Source: Defluviicoccus sp.
GTDB taxonomy: Bacteria > Pseudomonadota > Alphaproteobacteria > MPNO01
Length of the DNA stretch: 64,000 nt
Assembly (NCBI GenBank): GCA_022823775.1
Contig: JAJEHI010000103.1
Location: forward strand, 1-64,000
Reading direction: 5' to 3'
A program made the translations under genes and the position numbers. The notes under the pieces were generated by a model that did no database searches, was not told the origin of the DNA, and saw only the letters and a program-made list of their open reading frames with translations. Below are positions 1 through 64,000 of the stretch, one piece after another (the stretch's first letter is position 1; every line of letters begins with the position of its first letter).

Positions 1-114
1 AGCGTCCGCGTCGGTGAAGGCGCGGCCACGCGGGCGGCGGTGCAGGTCGGTACCGTCGGGGAATTGCTGGACTGGCTCGCACGGTTCCCGCGCGCGCTGC
101 GGCCCGGCCCCTGA
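1..114 (+). CDS. C-terminal fragment of an unidentified protein (truncated by window start)
   Basis: Open frame from base 1: SVRVGEGAATRAAVQVGTVGELLDWLARFPRALRPGP*, ending at a TGA at 112-114. Confidence 0.35.
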   Translation, partial: SVRVGEGAATRAAVQVGTVGELLDWLARFPRALRPGP

Positions 115-140
115 ACCCGGCCGGCTGTCGCCCGGGAGCC

Positions 141-241
141 CCCCGACCCTCTCCCCGTGGGGGAGAGGGGGACTCGCTTGCCAGCCCGCTCGTTGCCTTC
201 TCCCCTCCCGCTTGCGGGAGGGGCCGGGGGAGGGTGGGCCG
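141..241. repeat. Intergenic palindromic repeat, family A (CCCT-CTCCCC..GGGGAGAGGG ... CTCCCGCTTGCGGGAGGGG)
   Basis: Same composite also at 11720-11824, 51444-51550 (inverted) and 63467-63572. Confidence 0.85.
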
Positions 242-274
242 GGGCGTCGTGAACCGATAAGGTCGGAAAATGCG

Positions 275-454
275 CTAACCCCGCCGGCGCGCCTTCCACG
301 CGACATTGACCGGGGAATAGGACAGTCTCGGCGTTCGGCTCATCTGGCGCTTGAACGCCGCGTACTCGCGGAGATTGTACACCGTCGGCGTTTTCGTCCG
401 GGGCCGGACCGGACGATCGATCATCGGTTTGAAAAAGGACATGAGGATGTGCAT
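275..454 (-). CDS. Small hypothetical basic protein (59 aa), divergent from the HTH regulator
   Basis: MHILMSFFKPMIDRPVRPRTKTPTVYNLREYAAFKRQMSRTPRLSYSPVNVAWKARRRG; internal ATG of the 275..538 ORF with upstream AGGAGG-like sequence. Confidence 0.5.
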   Translation of the reverse strand: MHILMSFFKPMIDRPVRPRTKTPTVYNLREYAAFKRQMSRTPRLSYSPVNVAWKARRRG

Positions 455-485
455 TGCCCGTCCTCCTTTTCGCACCGTCAGTTGG

Positions 486-561
486 GCGCACTGTGTGCGC
501 ATTGATGGGAAAATAGGCGCACTACGTGCGCAAAGCAAGTTGAAAAGCGCACTTTGTGCGC
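486..561. promoter_or_regulatory. Three phased palindromic operators GCGCAC-N3-GTGCGC
   Basis: 486-500 GCGCACTGTGTGCGC, 517-531 GCGCACTACGTGCGC, 547-561 GCGCACTTTGTGCGC; 30-31 bp periodicity between divergent ORFs. Confidence 0.8.
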
Positions 562-606
562 TTAAAGTCGAATCGCCCCGTAACGATAGAGCGAAGACCG
601 TTCGCC

Positions 607-858
607 GTGAGCAAGGATCGCGAAAGCGGAAAATCGCCGGCGCCGGCGATGTCGGCGGCGCAGTTCAAGCGCTGGCGGAAGTCCCTCAACCTGTCGCAGA
701 AGGAGGCCGCGGTCGCGCTCGGGCTCAAGCGGCGCATCCTGCAGTATTACGAGAAGGGCGAGCGGAACGGCGACAGGGTGAGTATCCCGAAGACCGTGCG
801 GCTCGCCTGTTACGCGCTCGCGCAAGGCTGCGAGGATTATTCCGGCCCCGGCGAGTAG
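607..858 (+). CDS. Helix-turn-helix (XRE/HTH_3-like) transcriptional regulator
   Basis: GTG start; FKRWRKSLNLSQKEAAVALGLKRRILQYYEKGER is a typical HTH_3 pattern. Confidence 0.75.
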   Translation: MSKDRESGKSPAPAMSAAQFKRWRKSLNLSQKEAAVALGLKRRILQYYEKGERNGDRVSIPKTVRLACYALAQGCEDYSGPGE

Positions 859-861
859 AGG

Positions 862-2226
862 CTATCTGGTGATGATTTCCGGCCCCATCAGGGCGGTCGG
901 GATCCAGGTCGAGATCCACGGCACGTAGGTCACCAGGATCAGGAAAACGAACATGATGCTTACCCAGGGAAGGGCCGCGCGCACCACGTTCATCACCGAC
1001 ATCGAAGCGACTCCGGCGGTCACGAACAGGTTGAGCCCGACCGGCGGGGTGATCATTCCGATCTCCATATTGACCACCATGATGATGCCGAGATGGATCG
1101 GGTCGATGCCGAGCTCGATCGCGATCGGGAAGACCAGCGGAGCGACGATGATCAGGAGTCCCGACGGCTCCATGAACTGACCGCCGATCAGCAGCAGCAC
1201 GTTCACCACGACGAGGAAAAGGATCGGCCCCAGCCCCGCGGCCAGCATCGCCTCGGCGATTTCCTGCGGAATCCGTTCCTCGGTCAGCACATGCTTGAGG
1301 ATCAGCGCGTTGGCGATGATGAACATCAGCGTGACGGTGAGCTTGCCGCCTTCGAGCAGGGTCTTCTTCGTGTCGGGATGCCAGAACACGCCGACCGTGC
1401 GCCAGACGAGCGCCAGGCCCCGCGGTCCGGCCTCGGCGAACGGACCCATGTCGCGGTAGACGAAGTTGGCGATGAGGAAGGCATAGACCGCGGCGACGGC
1501 GGCGGCCTCGGTCGGTGTGAAGACCCCGCCGTAGATGCCGCCCAGGATGATGAAGATCAGCAGCAGCCCCCAAAACGCGTCGCGCGCCGAGTCGAACAGC
1601 TCGCGCCAGCCCGCCCAGGGTTGGGACGGCAGGCCGCGGACCCGCGCGGTCACGTAGATCCCAGCCATCAGCATCAGCCCGGCGACGATGCCGGGCAGGA
1701 TGCCGGCGAGGAACATGCGCCCGACCGAGACGTCGGTCGCCGCGGCGTAGACCACCATCACGATGGAGGGCGGGATCAATATGCCGAGCGTGCCGGCATT
1801 GCAGATGACGCCGGCCGCGAATTCCTTCGTGTAGCCCACCTCGCGCATGCCGGCGATGACGATCGAGCCGATGGCGATCACCGTCGCCGGCGACGAGCCG
1901 GAAAGGGCCGCGAACATCATGCAGGCGACGACCGACGCGATCGCGAGCCCGCCCTTGATATGGCCGACGAGCGCGATGGCGAACCGGATGATGCGCCGCG
2001 CCACCCCGCCGGTCGACATGAAGGTCGAGGCGAGGATGAAAAACGGGATGGCGAGCAGCGTGTAATGACCGTCGAAAGCGGAGAACAGGGTCTGCGCGAT
2101 GGAGGCGAGGGAGCCGTCCGAGTGGAGCACCAGGAAGAGGATGCTGGAGAGGCCGAGCGAGACCGCCACGGGCACCCCGATCACCATCAGCAGGATGACG
2201 AGGCCGAACAGGAGGGCGACTTCCAT
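862..2226 (-). CDS. dctM: TRAP transporter large permease subunit (DctM family)
   Basis: 454 aa, multi-TM; GVPVAVSLGLSSILFL, GSSPATVIAIGSIVIAGMREVGY, MITPPVGLNLFV motifs. Confidence 0.93.
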   Translation of the reverse strand: MEVALLFGLVILLMVIGVPVAVSLGLSSILFLVLHSDGSLASIAQTLFSAFDGHYTLLAIPFFILASTFMSTGGVARRIIRFAIALVGHIKGGLAIASVVACMMFAALSGSSPATVIAIGSIVIAGMREVGYTKEFAAGVICNAGTLGILIPPSIVMVVYAAATDVSVGRMFLAGILPGIVAGLMLMAGIYVTARVRGLPSQPWAGWRELFDSARDAFWGLLLIFIILGGIYGGVFTPTEAAAVAAVYAFLIANFVYRDMGPFAEAGPRGLALVWRTVGVFWHPDTKKTLLEGGKLTVTLMFIIANALILKHVLTEERIPQEIAEAMLAAGLGPILFLVVVNVLLLIGGQFMEPSGLLIIVAPLVFPIAIELGIDPIHLGIIMVVNMEIGMITPPVGLNLFVTAGVASMSVMNVVRAALPWVSIMFVFLILVTYVPWISTWIPTALMGPEIITR

Positions 2227-2229
2227 CCC

Positions 2230-2856
2230 TCAGCGCTCCGGCCGGTCGGACGGCGCGGTTTCCCGCAGGGTTTCCTCGACCTCGTGCGAGGCGATCACCG
2301 TGACCTGCTCGCCGCGCAGGATGCTCATCCCCGCCTGGAGGAAACGCCAGGTGAGCAGCGCCATCCCCAGCGGCAGGACCGCGTAGGGGATGAAGCGCGG
2401 CATCTTCTCGTAGGCCTCGCCCTCGTTGAACCAGTCGGCGAGGAACTGGAGAAACCCGGGCATCGGCACGTCGTTGACTTCGAGGAAGGCCCGCTTGGTG
2501 GCGAAGGGATACCAGTAATCCCAGGACCCGATCAGCAGCAGGATGGCGAAGGCCAGGCAGGCGGCGACCGAGACCAGGCCGAGTATCCGCCGTGCCGCCG
2601 GGCCCAGCGAATTGATCAGGAGGTCGATCCCGAGATGGAGCGACCGCTTGACCGCGTAGGAAGCGCCCAGCAGCACCAGCCAGGCGAACAGGAACACCGT
2701 CGCCTCGAGCGCCCACAGGAGGTTGTCGTTGAAGACGTAGCGCGCGATCACGTTGGCGAAGGTGATCACGGTCATCAGGCCGAGGAAGACCGCGATCAGG
2801 GTTTCCTCGAGCCGGTCGACGAGCTGCCCGATCCTCGATCCCGAAGGTTCCGGCAT
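2230..2856 (-). CDS. dctQ: TRAP transporter small permease subunit (DctQ family)
   Basis: 208 aa, 4-TM pattern, directly upstream of dctM on the same strand. Confidence 0.88.
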   Translation of the reverse strand: MPEPSGSRIGQLVDRLEETLIAVFLGLMTVITFANVIARYVFNDNLLWALEATVFLFAWLVLLGASYAVKRSLHLGIDLLINSLGPAARRILGLVSVAACLAFAILLLIGSWDYWYPFATKRAFLEVNDVPMPGFLQFLADWFNEGEAYEKMPRFIPYAVLPLGMALLTWRFLQAGMSILRGEQVTVIASHEVEETLRETAPSDRPER

Positions 2857-2939
2857 GCGCCGGCTACCGGGTCAACGGCCCCGGCCCCGGGCGGCCCCGA
2901 AGGGCCGGCCCGGAAGCGGGGTTTCGGGTAAGGCGCGTT

Positions 2940-3944
2940 TCAGCTTCCGACGTTGGCCGCCTGCGCGGCCTCGATCAGGTCGGCGCCGATGTCCTTCTCG
3001 AACTTGTTCCATACCGGGCGAAGAGCCTTGACCCAGGCTTCGCGCTGCTGCGGCGTGAGAGTACGCACCTTGCCGCCCGCCTCGACGATCTTCTTCTTGT
3101 TCTCCTGGTTGACGGTCCAGGCTTCCTTGTTCCGCTGCACCGTGACCTCTTCCAGGATCTTGGCGAACTGGCCGCGGATGTCCTTGGGCAGCCCGTCCCA
3201 CCATTCGGTCGAAGTGACGACGAGATAGTCGATGATGCCGTGATTGGTCACGGTCACGCCGTCCTGCACCTCGAAGAACTTCTTGCCGTAGATGTTGGAC
3301 CAGGTGTTCTCCTGGCCGTCGACCACCTTGGTCTGGAGCGCGCCGTAGACCTCCTTGAAGGCCATCTTCTGCGGGTTCGAGCCGAGCTGCTTGAACTGGG
3401 CGACCAGCACGTCGGACGGCTGGACGCGGAACTTGAGCCCCTTGGCGTCCGCCGGCACCAGCAGCGGCTTGCTCGCCGACAACTGCTTCATGCCGTTGTG
3501 CCAGAACTGGAGCCCCTGCAGGCCGCGGCGCTTCATCGAATCCTTCAGCGCCTGGCCGGCCTTGGAGTTCTGGAAGCGGTCGACCGCGGCGATGTCCTTG
3601 AACATGAAGGGCAGGTCGAAGATGCGGAACTTCTTGGTGAATTTCTCGAACTTCGACAGCGACGGCGCGGCGAGATGCACGTCGCCCTGGAGCATCGCCT
3701 CCAGCACCTTGTTGTCGTCGTAGAGCGTGGAGTTGGGGAAGACCTGCATGCAGGCCTTGCCGTTCATCTCGGCGTTCACCCGCTTGGCCAGAAGCGTCGC
3801 GGCGATCCCCTTCGGGTGCTTGTCGGTGTTGGTCACGTGGCTGAACTTGATGACCGTTTCGCCCTTGTCGCACTTGGCGAACGCGGGGGCGGCGAGGGCC
3901 GCGATGGCAACGCACGCGACGGCGCCTGCGATCGATCTCTGCAT
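2940..3944 (-). CDS. dctP: TRAP transporter substrate-binding protein (DctP family)
   Basis: Signal peptide MQRSIAGAVACVAIAALAAPAFA; KFSHVTNTDKHPKG, KFRVQPSDVLVAQFKQLGSNPQKMAFKEVYGALQTKVVDGQENTWSNIY. Confidence 0.92.
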   Translation of the reverse strand: MQRSIAGAVACVAIAALAAPAFAKCDKGETVIKFSHVTNTDKHPKGIAATLLAKRVNAEMNGKACMQVFPNSTLYDDNKVLEAMLQGDVHLAAPSLSKFEKFTKKFRIFDLPFMFKDIAAVDRFQNSKAGQALKDSMKRRGLQGLQFWHNGMKQLSASKPLLVPADAKGLKFRVQPSDVLVAQFKQLGSNPQKMAFKEVYGALQTKVVDGQENTWSNIYGKKFFEVQDGVTVTNHGIIDYLVVTSTEWWDGLPKDIRGQFAKILEEVTVQRNKEAWTVNQENKKKIVEAGGKVRTLTPQQREAWVKALRPVWNKFEKDIGADLIEAAQAANVGS

Positions 3945-4060
3945 CGAGTGTTCTCCCTGTGGAATTCGTCGGCCGGAAGGGCGATTCGCGCTTCCGGCAC
4001 CGCTGGCCGCACCGTAGGTAATCGCACGAAAGGCGTCAACTTTCGGGCCGTCGGCCCGCT

Positions 4061-4471
4061 TCACGCCGCGACCACGGCCAGCAGGTCGATCTCGATCAGG
4101 AACTGCGGATTCGAGAGCCGCGTGACGCCGACCAGGGTCGACGGGGGCTGCTTGTCCGGATCGCCGAATTTGGGCGTCGTCGGGTCGGTCTGGATCCTCA
4201 GATATTCATCGACGTCGAGGACGAAGATCCTGCGGTAGACCACGTCGTCCCAGGTGGCGCCCGCCGCCCCGAGCTGGATTTCGAGGTTCTCGTTGACCGC
4301 GATGTACTGCCCCAGGTAATCGCCCGGCGCCACGGGCCGGTAGTTTTCGTCCGACGGCGTCTGGCCGGCGATAAAGACCAGCTTGGTCGGCCCCGTGACG
4401 GTGACCACCCGGGTAAAGGCGGGATGCTTGAAAATCCCCTCCGGGTCGATGTGCTCGCGTTCCATCGGCAT
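4061..4471 (-). CDS. RidA/YjgF/YER057c/UK114 family protein
   Basis: FIAGQTPSD..., WDDVVYRRIFVLDVDEY..., STLVGVTRLSNPQFLIEIDLLAVV; GGAG upstream of ATG. Confidence 0.9.
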   Translation of the reverse strand: MPMEREHIDPEGIFKHPAFTRVVTVTGPTKLVFIAGQTPSDENYRPVAPGDYLGQYIAVNENLEIQLGAAGATWDDVVYRRIFVLDVDEYLRIQTDPTTPKFGDPDKQPPSTLVGVTRLSNPQFLIEIDLLAVVAA

Positions 4472-4594
4472 TCTCCGTAATGGTGGACGCGCACACTGTA
4501 GGAGGATGCGGTTCGCCGGGAAACGCCGTCCGCCCTTCGATAGGGGGTTATCTGCCTTACTCGACTGGAGGAAGCCCGCCACAGTTCTTCCGTC

Positions 4595-4990
4595 ATGCCC
4601 GGACTTGTTTCATTGCTGTCCGGTTTAATTCCGGCGGACGAAGCGCGAGGCTCAAGAACGAGCGGGTTTCCGACAGTTCGCGCGAGTCGGGACACGAATT
4701 TCGGCGCGCCGGCATCGCCCGTCGCCGTCACCGGTGTCGCCCCGGTTTTCCCTCCCGTCACCCCCCGCCGTCATGGCCGGACTCGTTCCGGCCATCCACG
4801 TCTCACCGCATCGCGGTGCGCGCCCGGAGGGAACGAGGCGGTGGCCCCACTTGGATGCCCGGAACAAGTCCGGGCATGACGACAAAGGGGGGATGCCGGA
4901 GGACACCCGCACCGGCGGCCCGCGCCCCCCGTCGTTACGAAGGTCGTCCCGAAGTTAAACCGGACAGCAATGAAACAAGTCCTGGCATAA
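4595..4990. repeat. ~390 bp composite element with nested terminal inverted repeats
   Basis: Perfect 27-bp inverted repeat GGACTTGTTTCATTGCTGTCCGGTTTA (4601-4627) vs its complement (4956-4982); inner inverted pair GTCATGGCCGGACTCGTTCCGGCCATCC (~4770) vs GGATGCCCGGAACAAGTCCGGGCATGAC (~4853). Confidence 0.85.
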
Positions 4991-5021
4991 CGACAGGGGG
5001 CGGCACGACAGCGTCGTCCGG

Positions 5022-5705
5022 CTACGCGGTCGGCTCGGGCGGCAGGGAGATGTCGAAACGTCGTCTGAGCAGGTCGTCGATCAGGTCGAAGCAGGAGCCG
5101 TAGCGAACCACCCGCATGCGTCCGACGTCGATCATCGTCGAGGATTTGCCGTAGCGGTTCCAGCGCGACAGCCCGTAGTCGATGACGATATCCGCGGCGT
5201 CGCGAACCTCGGGCTCGATGTCGTCGGCCCGGAACTTCACGCCCAGGAGAGAGATATTGGCCGACGAGCCGATCACCAGACGGTTGTCGGCGAACGCGAT
5301 GCGCGCCAGCTCGTCGAGCAGCGGGCCGGCGTTGAGCAGCATCGCGATCGTGCCTTCGTCGGTGGTCTGATCGAGCACGTCCCCGTCCAGCGAGGCGAGC
5401 GCCGGATGGTCGAGCCTGCCGGGCGCAACGGTTCCCATCGGAAGGTTCGCGTCCTCCACGATGGCGGAGACGACGGACCGGCGGTCGTTCTCCAGGACAT
5501 GCAGGTCGCGGTGCATCTCCAGGCAGCCGCACATGGCGTTGAGCTTTTCCGGCTTGCGCCGCTTGACCCGGAAGATCTTCCAGATGGCCTCGGCCGTCAC
5601 GCCGAGAATCACGTATCCGACGTCCGTCGGGATAATCCCGATTCCGCCGGCGAGCAGCGTATCGTATACGCGCTTGGCGTCTGACTCATAATCACGAAAG
5701 GACAT
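5022..5705 (-). CDS. YrdC/Sua5/TsaC-like threonylcarbamoyl-AMP synthase family protein
   Basis: GGIGIIPTDVGYVI, KRRKPEKLNAMCG (KxR), GSSANIS (SxN). Confidence 0.85.
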   Translation of the reverse strand: MSFRDYESDAKRVYDTLLAGGIGIIPTDVGYVILGVTAEAIWKIFRVKRRKPEKLNAMCGCLEMHRDLHVLENDRRSVVSAIVEDANLPMGTVAPGRLDHPALASLDGDVLDQTTDEGTIAMLLNAGPLLDELARIAFADNRLVIGSSANISLLGVKFRADDIEPEVRDAADIVIDYGLSRWNRYGKSSTMIDVGRMRVVRYGSCFDLIDDLLRRRFDISLPPEPTA

Positions 5706-5709
5706 GGAC

Positions 5710-6207
5710 TTACGGCTGTTTCTTCCAGTACTGTCTCATTATATCCGCCACCCAGGCCGGTTCGAACACCTCGCCTCGCGGGGCGAACGCGGTCATGTAG
5801 GGCTTGATGTCGATAACCGGCGTACCGTCGATTGCATCCAGCCCGCGAACCCGGACGGCGGTGCCCTCCACGCCGAGCACCCGGCAGACCGTCGAGCCGA
5901 TCAGGTTGGGGCGGTAATGCCCGCGCTGGGCGAAGATTCCGGTCAGCGGCAGGTCCGGATCGTTGCGCGGATGGCGCGCGCCGGCGACGATCGTTTCGGG
6001 GTCGGTGACATGGAACCGGAACAGGACAACGGCGTGGGAGAAGCCGTCGAGTCCGAGGATCGCGTCGGCGCCGAGCCAGTCGGTGTCGAGTTCGATGGTG
6101 GCGGTGACGCCGTCCCAGTCGTCGTTGAACGGCTCCTTGCGGCCGCCGCGCACGAACCCGATGGGTCGGAGCGAAACGGTCGCCGTCACGGCGCGTTCGG
6201 CGTCCAC
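5710..6207 (-). CDS. TrmO/TsaA-like tRNA(t6A37) methyltransferase family protein
   Basis: LRPIGFVR...GLDGFSHAVVLFRFH...ARHPRNDPDLPLTGIFAQRGHYRPNLIGSTVCRVLGVEGTAVRVRGLDAIDGTPVIDIKPY. Confidence 0.88.
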   Translation of the reverse strand: MDAERAVTATVSLRPIGFVRGGRKEPFNDDWDGVTATIELDTDWLGADAILGLDGFSHAVVLFRFHVTDPETIVAGARHPRNDPDLPLTGIFAQRGHYRPNLIGSTVCRVLGVEGTAVRVRGLDAIDGTPVIDIKPYMTAFAPRGEVFEPAWVADIMRQYWKKQP

Positions 6208-6764
6208 TCGCGGACCACCGTCTCGTACTCGGCCCGCGTGCGCTCGGCGGGAGGCTCCTTGGCGGTCCCGATATAGACGAAGCCCGCGACCCGCTCGTTC
6301 TCGCCGCAGCCGAGCGCGGCCGCGACGTCGTCGTTATAGGCCGGCCACTCGGTGAGCCATTGCGCGGAATAGCCGATGGCGTGCGCGGCGTTCAGCATGT
6401 TCATGCAGACAGCGCCGCTCGAAAGGGTCTGCTCCCACTCCGGGATCTTGTGCTCCGGCGTGACGCGCGACGTCACCGCGACGATGACCGGCGCACGCTG
6501 GAAGCGTTCCCGCTCCACCTCGACCAGCTCGTCGAACGCGTCGGGGTTTTCCTTCTTGAACGCCTCGGCGAGAACGTCGCCGAAAGCCACCCGCGCGGCG
6601 CCCCTTATGACGACGAAGCGCCAGGGTCCGAGCTTGCCGTGATCCGGCACCCTCATCCCGGTCTTGAGGATGGAGTCCAGCTCGTCCTCGCTCGGGCCGG
6701 GATCGCCCAGGTTGCGGGCGGTGACCGAGCGGCGGGTCATGAGGAAGTCGATGATTTCTGTCAT
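6186..6764 (-). CDS. Nitroreductase family protein (YdjA-like)
   Basis: RRSVTARNLGDPGPSEDELDSILKTGMRVPDHGKLGPWRFVVIRG; GYSAQWLTEWPAYN. Confidence 0.9.
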   Translation of the reverse strand: MTEIIDFLMTRRSVTARNLGDPGPSEDELDSILKTGMRVPDHGKLGPWRFVVIRGAARVAFGDVLAEAFKKENPDAFDELVEVERERFQRAPVIVAVTSRVTPEHKIPEWEQTLSSGAVCMNMLNAAHAIGYSAQWLTEWPAYNDDVAAALGCGENERVAGFVYIGTAKEPPAERTRAEYETVVREWTPNAP

Positions 6765-6780
6765 GGTCTGCTCCGATGAA

Positions 6781-8436
6781 TCATGCGGACGCGCGCGCCT
6801 CCGCGCGCTCCCGTTCGAGGGCGCGAAGCGCTCCCCGCTGGATCTTGCCCGTGGCCGTGAGCGGCAGGGCGTCGACGAACTCAACGGCGCGCGGATACTT
6901 GAAGGCCGAGATCTGCGATTTCACGTAGTCCTGCAGCTCGCCGGCGATCTCCCCGTTCCCTTCCGCGCCGTCGGCGAGCGCGACGAAAGCCTTGACGATG
7001 GCGCCCCGGTCGGGGTCCGGCGAGCCCACCACGGCGCATTCCCGCACCATCGGGTGCTCCAGCAGCACCGCCTCGACCTCCAGCCCGGAGACGTTGTACC
7101 CGCCGGTCAGGATCATGTCGTCGGTTCGCGCCTCGTAATGGATGTAGCCGTCCTCGTCCACCCTGCAGAGATCGCCCGACAGGTTCCAGCCGTCGCGGAT
7201 GTACCTGGCCTGCCGCTCCTCGTCGTCGAGATAGCGGCAGCCGTTGGGTCCCTTGACGATCATCTGCCCGATCTCGCCCGGACGCGTATCCTCGAAGGAA
7301 TCGTTCACCACCCGCACCTCGAACCCCGGAATCTGCTTTCCGATGGCGCCGGGCTTGATGTCGTCCCCGGCGGCCGAGATGAAGATGTGCAGCAACTCGG
7401 AAATTCCGAGCCCGTTGATCATCGAGACGCCGGTGATTTCCTTCCAGCGGTTGAACACCGCGGGCGCGAGCGGCTCTCCGCCGCCCACGCAGACGCGGAG
7501 GCTGGAGAGGTCGTAGTCCGCCGCGTGCTCGAGCATCAGCTTGTAGCCCGATGGCGTCGAGAAGCAAACCGTGGCCCGGGTCTTCTCGATCGTTTCCAAA
7601 AGCAGCTTCGGAGTCGCGCGCTCCAGAAGCACGGTCGAGGCGCCGAAACGCGGCGCGTCGACCAAAAAGGCGCACAACCCGTATAGAAACGCGATTTGCG
7701 GGCTGCCGCAGACGATGTCGCCGGGGCGAATGTCGACGAGATGGCCGATGAAGCAGTCGGCGGCCGCGAGCAGGTCGCGGTGGAAGTGGATCGTGCCCTT
7801 GGGCGTGCCGGTGGAGCCCGAGGTAAAGCCGACGATCGCGACATCTTCCGCCGAGGTGTCGACATTCGCGAATGTCGACTCCGCGCCCGCCGCGCGCGCT
7901 TCGAGCCCGTCCGGGTCGTCGTTTCCGAAATAAAGTATCTGCCTCAGGTCGGCACAGTCGGGCGTGGCCGCCTCGATGTCGTCGGCAAGCGCCCGATGGG
8001 AAACGATGTACTGGATGCGCGCCCGGTTGGCGATGTACTCGATCTCGCGGGCGCGCAGCGTAGGCATCGTGGTGACCGCCACCCCGCCCGCCTTGAGGAC
8101 CGCGTACCACGCGGCGGCCAGCAGCGGATGATTGCCCGAGCGCAGCATCACGCGATTGCCCGGGACGAGACCGAGCTCGTCCACCAGCAGGTTGGCGATA
8201 CGGTTGGACTCGGCCAACATGCCGCCATACGTCCAGACGCGTTCGCCGAAGCAAAACATCGGCTTGTCGGCGTAACCGGCTTCCGCCTGCCGATCGAGCA
8301 GCTCGACCGCCGCGTTGAAACGGGGCGGGTAGGCCGCGAGCTCGGGCAGGACCGAATAGTCCATCTCCGGCCACAGCGCGCGCGGCGGCAGGTTGTCGGC
8401 GATGAAGCTGTCGGTATGCGCGGAGGGTTCGGTCAT
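6781..8436 (-). CDS. AMP-binding acyl-CoA synthetase, 2-aminobenzoate/benzoate-CoA ligase-like
   Basis: IVGFTSGSTGTPKGTIHFHRD, YLDDEERQARYIRDGWNLSGDLCRVDEDGYIHYEARTDDMILTGGYNVSGLEVE, LPLTATGKIQR. Confidence 0.9.
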   Translation of the reverse strand: MTEPSAHTDSFIADNLPPRALWPEMDYSVLPELAAYPPRFNAAVELLDRQAEAGYADKPMFCFGERVWTYGGMLAESNRIANLLVDELGLVPGNRVMLRSGNHPLLAAAWYAVLKAGGVAVTTMPTLRAREIEYIANRARIQYIVSHRALADDIEAATPDCADLRQILYFGNDDPDGLEARAAGAESTFANVDTSAEDVAIVGFTSGSTGTPKGTIHFHRDLLAAADCFIGHLVDIRPGDIVCGSPQIAFLYGLCAFLVDAPRFGASTVLLERATPKLLLETIEKTRATVCFSTPSGYKLMLEHAADYDLSSLRVCVGGGEPLAPAVFNRWKEITGVSMINGLGISELLHIFISAAGDDIKPGAIGKQIPGFEVRVVNDSFEDTRPGEIGQMIVKGPNGCRYLDDEERQARYIRDGWNLSGDLCRVDEDGYIHYEARTDDMILTGGYNVSGLEVEAVLLEHPMVRECAVVGSPDPDRGAIVKAFVALADGAEGNGEIAGELQDYVKSQISAFKYPRAVEFVDALPLTATGKIQRGALRALERERAEARASA

Positions 8437-8502
8437 CGGCGGAAGGTAGTCGGGCGGTCGGGCCAAGCCAAGGGCCGGGCGTGCTTCCAAACGGAGCTCT
8501 CG

Positions 8503-8925
8503 TTACGGCGCGGTTTGGAGTGCCAGGAATTCCGCCGGCGTCAGGATCGGGATTTCGTGAAACGGGGGCATCGCCAGGAGGTCCCGGTCGCCGGTGACAA
8601 GGCAATTCGCCTCTCCCAGCAGCGCGGCTTCGAGCAGCTTGTCGTCGTCCGGATCGCGGCATCCGAGCTTCGCCCCGGTTATCGACACCCATTCCGAGAC
8701 CGATTCCAGTTGGGCCAGGTATAGGGCGCGGCCCGTCCGGCTCGCGTAGCGATCGAATTTCGAGCGGAAAAAGCGGGTTCGCAGTTCCTCGAAGGTTTCG
8801 TCGGAGAACAGCAGGACGCCTTTCTCGGCCCGCACCGCGTTCACCGCCGCGCGCGGCGGCCGTTGCGGGCGGAGCGCCGCGCTAATCAGGACGTTGGTGT
8901 CCAGAACGACCCGATCAGCTCTCAT
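8503..8925 (-). CDS. PIN-domain toxin (PIN_3 type)
   Basis: VVLDTNVLISAAL..., CRDPDDDKLLEAALLGEANCLVTGDRDLL; overlaps antitoxin gene. Confidence 0.92.
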   Translation of the reverse strand: MRADRVVLDTNVLISAALRPQRPPRAAVNAVRAEKGVLLFSDETFEELRTRFFRSKFDRYASRTGRALYLAQLESVSEWVSITGAKLGCRDPDDDKLLEAALLGEANCLVTGDRDLLAMPPFHEIPILTPAEFLALQTAP

Positions 8926-9166
8926 CCGCCAGAAGCGCTTCGAGCCCGGTTTCCGTCAGCCCGCTTCCGGCGGCGTCCTCGCCCAGCGCGTCCATCGTCG
9001 CCGTCAGGCGTTCCCATGCGGCGCCGCGAAGCCGCTCATAGTGCTGGATCGACATCATCACGCCGACCGGTCTGCCCATCTTGGTCACGCGCACGGGCGT
9101 GCTCTGCGCGGCGTCGAGCAATTGACCGAAGCGGTTCTTGGCGTCTCTGGCGGCGATTTCCTTCAT
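8915..9166 (-). CDS. Phd/YefM-type antitoxin
   Basis: MKEIAARDAKNRFGQLLDAAQSTPVRVTKMGRPVGVMMSIQHYE. Confidence 0.92.
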   Translation of the reverse strand: MKEIAARDAKNRFGQLLDAAQSTPVRVTKMGRPVGVMMSIQHYERLRGAAWERLTATMDALGEDAAGSGLTETGLEALLADES

Positions 9167-9177
9167 AAACCTAAAAT

Positions 9178-9190
9178 AGCTAATTTAGCT
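9178..9190. promoter_or_regulatory. Putative TA operator palindrome AGCTAA-T-TTAGCT
   Basis: Perfect 6-1-6 inverted repeat in an AT-rich patch 12 bp upstream of the antitoxin ATG. Confidence 0.6.
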
Positions 9191-9308
9191 CTCTACGCAA
9201 GGTGAAACGTCACGGTTCCGACCCTCCCCTCGCGCCGCCCGCCGCCCCGGTTTGGCCTTGCCCCGCCCCGGTGCTAGGGTCCGGCGCCCGCCGAGGAGAG
9301 GCCCCGCC

Positions 9309-11321
9309 ATGAACCCCTTCGTCCGTCTCGAACTGATCCGCGAGTCGCTGATCGCCGTCGTCAACGAGATGCGGGCGAACATCATCCATTCGTCCTACGC
9401 GCCGATCATCTACGAGGGGCACGACTTCTCCTGCGCGCTGATGTCGGCGGACGGGCGGCAGATCGCCCAGGGGCTGGCCGATCATCCGCTTCACATCTTC
9501 GCCGTCCCCTATTCGACTCAGCGGGTCGTCGAGGCCTTCGCGGACGACATCCGCGAGGGCGACCTGTTCCTCCACAACGACCCCTATACCGGCGGCACGC
9601 ATCTGAACGACGTGCTGCTGCTGCACCCGGTGTTCTTCGAGGGCGAGCTCGCGATGTTCGCGGCGATCCGTTGCCACTGGAACGACGTGGGCGGCATGAC
9701 GCCGGGCAGCCTGTCGGGCCGGGTGAACGAGATCTACCAGGAGGGGATGCGGATCGCGCCCACCCGGATCTGCTCGCAAGGCACGATGAACGATGCCTTC
9801 CTCCGGCTCCTGTTCGACAACATGCGGGGGCATGCCGAACGGCTCGGCGACTTCAACGCGATGCTGGGCACGGGGCGCAAGGCGGCGGAGCATATCGGCC
9901 GGCTGTTCGAACGCTTCGGCGGCAGGGGGCTGCTGGAGGGTATCGACGAGCTGATGCGCCGGTCGGAGGGGCTGCTGCGCGCGCGGATCGCCGAGTGTCC
10001 CGACGGCGAGTATTTCGCCGACGGCTATATCGAGAGCGACGGCACGAATCCGGAACCGCTGGTCGTCCGCCTCAAGCTCACCGTGGCGGGCGACACGATC
10101 GTCGCCGACTTCACCGGCACCTCGGCGCAGACCAACGGTCCTACCAATTGCGGCCCGGCGATGGCGCTCAACGGGGTCGGCACCATCGTCAAGGCTTTCC
10201 TCGACCCGGAAACGCCGATCAACCACGGCTCCTTCAACCCGATTACCGTGATCGCGCCCGAGCGCAGCATCATCAACGCCCGCGAGACCTCGCCCTGCGG
10301 CGGCATGGCGGAGGTCAAGTTCCTTATCGACGCGGTGGTCGCGTCCGCGATGAGCCAGGTGGTCCCCGAGATGAGCGTCGGCGACCTCAAGGGCGGCGCG
10401 AACCACATCCACATCGCCGGCCCCACGCCCGCGGGGGACGGCACGTTCATCCATTACGAGTGGCCCGCGGGCGGAACCGGCGCGTCGACGGGGGTGGACG
10501 GCAACAACGCCTGCCGCAGCTACAACGAGGGCGATTTCAACTCGATCCAGTCGGTCGAGACCGTCGAGGGCGCGTTCCCGCTCAGGGTCGAGCGCTGCGA
10601 GCTGCGCCAGGGTTGCTGCGGCGACGGGGCGTTTCGCGGCGGGTTCGGGCTGCGCCGCGATATCCGCGTGCTCGGCGAGGGCGCGATGCTCTCCGTCCTG
10701 TCGGAGAAGAACGTCATTCCCCCTTACGGGGTCGAGGGGGGCAGGGCGGGGGCATCCAACCGGTTCTTCGTCATTCGCGACGGCGAGACGGTGGAGCCGT
10801 CCGATATGCCGGGCAAGGTGTCGGGCTTCCGGCTCCAGGCGGGCGACGTCGTCCGCGAAGAGACCGCCGGCGGCGGCGGTCACGGCGATCCGCTATCGCG
10901 GGATCCCGAACGCGTGCGGGCCGACGTGGTCGAGGACTACCTGACCGCTCTTCAGGCCGAACGGCGCTACGGCGTGAGGCTGGGCCCCGACCTTTCCGTC
11001 GACGAAGCGGCCACGGAGGTGAAGCGGGAAGCGCTGCGCGGGGCGCGGAGTCCGGTGCCGATCGAGGCGGCCAACGAGGAGATGTTCGACGGAACGCGGC
11101 GGCGGATCGTCGTGCCGGCCGTCATCGCCGGGAAGGCCGGCATCGCCGACGGCGCGCTGGTGGAGATTTCGACCGGCCGCGGCGCGCCGCTCAGGGCCTG
11201 GGCGCAACTCGCGGACGAAGGAACGGCCCTGCTCGCCGGCGCATCAAGCCTCGCCATCGTCCGTGCCTCGCCCGGCGATACGGTCGAGATCGCGCCCGCC
11301 CGGTCGGTTCCCGAGTTGTAG
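9309..11321 (+). CDS. hyuB: Hydantoinase B / 5-oxoprolinase family protein (HyuB)
   Basis: ANIIHSSYAPIIYEGHDFSCALMSADGRQIAQ, LHNDPYTGGTHLNDVLLLHPVF, ADFTGTSAQTNGPTNC, GGGGHGDPLSRDPERV. Confidence 0.93.
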   Translation: MNPFVRLELIRESLIAVVNEMRANIIHSSYAPIIYEGHDFSCALMSADGRQIAQGLADHPLHIFAVPYSTQRVVEAFADDIREGDLFLHNDPYTGGTHLNDVLLLHPVFFEGELAMFAAIRCHWNDVGGMTPGSLSGRVNEIYQEGMRIAPTRICSQGTMNDAFLRLLFDNMRGHAERLGDFNAMLGTGRKAAEHIGRLFERFGGRGLLEGIDELMRRSEGLLRARIAECPDGEYFADGYIESDGTNPEPLVVRLKLTVAGDTIVADFTGTSAQTNGPTNCGPAMALNGVGTIVKAFLDPETPINHGSFNPITVIAPERSIINARETSPCGGMAEVKFLIDAVVASAMSQVVPEMSVGDLKGGANHIHIAGPTPAGDGTFIHYEWPAGGTGASTGVDGNNACRSYNEGDFNSIQSVETVEGAFPLRVERCELRQGCCGDGAFRGGFGLRRDIRVLGEGAMLSVLSEKNVIPPYGVEGGRAGASNRFFVIRDGETVEPSDMPGKVSGFRLQAGDVVREETAGGGGHGDPLSRDPERVRADVVEDYLTALQAERRYGVRLGPDLSVDEAATEVKREALRGARSPVPIEAANEEMFDGTRRRIVVPAVIAGKAGIADGALVEISTGRGAPLRAWAQLADEGTALLAGASSLAIVRASPGDTVEIAPARSVPEL

Positions 11322-11369
11322 GCGGACGTGGGGACCGCCGCGGCGCCGGCCGAAACGGATCCGCCCTAA

Positions 11370-11422
11370 TGTTTCACGTGAAACAAAGGTCAGCATCCTT
11401 GACCTATGTTTCACGTGAAACA
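11370..11422. promoter_or_regulatory. parS: Two perfect 16-bp parS-type ParB-binding sites
   Basis: TGTTTCACGTGAAACA at 11370-11385 and 11407-11422, flanking an AGGTCA-N7-TGACCT inverted repeat. Confidence 0.88.
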
Positions 11423-11719
11423 TTGGTCCGATATGGGACTATTTTTCGCGTCCCCGGGGGACGCGGCGGGTTCCCCGTGTGCGCCGTCCGGGAGGTACGG
11501 AGCCGGCGGATCTCTCCGCCGCGCCAGCGCGTTGTCGGGGATTGCTGCGGGATCGGTTCGGAAAACCGGCGTGGCCGCCCCAACGGCGGGGCCAGGTCGT
11601 CGGGATGTCAACTATGGTTAACACCTTGTGCGCCCTTGTCACCGCCGTCACCCCGGACTTGGCTGGAACAACATCTGGCCGGCCACGGTGCGCCCCGGTT
11701 GCCGTGCGGCTCCGGTATC

Positions 11720-11824
11720 CCCCTCACCCTAACCCTCTCCCCGCGGGGGAGAGGGGACGCGCTCGCCGAACCCGCTCTGCCTTCCCCCCTCCCGCTTGCG
11801 GGAGGGGTTGGGGGAGGGTGGATG
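11720..11824. repeat. Intergenic palindromic repeat, family A
   Basis: CCCTCACCCTAACCCTCTCCCCGCGGGGGAGAGGG ... CTCCCGCTTGCGGGAGGGGTTGGGGGAGGGTGG. Confidence 0.85.
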
Positions 11825-11865
11825 GAACTAAAAATATCTCAAAAAGATAAAATACATTGATTTTT

Positions 11866-11895
11866 TTGACTTTTATTTACTAAATTGAGTACTAT
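11866..11895 (+). promoter_or_regulatory. Putative sigma70-type promoter in an AT-rich island
   Basis: TTGACT (11866-11871), 18 bp, TACTAT (11890-11895); the surrounding ~80 bp is ~20% GC by hand count. Confidence 0.55.
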
Positions 11896-11921
11896 ACCGC
11901 TAATTAGGCCGAGAAACCACC

Positions 11922-13388
11922 TTGCCCGACCTCGATCGTCCCGACTCTGGAAGCGCGAAAGACGAACTGCGCTTCGTCGTTTGCGGGTCCCCCGGCGAGG
12001 GCAGGTCGGCGTTGCTCCGGCGGCTGCCGTGGGATGCGGGGACCATATGGAGCGACCGGCGGAAGGCCGTCGCCGACGATGTGCGGAACCTGCTCGCGGC
12101 GGCATCGCGGGCCGATCTGGCCGTCGTGCTCGTCGATGCGGGGAAGGGGGTCGAAACCCGAACCCGGTTCGACAGCTACGTCGCGCGGCTGATGGGGGTT
12201 GGGTGGGCGATCCTCGTGGTTGACGGGATGGATTCGGTCGGCCGCGACGAAGGCGCGTTCTCCGCCGTCGCCGCGGAATTCCGGGCGTTCGCGGACGCGG
12301 TGGGTTTCGAGAGCGTGAGCGCGGTTCCGGTTGGCGCGCCGACCGGGGAGAACGTCGACACGCCCGGCGGCAACATGCCCTGGTACGGCGGCCCGACGCT
12401 GATGGAAATGCTGGAAACGGTCGGCATCGACCGCGGCGATGGGGCGGCCGGGGAAGACCGGGCCCCCGAAGCAGCGGACCAGTTCGCCGTCGACCTCGTC
12501 TGGACGGGTACGCGGCCGATGCTGCCGGAGCGGCGCTATGCGATCCGTCTCGCCGACGCCTCCGCGATCGCGCAGATCACCGATCTCGCGCACCGGATCG
12601 ACGTCGACACGCTGGGGCGCATGGCCGCCAAGACGCTCGGGTCCAACGAGATCGGCTACTGCAAGCTGTCGCTCGGCCGGCCGGTCGCGCTCGATGCCGG
12701 GGCCGGCGGTCGCCGGCGGGACGCCTTCGAGCTGATCGACCGCTTCGACGGCACGATTGTCGGCGCGGGCGCGATCCGCTTTGCGCTCCGCCGCGCGAGC
12801 AACGTCGTCTGGCAGGACATCGGGGTCGACAAGGCGGCGCGGGCGCGCGCGATCGGGCAGCGGCCCTGCATCCTCTGGCTGACCGGGCTGCCGGCGGCGG
12901 GCAAATCCACCATTGCCGACCGCGTGGAACAGAAACTCCAGGCGTCGGGCAGACACACCTACCTTCTCGACGGCGACAACGTCCGCCACGGGCTCAGCCG
13001 GGATCTGGGCTTCACCGACCGGGACCGGGTCGAGAACATCCGCCGGGTGGCCGAGGTCGCGAAGCCGATGGTCGACGCCGGGCTGATCGTCATCGTTTCC
13101 TTCATCTCGCCGTTCCGGTCGGAACGCCGGATGGCGCGCGAGCTGATGGAACAGGGAGAGTTCCTGGAGATCTTCGTCGACGCGCCGCTCGAGGTCTGCG
13201 AAGCCCGCGATCCCAAGGGCCTCTACGCCAAGGCCCGCAGGGGCGATCTCGCGAACTTCACCGGGATCGACTCCCCGTACGAACCGCCGGAGAACCCCGA
13301 TTTGCGCATCGACACCACCAGGCTGTCGCCCGACGAGGCGGCGGCGGAGGTGGTAGGGCTGTTGCAGGCGTCTGCGTCCGGCCCCTGA
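11922..13388 (+). CDS. cysC: Degenerate CysN (sulfate adenylyltransferase GTPase)-CysC (adenylylsulfate kinase) fusion
   Basis: TTG start. N-part aligns to CysN/NodQ but with [13 protein letters not shown] and no DTPGHEQ; C-part intact Cys[68 protein letters not shown]. Confidence 0.85.
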
Positions 13389-13442
13389 GCGACGGATTCC
13401 CGCGCCCCGCGCGTGATTAGGGCATAGCGGAGGACCGTCGCC

Positions 13443-14789
13443 GTGAAGAACATTGCCGCCTATATCGCGCTCAACCGTTTCGGCCTCGGCGTCGCTCCCG
13501 GCGAGGCAGACGCTGTCGAGGCGGATCCGAGGGGATGGATCCGCGACCAGATCGTGCCCCGGCAGGAGGTTCCGGTCGGCCTCTCATCCTTCCCCAGCGC
13601 GGCCTCCATCATGAAGGAAATCCACGAGGCGCGGCTGGAAAGCCCGGAGGCGCTCAACGAGACCGCGAGCCGCCACTACCGGGAGAGTTTCGGGCCCGAA
13701 ACCGCCGCCCGCGCACGACACGCGGTCGGGACGGACACACCATTCGCGGAGCGCATGGTGCTGTTCTGGTCCAACCATTTCACCGTTTCGCGCAGCAAGG
13801 CGATCGTCGGCCCGGCCCTTCCGGCCTACGAGCGCGAAGCCATCCGCCCGCACGTGTTCGGCCGGTTCAAGGACATGCTGCTCGCCGTCGCCGGGCATGT
13901 CTGCATGCTGTCCTATCTCGACAACAACATGTCGTTCGGCCCCAACTCCCGAGTCGGCAGGCGCAGCGGCCGCGGCATCAACGAGAACCTTGCCCGCGAA
14001 ATCCTCGAGCTGCACACGCTGGGCGTGAACGGCGGCTATACGCAGGCCGACGTCACCGAATTCGCGAAAGCGCTGACCGGCTGGACCCACGGCGGGATGG
14101 TGGGCCCGGGGAAGTCCCGGCCCGTTTCCGGCGGGTTCGTCTTTCGGCGCTGGATGCACGAGCCCGGACCGAAGACGGTGCTCGGCAAGGTCTATCCGGA
14201 AGGCGGGATCGACGAGGCGAGGTCCATCATGCGCGACCTGGCGTCTCACCCTTCGACCGCGCGCTTCGTCGCGACCAAGCTGGTGCGGCATTTCGTGGCC
14301 GACGACCCGCCCGAGCCCGAGGTGGCGCGCATCGCCCATGTCTTTCTGGAGAGCGGCGGCGATCTGGCCGAAGTATCGCGCGCACTGGTCGATCTCGACG
14401 TGGTCTGGCGGCACCCGATTCCCAAGGTCAAGACGCCGTACGAGCTCGTCATCTCGGCGCTGCGCGCGCTCGGTATCGGTGAGGTGACGGCACAATCGCT
14501 CGGTGTGCCGCTCCAGACGATGGGCCAGCTCCCGTTCAACGCGCCTTCGCCGCAGGGCTGGCCGGACGAGGCGGACCGCTGGATCGCCCCCGAGGCGCTC
14601 TTGAGGCGAATCGAGTGGCTCCGCGCGATCGCGGTCAGGGCGGGAACGTCCGAACCGCCCGGCGCGCTGCTCGAACGGACGCTGGGTCCCGTCGCCTCGG
14701 CGGAGACCCGGCGCATGGTCGATCTCGCCCCGTCGGGCGATGCCGGCGTGGCGCTGGTACTCGCTTCGGCCGAATTCCAGAGGAGGTGA
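13443..14789 (+). CDS. DUF1800 domain-containing protein
   Basis: ALNRFGLGVAPGE, RMVLFWSNHFTVSR, INENLAREILELHTLGVNGGYTQADVTEFAKALTGWT, HPSTARFVATKLVRHFVADDPP. Confidence 0.92.
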   Translation: MKNIAAYIALNRFGLGVAPGEADAVEADPRGWIRDQIVPRQEVPVGLSSFPSAASIMKEIHEARLESPEALNETASRHYRESFGPETAARARHAVGTDTPFAERMVLFWSNHFTVSRSKAIVGPALPAYEREAIRPHVFGRFKDMLLAVAGHVCMLSYLDNNMSFGPNSRVGRRSGRGINENLAREILELHTLGVNGGYTQADVTEFAKALTGWTHGGMVGPGKSRPVSGGFVFRRWMHEPGPKTVLGKVYPEGGIDEARSIMRDLASHPSTARFVATKLVRHFVADDPPEPEVARIAHVFLESGGDLAEVSRALVDLDVVWRHPIPKVKTPYELVISALRALGIGEVTAQSLGVPLQTMGQLPFNAPSPQGWPDEADRWIAPEALLRRIEWLRAIAVRAGTSEPPGALLERTLGPVASAETRRMVDLAPSGDAGVALVLASAEFQRR

Positions 14790-14791
14790 CA

Positions 14792-15961
14792 ATGCTGGAC
14801 CGCCGTCTGTTTCTGAAATTGTCGGGCGCAATGGGGCTTGCCGCCGTCGGCTCGCGCATGGCTTTCGCTTCGGCGCCCACCGAGAAAAGGCTTGTCGTGG
14901 TGGTCCTGCGGGGCGGGCTCGACGGCCTCCACGCCGTGCCACCCTATGCCGACCCCGAATACGCGCGACTCCGGCCCAACCTCGGGCTCGCGCCGCCGGG
15001 GACCGACGACGGGGCGCTCGATCTCGATGGCAATTTCGGTCTGCACCCTGCGCTCGCGCCGCTCCACCGGCTTTATCGGGAAGGCGGGATGCTCGTCGTT
15101 CCAGCGGCGACGACGCGCTATCGTAACCGCTCTCATTTCGACGGGCAGAACCTGTTGGAGAACGGCAGCGGCATCCCGTTCGGGGCGAAGGACGGCTGGC
15201 TCAACCGCGCCATCGCGGGCCTCGACCGGAGCGACCGCCGCCTCGGCCTGGCGCTCGGACCTTCGGTGCCGCTCCTGCTGCAAGGGCCGGCGCGGGTCGC
15301 CACATGGGCCGACAGCCCGCTGCCCAGGGCCGACGAGGATTTTCTCCGGCGTCTCGCCCATGCCTATCGCGGCGATCCTCTTTTCTCCCGGGTGTTGGCG
15401 GATGCCGGGGGCAGCATAGCCCCGTCCATGGGCGGGGAGGCCGAACGGGGCAGGGAACTGGAGATGGCGGGGAGCGCGGCAGGACAATTGCTGGCGCAGG
15501 AAGGCGGCCCGCGCGTCGCGGTGATCGAGTCTCAGGGCTGGGATACCCATTTCGGACAGGATTGGCGGCTCGCGCGCCTGTTCGGGCAACTGTCGGCCGG
15601 CATCTTCGCCCTCAGGAACGGGCTGGGCGCCCATTGGCCCAACACCGTCATCATGGTCGTCTCCGAGTTCGGGCGCACCGCGGCCGAGAACGGCAGCAAG
15701 GGCACGGATCACGGCGTGGGCGGCCTCGCGGTGCTGCTGGGCGGCGCGGTGAACGGCGGCAGGGTCGGCGGCGACTGGCCTGGGCTGAGCAGCACGGCGC
15801 TCTACGAAGGGCGCGACATCCGACCCACCACGGCTTACGAGAGCCTTTTCAAGGCGGCGCTGATCGGCCACCTTGGCGTTTCGGAGGCCGTCGTCGAAGA
15901 CGAGGTCTTCCCCGACAGCCGCGCTATCGCGCCCGCGGAGAACCTCTTTCTTACCGCTTGA
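14792..15961 (+). CDS. DUF1501 domain-containing protein (alkaline phosphatase/sulfatase-like fold), Tat signal
   Basis: DRRLFLKLSGAMGLAAVGSRMAFA Tat-like signal; VVLRGGLDGLHAVPPYADPEY; SEFGRTAAENGSKGTDHGVGGLAVLLGGAVNGG. Confidence 0.92.
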   Translation: MLDRRLFLKLSGAMGLAAVGSRMAFASAPTEKRLVVVVLRGGLDGLHAVPPYADPEYARLRPNLGLAPPGTDDGALDLDGNFGLHPALAPLHRLYREGGMLVVPAATTRYRNRSHFDGQNLLENGSGIPFGAKDGWLNRAIAGLDRSDRRLGLALGPSVPLLLQGPARVATWADSPLPRADEDFLRRLAHAYRGDPLFSRVLADAGGSIAPSMGGEAERGRELEMAGSAAGQLLAQEGGPRVAVIESQGWDTHFGQDWRLARLFGQLSAGIFALRNGLGAHWPNTVIMVVSEFGRTAAENGSKGTDHGVGGLAVLLGGAVNGGRVGGDWPGLSSTALYEGRDIRPTTAYESLFKAALIGHLGVSEAVVEDEVFPDSRAIAPAENLFLTA

Positions 15962-15979
15962 GCATCCGATGGAGAAACC

Positions 15980-16555
15980 ATGAACAAGCGCATCCTGGCG
16001 GCCACATTGGGCGCGGCCGTCCTCGCATTTCCGGTCGCCGATGCCGGTGCCGCCGAATACCGGATCGACCCGGCGCACAGCGTCGTCCAGTTCAAGATCT
16101 CCCATCTCGGCTATTCCTGGATGATCGGCGTCTTCGACAGAATTTCCGGGAGCTTCGTCTACGATCCCGCGGCGGGACCCGGCGGGCAGAAGGTCGCGGT
16201 CGAGATCGAGACGGCCAGCATCGACACCGGCCACGCAGAGCGCGACAAGCATCTGCGTTCGCCCGGCTTCCTGAACGTGAAGAAATTTCCCAGGGCAAGC
16301 TTCGTCAGCACCGGTTATGAGGGCGGCGCCGGGGGCGGCACGATGAAAGGAAACCTGACCCTGATGGGCGTCACCAAGCCGATCGTCATCGCGGTGAAAA
16401 AAGTGGGCGAGGGGGACGATCCCTGGGGCGGCTACCGCGCCGGCTTCGAAGGCACGGTGAGGATCGACCGGAGAGACTTCAACGCCGGCCGCATGCTGGG
16501 ACCGGCCTCCGAGTCGATGGATTTTTTCCTGTCGCTCGAAGGGATACGCCAGTAA
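15980..16555 (+). CDS. YceI family protein (lipocalin-like)
   Basis: EYRIDPAHSVVQFKISHLGYSWMIGVFDRISGSF, DTGHAERDKHLRSPGFLNVKKFPRASF. Confidence 0.93.
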   Translation: MNKRILAATLGAAVLAFPVADAGAAEYRIDPAHSVVQFKISHLGYSWMIGVFDRISGSFVYDPAAGPGGQKVAVEIETASIDTGHAERDKHLRSPGFLNVKKFPRASFVSTGYEGGAGGGTMKGNLTLMGVTKPIVIAVKKVGEGDDPWGGYRAGFEGTVRIDRRDFNAGRMLGPASESMDFFLSLEGIRQ

Positions 16556-16574
16556 CGGCGGCGCGGGCCCGGCC

Positions 16575-17141
16575 ATGTGGAGGAACGGCAGGGGCCATTA
16601 CGGCCTCGTTTCGATAATCCTCCACTGGACGATCGCGCTTGCCATGTTGGGACTGGTCGCGCTGGGCGCCTGGATGGTGGGACTCACCTATTACGATTCC
16701 TGGTACAACCGGTCTCTCGCTCTTCACAAGGCGTTCGGGATCGTCGTCCTGGTTCTGGCGGCGGCCAAGCTCGGCTGGCGGCTCGCCGACCGACGCCCCG
16801 CCTTCGACCCCGGGGTAAGACCGTACGAGCGCGCCGGGGCCACGGCGATGCACTGGCTTCTCAACATCCTGATCGTTCTTCTGCCGGTCACCGGCTACCT
16901 GATTTCCACTTCGGAGGGTGCCGGCATCGATGTCCTCGGGGTCTTCTCGGTGCCCGCTTTGTTCGAGGTATCGGAGGGTGCCCGCGACCTCGCCATCGAA
17001 ATCCACTTCTACATGGCCTACGGCATCCTCGGGCTCGCCGCCGTTCACGCCGGCGCGGCGCTCAAGCATCATCTGATCGACCGGGGATCGACCTTGCGCC
17101 GCATGCTGGTTCCCCGCTCTCCCTCGCGCCGGGTCGACTAA
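16575..17141 (+). CDS. Cytochrome b561 family protein
   Basis: YGLVSIILHWTIALAMLGLVALGAWM, ALHKAFGIVVLVLAAAKLGWRL, MAYGILGLAAVHAGAALKHHLIDRG. Confidence 0.92.
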   Translation: MWRNGRGHYGLVSIILHWTIALAMLGLVALGAWMVGLTYYDSWYNRSLALHKAFGIVVLVLAAAKLGWRLADRRPAFDPGVRPYERAGATAMHWLLNILIVLLPVTGYLISTSEGAGIDVLGVFSVPALFEVSEGARDLAIEIHFYMAYGILGLAAVHAGAALKHHLIDRGSTLRRMLVPRSPSRRVD

Positions 17142-17202
17142 TCCGCGAAATTGAGTAGCCTGCGGCGCGCGCCTTCGAAGAGAGTAGCCAGAACAACCGG
17201 AC

Positions 17203-19251
17203 ATGACCGACTCGCCGACCGGATACCGCATCGGGGTGGATGTGGGGGGAACCTTCACGGACATCCTGTGCCTCGATACGAAGTCCCAGCAACTGCTCTC
17301 AGCCAAGGTGCCCTCCCTGCCCGGGCGTCAGTGGTGCGGCGTGCTGAACGCGCTCGGCGAGCTCGGCATCGATACCGGCGCGATCGAGGTCTTCGTGCAC
17401 GGCACCACCATCGCCACCAATACCCTGCTCGAACGCAAGGGCGCGAAAACGGCGCTGGTGACCACGGAAGGATTCCGCGACACCATCGAGATCGGCCGCA
17501 CGCGGCGACTGATCGGCGGGCTGTTCGACATCAAGTTCCAGCGTCCCAAGCCGCTGGTGCCGCGAGACCGGCGGCTCGAGGTCGGCGAAAGGGTGGCGGC
17601 GGATGGCACGGTCCTCGCCGATCTCGACACGGCGGCTCTCGCCCGGCTTGCCGGGCGGATCCGGGAGAACGGGTGCGAGGCGGCGGCCGTCTGTTTCATC
17701 AACGCCTTCGTCAACGACGCGAACGAACGCAAGGCCGCGGATATCCTGTCCGACGAGCTCGACGGCATTCCGGTTTCGCAATCGGCCGCCGTGGTGCGGG
17801 AGAAGGGTGAGTTCGAGCGGTTCTCGACCTGCGTGCTCAACGCCTACCTCACGCCGGTCATCGTCGATTACCTCGACACCCTCATGTCCGAGCTCGAAGG
17901 GCAGGGGATCGCCGCGCCGGTCAGCATCATGGGCTCCAACGGCGGCGTAATGACGCTCGCCAAGGCGGCCGAGTTCGCCGCCGGCACATTTCTCTCCGGC
18001 CCGGTCGGCGGCGCCGGGGGCGCGGTCAGGATCTGCGAGATGGCCGGGGTCTCGGGCTGTATCACCTTCGACATGGGCGGCACCTCGACCGACGTTGCGC
18101 TGATCCATGAGCTCACGCCCAGGATCAGCCACGCCAACCAGATCGACGCCTACCCGCTCCAGGTTCCTCAGCTCGACATCCACACCATCGGCGCCGGAGG
18201 CGGCTCGATCGCCTGGATCCGAGAGGACGGCACGCTCGAGGTCGGTCCGCAAAGCGCCGGCGCGCTTCCCGGTCCCGCCTGTTACGGACGGGGCGGAACC
18301 GAACCGACGATCTCGGATGCCAATCTGCTGCTGGGACGCTTGCCCGACGACCGCGCGCTGTCGGGCGACCTGCGCCTTTCGAAGCCTCTCGCGGAACGGG
18401 CGTTCGGGACGCTTGCCGAAACCGTCGGCGCCGACGATGCCGTCGGGCTGGCGGATGGCGTGCTCAGGATCGCGGTCGCCAAGATGGCGGGCGCGGTGCG
18501 CGAGGTCTCGGTCCATCGCGGTTTCGACCCGCGCGACTTCCCGCTGCTCGGTTTCGGCGGGGCGGGTCCGATGCATGTCTTTCTGGTCGCCGAGGAGCTC
18601 GCGATTCCCCGCGTCCTGATCCCGCGCTATCCCGGGCATCTGTCGGCTTTGGGGCAGCTCCTCGCCGATCTCAGGCGCGATTTCGTCCGGGTCTGGGGCG
18701 GGCGGCTCGGCGCACTCGACATCGAGGCTTTCCGGGCGCAGGCGGAGGAAATGCGACGCAACGCCGGGGCGCTGCTGATCGACGACGGGTTCGACCCCGA
18801 CCGTCACGCGCACGATTTCAGCGTCGACATGCGCTACGTGGGCCAGTCCTACACGCTGGCGGTGCCGTGCGATCCGGATATCGTGGAACTGGCGGAGTTG
18901 CGGGCGGCGTTCGGCGCGCGCCACGAACAGACCTTCGGCCACGACGACGCGGCGTCCGACGCCGAGATCGTCAACATCCGCCTGGTGTCGCGCGGACTCG
19001 CCGAAAAGCCCGCGCTCTCGTTCGCCCCGGAGCGCGGCGGCGATGCCCTGATCGAGCGGCGACCGGTCTGGTTCGACGACGCGTGGGTCGACTGTCCGGT
19101 CTACGACCGCGCCGCGATGCGGGCGGGATACGTTCTGAACGGGCCGGCGATCGTCGAGGAGGCCGGCGGCACGTCGGTCGTCCCGCCGCGATGGCGAGTC
19201 GAAGTCCACGAATCGGGGTCGCTCGATTGCATGTTGTCGGCGGAAGGCTGA
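17203..19251 (+). CDS. hyuA: Hydantoinase A / 5-oxoprolinase family protein (HyuA)
   Basis: YRIGVDVGGTFTDILCLD, HGTTIATNTLLERKGAKTALVTTEGFRD, FDMGGTSTDVALI, GAGGGSIAWI, GFGGAGPMH. Confidence 0.93.
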   Translation: MTDSPTGYRIGVDVGGTFTDILCLDTKSQQLLSAKVPSLPGRQWCGVLNALGELGIDTGAIEVFVHGTTIATNTLLERKGAKTALVTTEGFRDTIEIGRTRRLIGGLFDIKFQRPKPLVPRDRRLEVGERVAADGTVLADLDTAALARLAGRIRENGCEAAAVCFINAFVNDANERKAADILSDELDGIPVSQSAAVVREKGEFERFSTCVLNAYLTPVIVDYLDTLMSELEGQGIAAPVSIMGSNGGVMTLAKAAEFAAGTFLSGPVGGAGGAVRICEMAGVSGCITFDMGGTSTDVALIHELTPRISHANQIDAYPLQVPQLDIHTIGAGGGSIAWIREDGTLEVGPQSAGALPGPACYGRGGTEPTISDANLLLGRLPDDRALSGDLRLSKPLAERAFGTLAETVGADDAVGLADGVLRIAVAKMAGAVREVSVHRGFDPRDFPLLGFGGAGPMHVFLVAEELAIPRVLIPRYPGHLSALGQLLADLRRDFVRVWGGRLGALDIEAFRAQAEEMRRNAGALLIDDGFDPDRHAHDFSVDMRYVGQSYTLAVPCDPDIVELAELRAAFGARHEQTFGHDDAASDAEIVNIRLVSRGLAEKPALSFAPERGGDALIERRPVWFDDAWVDCPVYDRAAMRAGYVLNGPAIVEEAGGTSVVPPRWRVEVHESGSLDCMLSAEG

Positions 19252-19287
19252 GCCGGGCATTATGCGCCGCCGACGCGGAACCCCTGC

Positions 19288-20643
19288 ATGACCGAGGACG
19301 AAGAGATGGCGGATACGCTGGTCGAGACGGCGCCCGGGACAGAGACCGGCCATCCCGACGGAATGGACAAGGCGGCGTATTTCGAGATCGCCGACCAGAC
19401 GCTCCCGGGCGGCGGGTTCGGCGGCTACAAGCTGCCCGAGGAAGTCCGCTTCGTGATCGCCAAGGGGGAGGGGCCCAGGCTCCAGGACACCGACGGCAAT
19501 TGGTATATCGACTATGTCGGCGGCGCCGGCGCGCTGATTCTCGGCCATGCGCCGCCCACGGTGGTCGCCGCCGCGCAGGAGCAGGTGGCGCGGGGGCTGC
19601 ACCAGTTCGGCGCGCCCAACGCGCCCGTGCTGCAATTCGCCGAGCGACTGGTCGACGTCATCCCGTGCGCGGAGAAGGTGATCTTCGCCACCACCGGGTC
19701 CGAGGCCACGGCCTACGCGCTCAGGCTTGCCCGCGCTCACACCGGGCGCGACAAGATCCTGAAATTCGAAGGCGCCTTTCACGGCAACCACGACTATTCG
19801 AATTTCAGCGTGATCCCCAACGCGCTGTCCAACTACCCGCAGGGCCGGCCCGATTCGGCGGGCATACCGCGGCCGCTGCACGATTGCGTCCTGGTGGCGC
19901 CCTATAACGACCTGGAGGCCGTGGAGCGCATCGTCGCCGAGCATCGCGACGACCTGGCATGCATCATCGTCGAGCCGGTGCAGCGGGTGATCTTCCCGCG
20001 CGACGAGTTCCTTCCCGGGCTCAGGAAGATCTGCGACGACAACGACGTGCTGCTGGTGTTCGACGAGTCGGTGACGGGCTTCCGGCTCGCCCTCGGCGGC
20101 GCGCAGGAGTTCTACGGTATCGAGCCCGACCTCGCCGCCTACGCCAAGATCATCGGCGGCGGCGTGGCCCTGTCGGCGGTCGCGGGCCCGGCGGAGATCG
20201 TCGACCGGGCCGATCCCGGGCTCGAGACCACCCCGGAGTACGCCCACGTCAAGGGAACGATGCACGGCAGTCCGATCGGCTCGGCGAGCGGGATGGCGAC
20301 GCTCGACATGCTGTCGGAACCCGGATTCTATACCCGCCTGCACGCCGAGGCGGAGGCGTTTAACGCCGATTGCCAGGCCGTGCTCGACCGCCATCGCCTG
20401 CCGGCCATCGTCACCGGCAAGGCCTCGCTCTGGCAGTTCCTGTTCGCCGACAGGCACCCGGTGAGCCACGCCGACGTGATGAACTCGGACCGGGGGGCGA
20501 GCCGCGCGCTCGACCTCGCGCTCCTCAAGAACGGGATCTACGTATTGCCCAACGTGCGCCGCTTCGTCTCCGCCGCGCACGGGCAGGACGATTTCGAGGA
20601 AACGCTGAAGGCGCTCGATGCCGCCTGCCGCGCCGTCTCGTGA
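19288..20643 (+). CDS. Class III aminotransferase (glutamate-1-semialdehyde aminomutase-like)
   Basis: YIDYVGGAGALILGHAPP, TGSEATAYALRLARAHTGRDKILKFEGAFHGNHD, FDESVTGFR, YAKIIGGG (PLP Lys). Confidence 0.9.
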   Translation: MTEDEEMADTLVETAPGTETGHPDGMDKAAYFEIADQTLPGGGFGGYKLPEEVRFVIAKGEGPRLQDTDGNWYIDYVGGAGALILGHAPPTVVAAAQEQVARGLHQFGAPNAPVLQFAERLVDVIPCAEKVIFATTGSEATAYALRLARAHTGRDKILKFEGAFHGNHDYSNFSVIPNALSNYPQGRPDSAGIPRPLHDCVLVAPYNDLEAVERIVAEHRDDLACIIVEPVQRVIFPRDEFLPGLRKICDDNDVLLVFDESVTGFRLALGGAQEFYGIEPDLAAYAKIIGGGVALSAVAGPAEIVDRADPGLETTPEYAHVKGTMHGSPIGSASGMATLDMLSEPGFYTRLHAEAEAFNADCQAVLDRHRLPAIVTGKASLWQFLFADRHPVSHADVMNSDRGASRALDLALLKNGIYVLPNVRRFVSAAHGQDDFEETLKALDAACRAVS

Positions 20644-21347
20644 CGGGGCTTTCCATCAAGGGAAGCGCGGTCCTCTTTTCGGAGATGACGCCGGCGCCGG
20701 GCGACGAGGACCGCTTCAACGACTGGTACGACAACCACCACACGCCGAACCACGTCACCGGCGTGCCGGGATTCCTGAGCGCCCACCGCTACGCCGCGCC
20801 GGAAGGGCCGGGCTATCTGGCCGTGTACGACCTCGACGGCGCCGAAACGCTTGAGAGCCCGGAATACCGCGCGCGCAAGTACACCCCGGACGACCGTACC
20901 AGGGCGATGCTGTCCTCGGTTTCCGGCTTCACCCGTTATGTCGGGCGCGAGATCGACTTCGCGCTCCGCGAGGACGCCGATCTCGGGGCGCTCGACAGCC
21001 CCTTCATCCTCGCCGTGTTCTTCGCCGTCCCCGACGAGGCCCGGCCCGAGTTCGAGGACTGGTACCGGACCGAGCATATGGGAATGCTGCTGGCCTGCCC
21101 GAACTGGCGGCTGGCCCGGATGATGACCGTCGTGGCGCGCGACCCGGAGCCTTTTACCCACATGATGCTGCACTACGTGCGTCGCAGGGACATCCTCGAT
21201 GCTCCGGAGGTGGCGAAGGCGCGCGATACCGAATGGCGCAACCGGCTTGCCGCTGAGGATTGGTGGAACCCCCGCTTCGTGACCTACCGCAAGCGCGGCC
21301 GGCGCTTCCTGAAGACCGATTCGTTCCCGGATGGAGGAAAAAGATGA
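20640..21347 (+). CDS. EthD/DUF4286-like dimeric alpha-beta barrel protein
   Basis: GTG start overlapping upstream TGA; two WY-x3-H repeats: FNDWYDNHHTPNHVTGVPGFLSAHRY and FEDWYRTEHMGMLLACPNWRLARM. Confidence 0.65.
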   Translation: MTGLSIKGSAVLFSEMTPAPGDEDRFNDWYDNHHTPNHVTGVPGFLSAHRYAAPEGPGYLAVYDLDGAETLESPEYRARKYTPDDRTRAMLSSVSGFTRYVGREIDFALREDADLGALDSPFILAVFFAVPDEARPEFEDWYRTEHMGMLLACPNWRLARMMTVVARDPEPFTHMMLHYVRRRDILDAPEVAKARDTEWRNRLAAEDWWNPRFVTYRKRGRRFLKTDSFPDGGKR

Positions 21348-21724
21348 GCAAAGCCTATGACGACGGGCTCGAGATCCGCCGCAACGTGCTGGGCGCCCAG
21401 TGGGTCGACCCGCAGCTGGAGAAGGCGAAGACCGACGATTTCGTCAACACGATCCAGCAACACGTCACCGAGCATTGCTGGGGCCTGGTCTGGACCCGCG
21501 ACGGGCTGGACCACAAGACGCGCTCGATGCTGACGCTGGCGATCCTGACGACGCTCGGCAAGATGACCGAGCTCAAGGGTCACGTCCGGGGCGCGATCCA
21601 AAACGGCTGCACCGTCGAGGAGATCCGCGAAGTGCTGCTGCATGCGACCGTCTATGCCGGCGTGCCCGCGGGCGTCGACGCGTTCCGCAACGCCAAGGAA
21701 GCCCTGGACGCGCTGGAGAAATAG
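21344..21724 (+). CDS. Carboxymuconolactone decarboxylase family protein
   Basis: RRNVLGAQWVD, GLVWTRDGLDHKTRSMLTLAILTTLGKMTELKGHVRGAIQNGCTVEEIREVLLHATVYAGVPAGVDAF; ATGA overlap. Confidence 0.93.
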   Translation: MSKAYDDGLEIRRNVLGAQWVDPQLEKAKTDDFVNTIQQHVTEHCWGLVWTRDGLDHKTRSMLTLAILTTLGKMTELKGHVRGAIQNGCTVEEIREVLLHATVYAGVPAGVDAFRNAKEALDALEK

Positions 21725-21727
21725 GGG

Positions 21728-21772
21728 GCGACCCCTCGATACGGCGCTGGCGCGCCTACTCGGGATGAGGGG
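21728..21772. repeat. Intergenic repeat, family C (CCCTTCGATACG-CTACTCGGGATGAGG)
   Basis: CCCCTCGATACGGCGCTGGCGCGCCTACTCGGGATGAGGGGG; related copies at 28019-28120. Confidence 0.75.
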
Positions 21773-22535
21773 GTCTTTTGGACCGGCCAACCCCGCCCCT
21801 CACCCTGAGCAGCCGGCCGCAGCCTTCGATCCTGTCGTTTATCCCGAGCGTCCTCAGCGAGGCCCAGAGCGTCGCCGTGTTGCTGGTGACCACCGGCTTG
21901 TCGAGCTTCTCTTCCAGGGGCTCGATGGCATCGACGGTGTTGAAGTCGGTGCAGCAGATCAACAGCGCCTCTGCTTCCGGCCGGTCGACCGCCAGCGCGT
22001 GATCGAACACCGCCTTCGGGGCGACGCGCGAGATCTGCTGGATTTTCTCCAGACTTGCATTGAGCCCGAGACCGGACGCGGCGACGACCTCGATGCCGTG
22101 GTCTTCGAGGTAGTGCGCCTCGTGTGCGTTGGTCTCTTCGGTGTAGGGCGTCGCCATCGCGATCCGCGTCGCGCCGAGCGCGTTCAACGCGGCCAGGATC
22201 GCGCCCGCGGTGGAGATGCCCTCGACGCCCGAGGATTCCCGCATCCGGCCGAGGAGACGGTCGGCCGGACACGCCATCGATCCGGACGTGCAACCGTAGG
22301 CGACGAGGTCGACGGCGCACGTCGCGAGATCGCCGCAGGCCCGGTCGATGTCCTGCATCATTTCCGTGAAATCGTCCGTCGCCGGGTCCCGGTGAAGAGG
22401 CGACCGCGTGAAGTGAAACGTTACGCCGTCCGGTTTCAGGCGGTTGAACTCGGTTTCGTTGACGGTGTTGCTCGGCGGCACGATCACGCCGATACGAGCG
22501 CGCCAGCCGTCGGGCTTCAGATGTTCAAGCGGCAA
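21756..22535 (-). CDS. Asp/Glu racemase-superfamily protein (maleate isomerase / arylmalonate decarboxylase-like)
   Basis: RIGVIVPPSNTVNETEFNRLKPDGVTFHFTRSPL, VDLVAYGCTSGSM, LLICCTDFNTVDAIEPLEEKLDKPVVTSN; probable TTG start at 22535. Confidence 0.85.
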   Translation of the reverse strand: MPLEHLKPDGWRARIGVIVPPSNTVNETEFNRLKPDGVTFHFTRSPLHRDPATDDFTEMMQDIDRACGDLATCAVDLVAYGCTSGSMACPADRLLGRMRESSGVEGISTAGAILAALNALGATRIAMATPYTEETNAHEAHYLEDHGIEVVAASGLGLNASLEKIQQISRVAPKAVFDHALAVDRPEAEALLICCTDFNTVDAIEPLEEKLDKPVVTSNTATLWASLRTLGINDRIEGCGRLLRVRGGVGRSKRPPHPE

Positions 22536-22662
22536 AGTCGTTTCCCCTCTCGATTCGACGCTGAAACTGCCAAGACGGCGTTGCCGCGACAAGCGCCGCG
22601 GATATTGCCGAGGCCTCGGCGCGCCCATAGAGTGCAACGAGCGACACCCGAAGGAGGGGGGC

Positions 22663-23286
22663 GTGGCCGAAACGGAAACTCTCCGCAACGAGGAGGCGAA
22701 CTGTCTGCTGGTCTCCTGCCATCCGCTGCGGGACAGCCTTTGCCACCATCTGGTAGCCCGGGTGGAGGCGGGGTTGAAGGTGAACGGCGTGGCCTACGAG
22801 CATCTCGACCTCTACCGGCAAGGGTTCGAGGCGCCTTTGTCCGCCGACGAGCGCGGGAGCTATTTCGAGGATTTCGACGACAGCGGGGTCGCGGCGGAAA
22901 TCGCCCAGCTCAAGCGCGCGGAAACGGTGATCCTGGTGTTCCCCACCTGGTGGTTCGGAATGCCCGCGCTGCTCAAGGGCTGGTTCGACCGGGTGTGGGC
23001 GCCCGACGTCGCGTTCGTCCACGTCGCGGCCACCGGCAGCATCTCGCCGATCCTGGACAATCTCAAGCATTGCCTCGCGATCACCACGCTCGCCTCGCCG
23101 TGGAAGGTCGACCGGCTGCTGCTCCGTCAACCGATCAAGCGGGTCCTCAAGGGCGGCATCCTCAAGGGCTGCGCGCCGCAGGCGACGCTCGAGATGCTGA
23201 GCCTCTACGGCGTTAACCTTCTCGACGAGCGGCGGCTGGAGGCGTTCCGCGGCAGGATCGACGGCGCGGTCGCGAGGATCCGCTGA
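22663..23286 (+). CDS. NAD(P)H dehydrogenase (quinone) / flavodoxin-fold family
   Basis: VSCHPLRDSLCHHLV, VILVFPTWWFGMPALLKGWFDRVWAPDVAF; AAGGAGG before GTG start. Confidence 0.88.
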   Translation: MAETETLRNEEANCLLVSCHPLRDSLCHHLVARVEAGLKVNGVAYEHLDLYRQGFEAPLSADERGSYFEDFDDSGVAAEIAQLKRAETVILVFPTWWFGMPALLKGWFDRVWAPDVAFVHVAATGSISPILDNLKHCLAITTLASPWKVDRLLLRQPIKRVLKGGILKGCAPQATLEMLSLYGVNLLDERRLEAFRGRIDGAVARIR

Positions 23287-24485
23287 GCAAGCACGAAGAT
23301 CGCGTACTGATCGCGGGTGCGGGTCCGGTCGGGAGCGTCGCCGCGCTGGCGCTCGCGCGTGCCGGAATTCCCGTCGTGCTGATCGAGGCGTGCGAGAGCC
23401 TTCCCCTGGACCTCCGCGCGTCGACCTTCCACCCGCCGACCCTCGACATGCTGGACGAGCTCGGCGTGGTCGACGCCCTGATCGCGCAGGGGATCGTCTG
23501 CCCGATCTGGCAGAACCGGGATACCGAACGCGGCATCGTCGCCGAGTGGGACCTCGGCATCCTCAAGGACGATACCGGCCATCCCTACCGGGTGCAGGCA
23601 GAGCAGTACAAGCTCAACGGCATCGTCGTCGATGTCCTGGAGACGATGCCCGAGGCCGATGTCAGGTTCTCGACCAGGGCCGTCGCCGCCCGGCAGAACG
23701 CCGACCGGGTGCTCCTCGACGTCGAGGGTCCGGATGGAAGGGAGACGCTCGCGGGCCGCTACCTGATCGCGGCCGATGGCGCGTCGAGCGTCATCCGGAT
23801 CGGCGCCGGGATCGAGTTTCCCGGGCTGACCTTCCCGGAGCTCTGGCTCTGCACCTCGACGGAATACGATTTCGGCGCGCATTTCGAGAACCTCGCGCCC
23901 ATCGCCTATGTCGCCGATCCCGAATCGTGGTTCGTGTTCGTCCGCGTGCCGGGCCTCTGGCGGCTCCTGATGCCCACCGAACCCGGCGATACGGCCGAGG
24001 AGCTGGTGAGCGAGGAGACCGTGCAGGCGCGGATGCACGCGGTCTGCCCCAAGGACGGCGCTTACGAGACCTATCACCGGACCGCCTACGCCGTGCACCA
24101 GCGCGTCGCCGAGACCTACCGGAAGGGGCGGATTTTCTTGGCCGGCGATTCGGCGCATATAAACAACCCGCTCGGCGGGATGGGGATGAACGGCGGTATC
24201 CACGACGCGGTCAATCTGTGCGGCAAGATCGTGAGCGTGTGGCGGAACGAGGCCGACGAGGCGCTGTTCGACCTCTACGACGCCCAGCGCCGTCCCATCG
24301 CCGTCGAGTACGTCCAGGCGGCGACGCTTCGCAACAAGTCCCTGCTGGAGGAAAAGGACCCGGCGGTTCGGGAGAAGCGGCTCGACGAGCTCGCCCGCCA
24401 GGCGGACGACCCCGTCAGGGCCCGCGAGTTCCTGCTGCGCTCCTCGATGATCGCGGCGCTGAGACGGGCGGAGTCGGTTAGCTGA
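23283..24485 (+). CDS. FAD-dependent aromatic hydroxylase-like monooxygenase (PheA/TfdB/MhpA family)
   Basis: VLIAGAGPVGSVAALALARAGIPVVLIEA, YLIAADGASSVIR, IFLAGDSAHINNPLGGMGMNGGIHDAVNL; start codon uncertain (upstream of the listed ATG). Confidence 0.87.
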   Translation: MSKHEDRVLIAGAGPVGSVAALALARAGIPVVLIEACESLPLDLRASTFHPPTLDMLDELGVVDALIAQGIVCPIWQNRDTERGIVAEWDLGILKDDTGHPYRVQAEQYKLNGIVVDVLETMPEADVRFSTRAVAARQNADRVLLDVEGPDGRETLAGRYLIAADGASSVIRIGAGIEFPGLTFPELWLCTSTEYDFGAHFENLAPIAYVADPESWFVFVRVPGLWRLLMPTEPGDTAEELVSEETVQARMHAVCPKDGAYETYHRTAYAVHQRVAETYRKGRIFLAGDSAHINNPLGGMGMNGGIHDAVNLCGKIVSVWRNEADEALFDLYDAQRRPIAVEYVQAATLRNKSLLEEKDPAVREKRLDELARQADDPVRAREFLLRSSMIAALRRAESVS

Positions 24486-24489
24486 GGCG

Positions 24490-25683
24490 CTACTCAGCGG
24501 CGACCGCCGCTTCCAGGCCCTGATAGTTGCCGTCGTCGAGCGCGCGGACGCCCGGCATCACCTTCTCCGCGAACAGCTCGATGTTTTTCCGGGTGAGATC
24601 GGCCGGAAGAGTCGCGAACTGCATCATTGCGACGAAGTTCTGGAACCCGGTCATCCTGTGCGCCTCGGCAATGCGCCTCGACACCGTTTCCGGGCTGCCG
24701 CAAAGGAAGGTTCCGACCTCGATGAGCTGCTCGATCGTGGGGCCCTGACCGCCGCGCAGCTGGCGCTTGTGCCTGAGCACGCCCTTGAGCGAGGAGGGGC
24801 TGAGATAGCCCGGCGGAAAGTGCATCTCCATCGGCATGTTGAGGAACTTCGAGAAGAAGGTCTCGATATGCGGCCGGGCTTCCTCGATCGCCTGCTCGTC
24901 GGTCTCCGCGACATAGGTCGGCGCCGCCCAGCCGATCTGTGTCGACGCCGCCGTGTAGCCGTGCTTCCGCCCGGCCACTTCGCGGTACATGTTGAGGTAG
25001 CGCGCGACCGACGCGAACGGGCTGTAGGTCTGGAGATAGACATAACGCCGGTCCGGGTGCGAGGCCCATTCGATGGTCTCGGTCGAGCCCTGCGAGGGGC
25101 ACCAGATCGGCGGATGCGGCTGCTGGTAGGGGCGCGGCCAGAGGTTCACGTATTCGAAATGGTAGTGCCTGCCTTCGAACGCGAACGGGCCTTCCTCGGT
25201 CCAGGCGCGTACGACGAGCTCGTGCGCCTCCTGGTGGCGCGATAGCGATTGCGTCGGGTTGCCGCCCATCGAGTAGTACTCGGCGCCGATGCCGCGCACG
25301 AAGCCGGAGATCAGCCTTCCCTCGGTGATGCAGTCGATCATCGCGTGCTCCTCGGCCAGCGTCAGCGGGTGCTCGCGAAGACAGAACGCGTTGCCGAGGA
25401 TGGCGATCCTGGCTCTTGAGGTACGGCGGGCCAGCGCGGCGGCCATCACGACGGGCGAGGGCATGAGCCCGTAGGCGTTCTGGTGGTGCTCGTTCACGCA
25501 GAGCCCGTCGAACCCCGCCTGCTCGCAATATTCGAGCTCGTCGAGATAGCGGTTATAGAGCGCGTGTCCCTTTTCGGGATCGAACAGCCGGTTGGGCAAA
25601 ACCACCCAGGCGGCTTTGTGCTTGGCCCTCTCCGCCATGTCGAGGTCGCCATAGGGCATCAGGTGAAACGCGAATACTTGCAT
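24490..25683 (-). CDS. LLM-class flavin-dependent oxidoreductase (luciferase-like)
   Basis: ELEYCEQAGFDGLCVNEHHQNAYGLMPSPVVMAAALARRT, GRLISGFVRGIGAEYYSMG, HPPIWCPSQGSTETIEWA. Confidence 0.92.
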   Translation of the reverse strand: MQVFAFHLMPYGDLDMAERAKHKAAWVVLPNRLFDPEKGHALYNRYLDELEYCEQAGFDGLCVNEHHQNAYGLMPSPVVMAAALARRTSRARIAILGNAFCLREHPLTLAEEHAMIDCITEGRLISGFVRGIGAEYYSMGGNPTQSLSRHQEAHELVVRAWTEEGPFAFEGRHYHFEYVNLWPRPYQQPHPPIWCPSQGSTETIEWASHPDRRYVYLQTYSPFASVARYLNMYREVAGRKHGYTAASTQIGWAAPTYVAETDEQAIEEARPHIETFFSKFLNMPMEMHFPPGYLSPSSLKGVLRHKRQLRGGQGPTIEQLIEVGTFLCGSPETVSRRIAEAHRMTGFQNFVAMMQFATLPADLTRKNIELFAEKVMPGVRALDDGNYQGLEAAVAAE

Positions 25684-25968
25684 GGGCGGGTCCTTACGCT
25701 ATCCCTCGTCACGGTCGGCCTTCGCCGATGGGGTGGACGCCTCCCTCCGACGGCATCGCGATGTGCCAGACTGGCGGTGTCATCAACCCTAGGCGAGGAA
25801 GGAGACGTCCATCGGACAGGTTAACACGATCAGGATCGATCTTTCGAAGCGGAGCTTTCGGTTGCACGGGATGAGCGCGGAGGGTTCGATGGTGTTTCGC
25901 AAGGCGACGGGGCGGGAGAAGCTGCTGCGGTTTCTCCCCGCACCGCCCGACCGTGGCCGGTCCCCGCC

Positions 25969-26778
25969 TCAGCGGTCCTCCCAGCGGGGCTCGCGCTTCT
26001 CGAGGAAGGCGTCGATCCCTTCCTCCGCGTCGCGGGCGAGCATGTTGCGGGTCATCGCCTCGCTCGCGGTCCTGTAAGCCTCCTCGAAGCCGGCCTCCAC
26101 CTGCTTGTAGAACGCTTCCTTGCCGATCGCGACGGCGAGCGCCGACTTCTCCGCGATGCTCCGCGCGAGCCCGTGCGTCTCGGCCTCCAGATCCTCCGGC
26201 GCGACGACGCGGTTGACGAGGCCGTAGGCCGCCGCCGTCTCCGCGTCGATCGGATCGCCCGTCAGCAGCATCTCCATTATCCGCTTGCGCGGCACGTTGC
26301 GGCCGATCGCCACCATCGGGGTCGAGCAGAAGAGGCCGATATCGACGCCAGGGGTGGCGAACTTGGCATCGCGCGAGGCCACCGCGAGGTCGCATGTCGC
26401 CACCAGCTGGCAGCCCGCCGCCGTCGCCGTCCCCTGGACCCGGGCGATGACCGGCTTGGGCAGTCGTATCAGGGACAGCATCAGCTTGCCGCTCTGCGCG
26501 AACAGGGTTTCGTAGGCTTCCCGGGTCGCGGCGGCGCGAAGCTCCCGCATGTCGTGTCCGGCGCAGAAGGCGGGACCGTTGGCGCCGATCACGAGGACGC
26601 GGACCGACGGGTCGGACGCGATCGAGCCTATCTCGGCCTGGAGCGCCGCCATCGTGCCGCTCGAAAGCGCGTTGCGCGACCGCGGCCGGTTCAGAACGAG
26701 CGTTGCGATCCCGTCGGCGTCGCTTCGGAGCACCGGAGCGTCGTCGGCCGCCGCATCCGGTGAAAGGGTCGTTGCCAT
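25969..26778 (-). CDS. Enoyl-CoA hydratase/isomerase family protein
   Basis: IATLVLNRPRSRNALSSGTMAAL, GPAFCAGHDMREL, VIARVQGTATAAGCQLVATCDLAVAS. Confidence 0.92.
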   Translation of the reverse strand: MATTLSPDAAADDAPVLRSDADGIATLVLNRPRSRNALSSGTMAALQAEIGSIASDPSVRVLVIGANGPAFCAGHDMRELRAAATREAYETLFAQSGKLMLSLIRLPKPVIARVQGTATAAGCQLVATCDLAVASRDAKFATPGVDIGLFCSTPMVAIGRNVPRKRIMEMLLTGDPIDAETAAAYGLVNRVVAPEDLEAETHGLARSIAEKSALAVAIGKEAFYKQVEAGFEEAYRTASEAMTRNMLARDAEEGIDAFLEKREPRWEDR

Positions 26779-26963
26779 GGGGTCCGTCCCCGGTGTTGTC
26801 GGTCACCGTCCAATCTGGCCCGCGACGGGACGGCGTGCAAGTGCGATGGGGGGTCTTGATCTCCATCCGTCATGGTCGGCCTGCGCCGACGATGACGAAG
26901 GGGGGAGGGGATCATAACCCAATACGCCCGGACAAATCGCTGTGAAAAAACAACTTTCCGGCA

Positions 26964-26991
26964 TTGACAGTCGGAAATCTTCTGCAATACT
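26964..26991 (+). promoter_or_regulatory. Putative sigma70-type promoter for rplM-rpsI
   Basis: TTGACA (26964-26969), 16 bp, AATACT (26986-26991), ~50 bp upstream of rplM ATG. Confidence 0.6.
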
Positions 26992-27040
26992 CGCGCGCCG
27001 TTCCGCAGCAGCGGACGGGATTTTACGGGCGGGGCAGACA

Positions 27041-27505
27041 ATGCGCACCTATTCGGCGAAACCCGCGGATGTCGAGAGCAAGTGGTACGTGGTCGATGCA
27101 GACGGGCTGGTGGTCGGCCGGCTCGCCGCGATCGTGGCGACCATGCTGCGCGGCAAGCACAAGCCGATGTTCACGCCGCACATCGATTGCGGCGACAACA
27201 TCGTGGTGGTCAACGCCGAAAAGATCCGGCTGACCGGCCGCAAGCGGGAACGGAAGACCTATTACCGCCATACCGGCTATCCCGGCGGCATCAAGAGCAC
27301 CACGCCGGAGAAGATCCTGGCCGGCGCCCATCCCGAGCGGGTGGTCGAGAAAGCGGTGCAGCGGATGCTTCCCAAGGGCCCGCTGGGCAAGAAGCAGTTC
27401 GGCAAGCTCCGGGTCTATGCCGGGCCCGACCATCCGCACGACGCGCAGCAGCCCGAGACGCTCGACATCGCCGCGCTCAACCCGAAGAACGCCAGGAGCA
27501 GGTAA
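27041..27505 (+). CDS. rplM: 50S ribosomal protein L13
   Basis: [54 protein letters not shown]...[12 protein letters not shown]. Confidence 0.98.
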
Positions 27506-28002
27506 TGGCAGACCAGGACGCACCGACGCTCGGCGACGTGATGCCGGAGGGGCTGACGGCGGGGGCCGAGCCTCCGCCCGAGACGGCGCCGGTCTACGAG
27601 CGGAAGGTCGACGCGCAGGGCCGTTCCTATGCCACCGGCAAACGGAAGAACGCCGTCGCCCGGGTCTGGATCAAGCCCGGGTCGGGGCGGATCGTCGTCA
27701 ACGGGCGCGAGGGCGAGGCCTATTTCGCGCGGCCGGTGCTCCAGATGCTGCTCACCCAGCCTTTCCTCGTCGCCGACCGCGACAACCAGTACGACGTCTG
27801 GTGCACGGTCAAGGGCGGCGGGCTGTCCGGCCAGGCGGGCGCGGTGCGCCACGGGATCTCTCGCGCGCTCACCCACGCCGAGCCGGCGCTCCGCCCGATC
27901 CTCAAGCGCGGCGGGTTCCTCACGCGGGACGCCCGCGTGGTCGAACGCAAGAAATACGGCAAGCGCAAGGCGCGACGAAGCTTCCAGTTCTCGAAGCGCT
28001 AG
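27505..28002 (+). CDS. rpsI: 30S ribosomal protein S9
   Basis: [28 protein letters not shown]..., C-terminal [22 protein letters not shown]. Confidence 0.98.
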
Positions 28003-28018
28003 AAGCAAAATCGCTTTC

Positions 28019-28120
28019 CCGCCCTTCGATACGCGGCTCCGCCGCTACTCAGGGGAGGGTATGGTGAGGCGGACAAAGAAAATTCCTCATCCCGAGTAGG
28101 CGCGAAGCGCCGTATCAAGG
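28019..28120. repeat. Intergenic repeat, family C, inverted pair
   Basis: CCCTTCGATACGCGGCTCCGCCGCTACTCAGGG ... CCTCATCCCGAGTAGGCGCGAAGCGCCGTATCAAGGG. Confidence 0.8.
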
Positions 28121-28143
28121 GACGCATCGCCGGAGGTGATGCC

Positions 28144-29193
28144 ATGGCGAGCACAGCCAACGCCGTTCGGACCGCCATTCTCGGCGCGAGCGGCTATACC
28201 GGCGCCGAGCTGGTGCGGATCCTGCTGCACCACCCGTCGGTCGAACTACGGACGCTAACCGCCGACCGCCACGCGGGCAAGCCGTTCGACGCGGTGTTCC
28301 CGCAATTCGGCGGACGCGGCCTGCCCGACCTGATCCGGATCGAGGACGCCGACTGGGACGCCCACGACCTCGTTTTCTGCTGCCTGCCGCACGGCACCAC
28401 GCAGGAGGTAATCGCGTCGCTGCCGGAGACCCTGAAGGTGGTCGATCTCTCGGCCGATTTCCGGCTGTCCGACGTTGCAACCTACGCCGAATGGTACGGC
28501 CACGAGCACCGCGCGCCGACGCTGCAGGAGGAGGCGGTCTACGGTCTGACCGAACTCGCCCGGGAGCAGGTGAGGGCGGCGAGGCTGGTGGCCAACCCCG
28601 GCTGCTACCCGACCTCGGCGATCCTGCCGCTCGCGCCGCTGCTCGACGAGGGCGCGATCGGGACCGAGATCATCGTCGATTCGAAGTCCGGCGTTTCCGG
28701 CGCCGGACGGGCGGCGAAGGAGGCGAGCCTGTTCGCCGAGGTCTCCGAGGGCATCCACGCCTACGGCATCGCCGCCCATCGCCACGCGCCCGAGATCGAG
28801 CAGGAGCTGAGCAGGGCGGCGGGGGCGCCGATCACGGTCAACTTCACCCCGCATCTGATGCCGATGAACCGGGGGATTCTCTCCACCGTCTACGTCCGCC
28901 TCGCGGGCGGTGCGGGGGCGGACGACCTGCGTGCCGTGCTGACGGAGCGCTACGACGCCGAGCCCTTCGTCCGCGTCGTCCCGGCGGGGGCGATCCCCGC
29001 GACCCGCCACGTGCGTGGCTCCAACCACTGCCTGATCGGCGTGTTTCCCGATCGGCTGCCGGGTCGCGCGATCCTGGTCTCGGTGCTCGACAACCTGGTC
29101 AAGGGTGCGGCGGGACAGGCAGTGCAGAACATGAACCTGGTCTGCGCGCTGCCGGAGACCACGGCGCTCGAACAGGAGCCGCTGTTTCCGTGA
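28144..29193 (+). CDS. argC: N-acetyl-gamma-glutamyl-phosphate reductase
   Basis: AILGASGYTGAELVRILLHHPSVELRTLTADRHAGK, VANPGCYPTSAILPLAPLL, SKSGVSGAGR, HRHAPEIEQEL. Confidence 0.96.
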   Translation: MASTANAVRTAILGASGYTGAELVRILLHHPSVELRTLTADRHAGKPFDAVFPQFGGRGLPDLIRIEDADWDAHDLVFCCLPHGTTQEVIASLPETLKVVDLSADFRLSDVATYAEWYGHEHRAPTLQEEAVYGLTELAREQVRAARLVANPGCYPTSAILPLAPLLDEGAIGTEIIVDSKSGVSGAGRAAKEASLFAEVSEGIHAYGIAAHRHAPEIEQELSRAAGAPITVNFTPHLMPMNRGILSTVYVRLAGGAGADDLRAVLTERYDAEPFVRVVPAGAIPATRHVRGSNHCLIGVFPDRLPGRAILVSVLDNLVKGAAGQAVQNMNLVCALPETTALEQEPLFP

Positions 29194-29729
29194 GCGCGGT
29201 CGAAGGCGCGACCCTGCTGCCCTATCGCGGCACTTGGCCGCGAATCGACCCGACCGCGTTCGTCGCCGAAGGCTGCCGCATCGTCGGCGACGTCGAGATC
29301 GGCCCGGAAGCCAATATCTGGTTCAACTGCGCGATCCGGGGCGACGAGCAAGCGGTGCGCATCGGCGCGCGCTCCAACGTCCAGGACGGCACCGTGATCC
29401 ACGTCCACAGCGCCAAGCAGGGGACCTATATCGGCGCCGACGTCACGATCGGGCACAAGGCGCTGCTCCATGCCTGCACGATCGAGGACGGCGGCTTCGT
29501 CGGCATGGGCGCGATCGTGCTCGACGAGGCGGTCGTCGAAGGCGGCGGGATGCTCGCGGCCGGCGCCATGCTGACCCCCGGCAAGCGCCTGCCGTCCGGC
29601 GAGCTCTGGGCCGGCAGTCCGGCGCGCCGCGCCCGCGCCCTGACCGACGAAGAGCTCACCGCTTTCTCCGTCACCGTCGAGAACTACCGCGCCCGGGGCC
29701 AGGAATATCTCCGGGCGCGCCGGAGATAG
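29190..29729 (+). CDS. Gamma-carbonic anhydrase-like hexapeptide-repeat protein
   Basis: GTG start overlapping argC stop; IDPTAFVAEGCRIVGDVEIGPEANIWFNCAIRGDEQAVRIGARSNVQDGTVIHVHS. Confidence 0.9.
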   Translation: MSAVEGATLLPYRGTWPRIDPTAFVAEGCRIVGDVEIGPEANIWFNCAIRGDEQAVRIGARSNVQDGTVIHVHSAKQGTYIGADVTIGHKALLHACTIEDGGFVGMGAIVLDEAVVEGGGMLAAGAMLTPGKRLPSGELWAGSPARRARALTDEELTAFSVTVENYRARGQEYLRARRR

Positions 29730-29865
29730 TTTCTGGAGCGGGTCTGTATTCGTTGGAACCGCTTGGTCCGTTCTCTTCCGTCATGGTCGGCAAAGGCCGA
29801 CCGCGACGATGAGAAAGCAAGGGTAAAGGCGCTTCCGTTCCGTATGAAACGGACGTGCCCTGGCG

Positions 29866-29963
29866 GTCATTTCGACCGGAGCCGCCCGGAGGGCGGCGGA
29901 GTGGAGAAATCTTGTCGCCACGGGCTCGAGATTTCTCCGCTCGCTGCGCTCGGTCGAAATGAC
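29866..29963. repeat. Intergenic palindromic repeat, family B (GTCATTTCGACCGGAGC...GGTCGAAATGAC)
   Basis: Long imperfect inverted repeat; second copy at 41217-41332. Confidence 0.85.
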
Positions 29964-29976
29964 GTGTAGGGTGTGT

Positions 29977-30025
29977 CCGGATTGACCGGTGGGGCCGGCT
30001 TTGCCCACGATCCCCGGATGGACGA
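29977..30025 (+). repeat. Duplicated start-leader, copy 1
   Basis: CCGGATTGACCGGTGGGGCCGG...CCCGG-ATGGACGA; same spacing to ATG as copy 2 (30825-30873). Confidence 0.75.
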
Positions 30026-30833
30026 TCGTTCGCGGCAAATGGATCTGTTCGGGGATCGGCCGCCGGCAACGCCGGATTCCGCACCGGCATCGAGGCCGGT
30101 GCGGCCCTACACCCTGTCTGAAGATGACATCCTCGATCTGTTGCCGGACGCAGGGATGCGGGACGCCGTACTGCTGTGCGGCCTCGTTGTCGAGCGCGGG
30201 CTCGGCGACCGCGCACTGCCCGCGCTGGACCGTCTGTGGCGCCGTTTCCGAGGCTTCGGTCGCGATCGTTCCCAGCCCGAACAGGAAGCGGTTGTGGAAA
30301 CGCTTGCCCGGATTGGCACGGCAGGGGCGGCGGACATGCTCGGGCGCATCGTCACCGCGGCGGATTTGCCGCCGCCGCTGCTGCCGGTCGCGCTGCGGGC
30401 GGCGCTGGACGCCGGGCTCGGGCTGCCGCGCAATTTCACGGGTCCTCTCCTGCGCCATGCCGATCCGCTCGTCAGGGAGCTTGCCGCCCGCCTGTCCCGC
30501 TTGGGCAGACCCGATATCGCGGCGCTCGAGGAGTCGATCGGCGACACCCATGCGCCGGTGCGGAGAGCGGCGGCAGTGGCGCTGGGGCGGTTGGGCCGCG
30601 CGAGCGCGAAGCCCGTTCTCCTCGAAGAGCTCCATCGCGATCCGGCGAGCGAGATCGTGACCGCCCTTTCGGGTATCCCAGACGACGACATACCGGTGTA
30701 TCTCGGGCGCTGCGCCGAAGCGCATCCCGCGCTTGCCGATGCGGTCGCGGCGGCGCTGGAGGAAATGGAGACGGTGTTGTCCCTGAAAATCGCGCGGCGC
30801 ATCCGCGTCGGACCGGCCCGGCGGCCGGATTGA
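30018..30833 (+). CDS. HEAT-repeat-like protein
   Basis: Repeated DPLVRELAARLSRLGRPDIAALEE / APVRRAAAVALGRLGRASAKPVLLEEL helical repeats. Confidence 0.65.
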   Translation: MDDRSRQMDLFGDRPPATPDSAPASRPVRPYTLSEDDILDLLPDAGMRDAVLLCGLVVERGLGDRALPALDRLWRRFRGFGRDRSQPEQEAVVETLARIGTAGAADMLGRIVTAADLPPPLLPVALRAALDAGLGLPRNFTGPLLRHADPLVRELAARLSRLGRPDIAALEESIGDTHAPVRRAAAVALGRLGRASAKPVLLEELHRDPASEIVTALSGIPDDDIPVYLGRCAEAHPALADAVAAALEEMETVLSLKIARRIRVGPARRPD

Positions 30834-30873
30834 CCGGAGGGGCCGGTCTCGCTCACCATCCCGGTATGGACGA
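30825..30873 (+). repeat. Duplicated start-leader, copy 2
   Basis: CCGGATTGACCGGAGGGGCCGG...CCGGT-ATGGACGA; overlaps the 3' end of the HEAT gene. Confidence 0.75.
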
Positions 30874-32338
30874 CCGCAGCGGCACCGCCGCCGACACCGT
30901 CATCCGGCGCTGTACCGCGCTGATCCCGCAAGACGGCGCGCTCCCCCTGCGGGACTGTGACATCGTCGTCCGCGGCGGCCTGATCGCCGGGATCGTCGCG
31001 CCGGGGGACGGCGAGGCCGCCACCGTCATCGAAGGCAAGAACCGACTGGCGGCGCCCGGGCTGGTCAACGCGCACACTCATTCGCCGCTGAACGTTCTGC
31101 GCGGGACCGCGGACGGGATGGACCATGTCGGCTTCATGTGGACCAACCAGGCGGATACTGCCGGGAGCGGCGAAGAGGAGATCGCGATCGGCGCGACACT
31201 GGGCGCGCTCGACATGCTGCGCTCCGGAATCACGGCCGCGATAGACCACTATCCCGAGCAGAACTGCACGGCGGAGGCGGTCGGGCCGCTGGCGCGCGCC
31301 TATGCCGGGATCGGCATGCGGGCGGCGATCGCGCTCCGCGCGTTCGACATGGAATACGACGACATCGACCCCGCGCGGATCGAGGGCGTCGACCTCTCCG
31401 TCGCGGACGATCTCGGCGACAACCCGCTGGAACCGCTCGGCGTGGACGAAATCGTTGCGGTCTGCGAGGCGGCGGCCGACGCCTGGCACGGGCATGGCGG
31501 GCTGGTGTCGATCATGCCCGGCCCCTCCAACCCGATCCGCTGTTCGGACGAGATGCTGGTCCGCTGCCACGAAATCGCGGCGGCGCGCGACCTCGGTATC
31601 CACACCCATCTCCTGGAGACCCGCATCCAGAGGACCCTTGCCCAGGAACGCTACGGCAGGACGATGGTGGCCCAGCTCGACGCGCTCGGCATCCTCGACC
31701 GGCGCTGGTCGATGGCCCACACGGTATGGGTCGACGAGGACGACATCGGCCTCCTCGCCGACCGCAAATCCGTCGTGGTCCACAACCCGCACAGCAACGC
31801 CAAGATCGGCGCCGGCGTCGCACCTGTCGCGCGGATGCTGGCCGCCGGCGTTCCGGTCGCGCTCGGCACCGACGGGGCGAGCACCAACGACACGCTATCG
31901 ATCCACGAGGCGATGAGCCTTGCGCTCCTTCTGCCGCGCGTCTCGGGCGTGCCCCGCTCCGATTGGCCGGGCGCGCCGGCGGCATTCGACATGGCGACGA
32001 GGGGCGGTGCGGCGGCCTTCGCATCCGGCCCCCGGCTCGGCGCCATCGAGGTGGGCGCCGCGGCCGACCTCGTGCTCTACGACCTCGACGCGCCCGGCCT
32101 CGCGCCGCTCAACGATCCGCTCCAGCAGCTCGTCTTCGCCGAGCGCGGGCGCGGGGTGCGCGCGGTCATGGTGGCGGGCGAGACGGTCTACGAGGACGGA
32201 CGCTTCGCCTCGGTTGACGCCGATGCCGCGATCCGCGCGGCCAGGGAGATGCGCAAAAGCCAGAAGGCCCGTAACCGCGCGCTCTACCGCTTCGCCGAGG
32301 CCCTCGAGGCGGCGCAGGAGGGCGCGGCGGGGCGCTGA
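30866..32338 (+). CDS. Amidohydrolase (MTA/SAH or guanine deaminase-like)
   Basis: APGLVNAHTHSPLNVLRG, LGIHTHLLET, SVVVHNPHSNAKIGAGVAPVARMLAAGVPVALGTDGASTND. Confidence 0.93.
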   Translation: MDDRSGTAADTVIRRCTALIPQDGALPLRDCDIVVRGGLIAGIVAPGDGEAATVIEGKNRLAAPGLVNAHTHSPLNVLRGTADGMDHVGFMWTNQADTAGSGEEEIAIGATLGALDMLRSGITAAIDHYPEQNCTAEAVGPLARAYAGIGMRAAIALRAFDMEYDDIDPARIEGVDLSVADDLGDNPLEPLGVDEIVAVCEAAADAWHGHGGLVSIMPGPSNPIRCSDEMLVRCHEIAAARDLGIHTHLLETRIQRTLAQERYGRTMVAQLDALGILDRRWSMAHTVWVDEDDIGLLADRKSVVVHNPHSNAKIGAGVAPVARMLAAGVPVALGTDGASTNDTLSIHEAMSLALLLPRVSGVPRSDWPGAPAAFDMATRGGAAAFASGPRLGAIEVGAAADLVLYDLDAPGLAPLNDPLQQLVFAERGRGVRAVMVAGETVYEDGRFASVDADAAIRAAREMRKSQKARNRALYRFAEALEAAQEGAAGR

Positions 32339-32449
32339 CCCGTCGGGCGGGCGAGAGGCACGGCATTTCTCCCGGCATGACGTCTTGGGGAGTCGGCCGG
32401 CGCGCCGTCTGCTAGAATGCTTCCCGGACTCAGATCGGCGGGAGGCGGT

Positions 32450-33418
32450 ATGACCAGGGCCCTGGTGGTTCACGAGTATGGCGGTCCGGAGGCGATGAGC
32501 TGGGAGGAGGTGCCGGTCGCGGCGCCCGGGCCCGGTCAGGTGCTCATCCGCCATACCGCGATCGGCCTCAACATGGCCGACACCTACCGCCGGCGCGGGG
32601 TCTATCCGCTCAAGCTCCCGGTCATCGTGGGCTCCGAGGGCGCGGGAACGGTCGCGGCGCTGGGCGCGGACGTGGACGGGCTCGCGGTCGGCGACCGCGT
32701 CGCCTATGCCGGGCCGCTCGGCTCCTACGCCGAGGAACGGACGATCGCCGCCGACAAGGTTGTCCGCCTGCCGGACGGGATCGACGACCGGACCGCGGCG
32801 GCGATGATGCTGAAAGGGCTGACCGTCCATTACCTCATCCACTGGACCCGTTCGGTGCGGGCCGGCGACACGGTGGTGATCCACGCCGCCGCCGGCGGGG
32901 TCGGACTGATCTTCTGCCAGTGGGCCGGGCATCTGGGCGCGACGGTGATCGGCACCGTGGGATCGGACGAGAAGGCCGAGCTCGCCTCCGCGCACGGTTG
33001 CGACCATCCGATCGTCTATACGCGCGAGAACTTCGCCGACCGGGTGCTGGAGATCACCGGAGGCGAGGGGGCGCACGCGGTCTACGATTCGATCGGCGCC
33101 GACACCTTCCTCGATTCGATCCGCTGCACGCGGCCGCGCGGCGTCATCGCCGGGTTCGGGCAGGCGTCGGGCCCGTTCCCGCATCTCGACACCGGACTCC
33201 TGCAGGGCGGCTCCAAATTCGTGACCCGGCCGGGTCTCGCCGATCACATCGCGACGCGCGAGATGATCGAGACCGCCGCCGGGCGCCTGTTCGACCTGGT
33301 CGAACGCGGCATCGTCACCGTCAACGTCAACCAGGAGTGGCCGCTCGCCGAAGCCGCGGAGGCGCACCGGGCGCTCGAAGCCCGCGCCACCACCGGCTCC
33401 ACCGTCCTGATACCCTGA
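32450..33418 (+). CDS. Quinone oxidoreductase (zeta-crystallin-like MDR)
   Basis: HEYGGPEAMSWEEV, PVIVGSEGAGTVAALG, VVIHAAAGGVGLIFCQWAGHLGATVIGTVGS. Confidence 0.95.
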   Translation: MTRALVVHEYGGPEAMSWEEVPVAAPGPGQVLIRHTAIGLNMADTYRRRGVYPLKLPVIVGSEGAGTVAALGADVDGLAVGDRVAYAGPLGSYAEERTIAADKVVRLPDGIDDRTAAAMMLKGLTVHYLIHWTRSVRAGDTVVIHAAAGGVGLIFCQWAGHLGATVIGTVGSDEKAELASAHGCDHPIVYTRENFADRVLEITGGEGAHAVYDSIGADTFLDSIRCTRPRGVIAGFGQASGPFPHLDTGLLQGGSKFVTRPGLADHIATREMIETAAGRLFDLVERGIVTVNVNQEWPLAEAAEAHRALEARATTGSTVLIP

Positions 33419-33429
33419 GGGAAGACACG

Positions 33430-34833
33430 ATGAACAAGGACCTCAGAACCTTCCTCGCCGAGGCCCGGCAGATGGGCCCGGAATATTTCCAGTCCGTCAG
33501 CCGCCCGGTCGATCCGGTCTACGAGCCCTGCGTGATCCAGCAGAAGCTCGCCGCGCGCGACGACTATCCGGTCATCCGCTTCGAGAAGGTCGACGGTTCG
33601 GAGCTGCCGCTGGTGACCAACCTGTTCGGCAAGTACGAGCTGCTCGGGCTCGCGCTCGGCGTCGATCCCGACCGGCCGAAGTCGGAGATCCTCGACCGTT
33701 TCCGCGAGCGCGTGGCGAAGCCTGTCCCCACCAAGGAGGTCCCGCGGGACGAAGCGCCGGTCAAGCAGGTAGTCATCGGCAAGGACGAAATCGATCTCGG
33801 CAAGTTCCCCATCGTCAAGCACGCGGTGAAAAACTCGGGCAAGTACATCGCCATCGGTTGCCTGGTGGTGAAGGACCCCGAGACCGGGGTGCTCAACGCC
33901 GGCGTCTACCGCCACGAGATCAAGGGCCGGGCCGAGCTCGCCTGCATGTTCAACCCGGCCCACCACGCGGGCTACATCTACCGCAAGTACCGCGAGATGA
34001 ATAAGCCGATGGACGCGGTGCTGTTCATCGGTCATCACCCGGCCGCGATCCTCGGCACGCTGTCCAAGCAGCCCTTCGATTCCGACGAGTACGAGATGAT
34101 GGGCGCGCTGATGGGCGAGCCGCTCGAGGTGGTGCCGGGCGAGACCGTCGACATCCCGGTCCCGGCCTGGGCCGAGATCGCCATCGAGGGGTTCCTCGAC
34201 CCGGCGAAGGAGACCTCGGACGGCCCGTTCTCCGAATACACCGGGTTCTACGGGCCGGCCAAGGACCCGGTCGGGCTGATGCAGGTGACCGGCATAACCA
34301 TGCGGCGCGACGCGGTCTACCACGATCTCGACCCGTCTCACCGGGAGCACAACCTGGCCGGAGCGCTGACCTTCGAGACCGCGCTCTACAACTCCGTCGC
34401 CAAGCTGGTGCCGTCGGTCACCGGGGTGCACCTGCCGCCGTCGGGCAACTGCACCTTCACAGCCTACATCAAGATCAAGAAGCGGGTGCCGGGCGAGGGC
34501 AAGTCGGCCGGGATGGCGGCGCTCGCCGGCGATCCCAACGTCAAGATCGCCATCGTGGTGGACGACGAGATCGACATCTACAACGACTCCGACGTGCTCT
34601 GGGCGATTTCGACCCACGTCCAGGCCGACCGCGACGTGACGACCATCCCGTTCGCGATGGGCGCCCATCTCGACCCGTCGGCCTATGGAGAGGTGAGGAC
34701 CGACAAGGGCCCGATGCAGACCAAGATGATCGTCGACGCCACCCGGCCCGCGACGCTCCCTTTCGCCGATCGCATCGTACCGCCGAAGGAGGCGTGGGAG
34801 CGGATCAGGCTGGAGGATTATCTGGACGGGTAG
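33430..34833 (+). CDS. UbiD-family (de)carboxylase
   Basis: RPVDPVYEPCVIQQKLAARDDYPVIRFEKVDG, SDGPFSEYTGFYGP, DPNVKIAIVVDDEIDIYNDSDVLWAISTHVQADRDV. Confidence 0.95.
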   Translation: MNKDLRTFLAEARQMGPEYFQSVSRPVDPVYEPCVIQQKLAARDDYPVIRFEKVDGSELPLVTNLFGKYELLGLALGVDPDRPKSEILDRFRERVAKPVPTKEVPRDEAPVKQVVIGKDEIDLGKFPIVKHAVKNSGKYIAIGCLVVKDPETGVLNAGVYRHEIKGRAELACMFNPAHHAGYIYRKYREMNKPMDAVLFIGHHPAAILGTLSKQPFDSDEYEMMGALMGEPLEVVPGETVDIPVPAWAEIAIEGFLDPAKETSDGPFSEYTGFYGPAKDPVGLMQVTGITMRRDAVYHDLDPSHREHNLAGALTFETALYNSVAKLVPSVTGVHLPPSGNCTFTAYIKIKKRVPGEGKSAGMAALAGDPNVKIAIVVDDEIDIYNDSDVLWAISTHVQADRDVTTIPFAMGAHLDPSAYGEVRTDKGPMQTKMIVDATRPATLPFADRIVPPKEAWERIRLEDYLDG

Positions 34834-34911
34834 GCAAGGCGGCCACGGCGCAAATCGTTGACTCCCTCCCGCCGGGTTGCGAGCATCGCCGGGCCCAACG
34901 GGAGATGTTTC

Positions 34912-35343
34912 ATGGCCAAGCTGCGGCACATCGCGATTTCCGTGCAGGATCTTGAGGTCGCGCAGAAGTTCTTCGAGGACGCGTTCGACATGAAGGCGGT
35001 CGGCAAGGCAGGCAGCGGGGTCTACATGTCGGACGGGACGATCAATATCGCCCTGCTGGCGCGCGAAGGGCGGCCGCTCGGCTACGAGGGCGAGGAGCCG
35101 TTCTACGGCATCGAGCATTTCGGCATCTGGGTCGACGACATCGACGAGGCGCGCCGCAAGGTCGAGGCCGCCGGCGCGACGCATGTGATGGGCGAGCCGA
35201 CGGGCAATCCCAACACGTTCTACGAGGTGAAGTACCGCGACCCGCTGGGCCAGATCTTCGACCTGACCGAGAACGGCTGGCGCGGCGCGGTCAAGGAGGT
35301 AGTGCCGGCGGAGGAGGAGGCGCCTGCGGAAGCCGCGGAGTAG
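34912..35343 (+). CDS. VOC (glyoxalase/bleomycin resistance-fold) family protein
   Basis: LRHIAISVQDLEVAQKFFEDAFDMKAVGK, HFGIWVDDIDEARRKVEAAGA, EVKYRDPLGQIFDL. Confidence 0.93.
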   Translation: MAKLRHIAISVQDLEVAQKFFEDAFDMKAVGKAGSGVYMSDGTINIALLAREGRPLGYEGEEPFYGIEHFGIWVDDIDEARRKVEAAGATHVMGEPTGNPNTFYEVKYRDPLGQIFDLTENGWRGAVKEVVPAEEEAPAEAAE

Positions 35344-35347
35344 GGCC

Positions 35348-36583
35348 GTGGCGCAGGTCTACGATCTCGTCATCGCCTGCGACGACGCGATCGACCCGGA
35401 GAGCGGCTATCGCGGGCCTGGCGAGATCGCGGTGAAGGACGGGCGGATCGCCGCGTTTGCCCCCGAACTCCCGGCGCATCGGGCCGAACGGCGGATCGAC
35501 GCGCGTGGCAGGACGGTCTGTCCCGGGCTGATCGACTTCCACGTCCATGTCTACGAGTGGGTGACCAATTTCGGCCTGCACCCCGACGAGGCGGGGGTGC
35601 ATTCGGGCGCCACCACGATCGTCGACCAGGGGAGCGCGGGGGCGTGGACGGTGGGCGGGTTCGACGCCTATATCGCGCAACCCGCCGAGACCGACGTGAG
35701 GTCCTTCGTCTCCGCCAACCTCGCCGGAGCGCTCAAGGGCGGGATGGAGGGGACCGTCCTCCACAATCCCGGCATGATGCGGATCGAGGCGATCGCCGAG
35801 GCCGCGGCCGTCTACCCGCATCTGGTCAAGGGCATCAAGAGCCACGGCGAATCCGGCGGGCTGTCGCACTGGGGGCTGGAGGTCCTGAAGATGGCGGTCG
35901 AGGCCGGCGAAGCGACCGGGCTCCCGCTCTACGTCCATACCGGCGAGCTGTTCCCCGTCGACGAGGGCAACCGGCCCGACCCCGCGAGCGTGCTGGAGCA
36001 GGTGGTGCCGGCGCTCAACCCCGGAACCACGCTCGCCCATGTCTACAGCACCATGCCGGACGGTATCATGGGCGAGGGCGGCGAAGTGCCCCGGATCGTC
36101 CATGAGGCGCTGGAGCGCGGCATCCACTTCGATATCGGCCATGGGGTCAATTTCTCGTTCGAGATCGCGCGGCGGATGATGGACGAAGGCGTGTTGCCCA
36201 ACACGATATCGAGCGACGTGCACTCCGACTTCCACGCCTATCACGACGATTCCAGGCTCGATTACAGCCTGTGCGGGGCGATGTCGAAGCTGTGGGCGCT
36301 CGGCATGGACCTGGCCGACGTGGTGCGGCGGGCGACCCTCAACCCGGCCCTGATCCTGGGCGAGGCGGACGAGATCGGGACGCTGGCGCCTGGCAGTCGC
36401 GCGGACATCGCGATCCTCGACCTTGCGGAGGGGCGCTGGACGCTGACTGACTCCCTGGGCGAGGAACTCGTCGTCGACCGCCGGCTGGTGCCCGAGACGG
36501 TGTTCCGCGAGGGCCGGCAGATTACCCCCGACCGCCGCCTGCTCCGCGACGTCTGCTCGCCCGAGATGCGCGCCGCGGCGTAG
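35348..36583 (+). CDS. Amidohydrolase/deacetylase metallohydrolase (D-aminoacylase/dihydroorotase-like)
   Basis: GRTVCPGLIDFHVHVYEW, GIKSHGESGG, HTGELFPVDEG, IDFHVH/DIGHGVNFSFEIARRMMDEG, SDVHSD. Confidence 0.92.
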   Translation: MAQVYDLVIACDDAIDPESGYRGPGEIAVKDGRIAAFAPELPAHRAERRIDARGRTVCPGLIDFHVHVYEWVTNFGLHPDEAGVHSGATTIVDQGSAGAWTVGGFDAYIAQPAETDVRSFVSANLAGALKGGMEGTVLHNPGMMRIEAIAEAAAVYPHLVKGIKSHGESGGLSHWGLEVLKMAVEAGEATGLPLYVHTGELFPVDEGNRPDPASVLEQVVPALNPGTTLAHVYSTMPDGIMGEGGEVPRIVHEALERGIHFDIGHGVNFSFEIARRMMDEGVLPNTISSDVHSDFHAYHDDSRLDYSLCGAMSKLWALGMDLADVVRRATLNPALILGEADEIGTLAPGSRADIAILDLAEGRWTLTDSLGEELVVDRRLVPETVFREGRQITPDRRLLRDVCSPEMRAAA

Positions 36584-36616
36584 GGGCGAACGGATCGGCC
36601 CGAACCGTTTCCACGT

Positions 36617-36708
36617 GTCATGCTCGGCGAAGGCCGAGCATCCACGAGTTTTTCCGCGGCTCGAGAAAAAAACAAATCGTGGATGGTGGGCCTTCGCCCA
36701 CTATGACG
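36617..36708. repeat. Intergenic hairpin repeat (GTCATGCTCGGCGAAGGCCGAGCATCCACGA...TCGTGGATGGTGGGCCTTCGCCCACTATGAC), between convergent operons
   Basis: Long inverted repeat between convergent genes; shorter relatives near 25705, 26870 and 29783. Confidence 0.75.
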
Positions 36709-36721
36709 AGTCGGGAACCCC

Positions 36722-37504
36722 CTAATTCGAATGCGAGGGGCGCCAGCGGAAGGCGCGGTGTTCCAGCCGCGCGAACACGCCATGCTCGAGGATCAGCATC
36801 AGGATCACGAACAGGATCACCCAGGCCAGCACCTGTTCCATGCTGAACTGCTCGAACCAGAAGAAGAACATGTAGCCGATGCCGAACTTGATGCCGAAGG
36901 TTTCGGCGAGCGCCACGATCTTCCACGTCATCCCGAAGGAGAAACGGAACGCCGAGAAGATGTAGGGCATGAGCTGCGGCAGGTAGACCTTGCGGATCAG
37001 CGCCCTCCGGTCGGCCTTGAAGGACTTCGCCATGTCGATCAGCGACTTGTCCATCGCCTTGGCGCCCTCGAAGATGTTGACCGCGACGAACGGCGTCACC
37101 ACGCCGATCACCGCGACCAGGCTGCCGACCTCGTTGAAGCCGAACCAGAGAACGGCGAGGAACACCATCAGGATCGTCGGCATGGTGAGCGCGAGCGGGA
37201 TCAGCGCGAGCATGGAATGCTCGAAGACCTTGCGCAGCCCCATGGTCAGCCCGATGCCGATGCCGAGCAGCATCGCCGCGGCGAATGTGACGAATATCCG
37301 CGCCAGCGAAATGCCGATGTGGAAAAAGGCGGTCTGACCCTCCGGGCCGAGCGTCGCCAGGTTGGTGAGGATCGTGGCGCCGATCAGCACCGGACCGGGC
37401 AGCACCGTCTCGTCGCCCATCAGGACCGCGGTGATCCACCAGATGACGACCAGGACGACGATCGAACCCGCCCGGAGCCCGACCGCTTTCCATTTCGCGC
37501 TCAT
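36722..37504 (-). CDS. ABC transporter permease (SsuC/TauC-type)
   Basis: [68 protein letters not shown]. Confidence 0.92.
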   Translation of the reverse strand: MSAKWKAVGLRAGSIVVLVVIWWITAVLMGDETVLPGPVLIGATILTNLATLGPEGQTAFFHIGISLARIFVTFAAAMLLGIGIGLTMGLRKVFEHSMLALIPLALTMPTILMVFLAVLWFGFNEVGSLVAVIGVVTPFVAVNIFEGAKAMDKSLIDMAKSFKADRRALIRKVYLPQLMPYIFSAFRFSFGMTWKIVALAETFGIKFGIGYMFFFWFEQFSMEQVLAWVILFVILMLILEHGVFARLEHRAFRWRPSHSN

Positions 37505-37505
37505 C

Positions 37506-38345
37506 CTAGCCCTCCGCGATCGCGTTCTGGTCGAGAACGCTGAAGAACTCCCGCACGAGCTCCTTCTCCATGTCGAAGATCTGCGGATCCTCGGGCTTGC
37601 GGGGGCGCGGCACGTCGACGTCCACCCGCTTGAAGATACGCGCGGGCTTGGTGCTCATCATGTAGATGTGATCCGACAGGAACACCGCCTCGCCGAGGTC
37701 GTGGGTGACGAACAGGATCGTCGTCTTGGCGCGCGCCAGGATGTCCATCAGGTCGAAGCGCATCTTGCGCGCGGTGATCTCGTCGAGATGGCTGAACGGC
37801 TCGTCCATCAGCAGGATGTCGGGCTCGATCGCGAGCGCGCGGGCGATCGCGACCCGCTGCTGCATCCCGCCGGACAGGTTGAGCGGATAGTTCTTCTCCT
37901 GCCCGCCGAGGCCGACCATTTCCAGGTACTTGGAAACCCGCTCGCCCCAGACGTTGCGCGGGATCTGCTGCGCTTCCAGGGCGAACTGGAGATTGCCCTC
38001 GACGGTGAGCCAGTTGAGCAGCCGAGCGCTCTGGAAGACGTAGCCGATGCGCGGCTCGCCGCCTTCGCCCGCCCGGGGATGGACCGTCACCGACCCGCCG
38101 TCGCTGGGATCGTGGGTCTCGATGCCCGAGATGATGTTGAGCAGCGTGGATTTCCCGCAGCCCGAGGGGCCCACGATGGCGGCGAAGCTGCCTTCGTGCA
38201 CCTTGAGGCTGATCGCGTCGAGCACCACGAACTTCTCTTCGCCGCCGGGGACGTTGAAGCGCTTGGTGAGGTTGTCGACGGAGACGACCGTCGCCCGGTC
38301 GGGTCCGGCCTCCTCCAGGGTTACGGTTGCTTGGTCAGGTTGCAA
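37506..38345 (-). CDS. ABC transporter ATP-binding protein (SsuB/TauB-type)
   Basis: [70 protein letters not shown]. Confidence 0.96.
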
Positions 38346-39108
38346 ATTTGTGCCTCCAGACGAATGTGCGCTTTTCCCACAGGCGGAAAATCAGCAGATC
38401 GATGAGGGTCATGATGACCATGAAGCTGATTCCCCAGGCGAGCATCATGTCCACCCGCGTGTCCTCGAACCAGAACACCAGCCGCTGGCCCACGCCGCTG
38501 GCCACCCCGAAAGCCTCGCCGACGAGGACGATCTTCCACGACAGCGAGAGCGCGATGCGGAGCGCCGAGAACAGATAGGGCATGAGCTGCGGGATGATCA
38601 CCTTGCGGATCACCAGCGCGCGGTTCGCCCTGTAGACATGGGCCATGTCGATCAGGGCCTTCTCGACCGCCTTGGTGCCTTCCCAGACGTTCATCGAAAC
38701 GAAGGGGAAGACAATCAGCAGAACGGTCAGCAGCGGTGCGATCTCCGACAGTCCGAACCAGAGAACCGCGAGGAACGCCCAGCAGATCGCCGGGAAGGTC
38801 AGCAGAACCATGATCCAGCTGTCGAGGAACGCCTCGAGATCCCGCCGCAAGCCCATCATGAGGCCGATCGCGGTCCCGATCAGCATCGAGAGCACTAGGC
38901 CCTGGAAGATCCGCGAGACCGTCTGCCAGACCACCAGATAGGTCTCGGACTGGCCGTAAACCTCGATCACCCGGTCGAGCAGGATCAGCGGGCCGGGCAG
39001 GAACACCGGCAGGAAGAGGAGGGAGACCAGCTGCCACAGGACGATGGCGACGATCACCGTAATCAGGCCCGGCAAGAAGCCGGGCTTGAAAAGGACCAGG
39101 TCCTTCAT
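38335..39108 (-). CDS. ABC transporter permease (SsuC/TauC-type)
   Basis: [58 protein letters not shown]. Confidence 0.92.
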
Positions 39109-39217
39109 TGAGAGCGCCCCGTTACTCCGCGAACCGCCCAATATCGCACAGCGCGCCGGGCGGGTGTATCCCCCCTGCATACCATACCGTCGCGGCCTTG
39201 CGCGACCGCGCCCCGAA

Positions 39218-39235
39218 TGTAGTCACATTGTAGTC
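39218..39235. promoter_or_regulatory. Putative direct-repeat operator TGTAGTC-N4-TGTAGTC
   Basis: TGTAGTC at 39218-39224 and 39229-39235 (11 bp period) upstream of the phd-like antitoxin. Confidence 0.45.
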
Positions 39236-39291
39236 TTGAAATACGGGTCGGACCGTCCCATAGTCCGGAACTCCGAACCGGGAGCGAGCCC

Positions 39292-39573
39292 ATGGAACTG
39301 TCCCTGCGCGAAGCCAAGGCGCGGCTTTCCGAACTCGTCGTGGCCGCCCGCAACGGCGAGCGCGTGATCATCACCAAGCACGGCCGCCCCGCCGCCGAAC
39401 TGGTGCGCTGCGACCGGCGCGGCGGCATCGACTTCGACAAGCTCGAGGCGACGCGCAAGCGGCTCGGGATCGAGGACGCGCCGGCGGAGGAAGTAGAGGC
39501 GATGATCGCGGCGCTCCACGATCCGGCTCTAAGCCGCCGGGTGCTCGGGCTGGAAGACGAGGACGATTGCTGA
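39292..39573 (+). CDS. Phd/VapB-type antitoxin
   Basis: MELSLREAKARLSELVVAARNGERVIITKHGRPAAELVRCDRRGGIDFDKLEATRKRLG. Confidence 0.93.
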   Translation: MELSLREAKARLSELVVAARNGERVIITKHGRPAAELVRCDRRGGIDFDKLEATRKRLGIEDAPAEEVEAMIAALHDPALSRRVLGLEDEDDC

Positions 39574-39576
39574 ACC

Positions 39577-39984
39577 GTGCACGTTCTCCTCGATACGACC
39601 TATTTCTATCGCCTGATGGAAGCGTTCGGAACGTTGCCCGAGGCGGATCGCCGGTTTCTCGCTGCGCACGACGCCCAGCTCTATGTGAGCGCGGTTTCGA
39701 TCTGGGAGATGCGGCTGAAGTACAACGCCCGCCATCCCTCGGACGCGCGCAAGAGCCCGTTCGACCCCAACGATGTCCTCGCCGCGCTCGAAGGCCAGGA
39801 CGTGACCTTCCTGCCGATGACGATGGCGCATGCGGCGAATGCGCTTGAGCCGCCGTTCGCCCACAAGGACCCGTTCGACGAGCTGCTCCTCGTTCAGGCG
39901 CAGGAAGAGGGTCTCAGGCTGCTCACCGCCGACCGGCGCCTCGCGCGGCATCCGCTCGCGATGACGGTGCAGGGGGACGGGTAG
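39577..39984 (+). CDS. PIN-domain toxin (VapC-like)
   Basis: GTG start; VLLDTTYFYRLMEA, YVSAVSIWEMRLKY, FAHKDPFDELLLVQAQEEGLRLLTADRRL. Confidence 0.92.
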   Translation: MHVLLDTTYFYRLMEAFGTLPEADRRFLAAHDAQLYVSAVSIWEMRLKYNARHPSDARKSPFDPNDVLAALEGQDVTFLPMTMAHAANALEPPFAHKDPFDELLLVQAQEEGLRLLTADRRLARHPLAMTVQGDG

Positions 39985-40032
39985 GGGAATGGTACGACCA
40001 TGACGGTGTCCGTGGCGCGGAAACGAAACAGA

Positions 40033-41145
40033 TCAAGCCGCTTTGCGCATAGGGCTCCGCTGCCCCGCTTGTTCCATCAACGGCATCACCCGGTCGATCC
40101 ATTGCGCGAGCTCGGTCTTGTAGTCCACCCATGACATCAGCACGCCGTCGATGCCGATCTCGATCAGCTTGTCGATCTCGGCGACGATGGTCTCGGGCGT
40201 GCCGACCAGCGGGTAGCCGCCGTGGCCGGCGATGAAGTGGAAGCGGAACTCGTCGAGTACCTTGGGGTCCAGCGTCTCCGACTGCATCCCGAAGATATCG
40301 AGAAGGTTGTTGACCGCCTCGTAGTCCCCCTTCCTGCGGACATAGTAGTCGAGATAGTCCTCGGCCTCCGCGTCGGTGTCGCGGCAGACCACATAGACGT
40401 GGATCCAGCTCTGGATTTCGCGCCCCGCTTCGCGCGCCATCGCTTTCAGCCTTTCGATCTGCGCCTTGCCGGCTTCCGGCTCGTGCTCCTTGAGGATGAC
40501 GAAGTTCATGTCGGCCTGGGTCGCGGCGAAGTACTGGCCGGCCGGAGAGCCGCCCGCGTTCATGACCGGGAGGACCGGCTGCACCGGCTTGGGTTCGCTC
40601 CAGACGTTCTTCGCCTGGAACCAGCGGCCCTCGAAATCGAACTCGCCCTCCTGGGTCCAGATGCGCCGGGCGAAGTCCAGCCACTCGGCCGCGTACTCGT
40701 AGCGCACGTCGTGCTCGCGCCATTCGGCGCCGAACATCTCGAACTCGTTCTTGAACCAGCCGCAGACCACGTTGAGGCCGAACCGTCCGCCCGAGATGTG
40801 GTCGATGGTGGCGCATTGCTTGGCGGCCGCGACCGGGTGGACGAGGGGGACGTGCGAGGTGGAGAAAACGCAGGAATAATCGGTGATCGCGGCAACCGCC
40901 GAGGCCCAGGTATAGGTCTCGAAGGTCCGGTTGTTGAAGTTCGTCGGCCCTCCGTAGCCCTTCCAGCGCGCGACAGGCAGCAGCACCTCGAGCCCCGCCC
41001 GGTCCGCCATCACGGCGACCTCGCGCGTGTCCGGCCAGGTCATTTCCCAGGTATTCTCGGCCGTGGTGATGGTCGAGCCGTGGCTGCAGTTCATCGCGAT
41101 GATGCCGAGCTTCATCCGGTTGTCGTTGAACAGCGGATTGGTCAT
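40033..41145 (-). CDS. LLM-class flavin-dependent oxidoreductase (RutA/SfnG-like)
   Basis: WEMTWPDTREVAVMADRAGLEVLLPVARWKGYGGPTNFNNRTFETYTWASAVAAITDYSCVFSTSHVPLVHPVAAAKQCATIDHISGGRFGLNVVCGW. Confidence 0.92.
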   Translation of the reverse strand: MTNPLFNDNRMKLGIIAMNCSHGSTITTAENTWEMTWPDTREVAVMADRAGLEVLLPVARWKGYGGPTNFNNRTFETYTWASAVAAITDYSCVFSTSHVPLVHPVAAAKQCATIDHISGGRFGLNVVCGWFKNEFEMFGAEWREHDVRYEYAAEWLDFARRIWTQEGEFDFEGRWFQAKNVWSEPKPVQPVLPVMNAGGSPAGQYFAATQADMNFVILKEHEPEAGKAQIERLKAMAREAGREIQSWIHVYVVCRDTDAEAEDYLDYYVRRKGDYEAVNNLLDIFGMQSETLDPKVLDEFRFHFIAGHGGYPLVGTPETIVAEIDKLIEIGIDGVLMSWVDYKTELAQWIDRVMPLMEQAGQRSPMRKAA

Positions 41146-41216
41146 CTGGCGTTTCTCCCGCAGCGCGGCGGAGTGTGCCCAAATTCAGACGGAGATACCA
41201 GTCGGCTCCCTCCATC

Positions 41217-41332
41217 GTCATATCGACCGGAGCCGTGCGCAGCACGGCGGAACGGAGATATCTGCCACGCACGAAGCTGCGGCAGTTGCGCCGTCAGATT
41301 TCTCCACTTCGCTTCGCTTCGGTCGAAATGAC
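41217..41332. repeat. Intergenic palindromic repeat, family B, second copy
   Basis: GTCATATCGACCGGAGCCGTGCGCAGCACGGCGGAACGGAGATATCT...AGATTTCTCC...GGTCGAAATGAC. Confidence 0.85.
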
Positions 41333-41405
41333 GGGTTGGGGCTGCAGTTTCCCGAACGGCGCCGCGCGCCTAAGATCGCGGCGGGTAGCGGGGCAGGGGA
41401 GCGCG

Positions 41406-41981
41406 ATGCATATCCGGAAGCTGTTCACCGCCGTCGACGAGACGATGAGCGAGATGGGCCGCGAGGCGAACGAGCCGCTGAAGAAGGTGGCCGTGGTCGC
41501 GGTGGTCAAGAACCCGCTCGCCGGGCAGGGCTATGTCGAGGACCTCAGCGGGCTGATCGACGCCTCGACCGCGATCGGGGAGAAGATCTCGGCGATGGCG
41601 GTCGATGCGCTGGGACCGTACACGCCCGACTCCTACGGCAAGGCTGCCCTGATCGGCAGCAACGGCGAGCAGGAGCACGGGGTCGCGATGCTGACTACGG
41701 TCTACGGCAATGCCATGCGGGACGCGGTGGGCGGCGGCAAGGCGTGGATTTCGTCCTTCACCAAGCGCGCCTATCCCGGCGAATCGATCGACATCCCGCT
41801 CGCACACAAGGATGCGCTCTACGTCCGCTCGCATTACGACGGGATGAGCGTGATGGTGCCCGACGCGCCGCTGCCGGACGAGATCGCGATAATCTGCTGC
41901 ATCGCCAATCGCGGCCGGCTCAACCACCGGGTCGGCGGGCTCAGCAAGCAGGACGCCAAGTGCGAGGACGGGCTGGTCTGA
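41406..41981 (+). CDS. DUF1185 (amino acid synthesis) family protein
   Basis: VVAVVKNPLAGQGYVEDLSGLIDASTAIGEKISAMAVDALGP, SYGKAALIGSNGEQEHGVAMLTT. Confidence 0.85.
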   Translation: MHIRKLFTAVDETMSEMGREANEPLKKVAVVAVVKNPLAGQGYVEDLSGLIDASTAIGEKISAMAVDALGPYTPDSYGKAALIGSNGEQEHGVAMLTTVYGNAMRDAVGGGKAWISSFTKRAYPGESIDIPLAHKDALYVRSHYDGMSVMVPDAPLPDEIAIICCIANRGRLNHRVGGLSKQDAKCEDGLV

Positions 41982-42006
41982 CGCCGGCCGCACCGGGGAG
42001 GAATCC

Positions 42007-43206
42007 ATGAAGACCGCAATCGTCAATCTTGCGACCATCGTCACCGGCGACTGGCGGGAACCGCTCGCCGATGGCGATTCGATCCTGATGAAGGACGGGC
42101 TGATCGAGGCGGTGGGCACCGTCGAGACGTCGCGAATCGAGGATTGCGACGTCGTGCTCGACGCCGGCGGCATGACCGCCATGCCGGGGATGATCGATTC
42201 CCAGGTACACAACACCTTCGGCGACTACACCCCGCGCCAGAAGACTGTCGGGTTCCTCGAAAGCTACCTCCACGGCGGAACCACCACGTCCATCACCGCC
42301 TGCGAGGTGCACGTGCCCGGGCGGCCGAGCGATCCGGAGGGCGTGAAGGCGCTCGCCATCGCCGCCAAGAAGTGCTTCGACAACTACCGGCCGGGCGGGA
42401 TGCGGGTGCACGCCGGCGCGGTGATCCTCGAGCCCGGCCTTACGGCCGACGACTTCAACGAGATGGCCGACAAAGGGATCTGGCTCGCCAAGGCGGGGTT
42501 CGGCAAGTTCCAGTCGCCCTTCGAATACACCCCCTATGTGAAGATGGCGCAGGCAGCGGGGATGATCGTCAACTGCCACACCGGAGGCGCGTCGATTCCC
42601 GATTCGTCGGCGATCATCGGCAAGCACCTGATGGACATGCGCCCCGACGTCTCGTTCCACGTCAACGGCGGGCCGGTGGCGATGCCGGACGAGGATTTTG
42701 CACCGATCGTCAACGAGACCGAGATCGCGCTGCAGATCTGCCAGGCCGGCAATATCCGGACGGCGCTCCTCTGCCTCAACCTCGCCGTCGAGGCCGAACA
42801 GTACGACCGTTTCCTGATCGCCACCGATACGCCGACCGGCACGGGGGTGATGCCGCTCGGCATGATCAAGTCGGTCTGCGAGCTCTCCTGTCTCTCCGAG
42901 TATCCGGCCGAGATGATCATCGCGGCCGCCACCGGCAACGTCGCCAAGGTCTACCGGCTCGACACCGGCTTCCTGAAACCGGGGCTGGAGGCCGACGTTC
43001 TGGTGCTCGACAATCCGCTCGGCTGCTCCAAGGACGACGCGCTGGGCTCGATCAAGAACGGCGACTTCCCGGCGATCGCGGCCTGCTTCACGTCCGGCAT
43101 TCCACGCTTCATCGGCAAGAGCCGCAACACCCCGCCGCCGACGCGGAAAACCAGCATCGCGAAGAACAACCAGCCGAACCTGTTCTCGCCGGCAGCCCAC
43201 GTCTAG
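42007..43206 (+). CDS. Amidohydrolase family protein
   Basis: AMPGMIDSQVHNTFGDY, GGTTTSITACEVHVPGRP, IVNCHTGGASIPDS, DTPTGTGVMPLGMIKSVCELS. Confidence 0.9.
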   Translation: MKTAIVNLATIVTGDWREPLADGDSILMKDGLIEAVGTVETSRIEDCDVVLDAGGMTAMPGMIDSQVHNTFGDYTPRQKTVGFLESYLHGGTTTSITACEVHVPGRPSDPEGVKALAIAAKKCFDNYRPGGMRVHAGAVILEPGLTADDFNEMADKGIWLAKAGFGKFQSPFEYTPYVKMAQAAGMIVNCHTGGASIPDSSAIIGKHLMDMRPDVSFHVNGGPVAMPDEDFAPIVNETEIALQICQAGNIRTALLCLNLAVEAEQYDRFLIATDTPTGTGVMPLGMIKSVCELSCLSEYPAEMIIAAATGNVAKVYRLDTGFLKPGLEADVLVLDNPLGCSKDDALGSIKNGDFPAIAACFTSGIPRFIGKSRNTPPPTRKTSIAKNNQPNLFSPAAHV

Positions 43207-43211
43207 GTGCG

Positions 43212-44483
43212 ATGTCGGACGCGGCGGCGATCTCGCTCTGGGACATCACCGCCGACGAGTCGGACATCGACTCGCCGATGGAGAGCGATGTCGAAACCGA
43301 CGTGGCGATCGTGGGCGGCGGCTTCACCGGTCTGTCGACCGCGCTGCACGCGGCGGAGCGCGGGCTCGATTGCCAGGTGCTGGAGGCCCGGCGGATCGGG
43401 CACGGCGGGTCCGGACGCAATGTCGGTCTCCTGAATCCGGGCGTCTGGCTGCCGCCTTGGGACGTGCGCGCCTGCCTCGGCGAAGAGAAGGGAGCGGTGC
43501 TGACGAAGGTGCTGGGCGAGGGGCCCGGCTATGTGATGTCGCTCATCGAGCGACATCAGATCCGCTGCGAACTGACGCGCAGCGGCACCATCCATGCCGC
43601 CCATTCGCCGCGCGGTTTCCGTGATCTGGCGCGGCGCGCCGAGGAAGGTCGGAAGCTCGGCGCGCCCGTCGAGCTCCTGTCGAGCGCGGAGGCATCGGAG
43701 AAGATCGGCAGCGATGCCTATCACGGCGGTCTGCTCGACCGCCGCGCGGGTACGATCAATCCGATGGGTTACGTCCGCGGACTTGCGCGCGCGGCTCTCA
43801 GCGCCGGAGCGCGCATATCGACCGGCGTTACCGCGCAGGCTCTTCGCCGCGACGGAGACGGGTGGATCGTCGAGACCGACCGGGGCCGGGTTTCCGCGCG
43901 GGCCGTGGTGCTCGGAACCAACGCCTATAGCGACGATCTCTGGCCCGGGCTCAGGCAGACCTTCACGATCATCCACTATTTTCAGGTGGCGACCGTTCCG
44001 CTTGGCGAGCGCGTGCACTCCGTCCTGCCGGAAAGGCAGGGCCTGTGGGACACCGCGCCGATCATGTTTTCGGTGCGCCGCGACGCGTTCGACCGGCTGA
44101 TCGTGGGTTCCATGGGCCGCGTGTTCGGCGGCGAGAAAGGCTTGTCGCGGCGCTGGGCCGAGCGCCGTCTCCGGAGCGTCTTTCCTTCCCTCGGACCTGT
44201 CGAGTTCGAGAAGGCCTGGTACGGACAGATCGCCCTGACCCCCGACCATCTGCCCCGCATCCACCGTCTGGCGGACGGGCTCTATACGCCCATCGGCTAC
44301 AACGGCCGGGGGATCGCGCCGGGCACCGTGTTCGGCAGGGCGATGGCCCAGTTGCTGGCCGGCGGAAAGGAAGAGGATCTGCCGCTGCCCGTCACAGAGC
44401 CGGCGAAGGACGGGCTGGCCCCGGTCAAGTCGCGATTCTACGGGCTCGCGTTCGCGGCCAGCCAGGCGGCGAAGGCGGTCTGA
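43212..44483 (+). CDS. FAD-dependent oxidoreductase (DAO/PuuB-like)
   Basis: VDVAIVGGGFTGLSTALHAAERGLDCQVLEARRIGHGGSGRNVGLLNPG, YTPIGYNGRGIAPGTVFG. Confidence 0.93.
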   Translation: MSDAAAISLWDITADESDIDSPMESDVETDVAIVGGGFTGLSTALHAAERGLDCQVLEARRIGHGGSGRNVGLLNPGVWLPPWDVRACLGEEKGAVLTKVLGEGPGYVMSLIERHQIRCELTRSGTIHAAHSPRGFRDLARRAEEGRKLGAPVELLSSAEASEKIGSDAYHGGLLDRRAGTINPMGYVRGLARAALSAGARISTGVTAQALRRDGDGWIVETDRGRVSARAVVLGTNAYSDDLWPGLRQTFTIIHYFQVATVPLGERVHSVLPERQGLWDTAPIMFSVRRDAFDRLIVGSMGRVFGGEKGLSRRWAERRLRSVFPSLGPVEFEKAWYGQIALTPDHLPRIHRLADGLYTPIGYNGRGIAPGTVFGRAMAQLLAGGKEEDLPLPVTEPAKDGLAPVKSRFYGLAFAASQAAKAV

Positions 44484-44510
44484 GAACAACGGTCAGGGAA
44501 GGAATACCGG

Positions 44511-45263
44511 ATGACGGAACGGCCCACCGCCTTGATTACCGGCGGCGCGCGGGGGATCGGCTACGCCTGCGCCGAAGCGATCGCGGAGAACGGCGCGCGG
44601 ATCGTCCTGGCGGACATCGACGAGGCCGGCGTCATGGAGGCCGCCAGGCGGCTCGGCGGCGATACCGGGGCGATGGTTTGCGACATGGGCGATGCGGTGC
44701 AGGTCGCCTCGATGTTCGACCGGATCGACGCCGAAATCGGTCCGCTCTCCATCCTGGTGAACTGCGCGGGCATCGCCATTCCGTGCGACTTCCTCGAGAC
44801 CTCGCTGGAGCAGTTCACCTCGGTGATCGACGTCAACCTCGTCGGCACCTTCCTCGCCACCCAGCGCGCCGCGAAATCGATGGTCGAAGCGGGCATCGAG
44901 GGTTCGATCGTCAACATGTCGTCCGTCAATGCCCAGGTCGCGATCCCCAGCATCGCCGCCTATTGCGCATCCAAGGGCGGCGTCATGCAGCTGACCAAGG
45001 CAAGCGCGCTGGCGCTCGCCCCGCACGGCATCCGGGTCAATGCCGTCGGCCCCGGCTCGATCGACACGGCGATGATGGCGGCGGTCAACGAGGACCCGGA
45101 GGCGATGCGGGTGGCGATGTCGCGCACGCCGCTCAAGCGGATGGGAACCCCGCGCGAGATCGCCGACATCGTCGCTTTCCTCGCGAGCGACAAGGCGAGC
45201 TACATCACCGGGGAGACCGTCTATGCCGACGGCGGCCGGCTCGGGCTCAACTACACCTGCTAG
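44511..45263 (+). CDS. SDR-family oxidoreductase
   Basis: ALITGGARGIGYACAEAI, LVNCAGIAIP, NMSSVNAQVAIPSIAAYCASKGGV (YxxxK). Confidence 0.95.
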   Translation: MTERPTALITGGARGIGYACAEAIAENGARIVLADIDEAGVMEAARRLGGDTGAMVCDMGDAVQVASMFDRIDAEIGPLSILVNCAGIAIPCDFLETSLEQFTSVIDVNLVGTFLATQRAAKSMVEAGIEGSIVNMSSVNAQVAIPSIAAYCASKGGVMQLTKASALALAPHGIRVNAVGPGSIDTAMMAAVNEDPEAMRVAMSRTPLKRMGTPREIADIVAFLASDKASYITGETVYADGGRLGLNYTC

Positions 45264-45279
45264 GAAGCCGGATCGCGGG

Positions 45280-46458
45280 ATGATCCATACCGGCGATCCG
45301 GAGACGATTCTCGAAGCGGCGCGGGCGATGATTCCCCAACTGCGGGAACGTTCCGGAGAGACGGAGGCCAACCGCAAGCTGCTGCCTGAGACCCATGAGG
45401 CCTTTCTGAAGGCCGGGTTCTACCGGGTGATGCAGCCGCGCCGCTTCGGCGGACTCGAGCTGCCGTTCGGGATCCAGACCGAGATGTCGATGGAGCTCGC
45501 GCGCGTCTGTCCGTCGAGCGCCTGGGTGGCCGGCCTGCTCGCCTGTCATGGATGGCTGCTCGGCATGATGCCGGGCGAAGCGCAGGAAGAGGTCTGGGGC
45601 GACGACCCGGAGACCTGCGTCGCGACGTCCTTCGCCGGGTCCGATATCTCGGCCGAGCGCGCGAAGGGCGGGTACCGGTTATCGGGGCGATGGCCGTTTT
45701 CCAGCGGCGTCGACTACTGCCGGTGGGCAATCCTGGTGGCGAGCCTCCCGGGCGAAGGCGCCGCCGGCGGCGAGCTGCATTACCTGGTCGTGCCGCTGGC
45801 CGATTGCCGGATCGTCGATACCTGGAACGCCACCGGCCTCGCGGGGACGGGCAGCAACGACATCGAGGCCGACGGTATCTTCGTACCCGATCGTCGGATC
45901 GCGCCGTTCTCCGCGCTGTGCGCCGGCGAGGGGCCGGGCCGCGCGGTCAATCCGGGCTATCTCTACCGGCTGCCGCAGATGGCGGTATTCAGCTTCAACC
46001 TGGTCGGCGTGGCGATCGGCGCCGCGCGGGGCGCGGTCGAGCATCTGACGTCGTCCATCCGTCCGACCAGCCGCGCAACCGGCGCCCCGCTCGCGAACCA
46101 GCAGAGCATTCAGCTGCGGATCGCCGAGTCGATGGCCGAGATCGACGCGGCCCGTGCGCTGGTCGACCGCAACCGGCGCGAGATCGTCGCCTGGGGCGAA
46201 GCCGGCTCGTTCCCGGCCGTCGAGGAGCGGGTGCGCTACCGCAGGGACAATGCCTTCGCGGCGAGAGCCTGCTGCCGGGCGATCGAACGCCTGCTCCCCA
46301 TCCTGGGCGGGCGCGGGCTTGCCGCCGGGGACCCGGTTAACCGCGCCTGGCGAGACGCCAACGCGGTCGCGCGCCACATCGCGCTCACCTGGGATATCGC
46401 GGGCGCGATCCAGGGCGCGGTGGCGCTGGGCCTGCCCTGCCCGGACCCGTTCGTTTGA
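45280..46458 (+). CDS. Acyl-CoA dehydrogenase-fold flavin monooxygenase (HsaA/HpaH-like)
   Basis: PETHEAFLKAGFYRVMQPRRFGGLELPFG, GRWPFSSGVDYCRWAILVA, GTGSNDIEADGIFVPDRR. Confidence 0.88.
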   Translation: MIHTGDPETILEAARAMIPQLRERSGETEANRKLLPETHEAFLKAGFYRVMQPRRFGGLELPFGIQTEMSMELARVCPSSAWVAGLLACHGWLLGMMPGEAQEEVWGDDPETCVATSFAGSDISAERAKGGYRLSGRWPFSSGVDYCRWAILVASLPGEGAAGGELHYLVVPLADCRIVDTWNATGLAGTGSNDIEADGIFVPDRRIAPFSALCAGEGPGRAVNPGYLYRLPQMAVFSFNLVGVAIGAARGAVEHLTSSIRPTSRATGAPLANQQSIQLRIAESMAEIDAARALVDRNRREIVAWGEAGSFPAVEERVRYRRDNAFAARACCRAIERLLPILGGRGLAAGDPVNRAWRDANAVARHIALTWDIAGAIQGAVALGLPCPDPFV

Positions 46459-46492
46459 GCGAGAAGGAGCGGGAGATGTCGGAGGAATCGAA

Positions 46493-47413
46493 ATGACGCG
46501 CGCGGGTCTCGAAACGCTTCCGTTCTACAACGAAGCGGCGATCGCCGGCGTTCTCGAATGGCCGGCGCTGATCGACACGATCGAACGGGCGATGATCTCG
46601 TTCTCCGCCGGCGACGTCGTGCAGCCCGTGCGCCAGATGCTGCCGGTCCCGGGACAGGATGCGTTCATGGGCGCGATGCCGGCCATCGGCGAAGCCATGG
46701 CGGTCAAGGTCGTCACCCTCTATCACGGCAACGCCGGTACCGGGATCCCGACCCACCAGGCGACGATCCTCGTGTTCGACAAGGACAACGGATCGCCGGT
46801 CGCGGTCCTCGACGGGCGCCTGATCACCGAGATGAGGACAGCCGCGGGATCGGCCGCCGCCGCGCGCAAACTGTCCGTCCCGAGCCCCGAGGCGGTCACG
46901 ATCATGGGAAGCGGCGTCCAGGCGCGCGCCCATGCGAACGCGCTGGCGGCGGTCAGGCCGCTCGGCGAACTGCGGCTCTGGGCTCGGACGGAAACCGCGG
47001 GTCGCGCCGCGGCGGAGGAAATCGGCGCGGTCTTCGTGGCCGACGCCGAGGCCGCGGTGCGTGACGCGGACATCGTCGCCTGCACCACATCCGCGACCGA
47101 GCCCGTCCTGATGGGGGACTGGCTGAAGCCCGGCGCCTTCGTGGCGTCCGTCGGGTGGAACGGCAGGGACGGGCGCGAGCTCGACGACGCGGCGATGGCC
47201 AATACGGTGGTCGTGGAATCATACGATGCCGCGCGGGACCAGGCGGGAAACGTGCGCGGTTCGGGATGCGACATCTTTGCCGAAATCGGCGAGGTCTTCG
47301 CCGGCACGAAGACGGTTCCGGACGGTGCGACGGTGGTCTACGATTCGGTCGGCATCGCGATCGAGGACGTCGCCGCGGCCAGGCTCGCGTGCGATCTGCT
47401 CGGGCGATCGTGA
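46493..47413 (+). CDS. Ornithine cyclodeaminase/mu-crystallin family protein
   Basis: MGAMPAIGEAMAVKVVTLY, LITEMRTAAGSAAAARKLS, VTIMGSGVQARAHANALA. Confidence 0.93.
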   Translation: MTRAGLETLPFYNEAAIAGVLEWPALIDTIERAMISFSAGDVVQPVRQMLPVPGQDAFMGAMPAIGEAMAVKVVTLYHGNAGTGIPTHQATILVFDKDNGSPVAVLDGRLITEMRTAAGSAAAARKLSVPSPEAVTIMGSGVQARAHANALAAVRPLGELRLWARTETAGRAAAEEIGAVFVADAEAAVRDADIVACTTSATEPVLMGDWLKPGAFVASVGWNGRDGRELDDAAMANTVVVESYDAARDQAGNVRGSGCDIFAEIGEVFAGTKTVPDGATVVYDSVGIAIEDVAAARLACDLLGRS

Positions 47414-47479
47414 ACGCTAGGCGCCTTCACCGCCTTGTCGGGGTTTGCTAAATAGACGGCAAGGCCGCGTCCGGAGGCG

Positions 47480-48841
47480 ATGCCACGACACGAAGGGACG
47501 AGGAAGGCGATGGACGGGACCGCCTATCGAAACAGCTTCCGCGACCTTGTCGACGACAGGGTCGATGAAGGGGTCTTCAGGGTCGATCGGTCGATCTACA
47601 CCGACGAAGCCGTGTTCGAGGCCGAAATCGAGCGTATCTTCGAAGGCGGATGGGTCTTCCTCTGCCACGAGGGGCAGGTGGAGAACCCGGGCGATTACTT
47701 CGCCACCGAAATCGGCCGCCAGCCTGTTTTCGTCATACGCCAGAAGGATGGCTCGCTCGGCTGTTTCATCAACGCGTGCTCGCATCGCGGCGCGCTGCTG
47801 ACGCCGTTCAGGCAGGGCAGCGCGCGCGCGCTCACCTGCCGCTTCCACGGCTGGGCCTACGACCTCGGCGGGCGCTGCATCAGGATCAAGAACGAGGAAG
47901 GCGGCTTCTCAGAGCCCGGATTTTCGCGCGAACGCTTCAACCTGCGCCGGATCGGGGCTCTCGAGTCGTACAGGGGGTTCGTGTTCGGCAGCCTGACGGC
48001 CGACGTGCCGCCTCTGGAGGACCATTTGGGCGCGGCAGCCAGATGGATCGACCTTCTCGCCGGACAGGCGCGGAACGGGCTCGAGGTCGTTCCGGGCTCG
48101 TCGACCTACATGATCCGCGGCAACTGGAAGCTGCAGGCGGAGAACAGCGTCGACGGCTACCATGTGACGACGGTCCACCGCGTCTTCGCTTCGACGATCT
48201 CCAACCGCGAAACGCGCGATGCCACGACCGGAATGCGTCAGACCGAGTCGGGCCGCATCAAGGGTAACGTGCCCACCGGCGCCTACGATCTCGGCAACGG
48301 CCACATGTCGATCTGGGCGCTGCACACCACGCCGCATGTCCGTCCGATCTACGAATCGAAGGACTGGCTGGAAGAGAATCTCGATCCGGTGGAGGCCGAC
48401 TGGATCCTCAACCGGGGCCGCAATCTGTACCTGTTCCCCAACGTGATGCTGATGGACAACCCGTCGACACAGATTCGGCTGATGAAGCCCATCTCACCCG
48501 ATCTGGCGGAGGTGACCGTCTACTGCATCGCGCCGAAGGGGGAGAGCGCGGCCGCCCGGGCCGCCCGGCTCAGGAAGTTCGAGGACTTTTATCTCACGGC
48601 CGGAATGGCGACCTCCGACGACGTGGCGGCGCTCGAAGCCGTTCAGGACGGCTCGTCGGGGCGGCTCAGCCGCTGGAACGACATGACGCGCGGCCTCTCC
48701 GATCTCGTGACGGGCCCCGACGAGGACGCCCGCAGGCTGGGCTTCGAGCCCGCCGGCTGCTGCCCGGACTGGGACCATGAAGGGCTGTTCCACGGCTTTT
48801 ACCGCGCCTGGCTCGACCGCATGGAGAACGGCGCCCGATGA
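47480..48841 (+). CDS. Aromatic ring-hydroxylating dioxygenase alpha subunit (Rieske)
   Basis: CSHRGALLTPFRQGSARALTCRFHGWAYD Rieske motif; NWKLQAENSVDGYHVTTVH mononuclear Fe site. Confidence 0.96.
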   Translation: MPRHEGTRKAMDGTAYRNSFRDLVDDRVDEGVFRVDRSIYTDEAVFEAEIERIFEGGWVFLCHEGQVENPGDYFATEIGRQPVFVIRQKDGSLGCFINACSHRGALLTPFRQGSARALTCRFHGWAYDLGGRCIRIKNEEGGFSEPGFSRERFNLRRIGALESYRGFVFGSLTADVPPLEDHLGAAARWIDLLAGQARNGLEVVPGSSTYMIRGNWKLQAENSVDGYHVTTVHRVFASTISNRETRDATTGMRQTESGRIKGNVPTGAYDLGNGHMSIWALHTTPHVRPIYESKDWLEENLDPVEADWILNRGRNLYLFPNVMLMDNPSTQIRLMKPISPDLAEVTVYCIAPKGESAAARAARLRKFEDFYLTAGMATSDDVAALEAVQDGSSGRLSRWNDMTRGLSDLVTGPDEDARRLGFEPAGCCPDWDHEGLFHGFYRAWLDRMENGAR

Positions 48842-49344
48842 ACGCCGGCCGTATCGACGACGGTCTGGAACGCGAGGTCGCGGCCCTGATCGCCCGCGAG
48901 GCGATGCTGCTCGACCGGCGGCGCTGGGACGAGTGGATCGACCTCTATACCGAGGACGCCGTCTACTGGGTGCCCGCCTGGGCCAACGAGGAAGAGACCA
49001 CCACCGATCCCGAGACCCAGCTCAACCTGATCTACCTCAGGAACCGCGGCGGGCTGGAGGACCGGGTGTTCCGGATCGAGTCGCGGGATTCCTACGCGTC
49101 CGTCCCGCTCGACCGAACCGTGCACCTGATCGGCAACGTGCTGGTCGAGAGCGCGAACGGGGATTCGGTCGAGGCGAGCGCAAACTGCCTGGTCCACGTC
49201 TACGGCAAGAAGGGCGCGGCCACGCGGGGAAGCCTCTACGATTTCCGGTTTCGACGGGTCGACGGCGCGCTCAAGATCGCGCGGAAGAAGATCGTTTTCA
49301 TCGACGACAGGCTCGAAGGGCCTATCGACATTTATCACCTGTAG
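48838..49344 (+). CDS. Aromatic ring-hydroxylating dioxygenase beta subunit
   Basis: LIAREAMLLDRRRWDEWIDLYTEDAVYWVPAW; ATGA overlap with alpha subunit. Confidence 0.95.
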   Translation: MNAGRIDDGLEREVAALIAREAMLLDRRRWDEWIDLYTEDAVYWVPAWANEEETTTDPETQLNLIYLRNRGGLEDRVFRIESRDSYASVPLDRTVHLIGNVLVESANGDSVEASANCLVHVYGKKGAATRGSLYDFRFRRVDGALKIARKKIVFIDDRLEGPIDIYHL

Positions 49345-49350
49345 AGACCG

Positions 49351-50382
49351 TTGCTGACCCTTCAGAAAATCGCCCCGGAAGTCGGCGGGATCGCGCTTCG
49401 GGAAATCGACCCGCGCGAACCCGCTCCCGGAGAGATTTCGATCCGGGTCGGCGCCGCCGGGATCTGCGGCACCGACATGCAGATCTACAATTGGGCGCCG
49501 CGCATGGCCCGCCGCATGGCGCTGCCGCGCGTCCTCGGCCACGAGGTCTCCGGCACCGTCGAGGCGGCCGGGCCCGGGGTGGAGGGGGTCGCCGTCGGCG
49601 ACCGGGTGAGCCTCGAGAGTCATATCTATTGCGGGCGCTGCCGGTCATGCCGGTTGGACCGCGCCCATCTCTGCGAGAATACCCGCTACCCGGGTATCGA
49701 CATCGACGGTGCCTTCGCCGAGCGCCTGACCGTGCCGGCTTCCATCGCCTGGGTTAACCCGCCCGATCTCCCGCACGAGACGGCGGCGATGCTTGAGCCG
49801 TTCGGGATCGCCGTCCACGCATCCCTTGCCGGCGCGGGGGTCTCCGGTCTGACGGTGCTGGTCAACGGTTGCGGGCCGATCGGGCTGATGACGGTCGCCG
49901 TGGCGCGCGCGCTCGGCGCCCTCCGGGTGGTCGCCTGCGACATCAATCCGCTGCGGCTCCGCGCGGCGGAAACGATGGGCGCCGACCGGACGGTCGATGC
50001 GGGGAACGAAGATCTCGCGGCCGTAGTCGCCGACATGACAGGCGGGGCGGGCGCGGATGTCGGGATCGAGTTTTCCGGCTCCGAGGCCGGTTTCAACGCG
50101 GTGTTCGCCGCGCTCGCCAAGGGCGGGGACTTCCGCCTGGTCGGCGCGCCGCCCTCGGCCATCCCGGTCGACTTCACCCGGTGGCTGCTCAAATGCCCCT
50201 CGATGCAGAACATCCATGGGCGGTTGATCTGGAGCACGTGGCGGCGCGCGACCGAGCTTCTGGCCGCGGGCGCCGTGGATATCGCCCCGGTCCGCAGCCA
50301 CGTTCTGCCGCTCTCCGAAGCGCCGCGCGGCTTCGAGCTGATCCGGGACGGCGCGGCGCTCAAACCCGTCCTCGTGCCATGA
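49351..50382 (+). CDS. Zinc-dependent alcohol dehydrogenase (MDR family)
   Basis: GICGTDMQIYNW, VLGHEVSGTVEAAGPGVEGVAVGDRVSLESHIYCGRCRSCRLDRAHLCEN, VLVNGCGPIGLMTVAVARALGA. Confidence 0.94.
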   Translation: MLTLQKIAPEVGGIALREIDPREPAPGEISIRVGAAGICGTDMQIYNWAPRMARRMALPRVLGHEVSGTVEAAGPGVEGVAVGDRVSLESHIYCGRCRSCRLDRAHLCENTRYPGIDIDGAFAERLTVPASIAWVNPPDLPHETAAMLEPFGIAVHASLAGAGVSGLTVLVNGCGPIGLMTVAVARALGALRVVACDINPLRLRAAETMGADRTVDAGNEDLAAVVADMTGGAGADVGIEFSGSEAGFNAVFAALAKGGDFRLVGAPPSAIPVDFTRWLLKCPSMQNIHGRLIWSTWRRATELLAAGAVDIAPVRSHVLPLSEAPRGFELIRDGAALKPVLVP

Positions 50383-51404
50383 CCGCTCACACCGTCACGC
50401 TGGTTTTCGACGACGGGCGCATCGCGCGCATCCAGGCCGACGAGGACGACACGATCTACCTCGCGGCGCTCAAGCACCGCATTCGCATCGAGACCGACTG
50501 CCTCGAAGGCGCCTGCGCGACCTGCAAGGGGGTCTGCACCTCGGGCGAGTACCGTCTGGACGAATACAGCGAGGATGCGCTGAGCGCCGAAGAGGCGGCG
50601 CGGCGCGAGGTGCTGACCTGCCAGATGCACGTGCTGTCGGACTGCGTGATCGAATATCCCTACCCGTCGACGTTTTCGCTCAAGGCGCCGCCGGCCACTC
50701 GAATGGCCCGCGTCGTCGAGGTCGAAACCGTGGCGGAAAGCGTGGTCCGGCTGGCGGTGGAGCCCGAGGACGGCGAGCACGGGCCGATGGTTTTCATGCC
50801 CGGTCAGTACGTTCATCTCGGCGTGCCGGGCACGGACGCCGTTCGCTCCTACTCCTTCGCCAATCCCCCCGGGGAGACCGGGCGCTACACCTTCTTCATC
50901 AAGGTGCTGGAAGAGGGCGCGATGAGCGGCTATGTCGCCGGGTCCGCGAAGCCGGGCGACGCGATGCCGGTCACGGGACCGTTCGGCCGCTTTTACCTGC
51001 GCCCGCCGGGCCGGCCGATCGTCATGGTGGCGGGCGGCACCGGGCTCGCCCCTATGCTGTCCATGTTCGATCACATGCTGGCGACCGGCGCGACGGGCCA
51101 GCCGATCCATCTTCTATACGGCGCCAACAGCTCGGCCGAGCTGTTCTCGCTGGAAGCGCTCGACGGCTACACCGGCCGGGGACTCGACCTGACCACGGAA
51201 CTCTGTGTCGTCGAAGGGGGCGGAGGATGGTCTGGACCGACGGGTCACGTCACGTCGCTGCTCAGGCCCGAAATCCTCGGGTCCGGCGACTGCGACGTCT
51301 ATCTCTGCGGTCCGCCGCCGATGATCGATGCCGGCACGGAATGGCTCACCGGCGCGGGCGTCGACCCGTCCGCCATCCATAGCGAGAAATTCCTGCCGAG
51401 TTGA
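50379..51404 (+). CDS. Ring-hydroxylating dioxygenase reductase (2Fe-2S ferredoxin + FNR, BenC-like)
   Basis: CLEGACATCKGVCTSGEY 2Fe-2S motif; RSYSFANPPGE, VMVAGGTGLAPMLSM, DVYLCGPPPMID. Confidence 0.95.
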   Translation: MTAHTVTLVFDDGRIARIQADEDDTIYLAALKHRIRIETDCLEGACATCKGVCTSGEYRLDEYSEDALSAEEAARREVLTCQMHVLSDCVIEYPYPSTFSLKAPPATRMARVVEVETVAESVVRLAVEPEDGEHGPMVFMPGQYVHLGVPGTDAVRSYSFANPPGETGRYTFFIKVLEEGAMSGYVAGSAKPGDAMPVTGPFGRFYLRPPGRPIVMVAGGTGLAPMLSMFDHMLATGATGQPIHLLYGANSSAELFSLEALDGYTGRGLDLTTELCVVEGGGGWSGPTGHVTSLLRPEILGSGDCDVYLCGPPPMIDAGTEWLTGAGVDPSAIHSEKFLPS

Positions 51405-51443
51405 GCGCTGGAGCTGAATACCGCTTCTTCGGATCGCGATGCG

Positions 51444-51550
51444 CCACCCTCCCCCAGCCCCTCCCGCAAGCGGGAGGGGAGAAGGTATCGAGGAGGCGGC
51501 GGGCGAGTCCCCTCTCCGCAGCGGGAAGAAATGCGGGCTAGGGTGAGGGG
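51444..51550. repeat. Intergenic palindromic repeat, family A (inverted orientation)
   Basis: CCACCCTCCCCCAGCCCCTCCCGCAAGCGGGAGGGG ... CCCTCTCC...GGGTGAGGGG. Confidence 0.8.
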
Positions 51551-51552
51551 CG

Positions 51553-51580
51553 TTGACTCGGCCGCGCGCAACACTATTTT
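51553..51580 (+). promoter_or_regulatory. Putative sigma70-type promoter of the SUF operon
   Basis: TTGACT (51553-51558), 16 bp, TATTTT (51575-51580), upstream of the Rrf2 regulator. Confidence 0.5.
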
Positions 51581-51637
51581 TCCATCCGTACCGATGCGGT
51601 CCTATTTGGAACTCCGCGCCCGCTCACGGGAAAGGTG

Positions 51638-52087
51638 ATGATCAAGCTGAGCCGGATGGCCGACTATGCCGTGGTCCTGATGACCCAGCTCGCCCGGGAG
51701 CCGGAGGCGCTTCGCACGGCCGGGGAGCTGTCGCAGTCCTGCGGCCTGCCGCAGCCCACGGTGAGCAAGATCCTCAAGCTGCTGGCGCAGGCGGACCTCC
51801 TGGTCTCCTATCGGGGCAACAAGGGAGGATACCTGCTGGCCCGGGCGGCCGGCGGGATCACCATGGCCGACGTGATCGGAGCGGTCGACGGACCCATCGC
51901 GCTGACCGATTGCACCGGACCCGACGGGCTGGTTTGCGAGATAGAGGCGCTGTGCCCGACCCGCACCAACTGGCAGAGCATCAACCGCGCGATGATCGAG
52001 GCGCTGTCCTCGGTGTCGCTGGCCGAGATGGCGGTGCCGCACGCCGCCTTCGCCGGTCGAACGCCGGTCCGGGCACTGGCCGAGTAG
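51638..52087 (+). CDS. Rrf2/IscR-type SUF regulator
   Basis: [49 protein letters not shown]; three Cys [20 protein letters not shown]. Confidence 0.93.
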
Positions 52088-52100
52088 GCGGAACGGGACG

Positions 52101-54305
<2,205 letters not shown>

Positions 54306-54313
<8 letters not shown>

Positions 54314-55661
54314 GGGAATCGCGGCCTTGCCTACCGCCGACATAGAACGTTTCAATCGAGCCTTCGCGGCGGCGAGCGCGGAGCTTCCCGGACACGGCAA
54401 CGCCGAAGTGGCGCGGCTGCGCGAAGCGGCGATGGCGAGATTCGCCTCGACCGGTCTGCCGAGCCGGCGCGACGAAGGCTGGCGCTATACCGATCTCCGC
54501 CGGCTCGACCGGCTGGACCCCGCCGGCCTCACGGGACGGATCGACGGCGAAACCGTCGCGGCGCTGCCCGACGCCCTGGCTTCGCTCGATGCACACCGGA
54601 TGGTGTTCGTCGACGGCCGTTACGAAGCCGCGCTGTCGGCGCACGGAGCGCTTCCGGCGGGCGCGCGACTCGACGTGCTCTCGGCGCATCTCGGGAACGG
54701 GTGCGAAGACGCGGCATCGATCCTCGGAACCGGGCTCGCCGAATGGAACGGGGCGGGACAGGAAGGGCTCGCGGCGCTCAACACGGCGATGACTCGCGAC
54801 GGGGTGCTGTTCGAGTTGCCGGCCGGCGCGAGGCTCGAAAAACCCGTCCTCGTCTTGCACCTCCTGACCGGCAAGGCGGGCGCCGTTCACCCGCGTAACG
54901 TGCTCAGAATAGGCCCGGGCGCGGAAGCGGATGTGGTGGAAGCGTTCATCGGCCTAACGGGAAGCGGCGGCTGGAGCAATTCCGTGTTCGACGGGGCGAT
55001 CGGACCGGGCGGCGCTTTGCGCCATGTCGCGCTGGTCCGGCAGGGCGAGGACGCGGTCCATACCGGCCGCATGTCGATGGAGGTCGAACGCGACGCGCGG
55101 TATGCGGCGCAGGTGCTGACGCTCGGCGGCCGGGTGGTCAGAAACGAATTCGTCGTGCGCCTCTCCGGGCCCGGCGCGGCGTGCGGGCTTTCCGGGGGTG
55201 CGCTCGCCGACGGCCGGCGCCATGTCGACCACACGACCGAGATCGCTCATGCCGCGCCGCACACCGAAAGCGAGCAGGTGTTCCGCAACGTGGCCGACGA
55301 CAACGCGAGAACCGTCTTCCAGGGCCGCGTCGTGGTCGAGCGCGACGCGCAGAAGACCAACGCCCGCCAGTCCGGCCGCAGCCTCCTGCTCTCGTCGGGC
55401 GCCGAGGCCCAGAACAAGCCGGAGCTCCGCATCTTCGCCGACGACGTGAAATGCAGCCACGGCGCGACCGTAGGGGATCTCGACAAGGATGCGCTGTTCT
55501 ACCTGCGCGCCCGGGGGATCGACGAGGCCGAGGCCCGCGCGCTCCTGACCCGCGCTTTCGTGGCCGATCTGTTGACGCTGCTGCCCGTCGAGGCGGCGAG
55601 GACGGCGGTGGAGGAGGCGGTCGACGGATGGTTGCGCCGGGCCGTGGACGAGGACGGTTGA
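54306..55661 (+). CDS. sufD: Fe-S cluster assembly protein SufD
   Basis: GTG start overlapping sufC; SRRDEGWRYTDLRRL, KTNARQSGRSLLLSSGAEAQNKPELRIFADDVKCSHGATVGDLDKDALFYLRARGI. Confidence 0.96.
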
Positions 55662-55662
55662 G

Positions 55663-56901
55663 ATGGCGGTAGCGAACGGCGCATACGATATCGACGCGAT
55701 CCGGGGGGACTTCCCGATCCTGGGCGAGAGGGTCTACGACAAGCCGCTCGTCTATCTCGACAACGGGGCGAGCGCCCAGAAGCCCAGAGCGGTGATCGAC
55801 AGCCTGTCGCGGGTCTACGAGACGGAATACGCCAACGTCCATCGCGGCGTCCACTATATGAGCCAGAAGGCGACCGAGGCGATGGAGGGGGCGCGGGAGA
55901 AGGCGCGCGCGTTCATCAATGCGGAACATGCGCACGAGTCGATCTTCGTCCGCGGCGCCACCGAAGGGATCAATCTGGTCGCCTCGAGCTGGGGCCGGGC
56001 CAATCTGGAAGCCGGCGACGAGATCGTGCTCTCCGTTATGGAGCACCACTCGAACATCGTTCCGTGGCAGATCGTGGCCGAGCAGACCGGCGCCGCGATC
56101 CGGGTCGCGCCGATCGACGACGACGGCGTGCTCGACATGGACGCGCTCGAATCCCTTATCGGGCCGCGGACCCGGATGGTCGCGATTACCCATGTGTCGA
56201 ACGCGCTCGGCACCGTGGTCCCGGTGGACGAGGCGATCCGGATCGCGCATCGGCACGGCGCGCTGGTGCTGCTCGACGGGTGTCAGGCGGTGCCGCACAT
56301 GGCGATCGACGTGCGCGCGCTCGATGTCGACTTTTATGTCTACTCCGGCCACAAGCTCTACGGGCCGAGCGGAGTCGGCATTCTCTACGGCAAGGAATCG
56401 CTACTGAAGGCGATGCCGCCCTATCAGGGGGGCGGCGAAATGATCGAAACGGTGACCTTCGAAAAGACCACCTATGCCGACCTGCCGTTCAAGTTCGAGG
56501 CGGGCACGCCGCATATCGCGGGCGCGATCGGTCTCGGCGCGGCGATCGACTACGTGACGAGGATCGGGCTCGATCGCATCGGCGCGCACGAAAGCGACAT
56601 TCTCGAATACGCCACCGGCCGGCTCGGCGCGCTCAACTCGGTCAGGCTGATCGGGACCGCGCCCGAGAAGGCGGCGATCGTTTCGTTCAACCTGGAGGAT
56701 GTTCACCCGCACGATGTCGGCACCATCCTCGACCGCGAGGGCGTGGCCGTCCGGACGGGGCATCATTGCGCTCAGCCGGTGATGGACCGCTTCGACGTCG
56801 CGGCGACGGTGCGCGCCTCGTTCGGGCTCTACAACACCAGGCAGGAAGTCGATGCGCTGGTCGATGCGCTCGGCCGCGTGCAGGAGATATTCGGCCGATG
56901 A
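55663..56901 (+). CDS. sufS: Cysteine desulfurase SufS
   Basis: VYLDNGASAQKPRAVID, NVHRGVHYMSQKATEAMEGAREKARAFINAEH, DFYVYSGHKLYGPSGVGILYGKE, RTGHHCAQPVM. Confidence 0.97.
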   Translation: MAVANGAYDIDAIRGDFPILGERVYDKPLVYLDNGASAQKPRAVIDSLSRVYETEYANVHRGVHYMSQKATEAMEGAREKARAFINAEHAHESIFVRGATEGINLVASSWGRANLEAGDEIVLSVMEHHSNIVPWQIVAEQTGAAIRVAPIDDDGVLDMDALESLIGPRTRMVAITHVSNALGTVVPVDEAIRIAHRHGALVLLDGCQAVPHMAIDVRALDVDFYVYSGHKLYGPSGVGILYGKESLLKAMPPYQGGGEMIETVTFEKTTYADLPFKFEAGTPHIAGAIGLGAAIDYVTRIGLDRIGAHESDILEYATGRLGALNSVRLIGTAPEKAAIVSFNLEDVHPHDVGTILDREGVAVRTGHHCAQPVMDRFDVAATVRASFGLYNTRQEVDALVDALGRVQEIFGR

Positions 56902-57353
56902 TCGACCTCCGCAGCCTCTATCAGGACGTCATCCTCGACCATTCCCGGAATCCGCGGAATTCGGGCGAACTGGAACCCTGCAGCCACGCGGCGAACGGCA
57001 ACAACCCGCTCTGCGGCGACAAGGTGCGGGTCTACATGCAGGTCGGAAACGGCAAGATCGACGACATTCGCTTCGAGGCGAAAGGTTGCGCGATTTCAGT
57101 AGCTTCGGCATCGATGATGACGGAATTGATCAAGGGAACGGAGATCGGGGACGCGCGGGAGACCTTCGAGCGGTTTCACGAGATCGTCACCCGCAAGGGT
57201 GAGATCTCGGACGATGAGATCGAAACCCTCGACAAGCTCGCGACGCTGATCGGGGTGCGCGAATTTCCCATGCGGGTCAAGTGCGCGACCCTGCCCTGGC
57301 ATACCATGACGGCGGCGCTCGACGGCGTCGACGACGACGTGACGACGGAGTGA
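56898..57353 (+). CDS. sufU: SUF system NifU/IscU-like scaffold SufU
   Basis: LYQDVILDHSRNPRNSGEL, NPLCGDKVRVYM, FEAKGCAISVASASMMTELIKG, FPMRVKCATLPWHTM. Confidence 0.95.
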   Translation: MIDLRSLYQDVILDHSRNPRNSGELEPCSHAANGNNPLCGDKVRVYMQVGNGKIDDIRFEAKGCAISVASASMMTELIKGTEIGDARETFERFHEIVTRKGEISDDEIETLDKLATLIGVREFPMRVKCATLPWHTMTAALDGVDDDVTTE

Positions 57354-57370
57354 TCGCGGAGCGCGCGGCG

Positions 57371-57739
57371 ATGGATGACAACACCACCCGTATCGGGCCC
57401 GCCGGGCCGGCTTCGGCCGACCCCCAGGGCGGAACCGAAACGCTGCACCGGGCCGTGGTCGAAGCGGTCAGCAGCGTTTACGACCCGGAAATACCGGTCA
57501 ACATTTACGAGCTCGGACTGATCTACGACGTGAGCGTTTCGGAGTCGCGCGATGTCGACATTTTGATGACGCTGACGTCGCCGATGTGCCCGGTTGCAGA
57601 ATCGCTCCCGGTCGAGGTCGAGTCGCGGGTGCGCGGGGTCGACGACGTCAACGACGTGCATGTCGAACTCACCTGGGATCCGCCCTGGACTCCGGAGATG
57701 ATGAGCGAGGCCGCGAAGCTCGAGCTGGGGTTCATGTGA
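57371..57739 (+). CDS. sufT: SUF system protein SufT / DUF59 (MIP18) family
   Basis: SVYDPEIPVNIYELGLIYDVSV, MTLTSPMCPVAESLPVEVESRVRGVDDVNDVHVELTWDPPWTPEMMSE; alternative GTG start at 57350. Confidence 0.94.
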   Translation: MDDNTTRIGPAGPASADPQGGTETLHRAVVEAVSSVYDPEIPVNIYELGLIYDVSVSESRDVDILMTLTSPMCPVAESLPVEVESRVRGVDDVNDVHVELTWDPPWTPEMMSEAAKLELGFM

Positions 57740-57776
57740 GGATGGAACGGGGTAGGTTCATGGCGGGGGAGAGGCG

Positions 57777-58112
57777 ATGAACAAGCAGGCGATGACCCTG
57801 ACCGACGCCGCCGCCGACCGCGTGCGGTACCTGATGGGCCGGCGCGACGAACCGGCGGTCGGGCTCCGCATCGGCATCCGCACCGGCGGGTGCTCCGGCA
57901 TGGCTTACCAGATGGAGTTCGCCGCCGAGCAGAACCCGCTTGACGAGGTGGTCGAGGAAAAGGGCGTCACCGTTCTGATCGACGGCAGGGCGCTGATGTT
58001 CCTGATCGGCACCGAAATGGACTATGTCGAGGACAAGCTCCAGTCCGGCTTCGTGTTCAACAATCCCAACGAGAAGGGACGCTGCGGCTGCGGCGAGTCC
58101 TTCCACGTCTGA
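57777..58112 (+). CDS. sufA: Iron-sulfur carrier SufA/HesB/IscA family
   Basis: LRIGIRTGGCSGMAYQMEF, LQSGFVFNNPNEKGRCGCGESFHV. Confidence 0.96.
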   Translation: MNKQAMTLTDAAADRVRYLMGRRDEPAVGLRIGIRTGGCSGMAYQMEFAAEQNPLDEVVEEKGVTVLIDGRALMFLIGTEMDYVEDKLQSGFVFNNPNEKGRCGCGESFHV

Positions 58113-58718
58113 ATGCCCAAGGTCTATTCCATCGACGGGGTGACCCCGGTCGTCCACCCCACCGCTTATGTTCACGAATCAGCCATCCTGATCGGCGACG
58201 TGATCGTCGGTCCCGGCTGCTATATCGCCCCGTCCGCGAGCCTGCGCGGCGATTTCGGCCAGATCCGCATCGGCGAAGGCTCCAACGTCCAGGACAACTG
58301 CACCATCCACTGCTACGCGGGCGGCGAGACGGCGGTCGGCGCGGACGTCTCGGTGGGCCACGGCGCCGTTTTGCACGGTTGTGCGGTCGAAGACCATGCG
58401 CTGGTCGGTATGAACGCCGTGGTTATGGACGGCGCGGTAATCGGCTCCCGGGCGATCGTGGCGGCGCTCGCCTTCGTACGCTCGGATTTCCAGGTGCCGG
58501 AGAGGACCATCGTCGCCGGCGTGCCGGCGAAGATCCTGCGCGACATCACCGACGAAGAGACCGGGTGGATGATCGACGCCAACGCCGACTATCACAGCGC
58601 CCGCGAGCGCGCCTGGGCGTCGATGGAACGTGTCGACGCGCTTCACCGGCTTGATCGCGAGGGGCCGAGACTGACCTTCGCCGGCTCGAAACCGCTCTAC
58701 CAGGCGCGCGGCGGCTAG
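58113..58718 (+). CDS. PaaY-like hexapeptide gamma-carbonic anhydrase family protein
   Basis: PTAYVHESAILIGDVIVGPGCYIAPSASLRGDFGQIRIGEGSNVQDNCTIHCYAGGETAVGADVSVGHGAVLHGCAVEDHALVGMNAVVMDGAVIG. Confidence 0.92.
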   Translation: MPKVYSIDGVTPVVHPTAYVHESAILIGDVIVGPGCYIAPSASLRGDFGQIRIGEGSNVQDNCTIHCYAGGETAVGADVSVGHGAVLHGCAVEDHALVGMNAVVMDGAVIGSRAIVAALAFVRSDFQVPERTIVAGVPAKILRDITDEETGWMIDANADYHSARERAWASMERVDALHRLDREGPRLTFAGSKPLYQARGG

Positions 58719-58721
58719 ACG

Positions 58722-59678
58722 ATGGCCAGCCAACGGGACCTCGATCCGCAGACCGCGCGCGTGCTGGCCGATCTGGACGGGCCGGGGGTTCCGCAAGTAG
58801 CCGACATGTCCCCGGACGACGCGCGGCGGCATATCGAGGATTTCGTGCGCAAGTGGGACCTCGACCCGAAGCCTCCTATCGGCGCCGTCGAGGATCTGAC
58901 GATAGCGGGCCAGGAGCCCGGCCAGGGGATCGCCGCCCGGCTTTACCGGCCCGCCGGGGCCGAAGGAGCCCCGCCGCTGATCGTGTTCTTCCATGCCGGC
59001 GGGTATGTGTTCGGCGGCATCGAAACGCATGAGAGCTTCTGCCGGCTGATCTCCGAGAGCGCAGGGTGCCTGGTCCTGTCGGTCGACTATCGCCGCGCGC
59101 CGGAGTACAAGTTCCCCGCCGCGCACGAGGACTGCTACGCGGCAACGGTGTGGGCGGCCGCGCATGCCGGCGAAATCGGGGCGGACCCGGCGCGGATCGC
59201 GGTCGGGGGCGATTCCTCGGGCGGCACGCTCGCGATCGGCGTATGCCAGCTCGCCGATCGCCGGGGCGGACCGTCGATCGCGCACCAGTTCCTCTGGTAT
59301 CCGGGGACGGCGGGCGGTTCCGAGACCGAGTCGATGCGGACGCTCTCCGAAGGCTATTTCCTGAACTCGGGGCTGATGAAATGGTCGATGGGGCATTATC
59401 TCAACGGCCCATCGGACCTCTCCGATCCCCTCGTCGCACCGATGAAGCTGGACGATTTCTCGATCTTCCCGCCCACCTGGCTGATGACCGCCGGGTTCGA
59501 TCCGAGGCGGGACGACAACAAGGCCTTCGTCGACGCGCTCGCCGCCGCCGGGGTGTCCGCGACCTACCGCGTGCTCGACACGACCATCCACGGCTTCATG
59601 TTCATGCTGGGCGGGATCGATCTGGCGGTCGAGGCGGCGAAGGAATCGGCGGCCCATATCCGCGCCGCATTCGCCTGA
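58722..59678 (+). CDS. Alpha/beta hydrolase (HSL-type esterase/lipase)
   Basis: LIVFFHAGGYVFGGIETHESFCRLISESAGCLVLSVDYRRAPEYKFPAAHEDCYAA, IAVGGDSSGGTLAIG. Confidence 0.94.
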   Translation: MASQRDLDPQTARVLADLDGPGVPQVADMSPDDARRHIEDFVRKWDLDPKPPIGAVEDLTIAGQEPGQGIAARLYRPAGAEGAPPLIVFFHAGGYVFGGIETHESFCRLISESAGCLVLSVDYRRAPEYKFPAAHEDCYAATVWAAAHAGEIGADPARIAVGGDSSGGTLAIGVCQLADRRGGPSIAHQFLWYPGTAGGSETESMRTLSEGYFLNSGLMKWSMGHYLNGPSDLSDPLVAPMKLDDFSIFPPTWLMTAGFDPRRDDNKAFVDALAAAGVSATYRVLDTTIHGFMFMLGGIDLAVEAAKESAAHIRAAFA

Positions 59679-59722
59679 GCATTGCGCTTACCCCGTAATC
59701 GCCCTACATAGCGATGGCGCGG

Positions 59723-59799
<77 letters not shown>

Positions 59800-59816
59800 G
59801 AACCGCGGGGCAGAGA

Positions 59817-60125
59817 ATGAGCGACGTGAAGATCTACCGTCCGGCCAAGACCGCCACCCAGTCGGGCCGCGCGCGCTCGACCAGATGGGTGCTGGAATTC
59901 TCGACCGCGCTGGCGCAGCGGCGGGATTCGCTGATGGGCTGGGCCGGGCGCGGCGACACGCGGCGGCAGGTGCGGCTCGAATTCGATAGCGAAGAGGACG
60001 CCGTCGCCTATGCCAGGCGCAACGGGCTGACCTACGAGGTCGAACCGGCGCGGGAACGCCGTATCCGGGCGAAGAGCTACGCCGACAATTTCCGCTTCGG
60101 CCGCGAGGGCAACTGGACCCACTGA
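59817..60125 (+). CDS. ETC complex I subunit (NDUFS4 family)
   Basis: VKIYRPAKTATQSGRARSTRWVLEF, DPLMGWAGRGDT-like DSLMGWAGRGDTRRQVRLEFDSEEDAVAYARRNGLTYEV, SYADNFRFGREGNWTH. Confidence 0.93.
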   Translation: MSDVKIYRPAKTATQSGRARSTRWVLEFSTALAQRRDSLMGWAGRGDTRRQVRLEFDSEEDAVAYARRNGLTYEVEPARERRIRAKSYADNFRFGREGNWTH

Positions 60126-60128
60126 CGC

Positions 60129-61214
60129 TCAGGCGTCGCCGAGGCCCGCGAGAGTCCGGTTCAGGATCTCCACGCCCTTCGTCAGAACCCGTTCTTTCCA
60201 GTCGTCCTCGTCGGGGAACAGCCGTTTGCGGATGTCCGCCTTGATCTCGCGGCCGAGCGGGCTGTCGAGGTCCCCGTGGGCGTGGAGCCAGTTGTCCGCG
60301 AGCAGCGCGTGCAGGACGTCCCGAACCGGGTAGGTGCCGAACTCCAGGGTCGCGCTGATCACGTCGGCGCCCCGGGCGGCCTCGCGCACCGAACGCGCGA
60401 TGACGCCGACCAGGGGCGCCGAGGAGGACGTGCCCGCCGACGGCGAGGTGACGATGTCGCCGTACCAGTCCCGCATCCGGCGCCCGCCGGGCGTCGCCGG
60501 GCCCGCGCCGCCGATCATTTCCGCATCTCCGTAACCCCCGAGCCCGGTATGGAGGTCGACAAATGCGATGCGGCGCGCGCCCGTCACATGCCTGTCGAGA
60601 ATGTCGCGGAATGTCGAATTCGACCAGGTGGGCCGCTTTCCGCCATAGAAAATGCCGTCGGGATGATCGTACTGGCCGCGCGTGACGACGGCCTGCAGGG
60701 CGAAGGCATCATTCTTGTGGACATAATCCTCGATCGTCCGTTCCATCTCGGCGAGCGCGGGCGCGTCCCAGCGGTCCGGGCACAGCGCGGGATGGAGCGC
60801 GTCGTAGGCATCGTTGGCCGGGTGAGGGCCGTCGTGATCGAGAAAATTGCGGTTGAGGTCGACATTTTCCTCGGTGACGCGGCGCAGCCACGCGAAGCCG
60901 TGCGGGTTGATGGCGTGCACCAGGACGATCCGCACACCGTTCGGTAACGCCGAAAGGCCGGCGAGGAACCCGATCTCGATCGCCGAGCCCGCGAACGCCT
61001 CGACCCCATGGGTGCCGGAATTGACGAGAAGCACCCGCCCCGCGTCGCGCGGCCCCAGCAGGGCGACATCGGTCGTCAGCTCGCCGTCGTGGCCCGGAGG
61101 CGGTTTTGCCGGGTTGAGGAAATCCTCGAGCGCTGCTCCCGCCGCGCGCGCGGCATCGCGGAACTTGTCGCGCGCCGCCGGGTAGTCGGGCGAGAACGCG
61201 GAGAGGTCGGACAT
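60129..61214 (-). CDS. DUF2817 (M14-like zinc peptidase) family protein
   Basis: VLLVNSGTHGVEAFAGSAIEIGFLAG, VHAINPHGFAWLRRVTEENVDLNRNFLDH, FVDLHTGLGGYGDAEMI. Confidence 0.94.
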   Translation of the reverse strand: MSDLSAFSPDYPAARDKFRDAARAAGAALEDFLNPAKPPPGHDGELTTDVALLGPRDAGRVLLVNSGTHGVEAFAGSAIEIGFLAGLSALPNGVRIVLVHAINPHGFAWLRRVTEENVDLNRNFLDHDGPHPANDAYDALHPALCPDRWDAPALAEMERTIEDYVHKNDAFALQAVVTRGQYDHPDGIFYGGKRPTWSNSTFRDILDRHVTGARRIAFVDLHTGLGGYGDAEMIGGAGPATPGGRRMRDWYGDIVTSPSAGTSSSAPLVGVIARSVREAARGADVISATLEFGTYPVRDVLHALLADNWLHAHGDLDSPLGREIKADIRKRLFPDEDDWKERVLTKGVEILNRTLAGLGDA

Positions 61215-61233
61215 GCGGAAGGCTCCCGTTACA

Positions 61234-61326
61234 GGGGTGTCAAACGCGCGCCCCTGTTGTAAGAGAAGGCACGGCCCACCGCCAATCCGCGCGCCCGTAG
61301 CTCAGCCGGATAGAGCAGCGGACTTC
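61234..61326 (+). repeat. 93-bp perfect direct repeat, left copy (upstream flank + 5' half of tRNA-Arg)
   Basis: GGGGTGTCAAACGCGCGCCCC...GCGCCCGTAGCTCAGCCGGATAGAGCAGCGGACTTC identical to 63279-63371. Confidence 0.97.
61291..61326 (+). pseudogene. Truncated tRNA-Arg (5' 36 nt, broken inside the anticodon)
   Basis: Identical to nt 1-36 of tRNA-Arg(TCT) at 63336, then diverges. Confidence 0.93.
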
Positions 61327-61435
61327 CGATCCCTTCGCTCCCTGGAAGCCGTCTAGGTAAGGGCCGAGACGACAATGCGGGGTCCCCGTACTCAAATCGG
61401 GTGCGGCCCGACATCGTCGGCTTAGGAGACACGCG

Positions 61436-62626
61436 ATGTTCATTCACCGCATCAAGCTCGAGAACATTCTCTCATTCGGGCCGGAGGCCCAGGAACTTGA
61501 ACTCCGGCCTCTCAACGTTCTGATCGGGCCCAACGGGTCCGGCAAGTCGAACCTCATTGAAGTGATCGGTCTGCTAAGAGCTGCCCCGAACGACATCATG
61601 GCCCCGATCCATGAAGGCGGCGGGGGAGACAACTGGATCTGGCGTGGCGAACCGAAAATGAAGGAAGCGCGAGTGGAGGTGGTCGTAGAACGATCCTTCC
61701 TCCGTTCGGACAAGAAGTCGCTTCGTTATTCGCTCAAGCTTGGTTCCTTCCTCTTCGGTATTCCAAGTCTCCGAGAGGAAATCGGAGAAGTTGAAGAAAC
61801 CGAACAACGAAATGATGGCTCGGAACTCTATGTGAAGCGTTCGCCAAGTGGGGTTACCTTGACTTACCTCGATGAGAGCGGGAAGAGAGGCCAGCGTGAA
61901 CTGGACCCGACGGACATCAACTCTCATCAATCGATCCTGTCGCAACTGAAGGATCCGGCTCAGTATCCGGAACTTACGTTTCTCGGGATGGACTTTGCCG
62001 GAATGCGTCTCTATCGCGAGTGGTCATTTGGCCGAAACACTCCACCGCGATTGCCACAGAAGGCCGACCTCCCAAATTACTCACTCGCGGAAGACGCTCA
62101 GAACCTTGGCATGGTCCTGAACCGCCTCGAGGGAGATTCCGATGCCAAGAGGAAGTTTCTCACCGCGCTTCGAATGCTCTACCACGGGATAGACGACTAC
62201 TACGTCCAGGTCGAGGCTGGCAGCGTCCAGGTATTTCTTATGGAGGGCACCGTCCCGATTCCGGCCACCAGGCTCTCCGACGGTACCCTTCGCTACCTTT
62301 GCTTGCTCGCCATTTTGTGCAATCCCGCCCTACCGAATCTGGTTTGTATCGAGGAACCGGAGCTCGGGTTGCACCCCGACATTCTGCCAAGCCTCGCCGA
62401 CCTGCTTCGCGAAGCCTCCGAGCGGTGCCAGCTCATCGTTACCACGCACTCGGACACTCTCGTGGATGCACTGACGGAGACGCCCGAGAGCATAGTCATC
62501 TGTGAGAAGGAGAACGGGCAGACCAAGCTCAAGCGCCTGGAAAAGGACGAGCTGTCCCATTGGCTAGAGAAGTATCGACTGGGCGAGCTGTGGACCTCCG
62601 GAGAGCTGGGGGGAACACGCTGGTGA
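61436..62626 (+). CDS. ABC/RecF-like AAA-family ATPase (AAA_21 type)
   Basis: Walker A GPNGSGKSN, signature RLSDGTLRYLCLLAIL, Walker B NLVCIEEPELGLHP, H-loop VTTHSDTLVDAL; C-terminal YRLGELWTSGELGGTRW. Confidence 0.93.
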   Translation: MFIHRIKLENILSFGPEAQELELRPLNVLIGPNGSGKSNLIEVIGLLRAAPNDIMAPIHEGGGGDNWIWRGEPKMKEARVEVVVERSFLRSDKKSLRYSLKLGSFLFGIPSLREEIGEVEETEQRNDGSELYVKRSPSGVTLTYLDESGKRGQRELDPTDINSHQSILSQLKDPAQYPELTFLGMDFAGMRLYREWSFGRNTPPRLPQKADLPNYSLAEDAQNLGMVLNRLEGDSDAKRKFLTALRMLYHGIDDYYVQVEAGSVQVFLMEGTVPIPATRLSDGTLRYLCLLAILCNPALPNLVCIEEPELGLHPDILPSLADLLREASERCQLIVTTHSDTLVDALTETPESIVICEKENGQTKLKRLEKDELSHWLEKYRLGELWTSGELGGTRW

Positions 62627-63228
62627 AGGTCAAGATCTATGTCGAGGGAGGAGGCGATGGCAAGGACCTGCGGACAAGGTGCCGCAGGGGGTTCAGTTCA
62701 TTCTTCGAGAAGGCGAACCTGGCGGGAAGGATGCCGAGAGTCATCGCTTGTGGCGGCAGGAAAACTGCCTTCGACAAGTTTCGTACAGCGTTTGGAGCGA
62801 AGAAAGCAGATGAGTTCATCGTCCTGCTGGTCGACAGCGAGGGCCCGGTCGCGGACGACGCCGATCCCTGGAAGCATTTGGCAGGACGTGACGGTTGGCA
62901 CGTGCCAGATGCGGCTACCGACGAAAATGCCCACCTAATGGTTCAATGTGTGGAGGCGTGGTTTTTGGCCGACGGGGACGGTCTGGCCGAATACTACGGT
63001 CGCGACTTCAATCTCAATGCTTTGCCTCGTCGAAGAGAGATCGAAGAGGTTGCCAAGGACGATATTTTCGATGGGTTACGAAACGCTACCCGCCAGTGCA
63101 AGAAGGGCGAGTACGGCAAGGGACGGCACTCATTCGACATTCTTGAGGGGACCGATCCCGCCAAGGTCTTTGATGCGTCGCCGCATGCCAAGCGCTTGAT
63201 CGACACCTTGCGGGCGAAGGCAACGTAA
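62623..63228 (+). CDS. DUF4276 family protein, probable TOPRIM-like
   Basis: GTG overlapping ATPase TGA; VKIYVEGGGDGKDLRTRCRRGFSSFFEKANLAGRMPRVIACGGRKTAFDKF, EFIVLLVDSEGPV, HLMVQCVEAWFLAD. Confidence 0.82.
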   Translation: MKVKIYVEGGGDGKDLRTRCRRGFSSFFEKANLAGRMPRVIACGGRKTAFDKFRTAFGAKKADEFIVLLVDSEGPVADDADPWKHLAGRDGWHVPDAATDENAHLMVQCVEAWFLADGDGLAEYYGRDFNLNALPRRREIEEVAKDDIFDGLRNATRQCKKGEYGKGRHSFDILEGTDPAKVFDASPHAKRLIDTLRAKAT

Positions 63229-63278
63229 CGAATGGCGTTGCTCAGGCGGTGCCGGGTATTGGGCGCCTTCTTGGAACG

Positions 63279-63371
63279 GGGGTGTCAAACGCGCGCCCCT
63301 GTTGTAAGAGAAGGCACGGCCCACCGCCAATCCGCGCGCCCGTAGCTCAGCCGGATAGAGCAGCGGACTTC
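63279..63371 (+). repeat. 93-bp perfect direct repeat, right copy
   Basis: Identical to 61234-61326. Confidence 0.97.
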
Positions 63372-63412
63372 TAATCCGCAGGTCGCAGGTTCGAATCCTG
63401 CCGGGCGCGCCA
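63336..63412 (+). tRNA. tRNA-Arg(TCT), encoded CCA
   Basis: GCGCCCG/CGGGCGC acceptor, anticodon loop CTTCTAA, T-arm GCAGGTTCGAATCCTGC, terminal GCCA. Confidence 0.96.
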
Positions 63413-63466
63413 GCTTTCCAGAGCATTTTTCGACCCGGCGCGACCGCAGTCGGCTATCGCCCGAGG

Positions 63467-63572
63467 CCCCCTCACCCCGACCCTCTCCCCGGCGGCGAGA
63501 GGGGGAGTTGCGGCGCCGCTTCCTCCCTGCCTTCTCCCCTCCCGCTTGCGGGAGGGGCCGGGGGAGGGTGGG
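63467..63572. repeat. Intergenic palindromic repeat, family A
   Basis: CCCCCTCACCCCGACCCTCTCCCC...CTCCCGCTTGCGGGAGGGGCCGGGGGAGGGTGGG. Confidence 0.85.
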
Positions 63573-63640
63573 CCGGTTCGGTACGGACCTTCGCGAGCCG
63601 GTAGAGATGACGGGGTGAATTCGGGAACGGTACCCCCTCC

Positions 63641-64000
63641 CTACTTCCCGGCCGTCGCGGCCGCGGCCGCCTTGATGAGCTTGTACATCGGCGCGATCTT
63701 CGGGTTCTTGCCAAGGAATTCGTCGCCCAGCGGGCGTACCCGGCGGAACAGCTCGGCCCGGTCGGCGGCGGTGGGCGCGGTGACGGTGCCGCCTTTCTCG
63801 ATCCAGAGCTTCTCCCATTTCGCGGTGATCTCGACGGCGATCTTGACGGTGATGTCGCCCATCTCCTTGCCGACGTCGAAGATCGCCGCGCGGTGCGCCT
63901 TGGGCAGGCTGTCGAGCCACTTCCGGTTGAGCCACATGCCGCTCGGGATGAAGGCCGACTTCTCGTTGTAGATGTATTTTGCGACCGTGTAGAACTTGGA
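63641..64000 (-). CDS. TRAP transporter substrate-binding protein DctP, C-terminal part (truncated by window end)
   Basis: ...SKFYTVAKYIYNEKSAFIPSGMWLNRKWLDSLPKAHRAAIFDVGKEMGDITVKIAVEITAKWEKLW. Confidence 0.82.
   Translation of the reverse strand, partial: SKFYTVAKYIYNEKSAFIPSGMWLNRKWLDSLPKAHRAAIFDVGKEMGDITVKIAVEITAKWEKLWIEKGGTVTAPTAADRAELFRRVRPLGDEFLGKNPKIAPMYKLIKAAAAATAGK

Follow-up and report, generated by a model that had tools for sequence, protein, structure and literature searches.

The question raised by this locus is why two perfect copies of a chromosomal partition site, parS, stand side by side in an intergenic region of a Defluviicoccus genome, and whether they mark a centromere close to the replication origin. 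The window, by which is meant the whole stretch of 64,000 nucleotides that was analysed, contains two exact copies of TGTTTCACGTGAAACA (Table 1) and no other match at up to three mismatches. Shuffled versions of the window held 0.06 parS matches on average and never reached two; this, with the approximately 1e-4 sites that base composition predicts against the exact genome counts given below, rules out chance. The first-pass annotation had described two perfect sites lying 37 bp apart, centre to centre, within a near-palindrome of about 55 bp. Exact matching confirmed the sites and their spacing, and 46 of the 55 positions from 11369 to 11423 are identical to the reverse complement; the nine that differ make up the 7-bp centre and the two edges of the spacer. 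Gene coordinates bear out the placement it gave between hyuB and the CysN-CysC gene: the block lies 48 bp 3' of the stop of the Hydantoinase_B gene (9309-11321) and 589 bp before the CysN-CysC fusion (12012-13388). Its statement that parA and parB are missing from the window also holds, and no parB is found on the window's contig.

Table 1. Features of the twin parS block and the repeat copy that contains it
Feature	Position	Strand	Remarks
parS site 1	11370-11385		Perfect 16-bp palindrome, exact match; sharp left end of the repeat (copy alignment)
21-bp spacer with inverted repeat (IR) AGGTCA-N7-TGACCT	11386-11406		Arms at 11387-11392 and 11400-11405
parS site 2	11407-11422		Perfect 16-bp palindrome, exact match; its centre is 37 bp from that of site 1
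Small stem-loop TGGTCCGATATGGGACTA then TTTTT	11424-11446	+	Weak terminator-like; found in most twin copies
GC-rich palindrome CGCGTCCCCGGGGGACGCG	11447-11465		Core GTCCCC[C/G]GGGGAC
Repeat copy, approximate extent	11368-11541	+	Right end inferred from copy alignment

The same arrangement recurs at many other places in the genome. Its 4.8 Mb, in 198 contigs, hold 35 exact parS sites, 44 at up to one mismatch and 47 at up to two, and many are paired at exactly 37 bp. Most copies are part of a composite repeat between genes, made up of a parS, the 21-bp IR, a second parS that is intact or decayed and, often, a hairpin, a T-run and the GC-rich core given in Table 1. The spacer common to the pairs has the form w-AGGTCA-n-TGACCT-w, and the tail (small stem-loop, T-run and GC-rich core) is found on one side. 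On the left the repeat stops abruptly at the first parS, with unrelated flanks beyond; on the right the boundary is vaguer, and similarity extends about 120 bp further in some copies. The window copy reaches at least to the end of the hairpins at 11465, and probably to about 11541. A terminator search found two terminator-like sites, compared with a shuffle mean of 1.2.

The five available genomes of the genus, all draft assemblies with an estimated contamination of approximately 4-9%, contain 134 parS clusters, 51 of them multi-site, and 53 of the 54 intervals between neighbouring sites measure 37 bp. In a further 49 modules the first parS is intact and the IR is present, but the second parS, at the usual distance, has decayed and matches at 8.1 of 16 positions versus 3.8 for shifted controls. 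Because the remnant stands at the same distance in these modules, the ancestral unit was probably parS-IR-parS. In sequence sampled around parS, all 37 occurrences of the strict IR pattern (1.55 Mb) touch a parS, and the tail core has 81 occurrences no more than 140 bp from a parS and two elsewhere (1.69 Mb from the five genomes). Variants also exist. A third sub-type (L185, L196 and L197; G001 contigs C9, C95 and C96) has a single parS with the IR and the tail on opposite sides and a common stretch ending in ...CTTGACACGGGACGCG. In L021:9907-9959 of the window's own genome, and in a few copies of G002, the IR spacer is reversed with respect to the tail, as though an inversion had turned the stretch between the two palindromes. 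The sole multi-site cluster with another interval (33 bp; L257:9247-9295, G003:C203) has a spacer without the IR.

Exact parS sites number 23-52 per genome in all five members of the genus, whereas 22 further genomes from the order have 0-4, and the 37-bp twin with its 21-bp spacer is present in all five and in none of 36 others. Among the matches listed in a scan that took a single genome for each species, the AGGTCA spacer was confined to two contigs of 'Defluviicoccus sp. RHO2_bin_2'; site positions in one of these agree with those of G002:C132, which places the genus. So far the repeat is known from this one genus alone. A genome from a sister genus of the same family (G005) has just two bare parS sites without the IR, one in the stretch of rsmG encoding NVSRETL and one approximately 2 kb away, at the mnmG-mnmE position; we infer that this two-site state was the starting point of the expansion in the genus. 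The parS pairs of other bacteria have a broad range of spacers, so twin spacing is not a general rule and the 37 bp belongs to this repeat. A plasmid or phage origin was rejected, since blastn searches with the 195-bp block gave no match in either collection. No description of parS inside repeats was found in the open-access papers searched.

The identification of the sites as parS, claimed in the first-pass annotation from the consensus, is strengthened by the parAB region. A parS lies inside rsmG in all five genus genomes, and parB lies 1.5-4 kb from a parS in four of them; in three there is a twin or triple 37-bp array with the same spacer. In the window's own genome, contig C3 carries mnmG, rsmG with its internal parS, and a triple array adjoining mnmG, and parAB is found at the end of a separate contig, C103. 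In the ParB encoded there all three Pfam domains are present, and across the DNA-reading helices its alignment with Caulobacter ParB is free of gaps. This ParB retains the contact residues Q162, G170, K171, S172, R173, N178, G201 and R204 (Caulobacter numbering via the alignment, read against PMC7383237), among which R173 and G201 are absolutely conserved and specify parS (PMC7383237). The array at the mnmG-rsmG-parAB locus and a ParB with parS-reading residues suggest that the dispersed sites are very probably real ParB sites. Each genus genome also has a weak match of about 70 residues to the ParB N-terminal domain (G000:C15:89198 (L039), G001:C104, G002:C162:11113, G003:C117 and G004:C157); in four genomes the match sits in a short open frame (114-142 aa), and the one in G002 is 3 kb away from a parS twin.

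Comparison of 25 orthologous twin pairs, which are partly dependent because some species recur, gives identities of 99.1% for parS, 96.0% for the IR arms, 70.3% for the IR centre and 73.1% and 76.9% for the outer 100-bp flanks. The parS value is inflated by the selection of loci at up to one mismatch per site. The IR played no part in the selection of twins, and its conservation is therefore a fair result (arms versus flanks, p=2e-18). Because the arms are far better conserved than the flanks, the IR is probably a second, putative protein site. The arms are also asymmetric: among 54 twins TTGACC is invariant save for one T to C change at its first base, and GGTCA is replaced by GGACA in 18. 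This asymmetry looks like that of a protein site and not of an RNA stem.

Several explanations can be weighed against this evidence. One is an ordinary origin-proximal parS cluster that is only bigger than usual; the first-pass annotation had implied a centromere close to oriC at this coordinate. Four of the five genomes do have copies at 2-10 kb from dnaA, and copies also adjoin parAB. In most bacteria, however, parS sites are clustered within 5-40 kb (PMC8357415), and here, even with all parS contigs joined, the sites would span no less than 0.63 Mb in the genome of the window and 1.08 Mb in G002. GC skew across the window is near zero or positive, with no inversion found at this coordinate; dnaA and parAB are on other contigs, and the hyuB ortholog is 1.7 Mb from dnaA in the closed genome of a distant relative (G011), so that the evidence, weak on the last point, does not support the implied position. 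Orthologs of the neighbours of six own loci are found within 0.35 Mb of dnaA (at 2.884 Mb) in G011, from a query hand-picked for conserved genes and biased toward origin-near ones; those of the neighbours of three other loci, on C154, the window and C10, are 1.4-1.9 Mb away. One neighbour of the C75 locus has its ortholog 1.3 Mb from dnaA in G011, although that locus adjoins dnaA in its own genome, which makes gene order a poor guide to origin distance here; with G011 belonging to another family and being the single closed genome used from the order, the comparison is suggestive only. Among 11 control segments, only SerS/TatC/SecDF (one region, approximately 1.45 Mb from dnaA) and RecQ (0.18 Mb) have clear positions in G011, too few for a statistic. 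The loci are locally clustered, with six gaps below 5 kb, a number reached in 0 of 20,000 uniform simulations. Of the random scatter of identical motifs that the first-pass annotation had named as evidence against its view, the scatter is real and the randomness is not. An origin cluster leaves the common IR, the tail and the 37-bp unit unexplained, and a lone oriC centromere is insufficient, as dozens of copies have one architecture. We regard this explanation as distinctly improbable.

A selfish palindromic repeat of the REP or MITE kind might instead have taken parS from the parAB region and be spreading as an intergenic parasite, its parS sites being passengers that are tolerated or serve the stability of the element. 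The placement of the copies agrees with this: none of 51 twin arrays lies inside a gene, though coding regions make up 81% of the sequence (according to a simple custom gene caller), convergent gaps are enriched (22 of 49 twin arrays versus 19% of background gaps, p=9e-5) and divergent gaps are depleted (4 of 49 versus 28%, p=1e-3). So do its construction from palindromes, its dedicated tail and one clean case of presence and absence, in which a single-parS (type-B) copy in G004 faces an empty intergenic place in both G002 and G000. No clear target duplication was seen at this insertion in comparison with the two empty orthologous sites. Approximately 26 positions are common to at least two species (the window position recurs in G002:C193), a number that is approximate because one 12-member group may fuse several positions through repeats. 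Many copies are accordingly old, yet parS and the IR arms have been kept far better than the rest, and this explanation appears unlikely. Least probable, and very much so, is an RNA element in which both parS sites of a transcript pair to form a single long hairpin with a role in mRNA termination or protection. Both strands give a strong RNA fold (z of -7.9 and -6.9), the copies favour 3' ends, and a T-run follows the small stem. The 49 modules with an intact first and a decayed second site show that the pairing is not maintained, GGACA variants disrupt the IR stem, with no compensating change, in 11 of the 39 distinct spacers, and an Rfam search gave no match. The uncompensated decay of the second parS disfavours an RNA hairpin as the main constraint.

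The explanation that we consider likely is that the block belongs to a family of composite intergenic repeats, specific to this genus, that bear real chromosomal parS sites, and that the genus has undergone a repeat-borne expansion of its centromere. Each copy would provide one or two loading sites for the chromosomal ParB and probably one site, the IR, for another DNA-binding protein. ParB would load at each copy as a CTP clamp, spread locally and recruit Smc, so that dozens of copies would form an extended, multi-island centromere beyond the origin cluster, and the protein on the IR may hold, block or mark ParB there. The elements may spread as small insertions, and their 37-bp units may change by recombination or slippage between identical parS sites. 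Whole elements have been gained or lost, and arrays at three orthologous positions differ in length by 37-bp units: three species have a triple mnmG array where G001 has a twin, the C102 array is a twin in G000 and G002 and single in G004, and the array at C154:38113 is single in G000 and a twin in G002. Against this explanation, scattered strong parS sites are harmful in Caulobacter, where misplaced parS lowers fitness (PMC5815017), and scattered sites have been argued to provoke Smc collisions and called counterproductive (PMC8357415); many loading-competent copies are therefore unexpected. A more elaborate and less probable proposal is a distributed two-component centromere, in which each unit would join parS to the IR as the site of a dedicated protein that works with ParB; a mobile intergenic repeat would have multiplied these units across the chromosome, so that ParB and Smc could load at many islands beyond the origin cluster.

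The sites resemble the ParB/Spo0J chromosomal parS of Bacillus subtilis and Caulobacter in their identical 16-bp consensus, in adjoining mnmG-rsmG-parAB and in having a ParB with parS-specific residues. They differ in that there are dozens of copies, which are not confined to a 5-40 kb cluster and are mostly built into one fixed composite unit that includes a conserved IR. REP and BIME elements are mosaics of short palindromes between genes that prefer 3' ends and avoid promoters; the present repeat is likewise dispersed, intergenic, palindromic and found in several copies per genome, but its core palindrome is parS. Many exact parS sites per chromosome are also known from Streptomyces and Listeria (20-23) and from Myxococcus xanthus (22-24), where they are reported near the origin or parAB, whereas here they are repeat-borne and occupy at least 16 contigs per genome (PMC7333895, PMC3778016, PMC3899335). 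Reviewed genomes reach 20-24 sites, placed near the origin (PMC7333895, PMC3778016). Scattered parS is known from few lineages (PMC8357415). In B. subtilis eight sites extend over approximately 0.75 Mb, similarly well past a tight cluster (PMC8357415); here there are more sites, in tandem 37-bp units with common flanking modules, and relatives have 0-4. The ParB sites of Pseudomonas aeruginosa are also dispersed genome-wide, but these are 7-bp half sites and not full perfect 16-mers (PMC10419367, PMC7022226).

Why parS numbers vary and why the sites stay clustered is a named open question (PMC7333895). Here a whole genus has apparently moved from about two parS sites to dozens via a recognisable repeat. 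Orthologous gains, losses and changes of unit length among five species turn centromere expansion into a comparative problem with a defined start, and the conserved second site beside parS is a testable candidate accessory element.

Two further features were observed near the block. A second short repeat, CCCTCACCCTAACCCTCTCCCCGCGGGGGAGAGGGG, is found downstream in the same intergenic region, at 11721, and similar GC-rich hairpins flank some other parS copies. In the CysN-CysC fusion the CysN GTPase part is shortened (the CysN model aligns from position 94 only), and the APS kinase part is complete.
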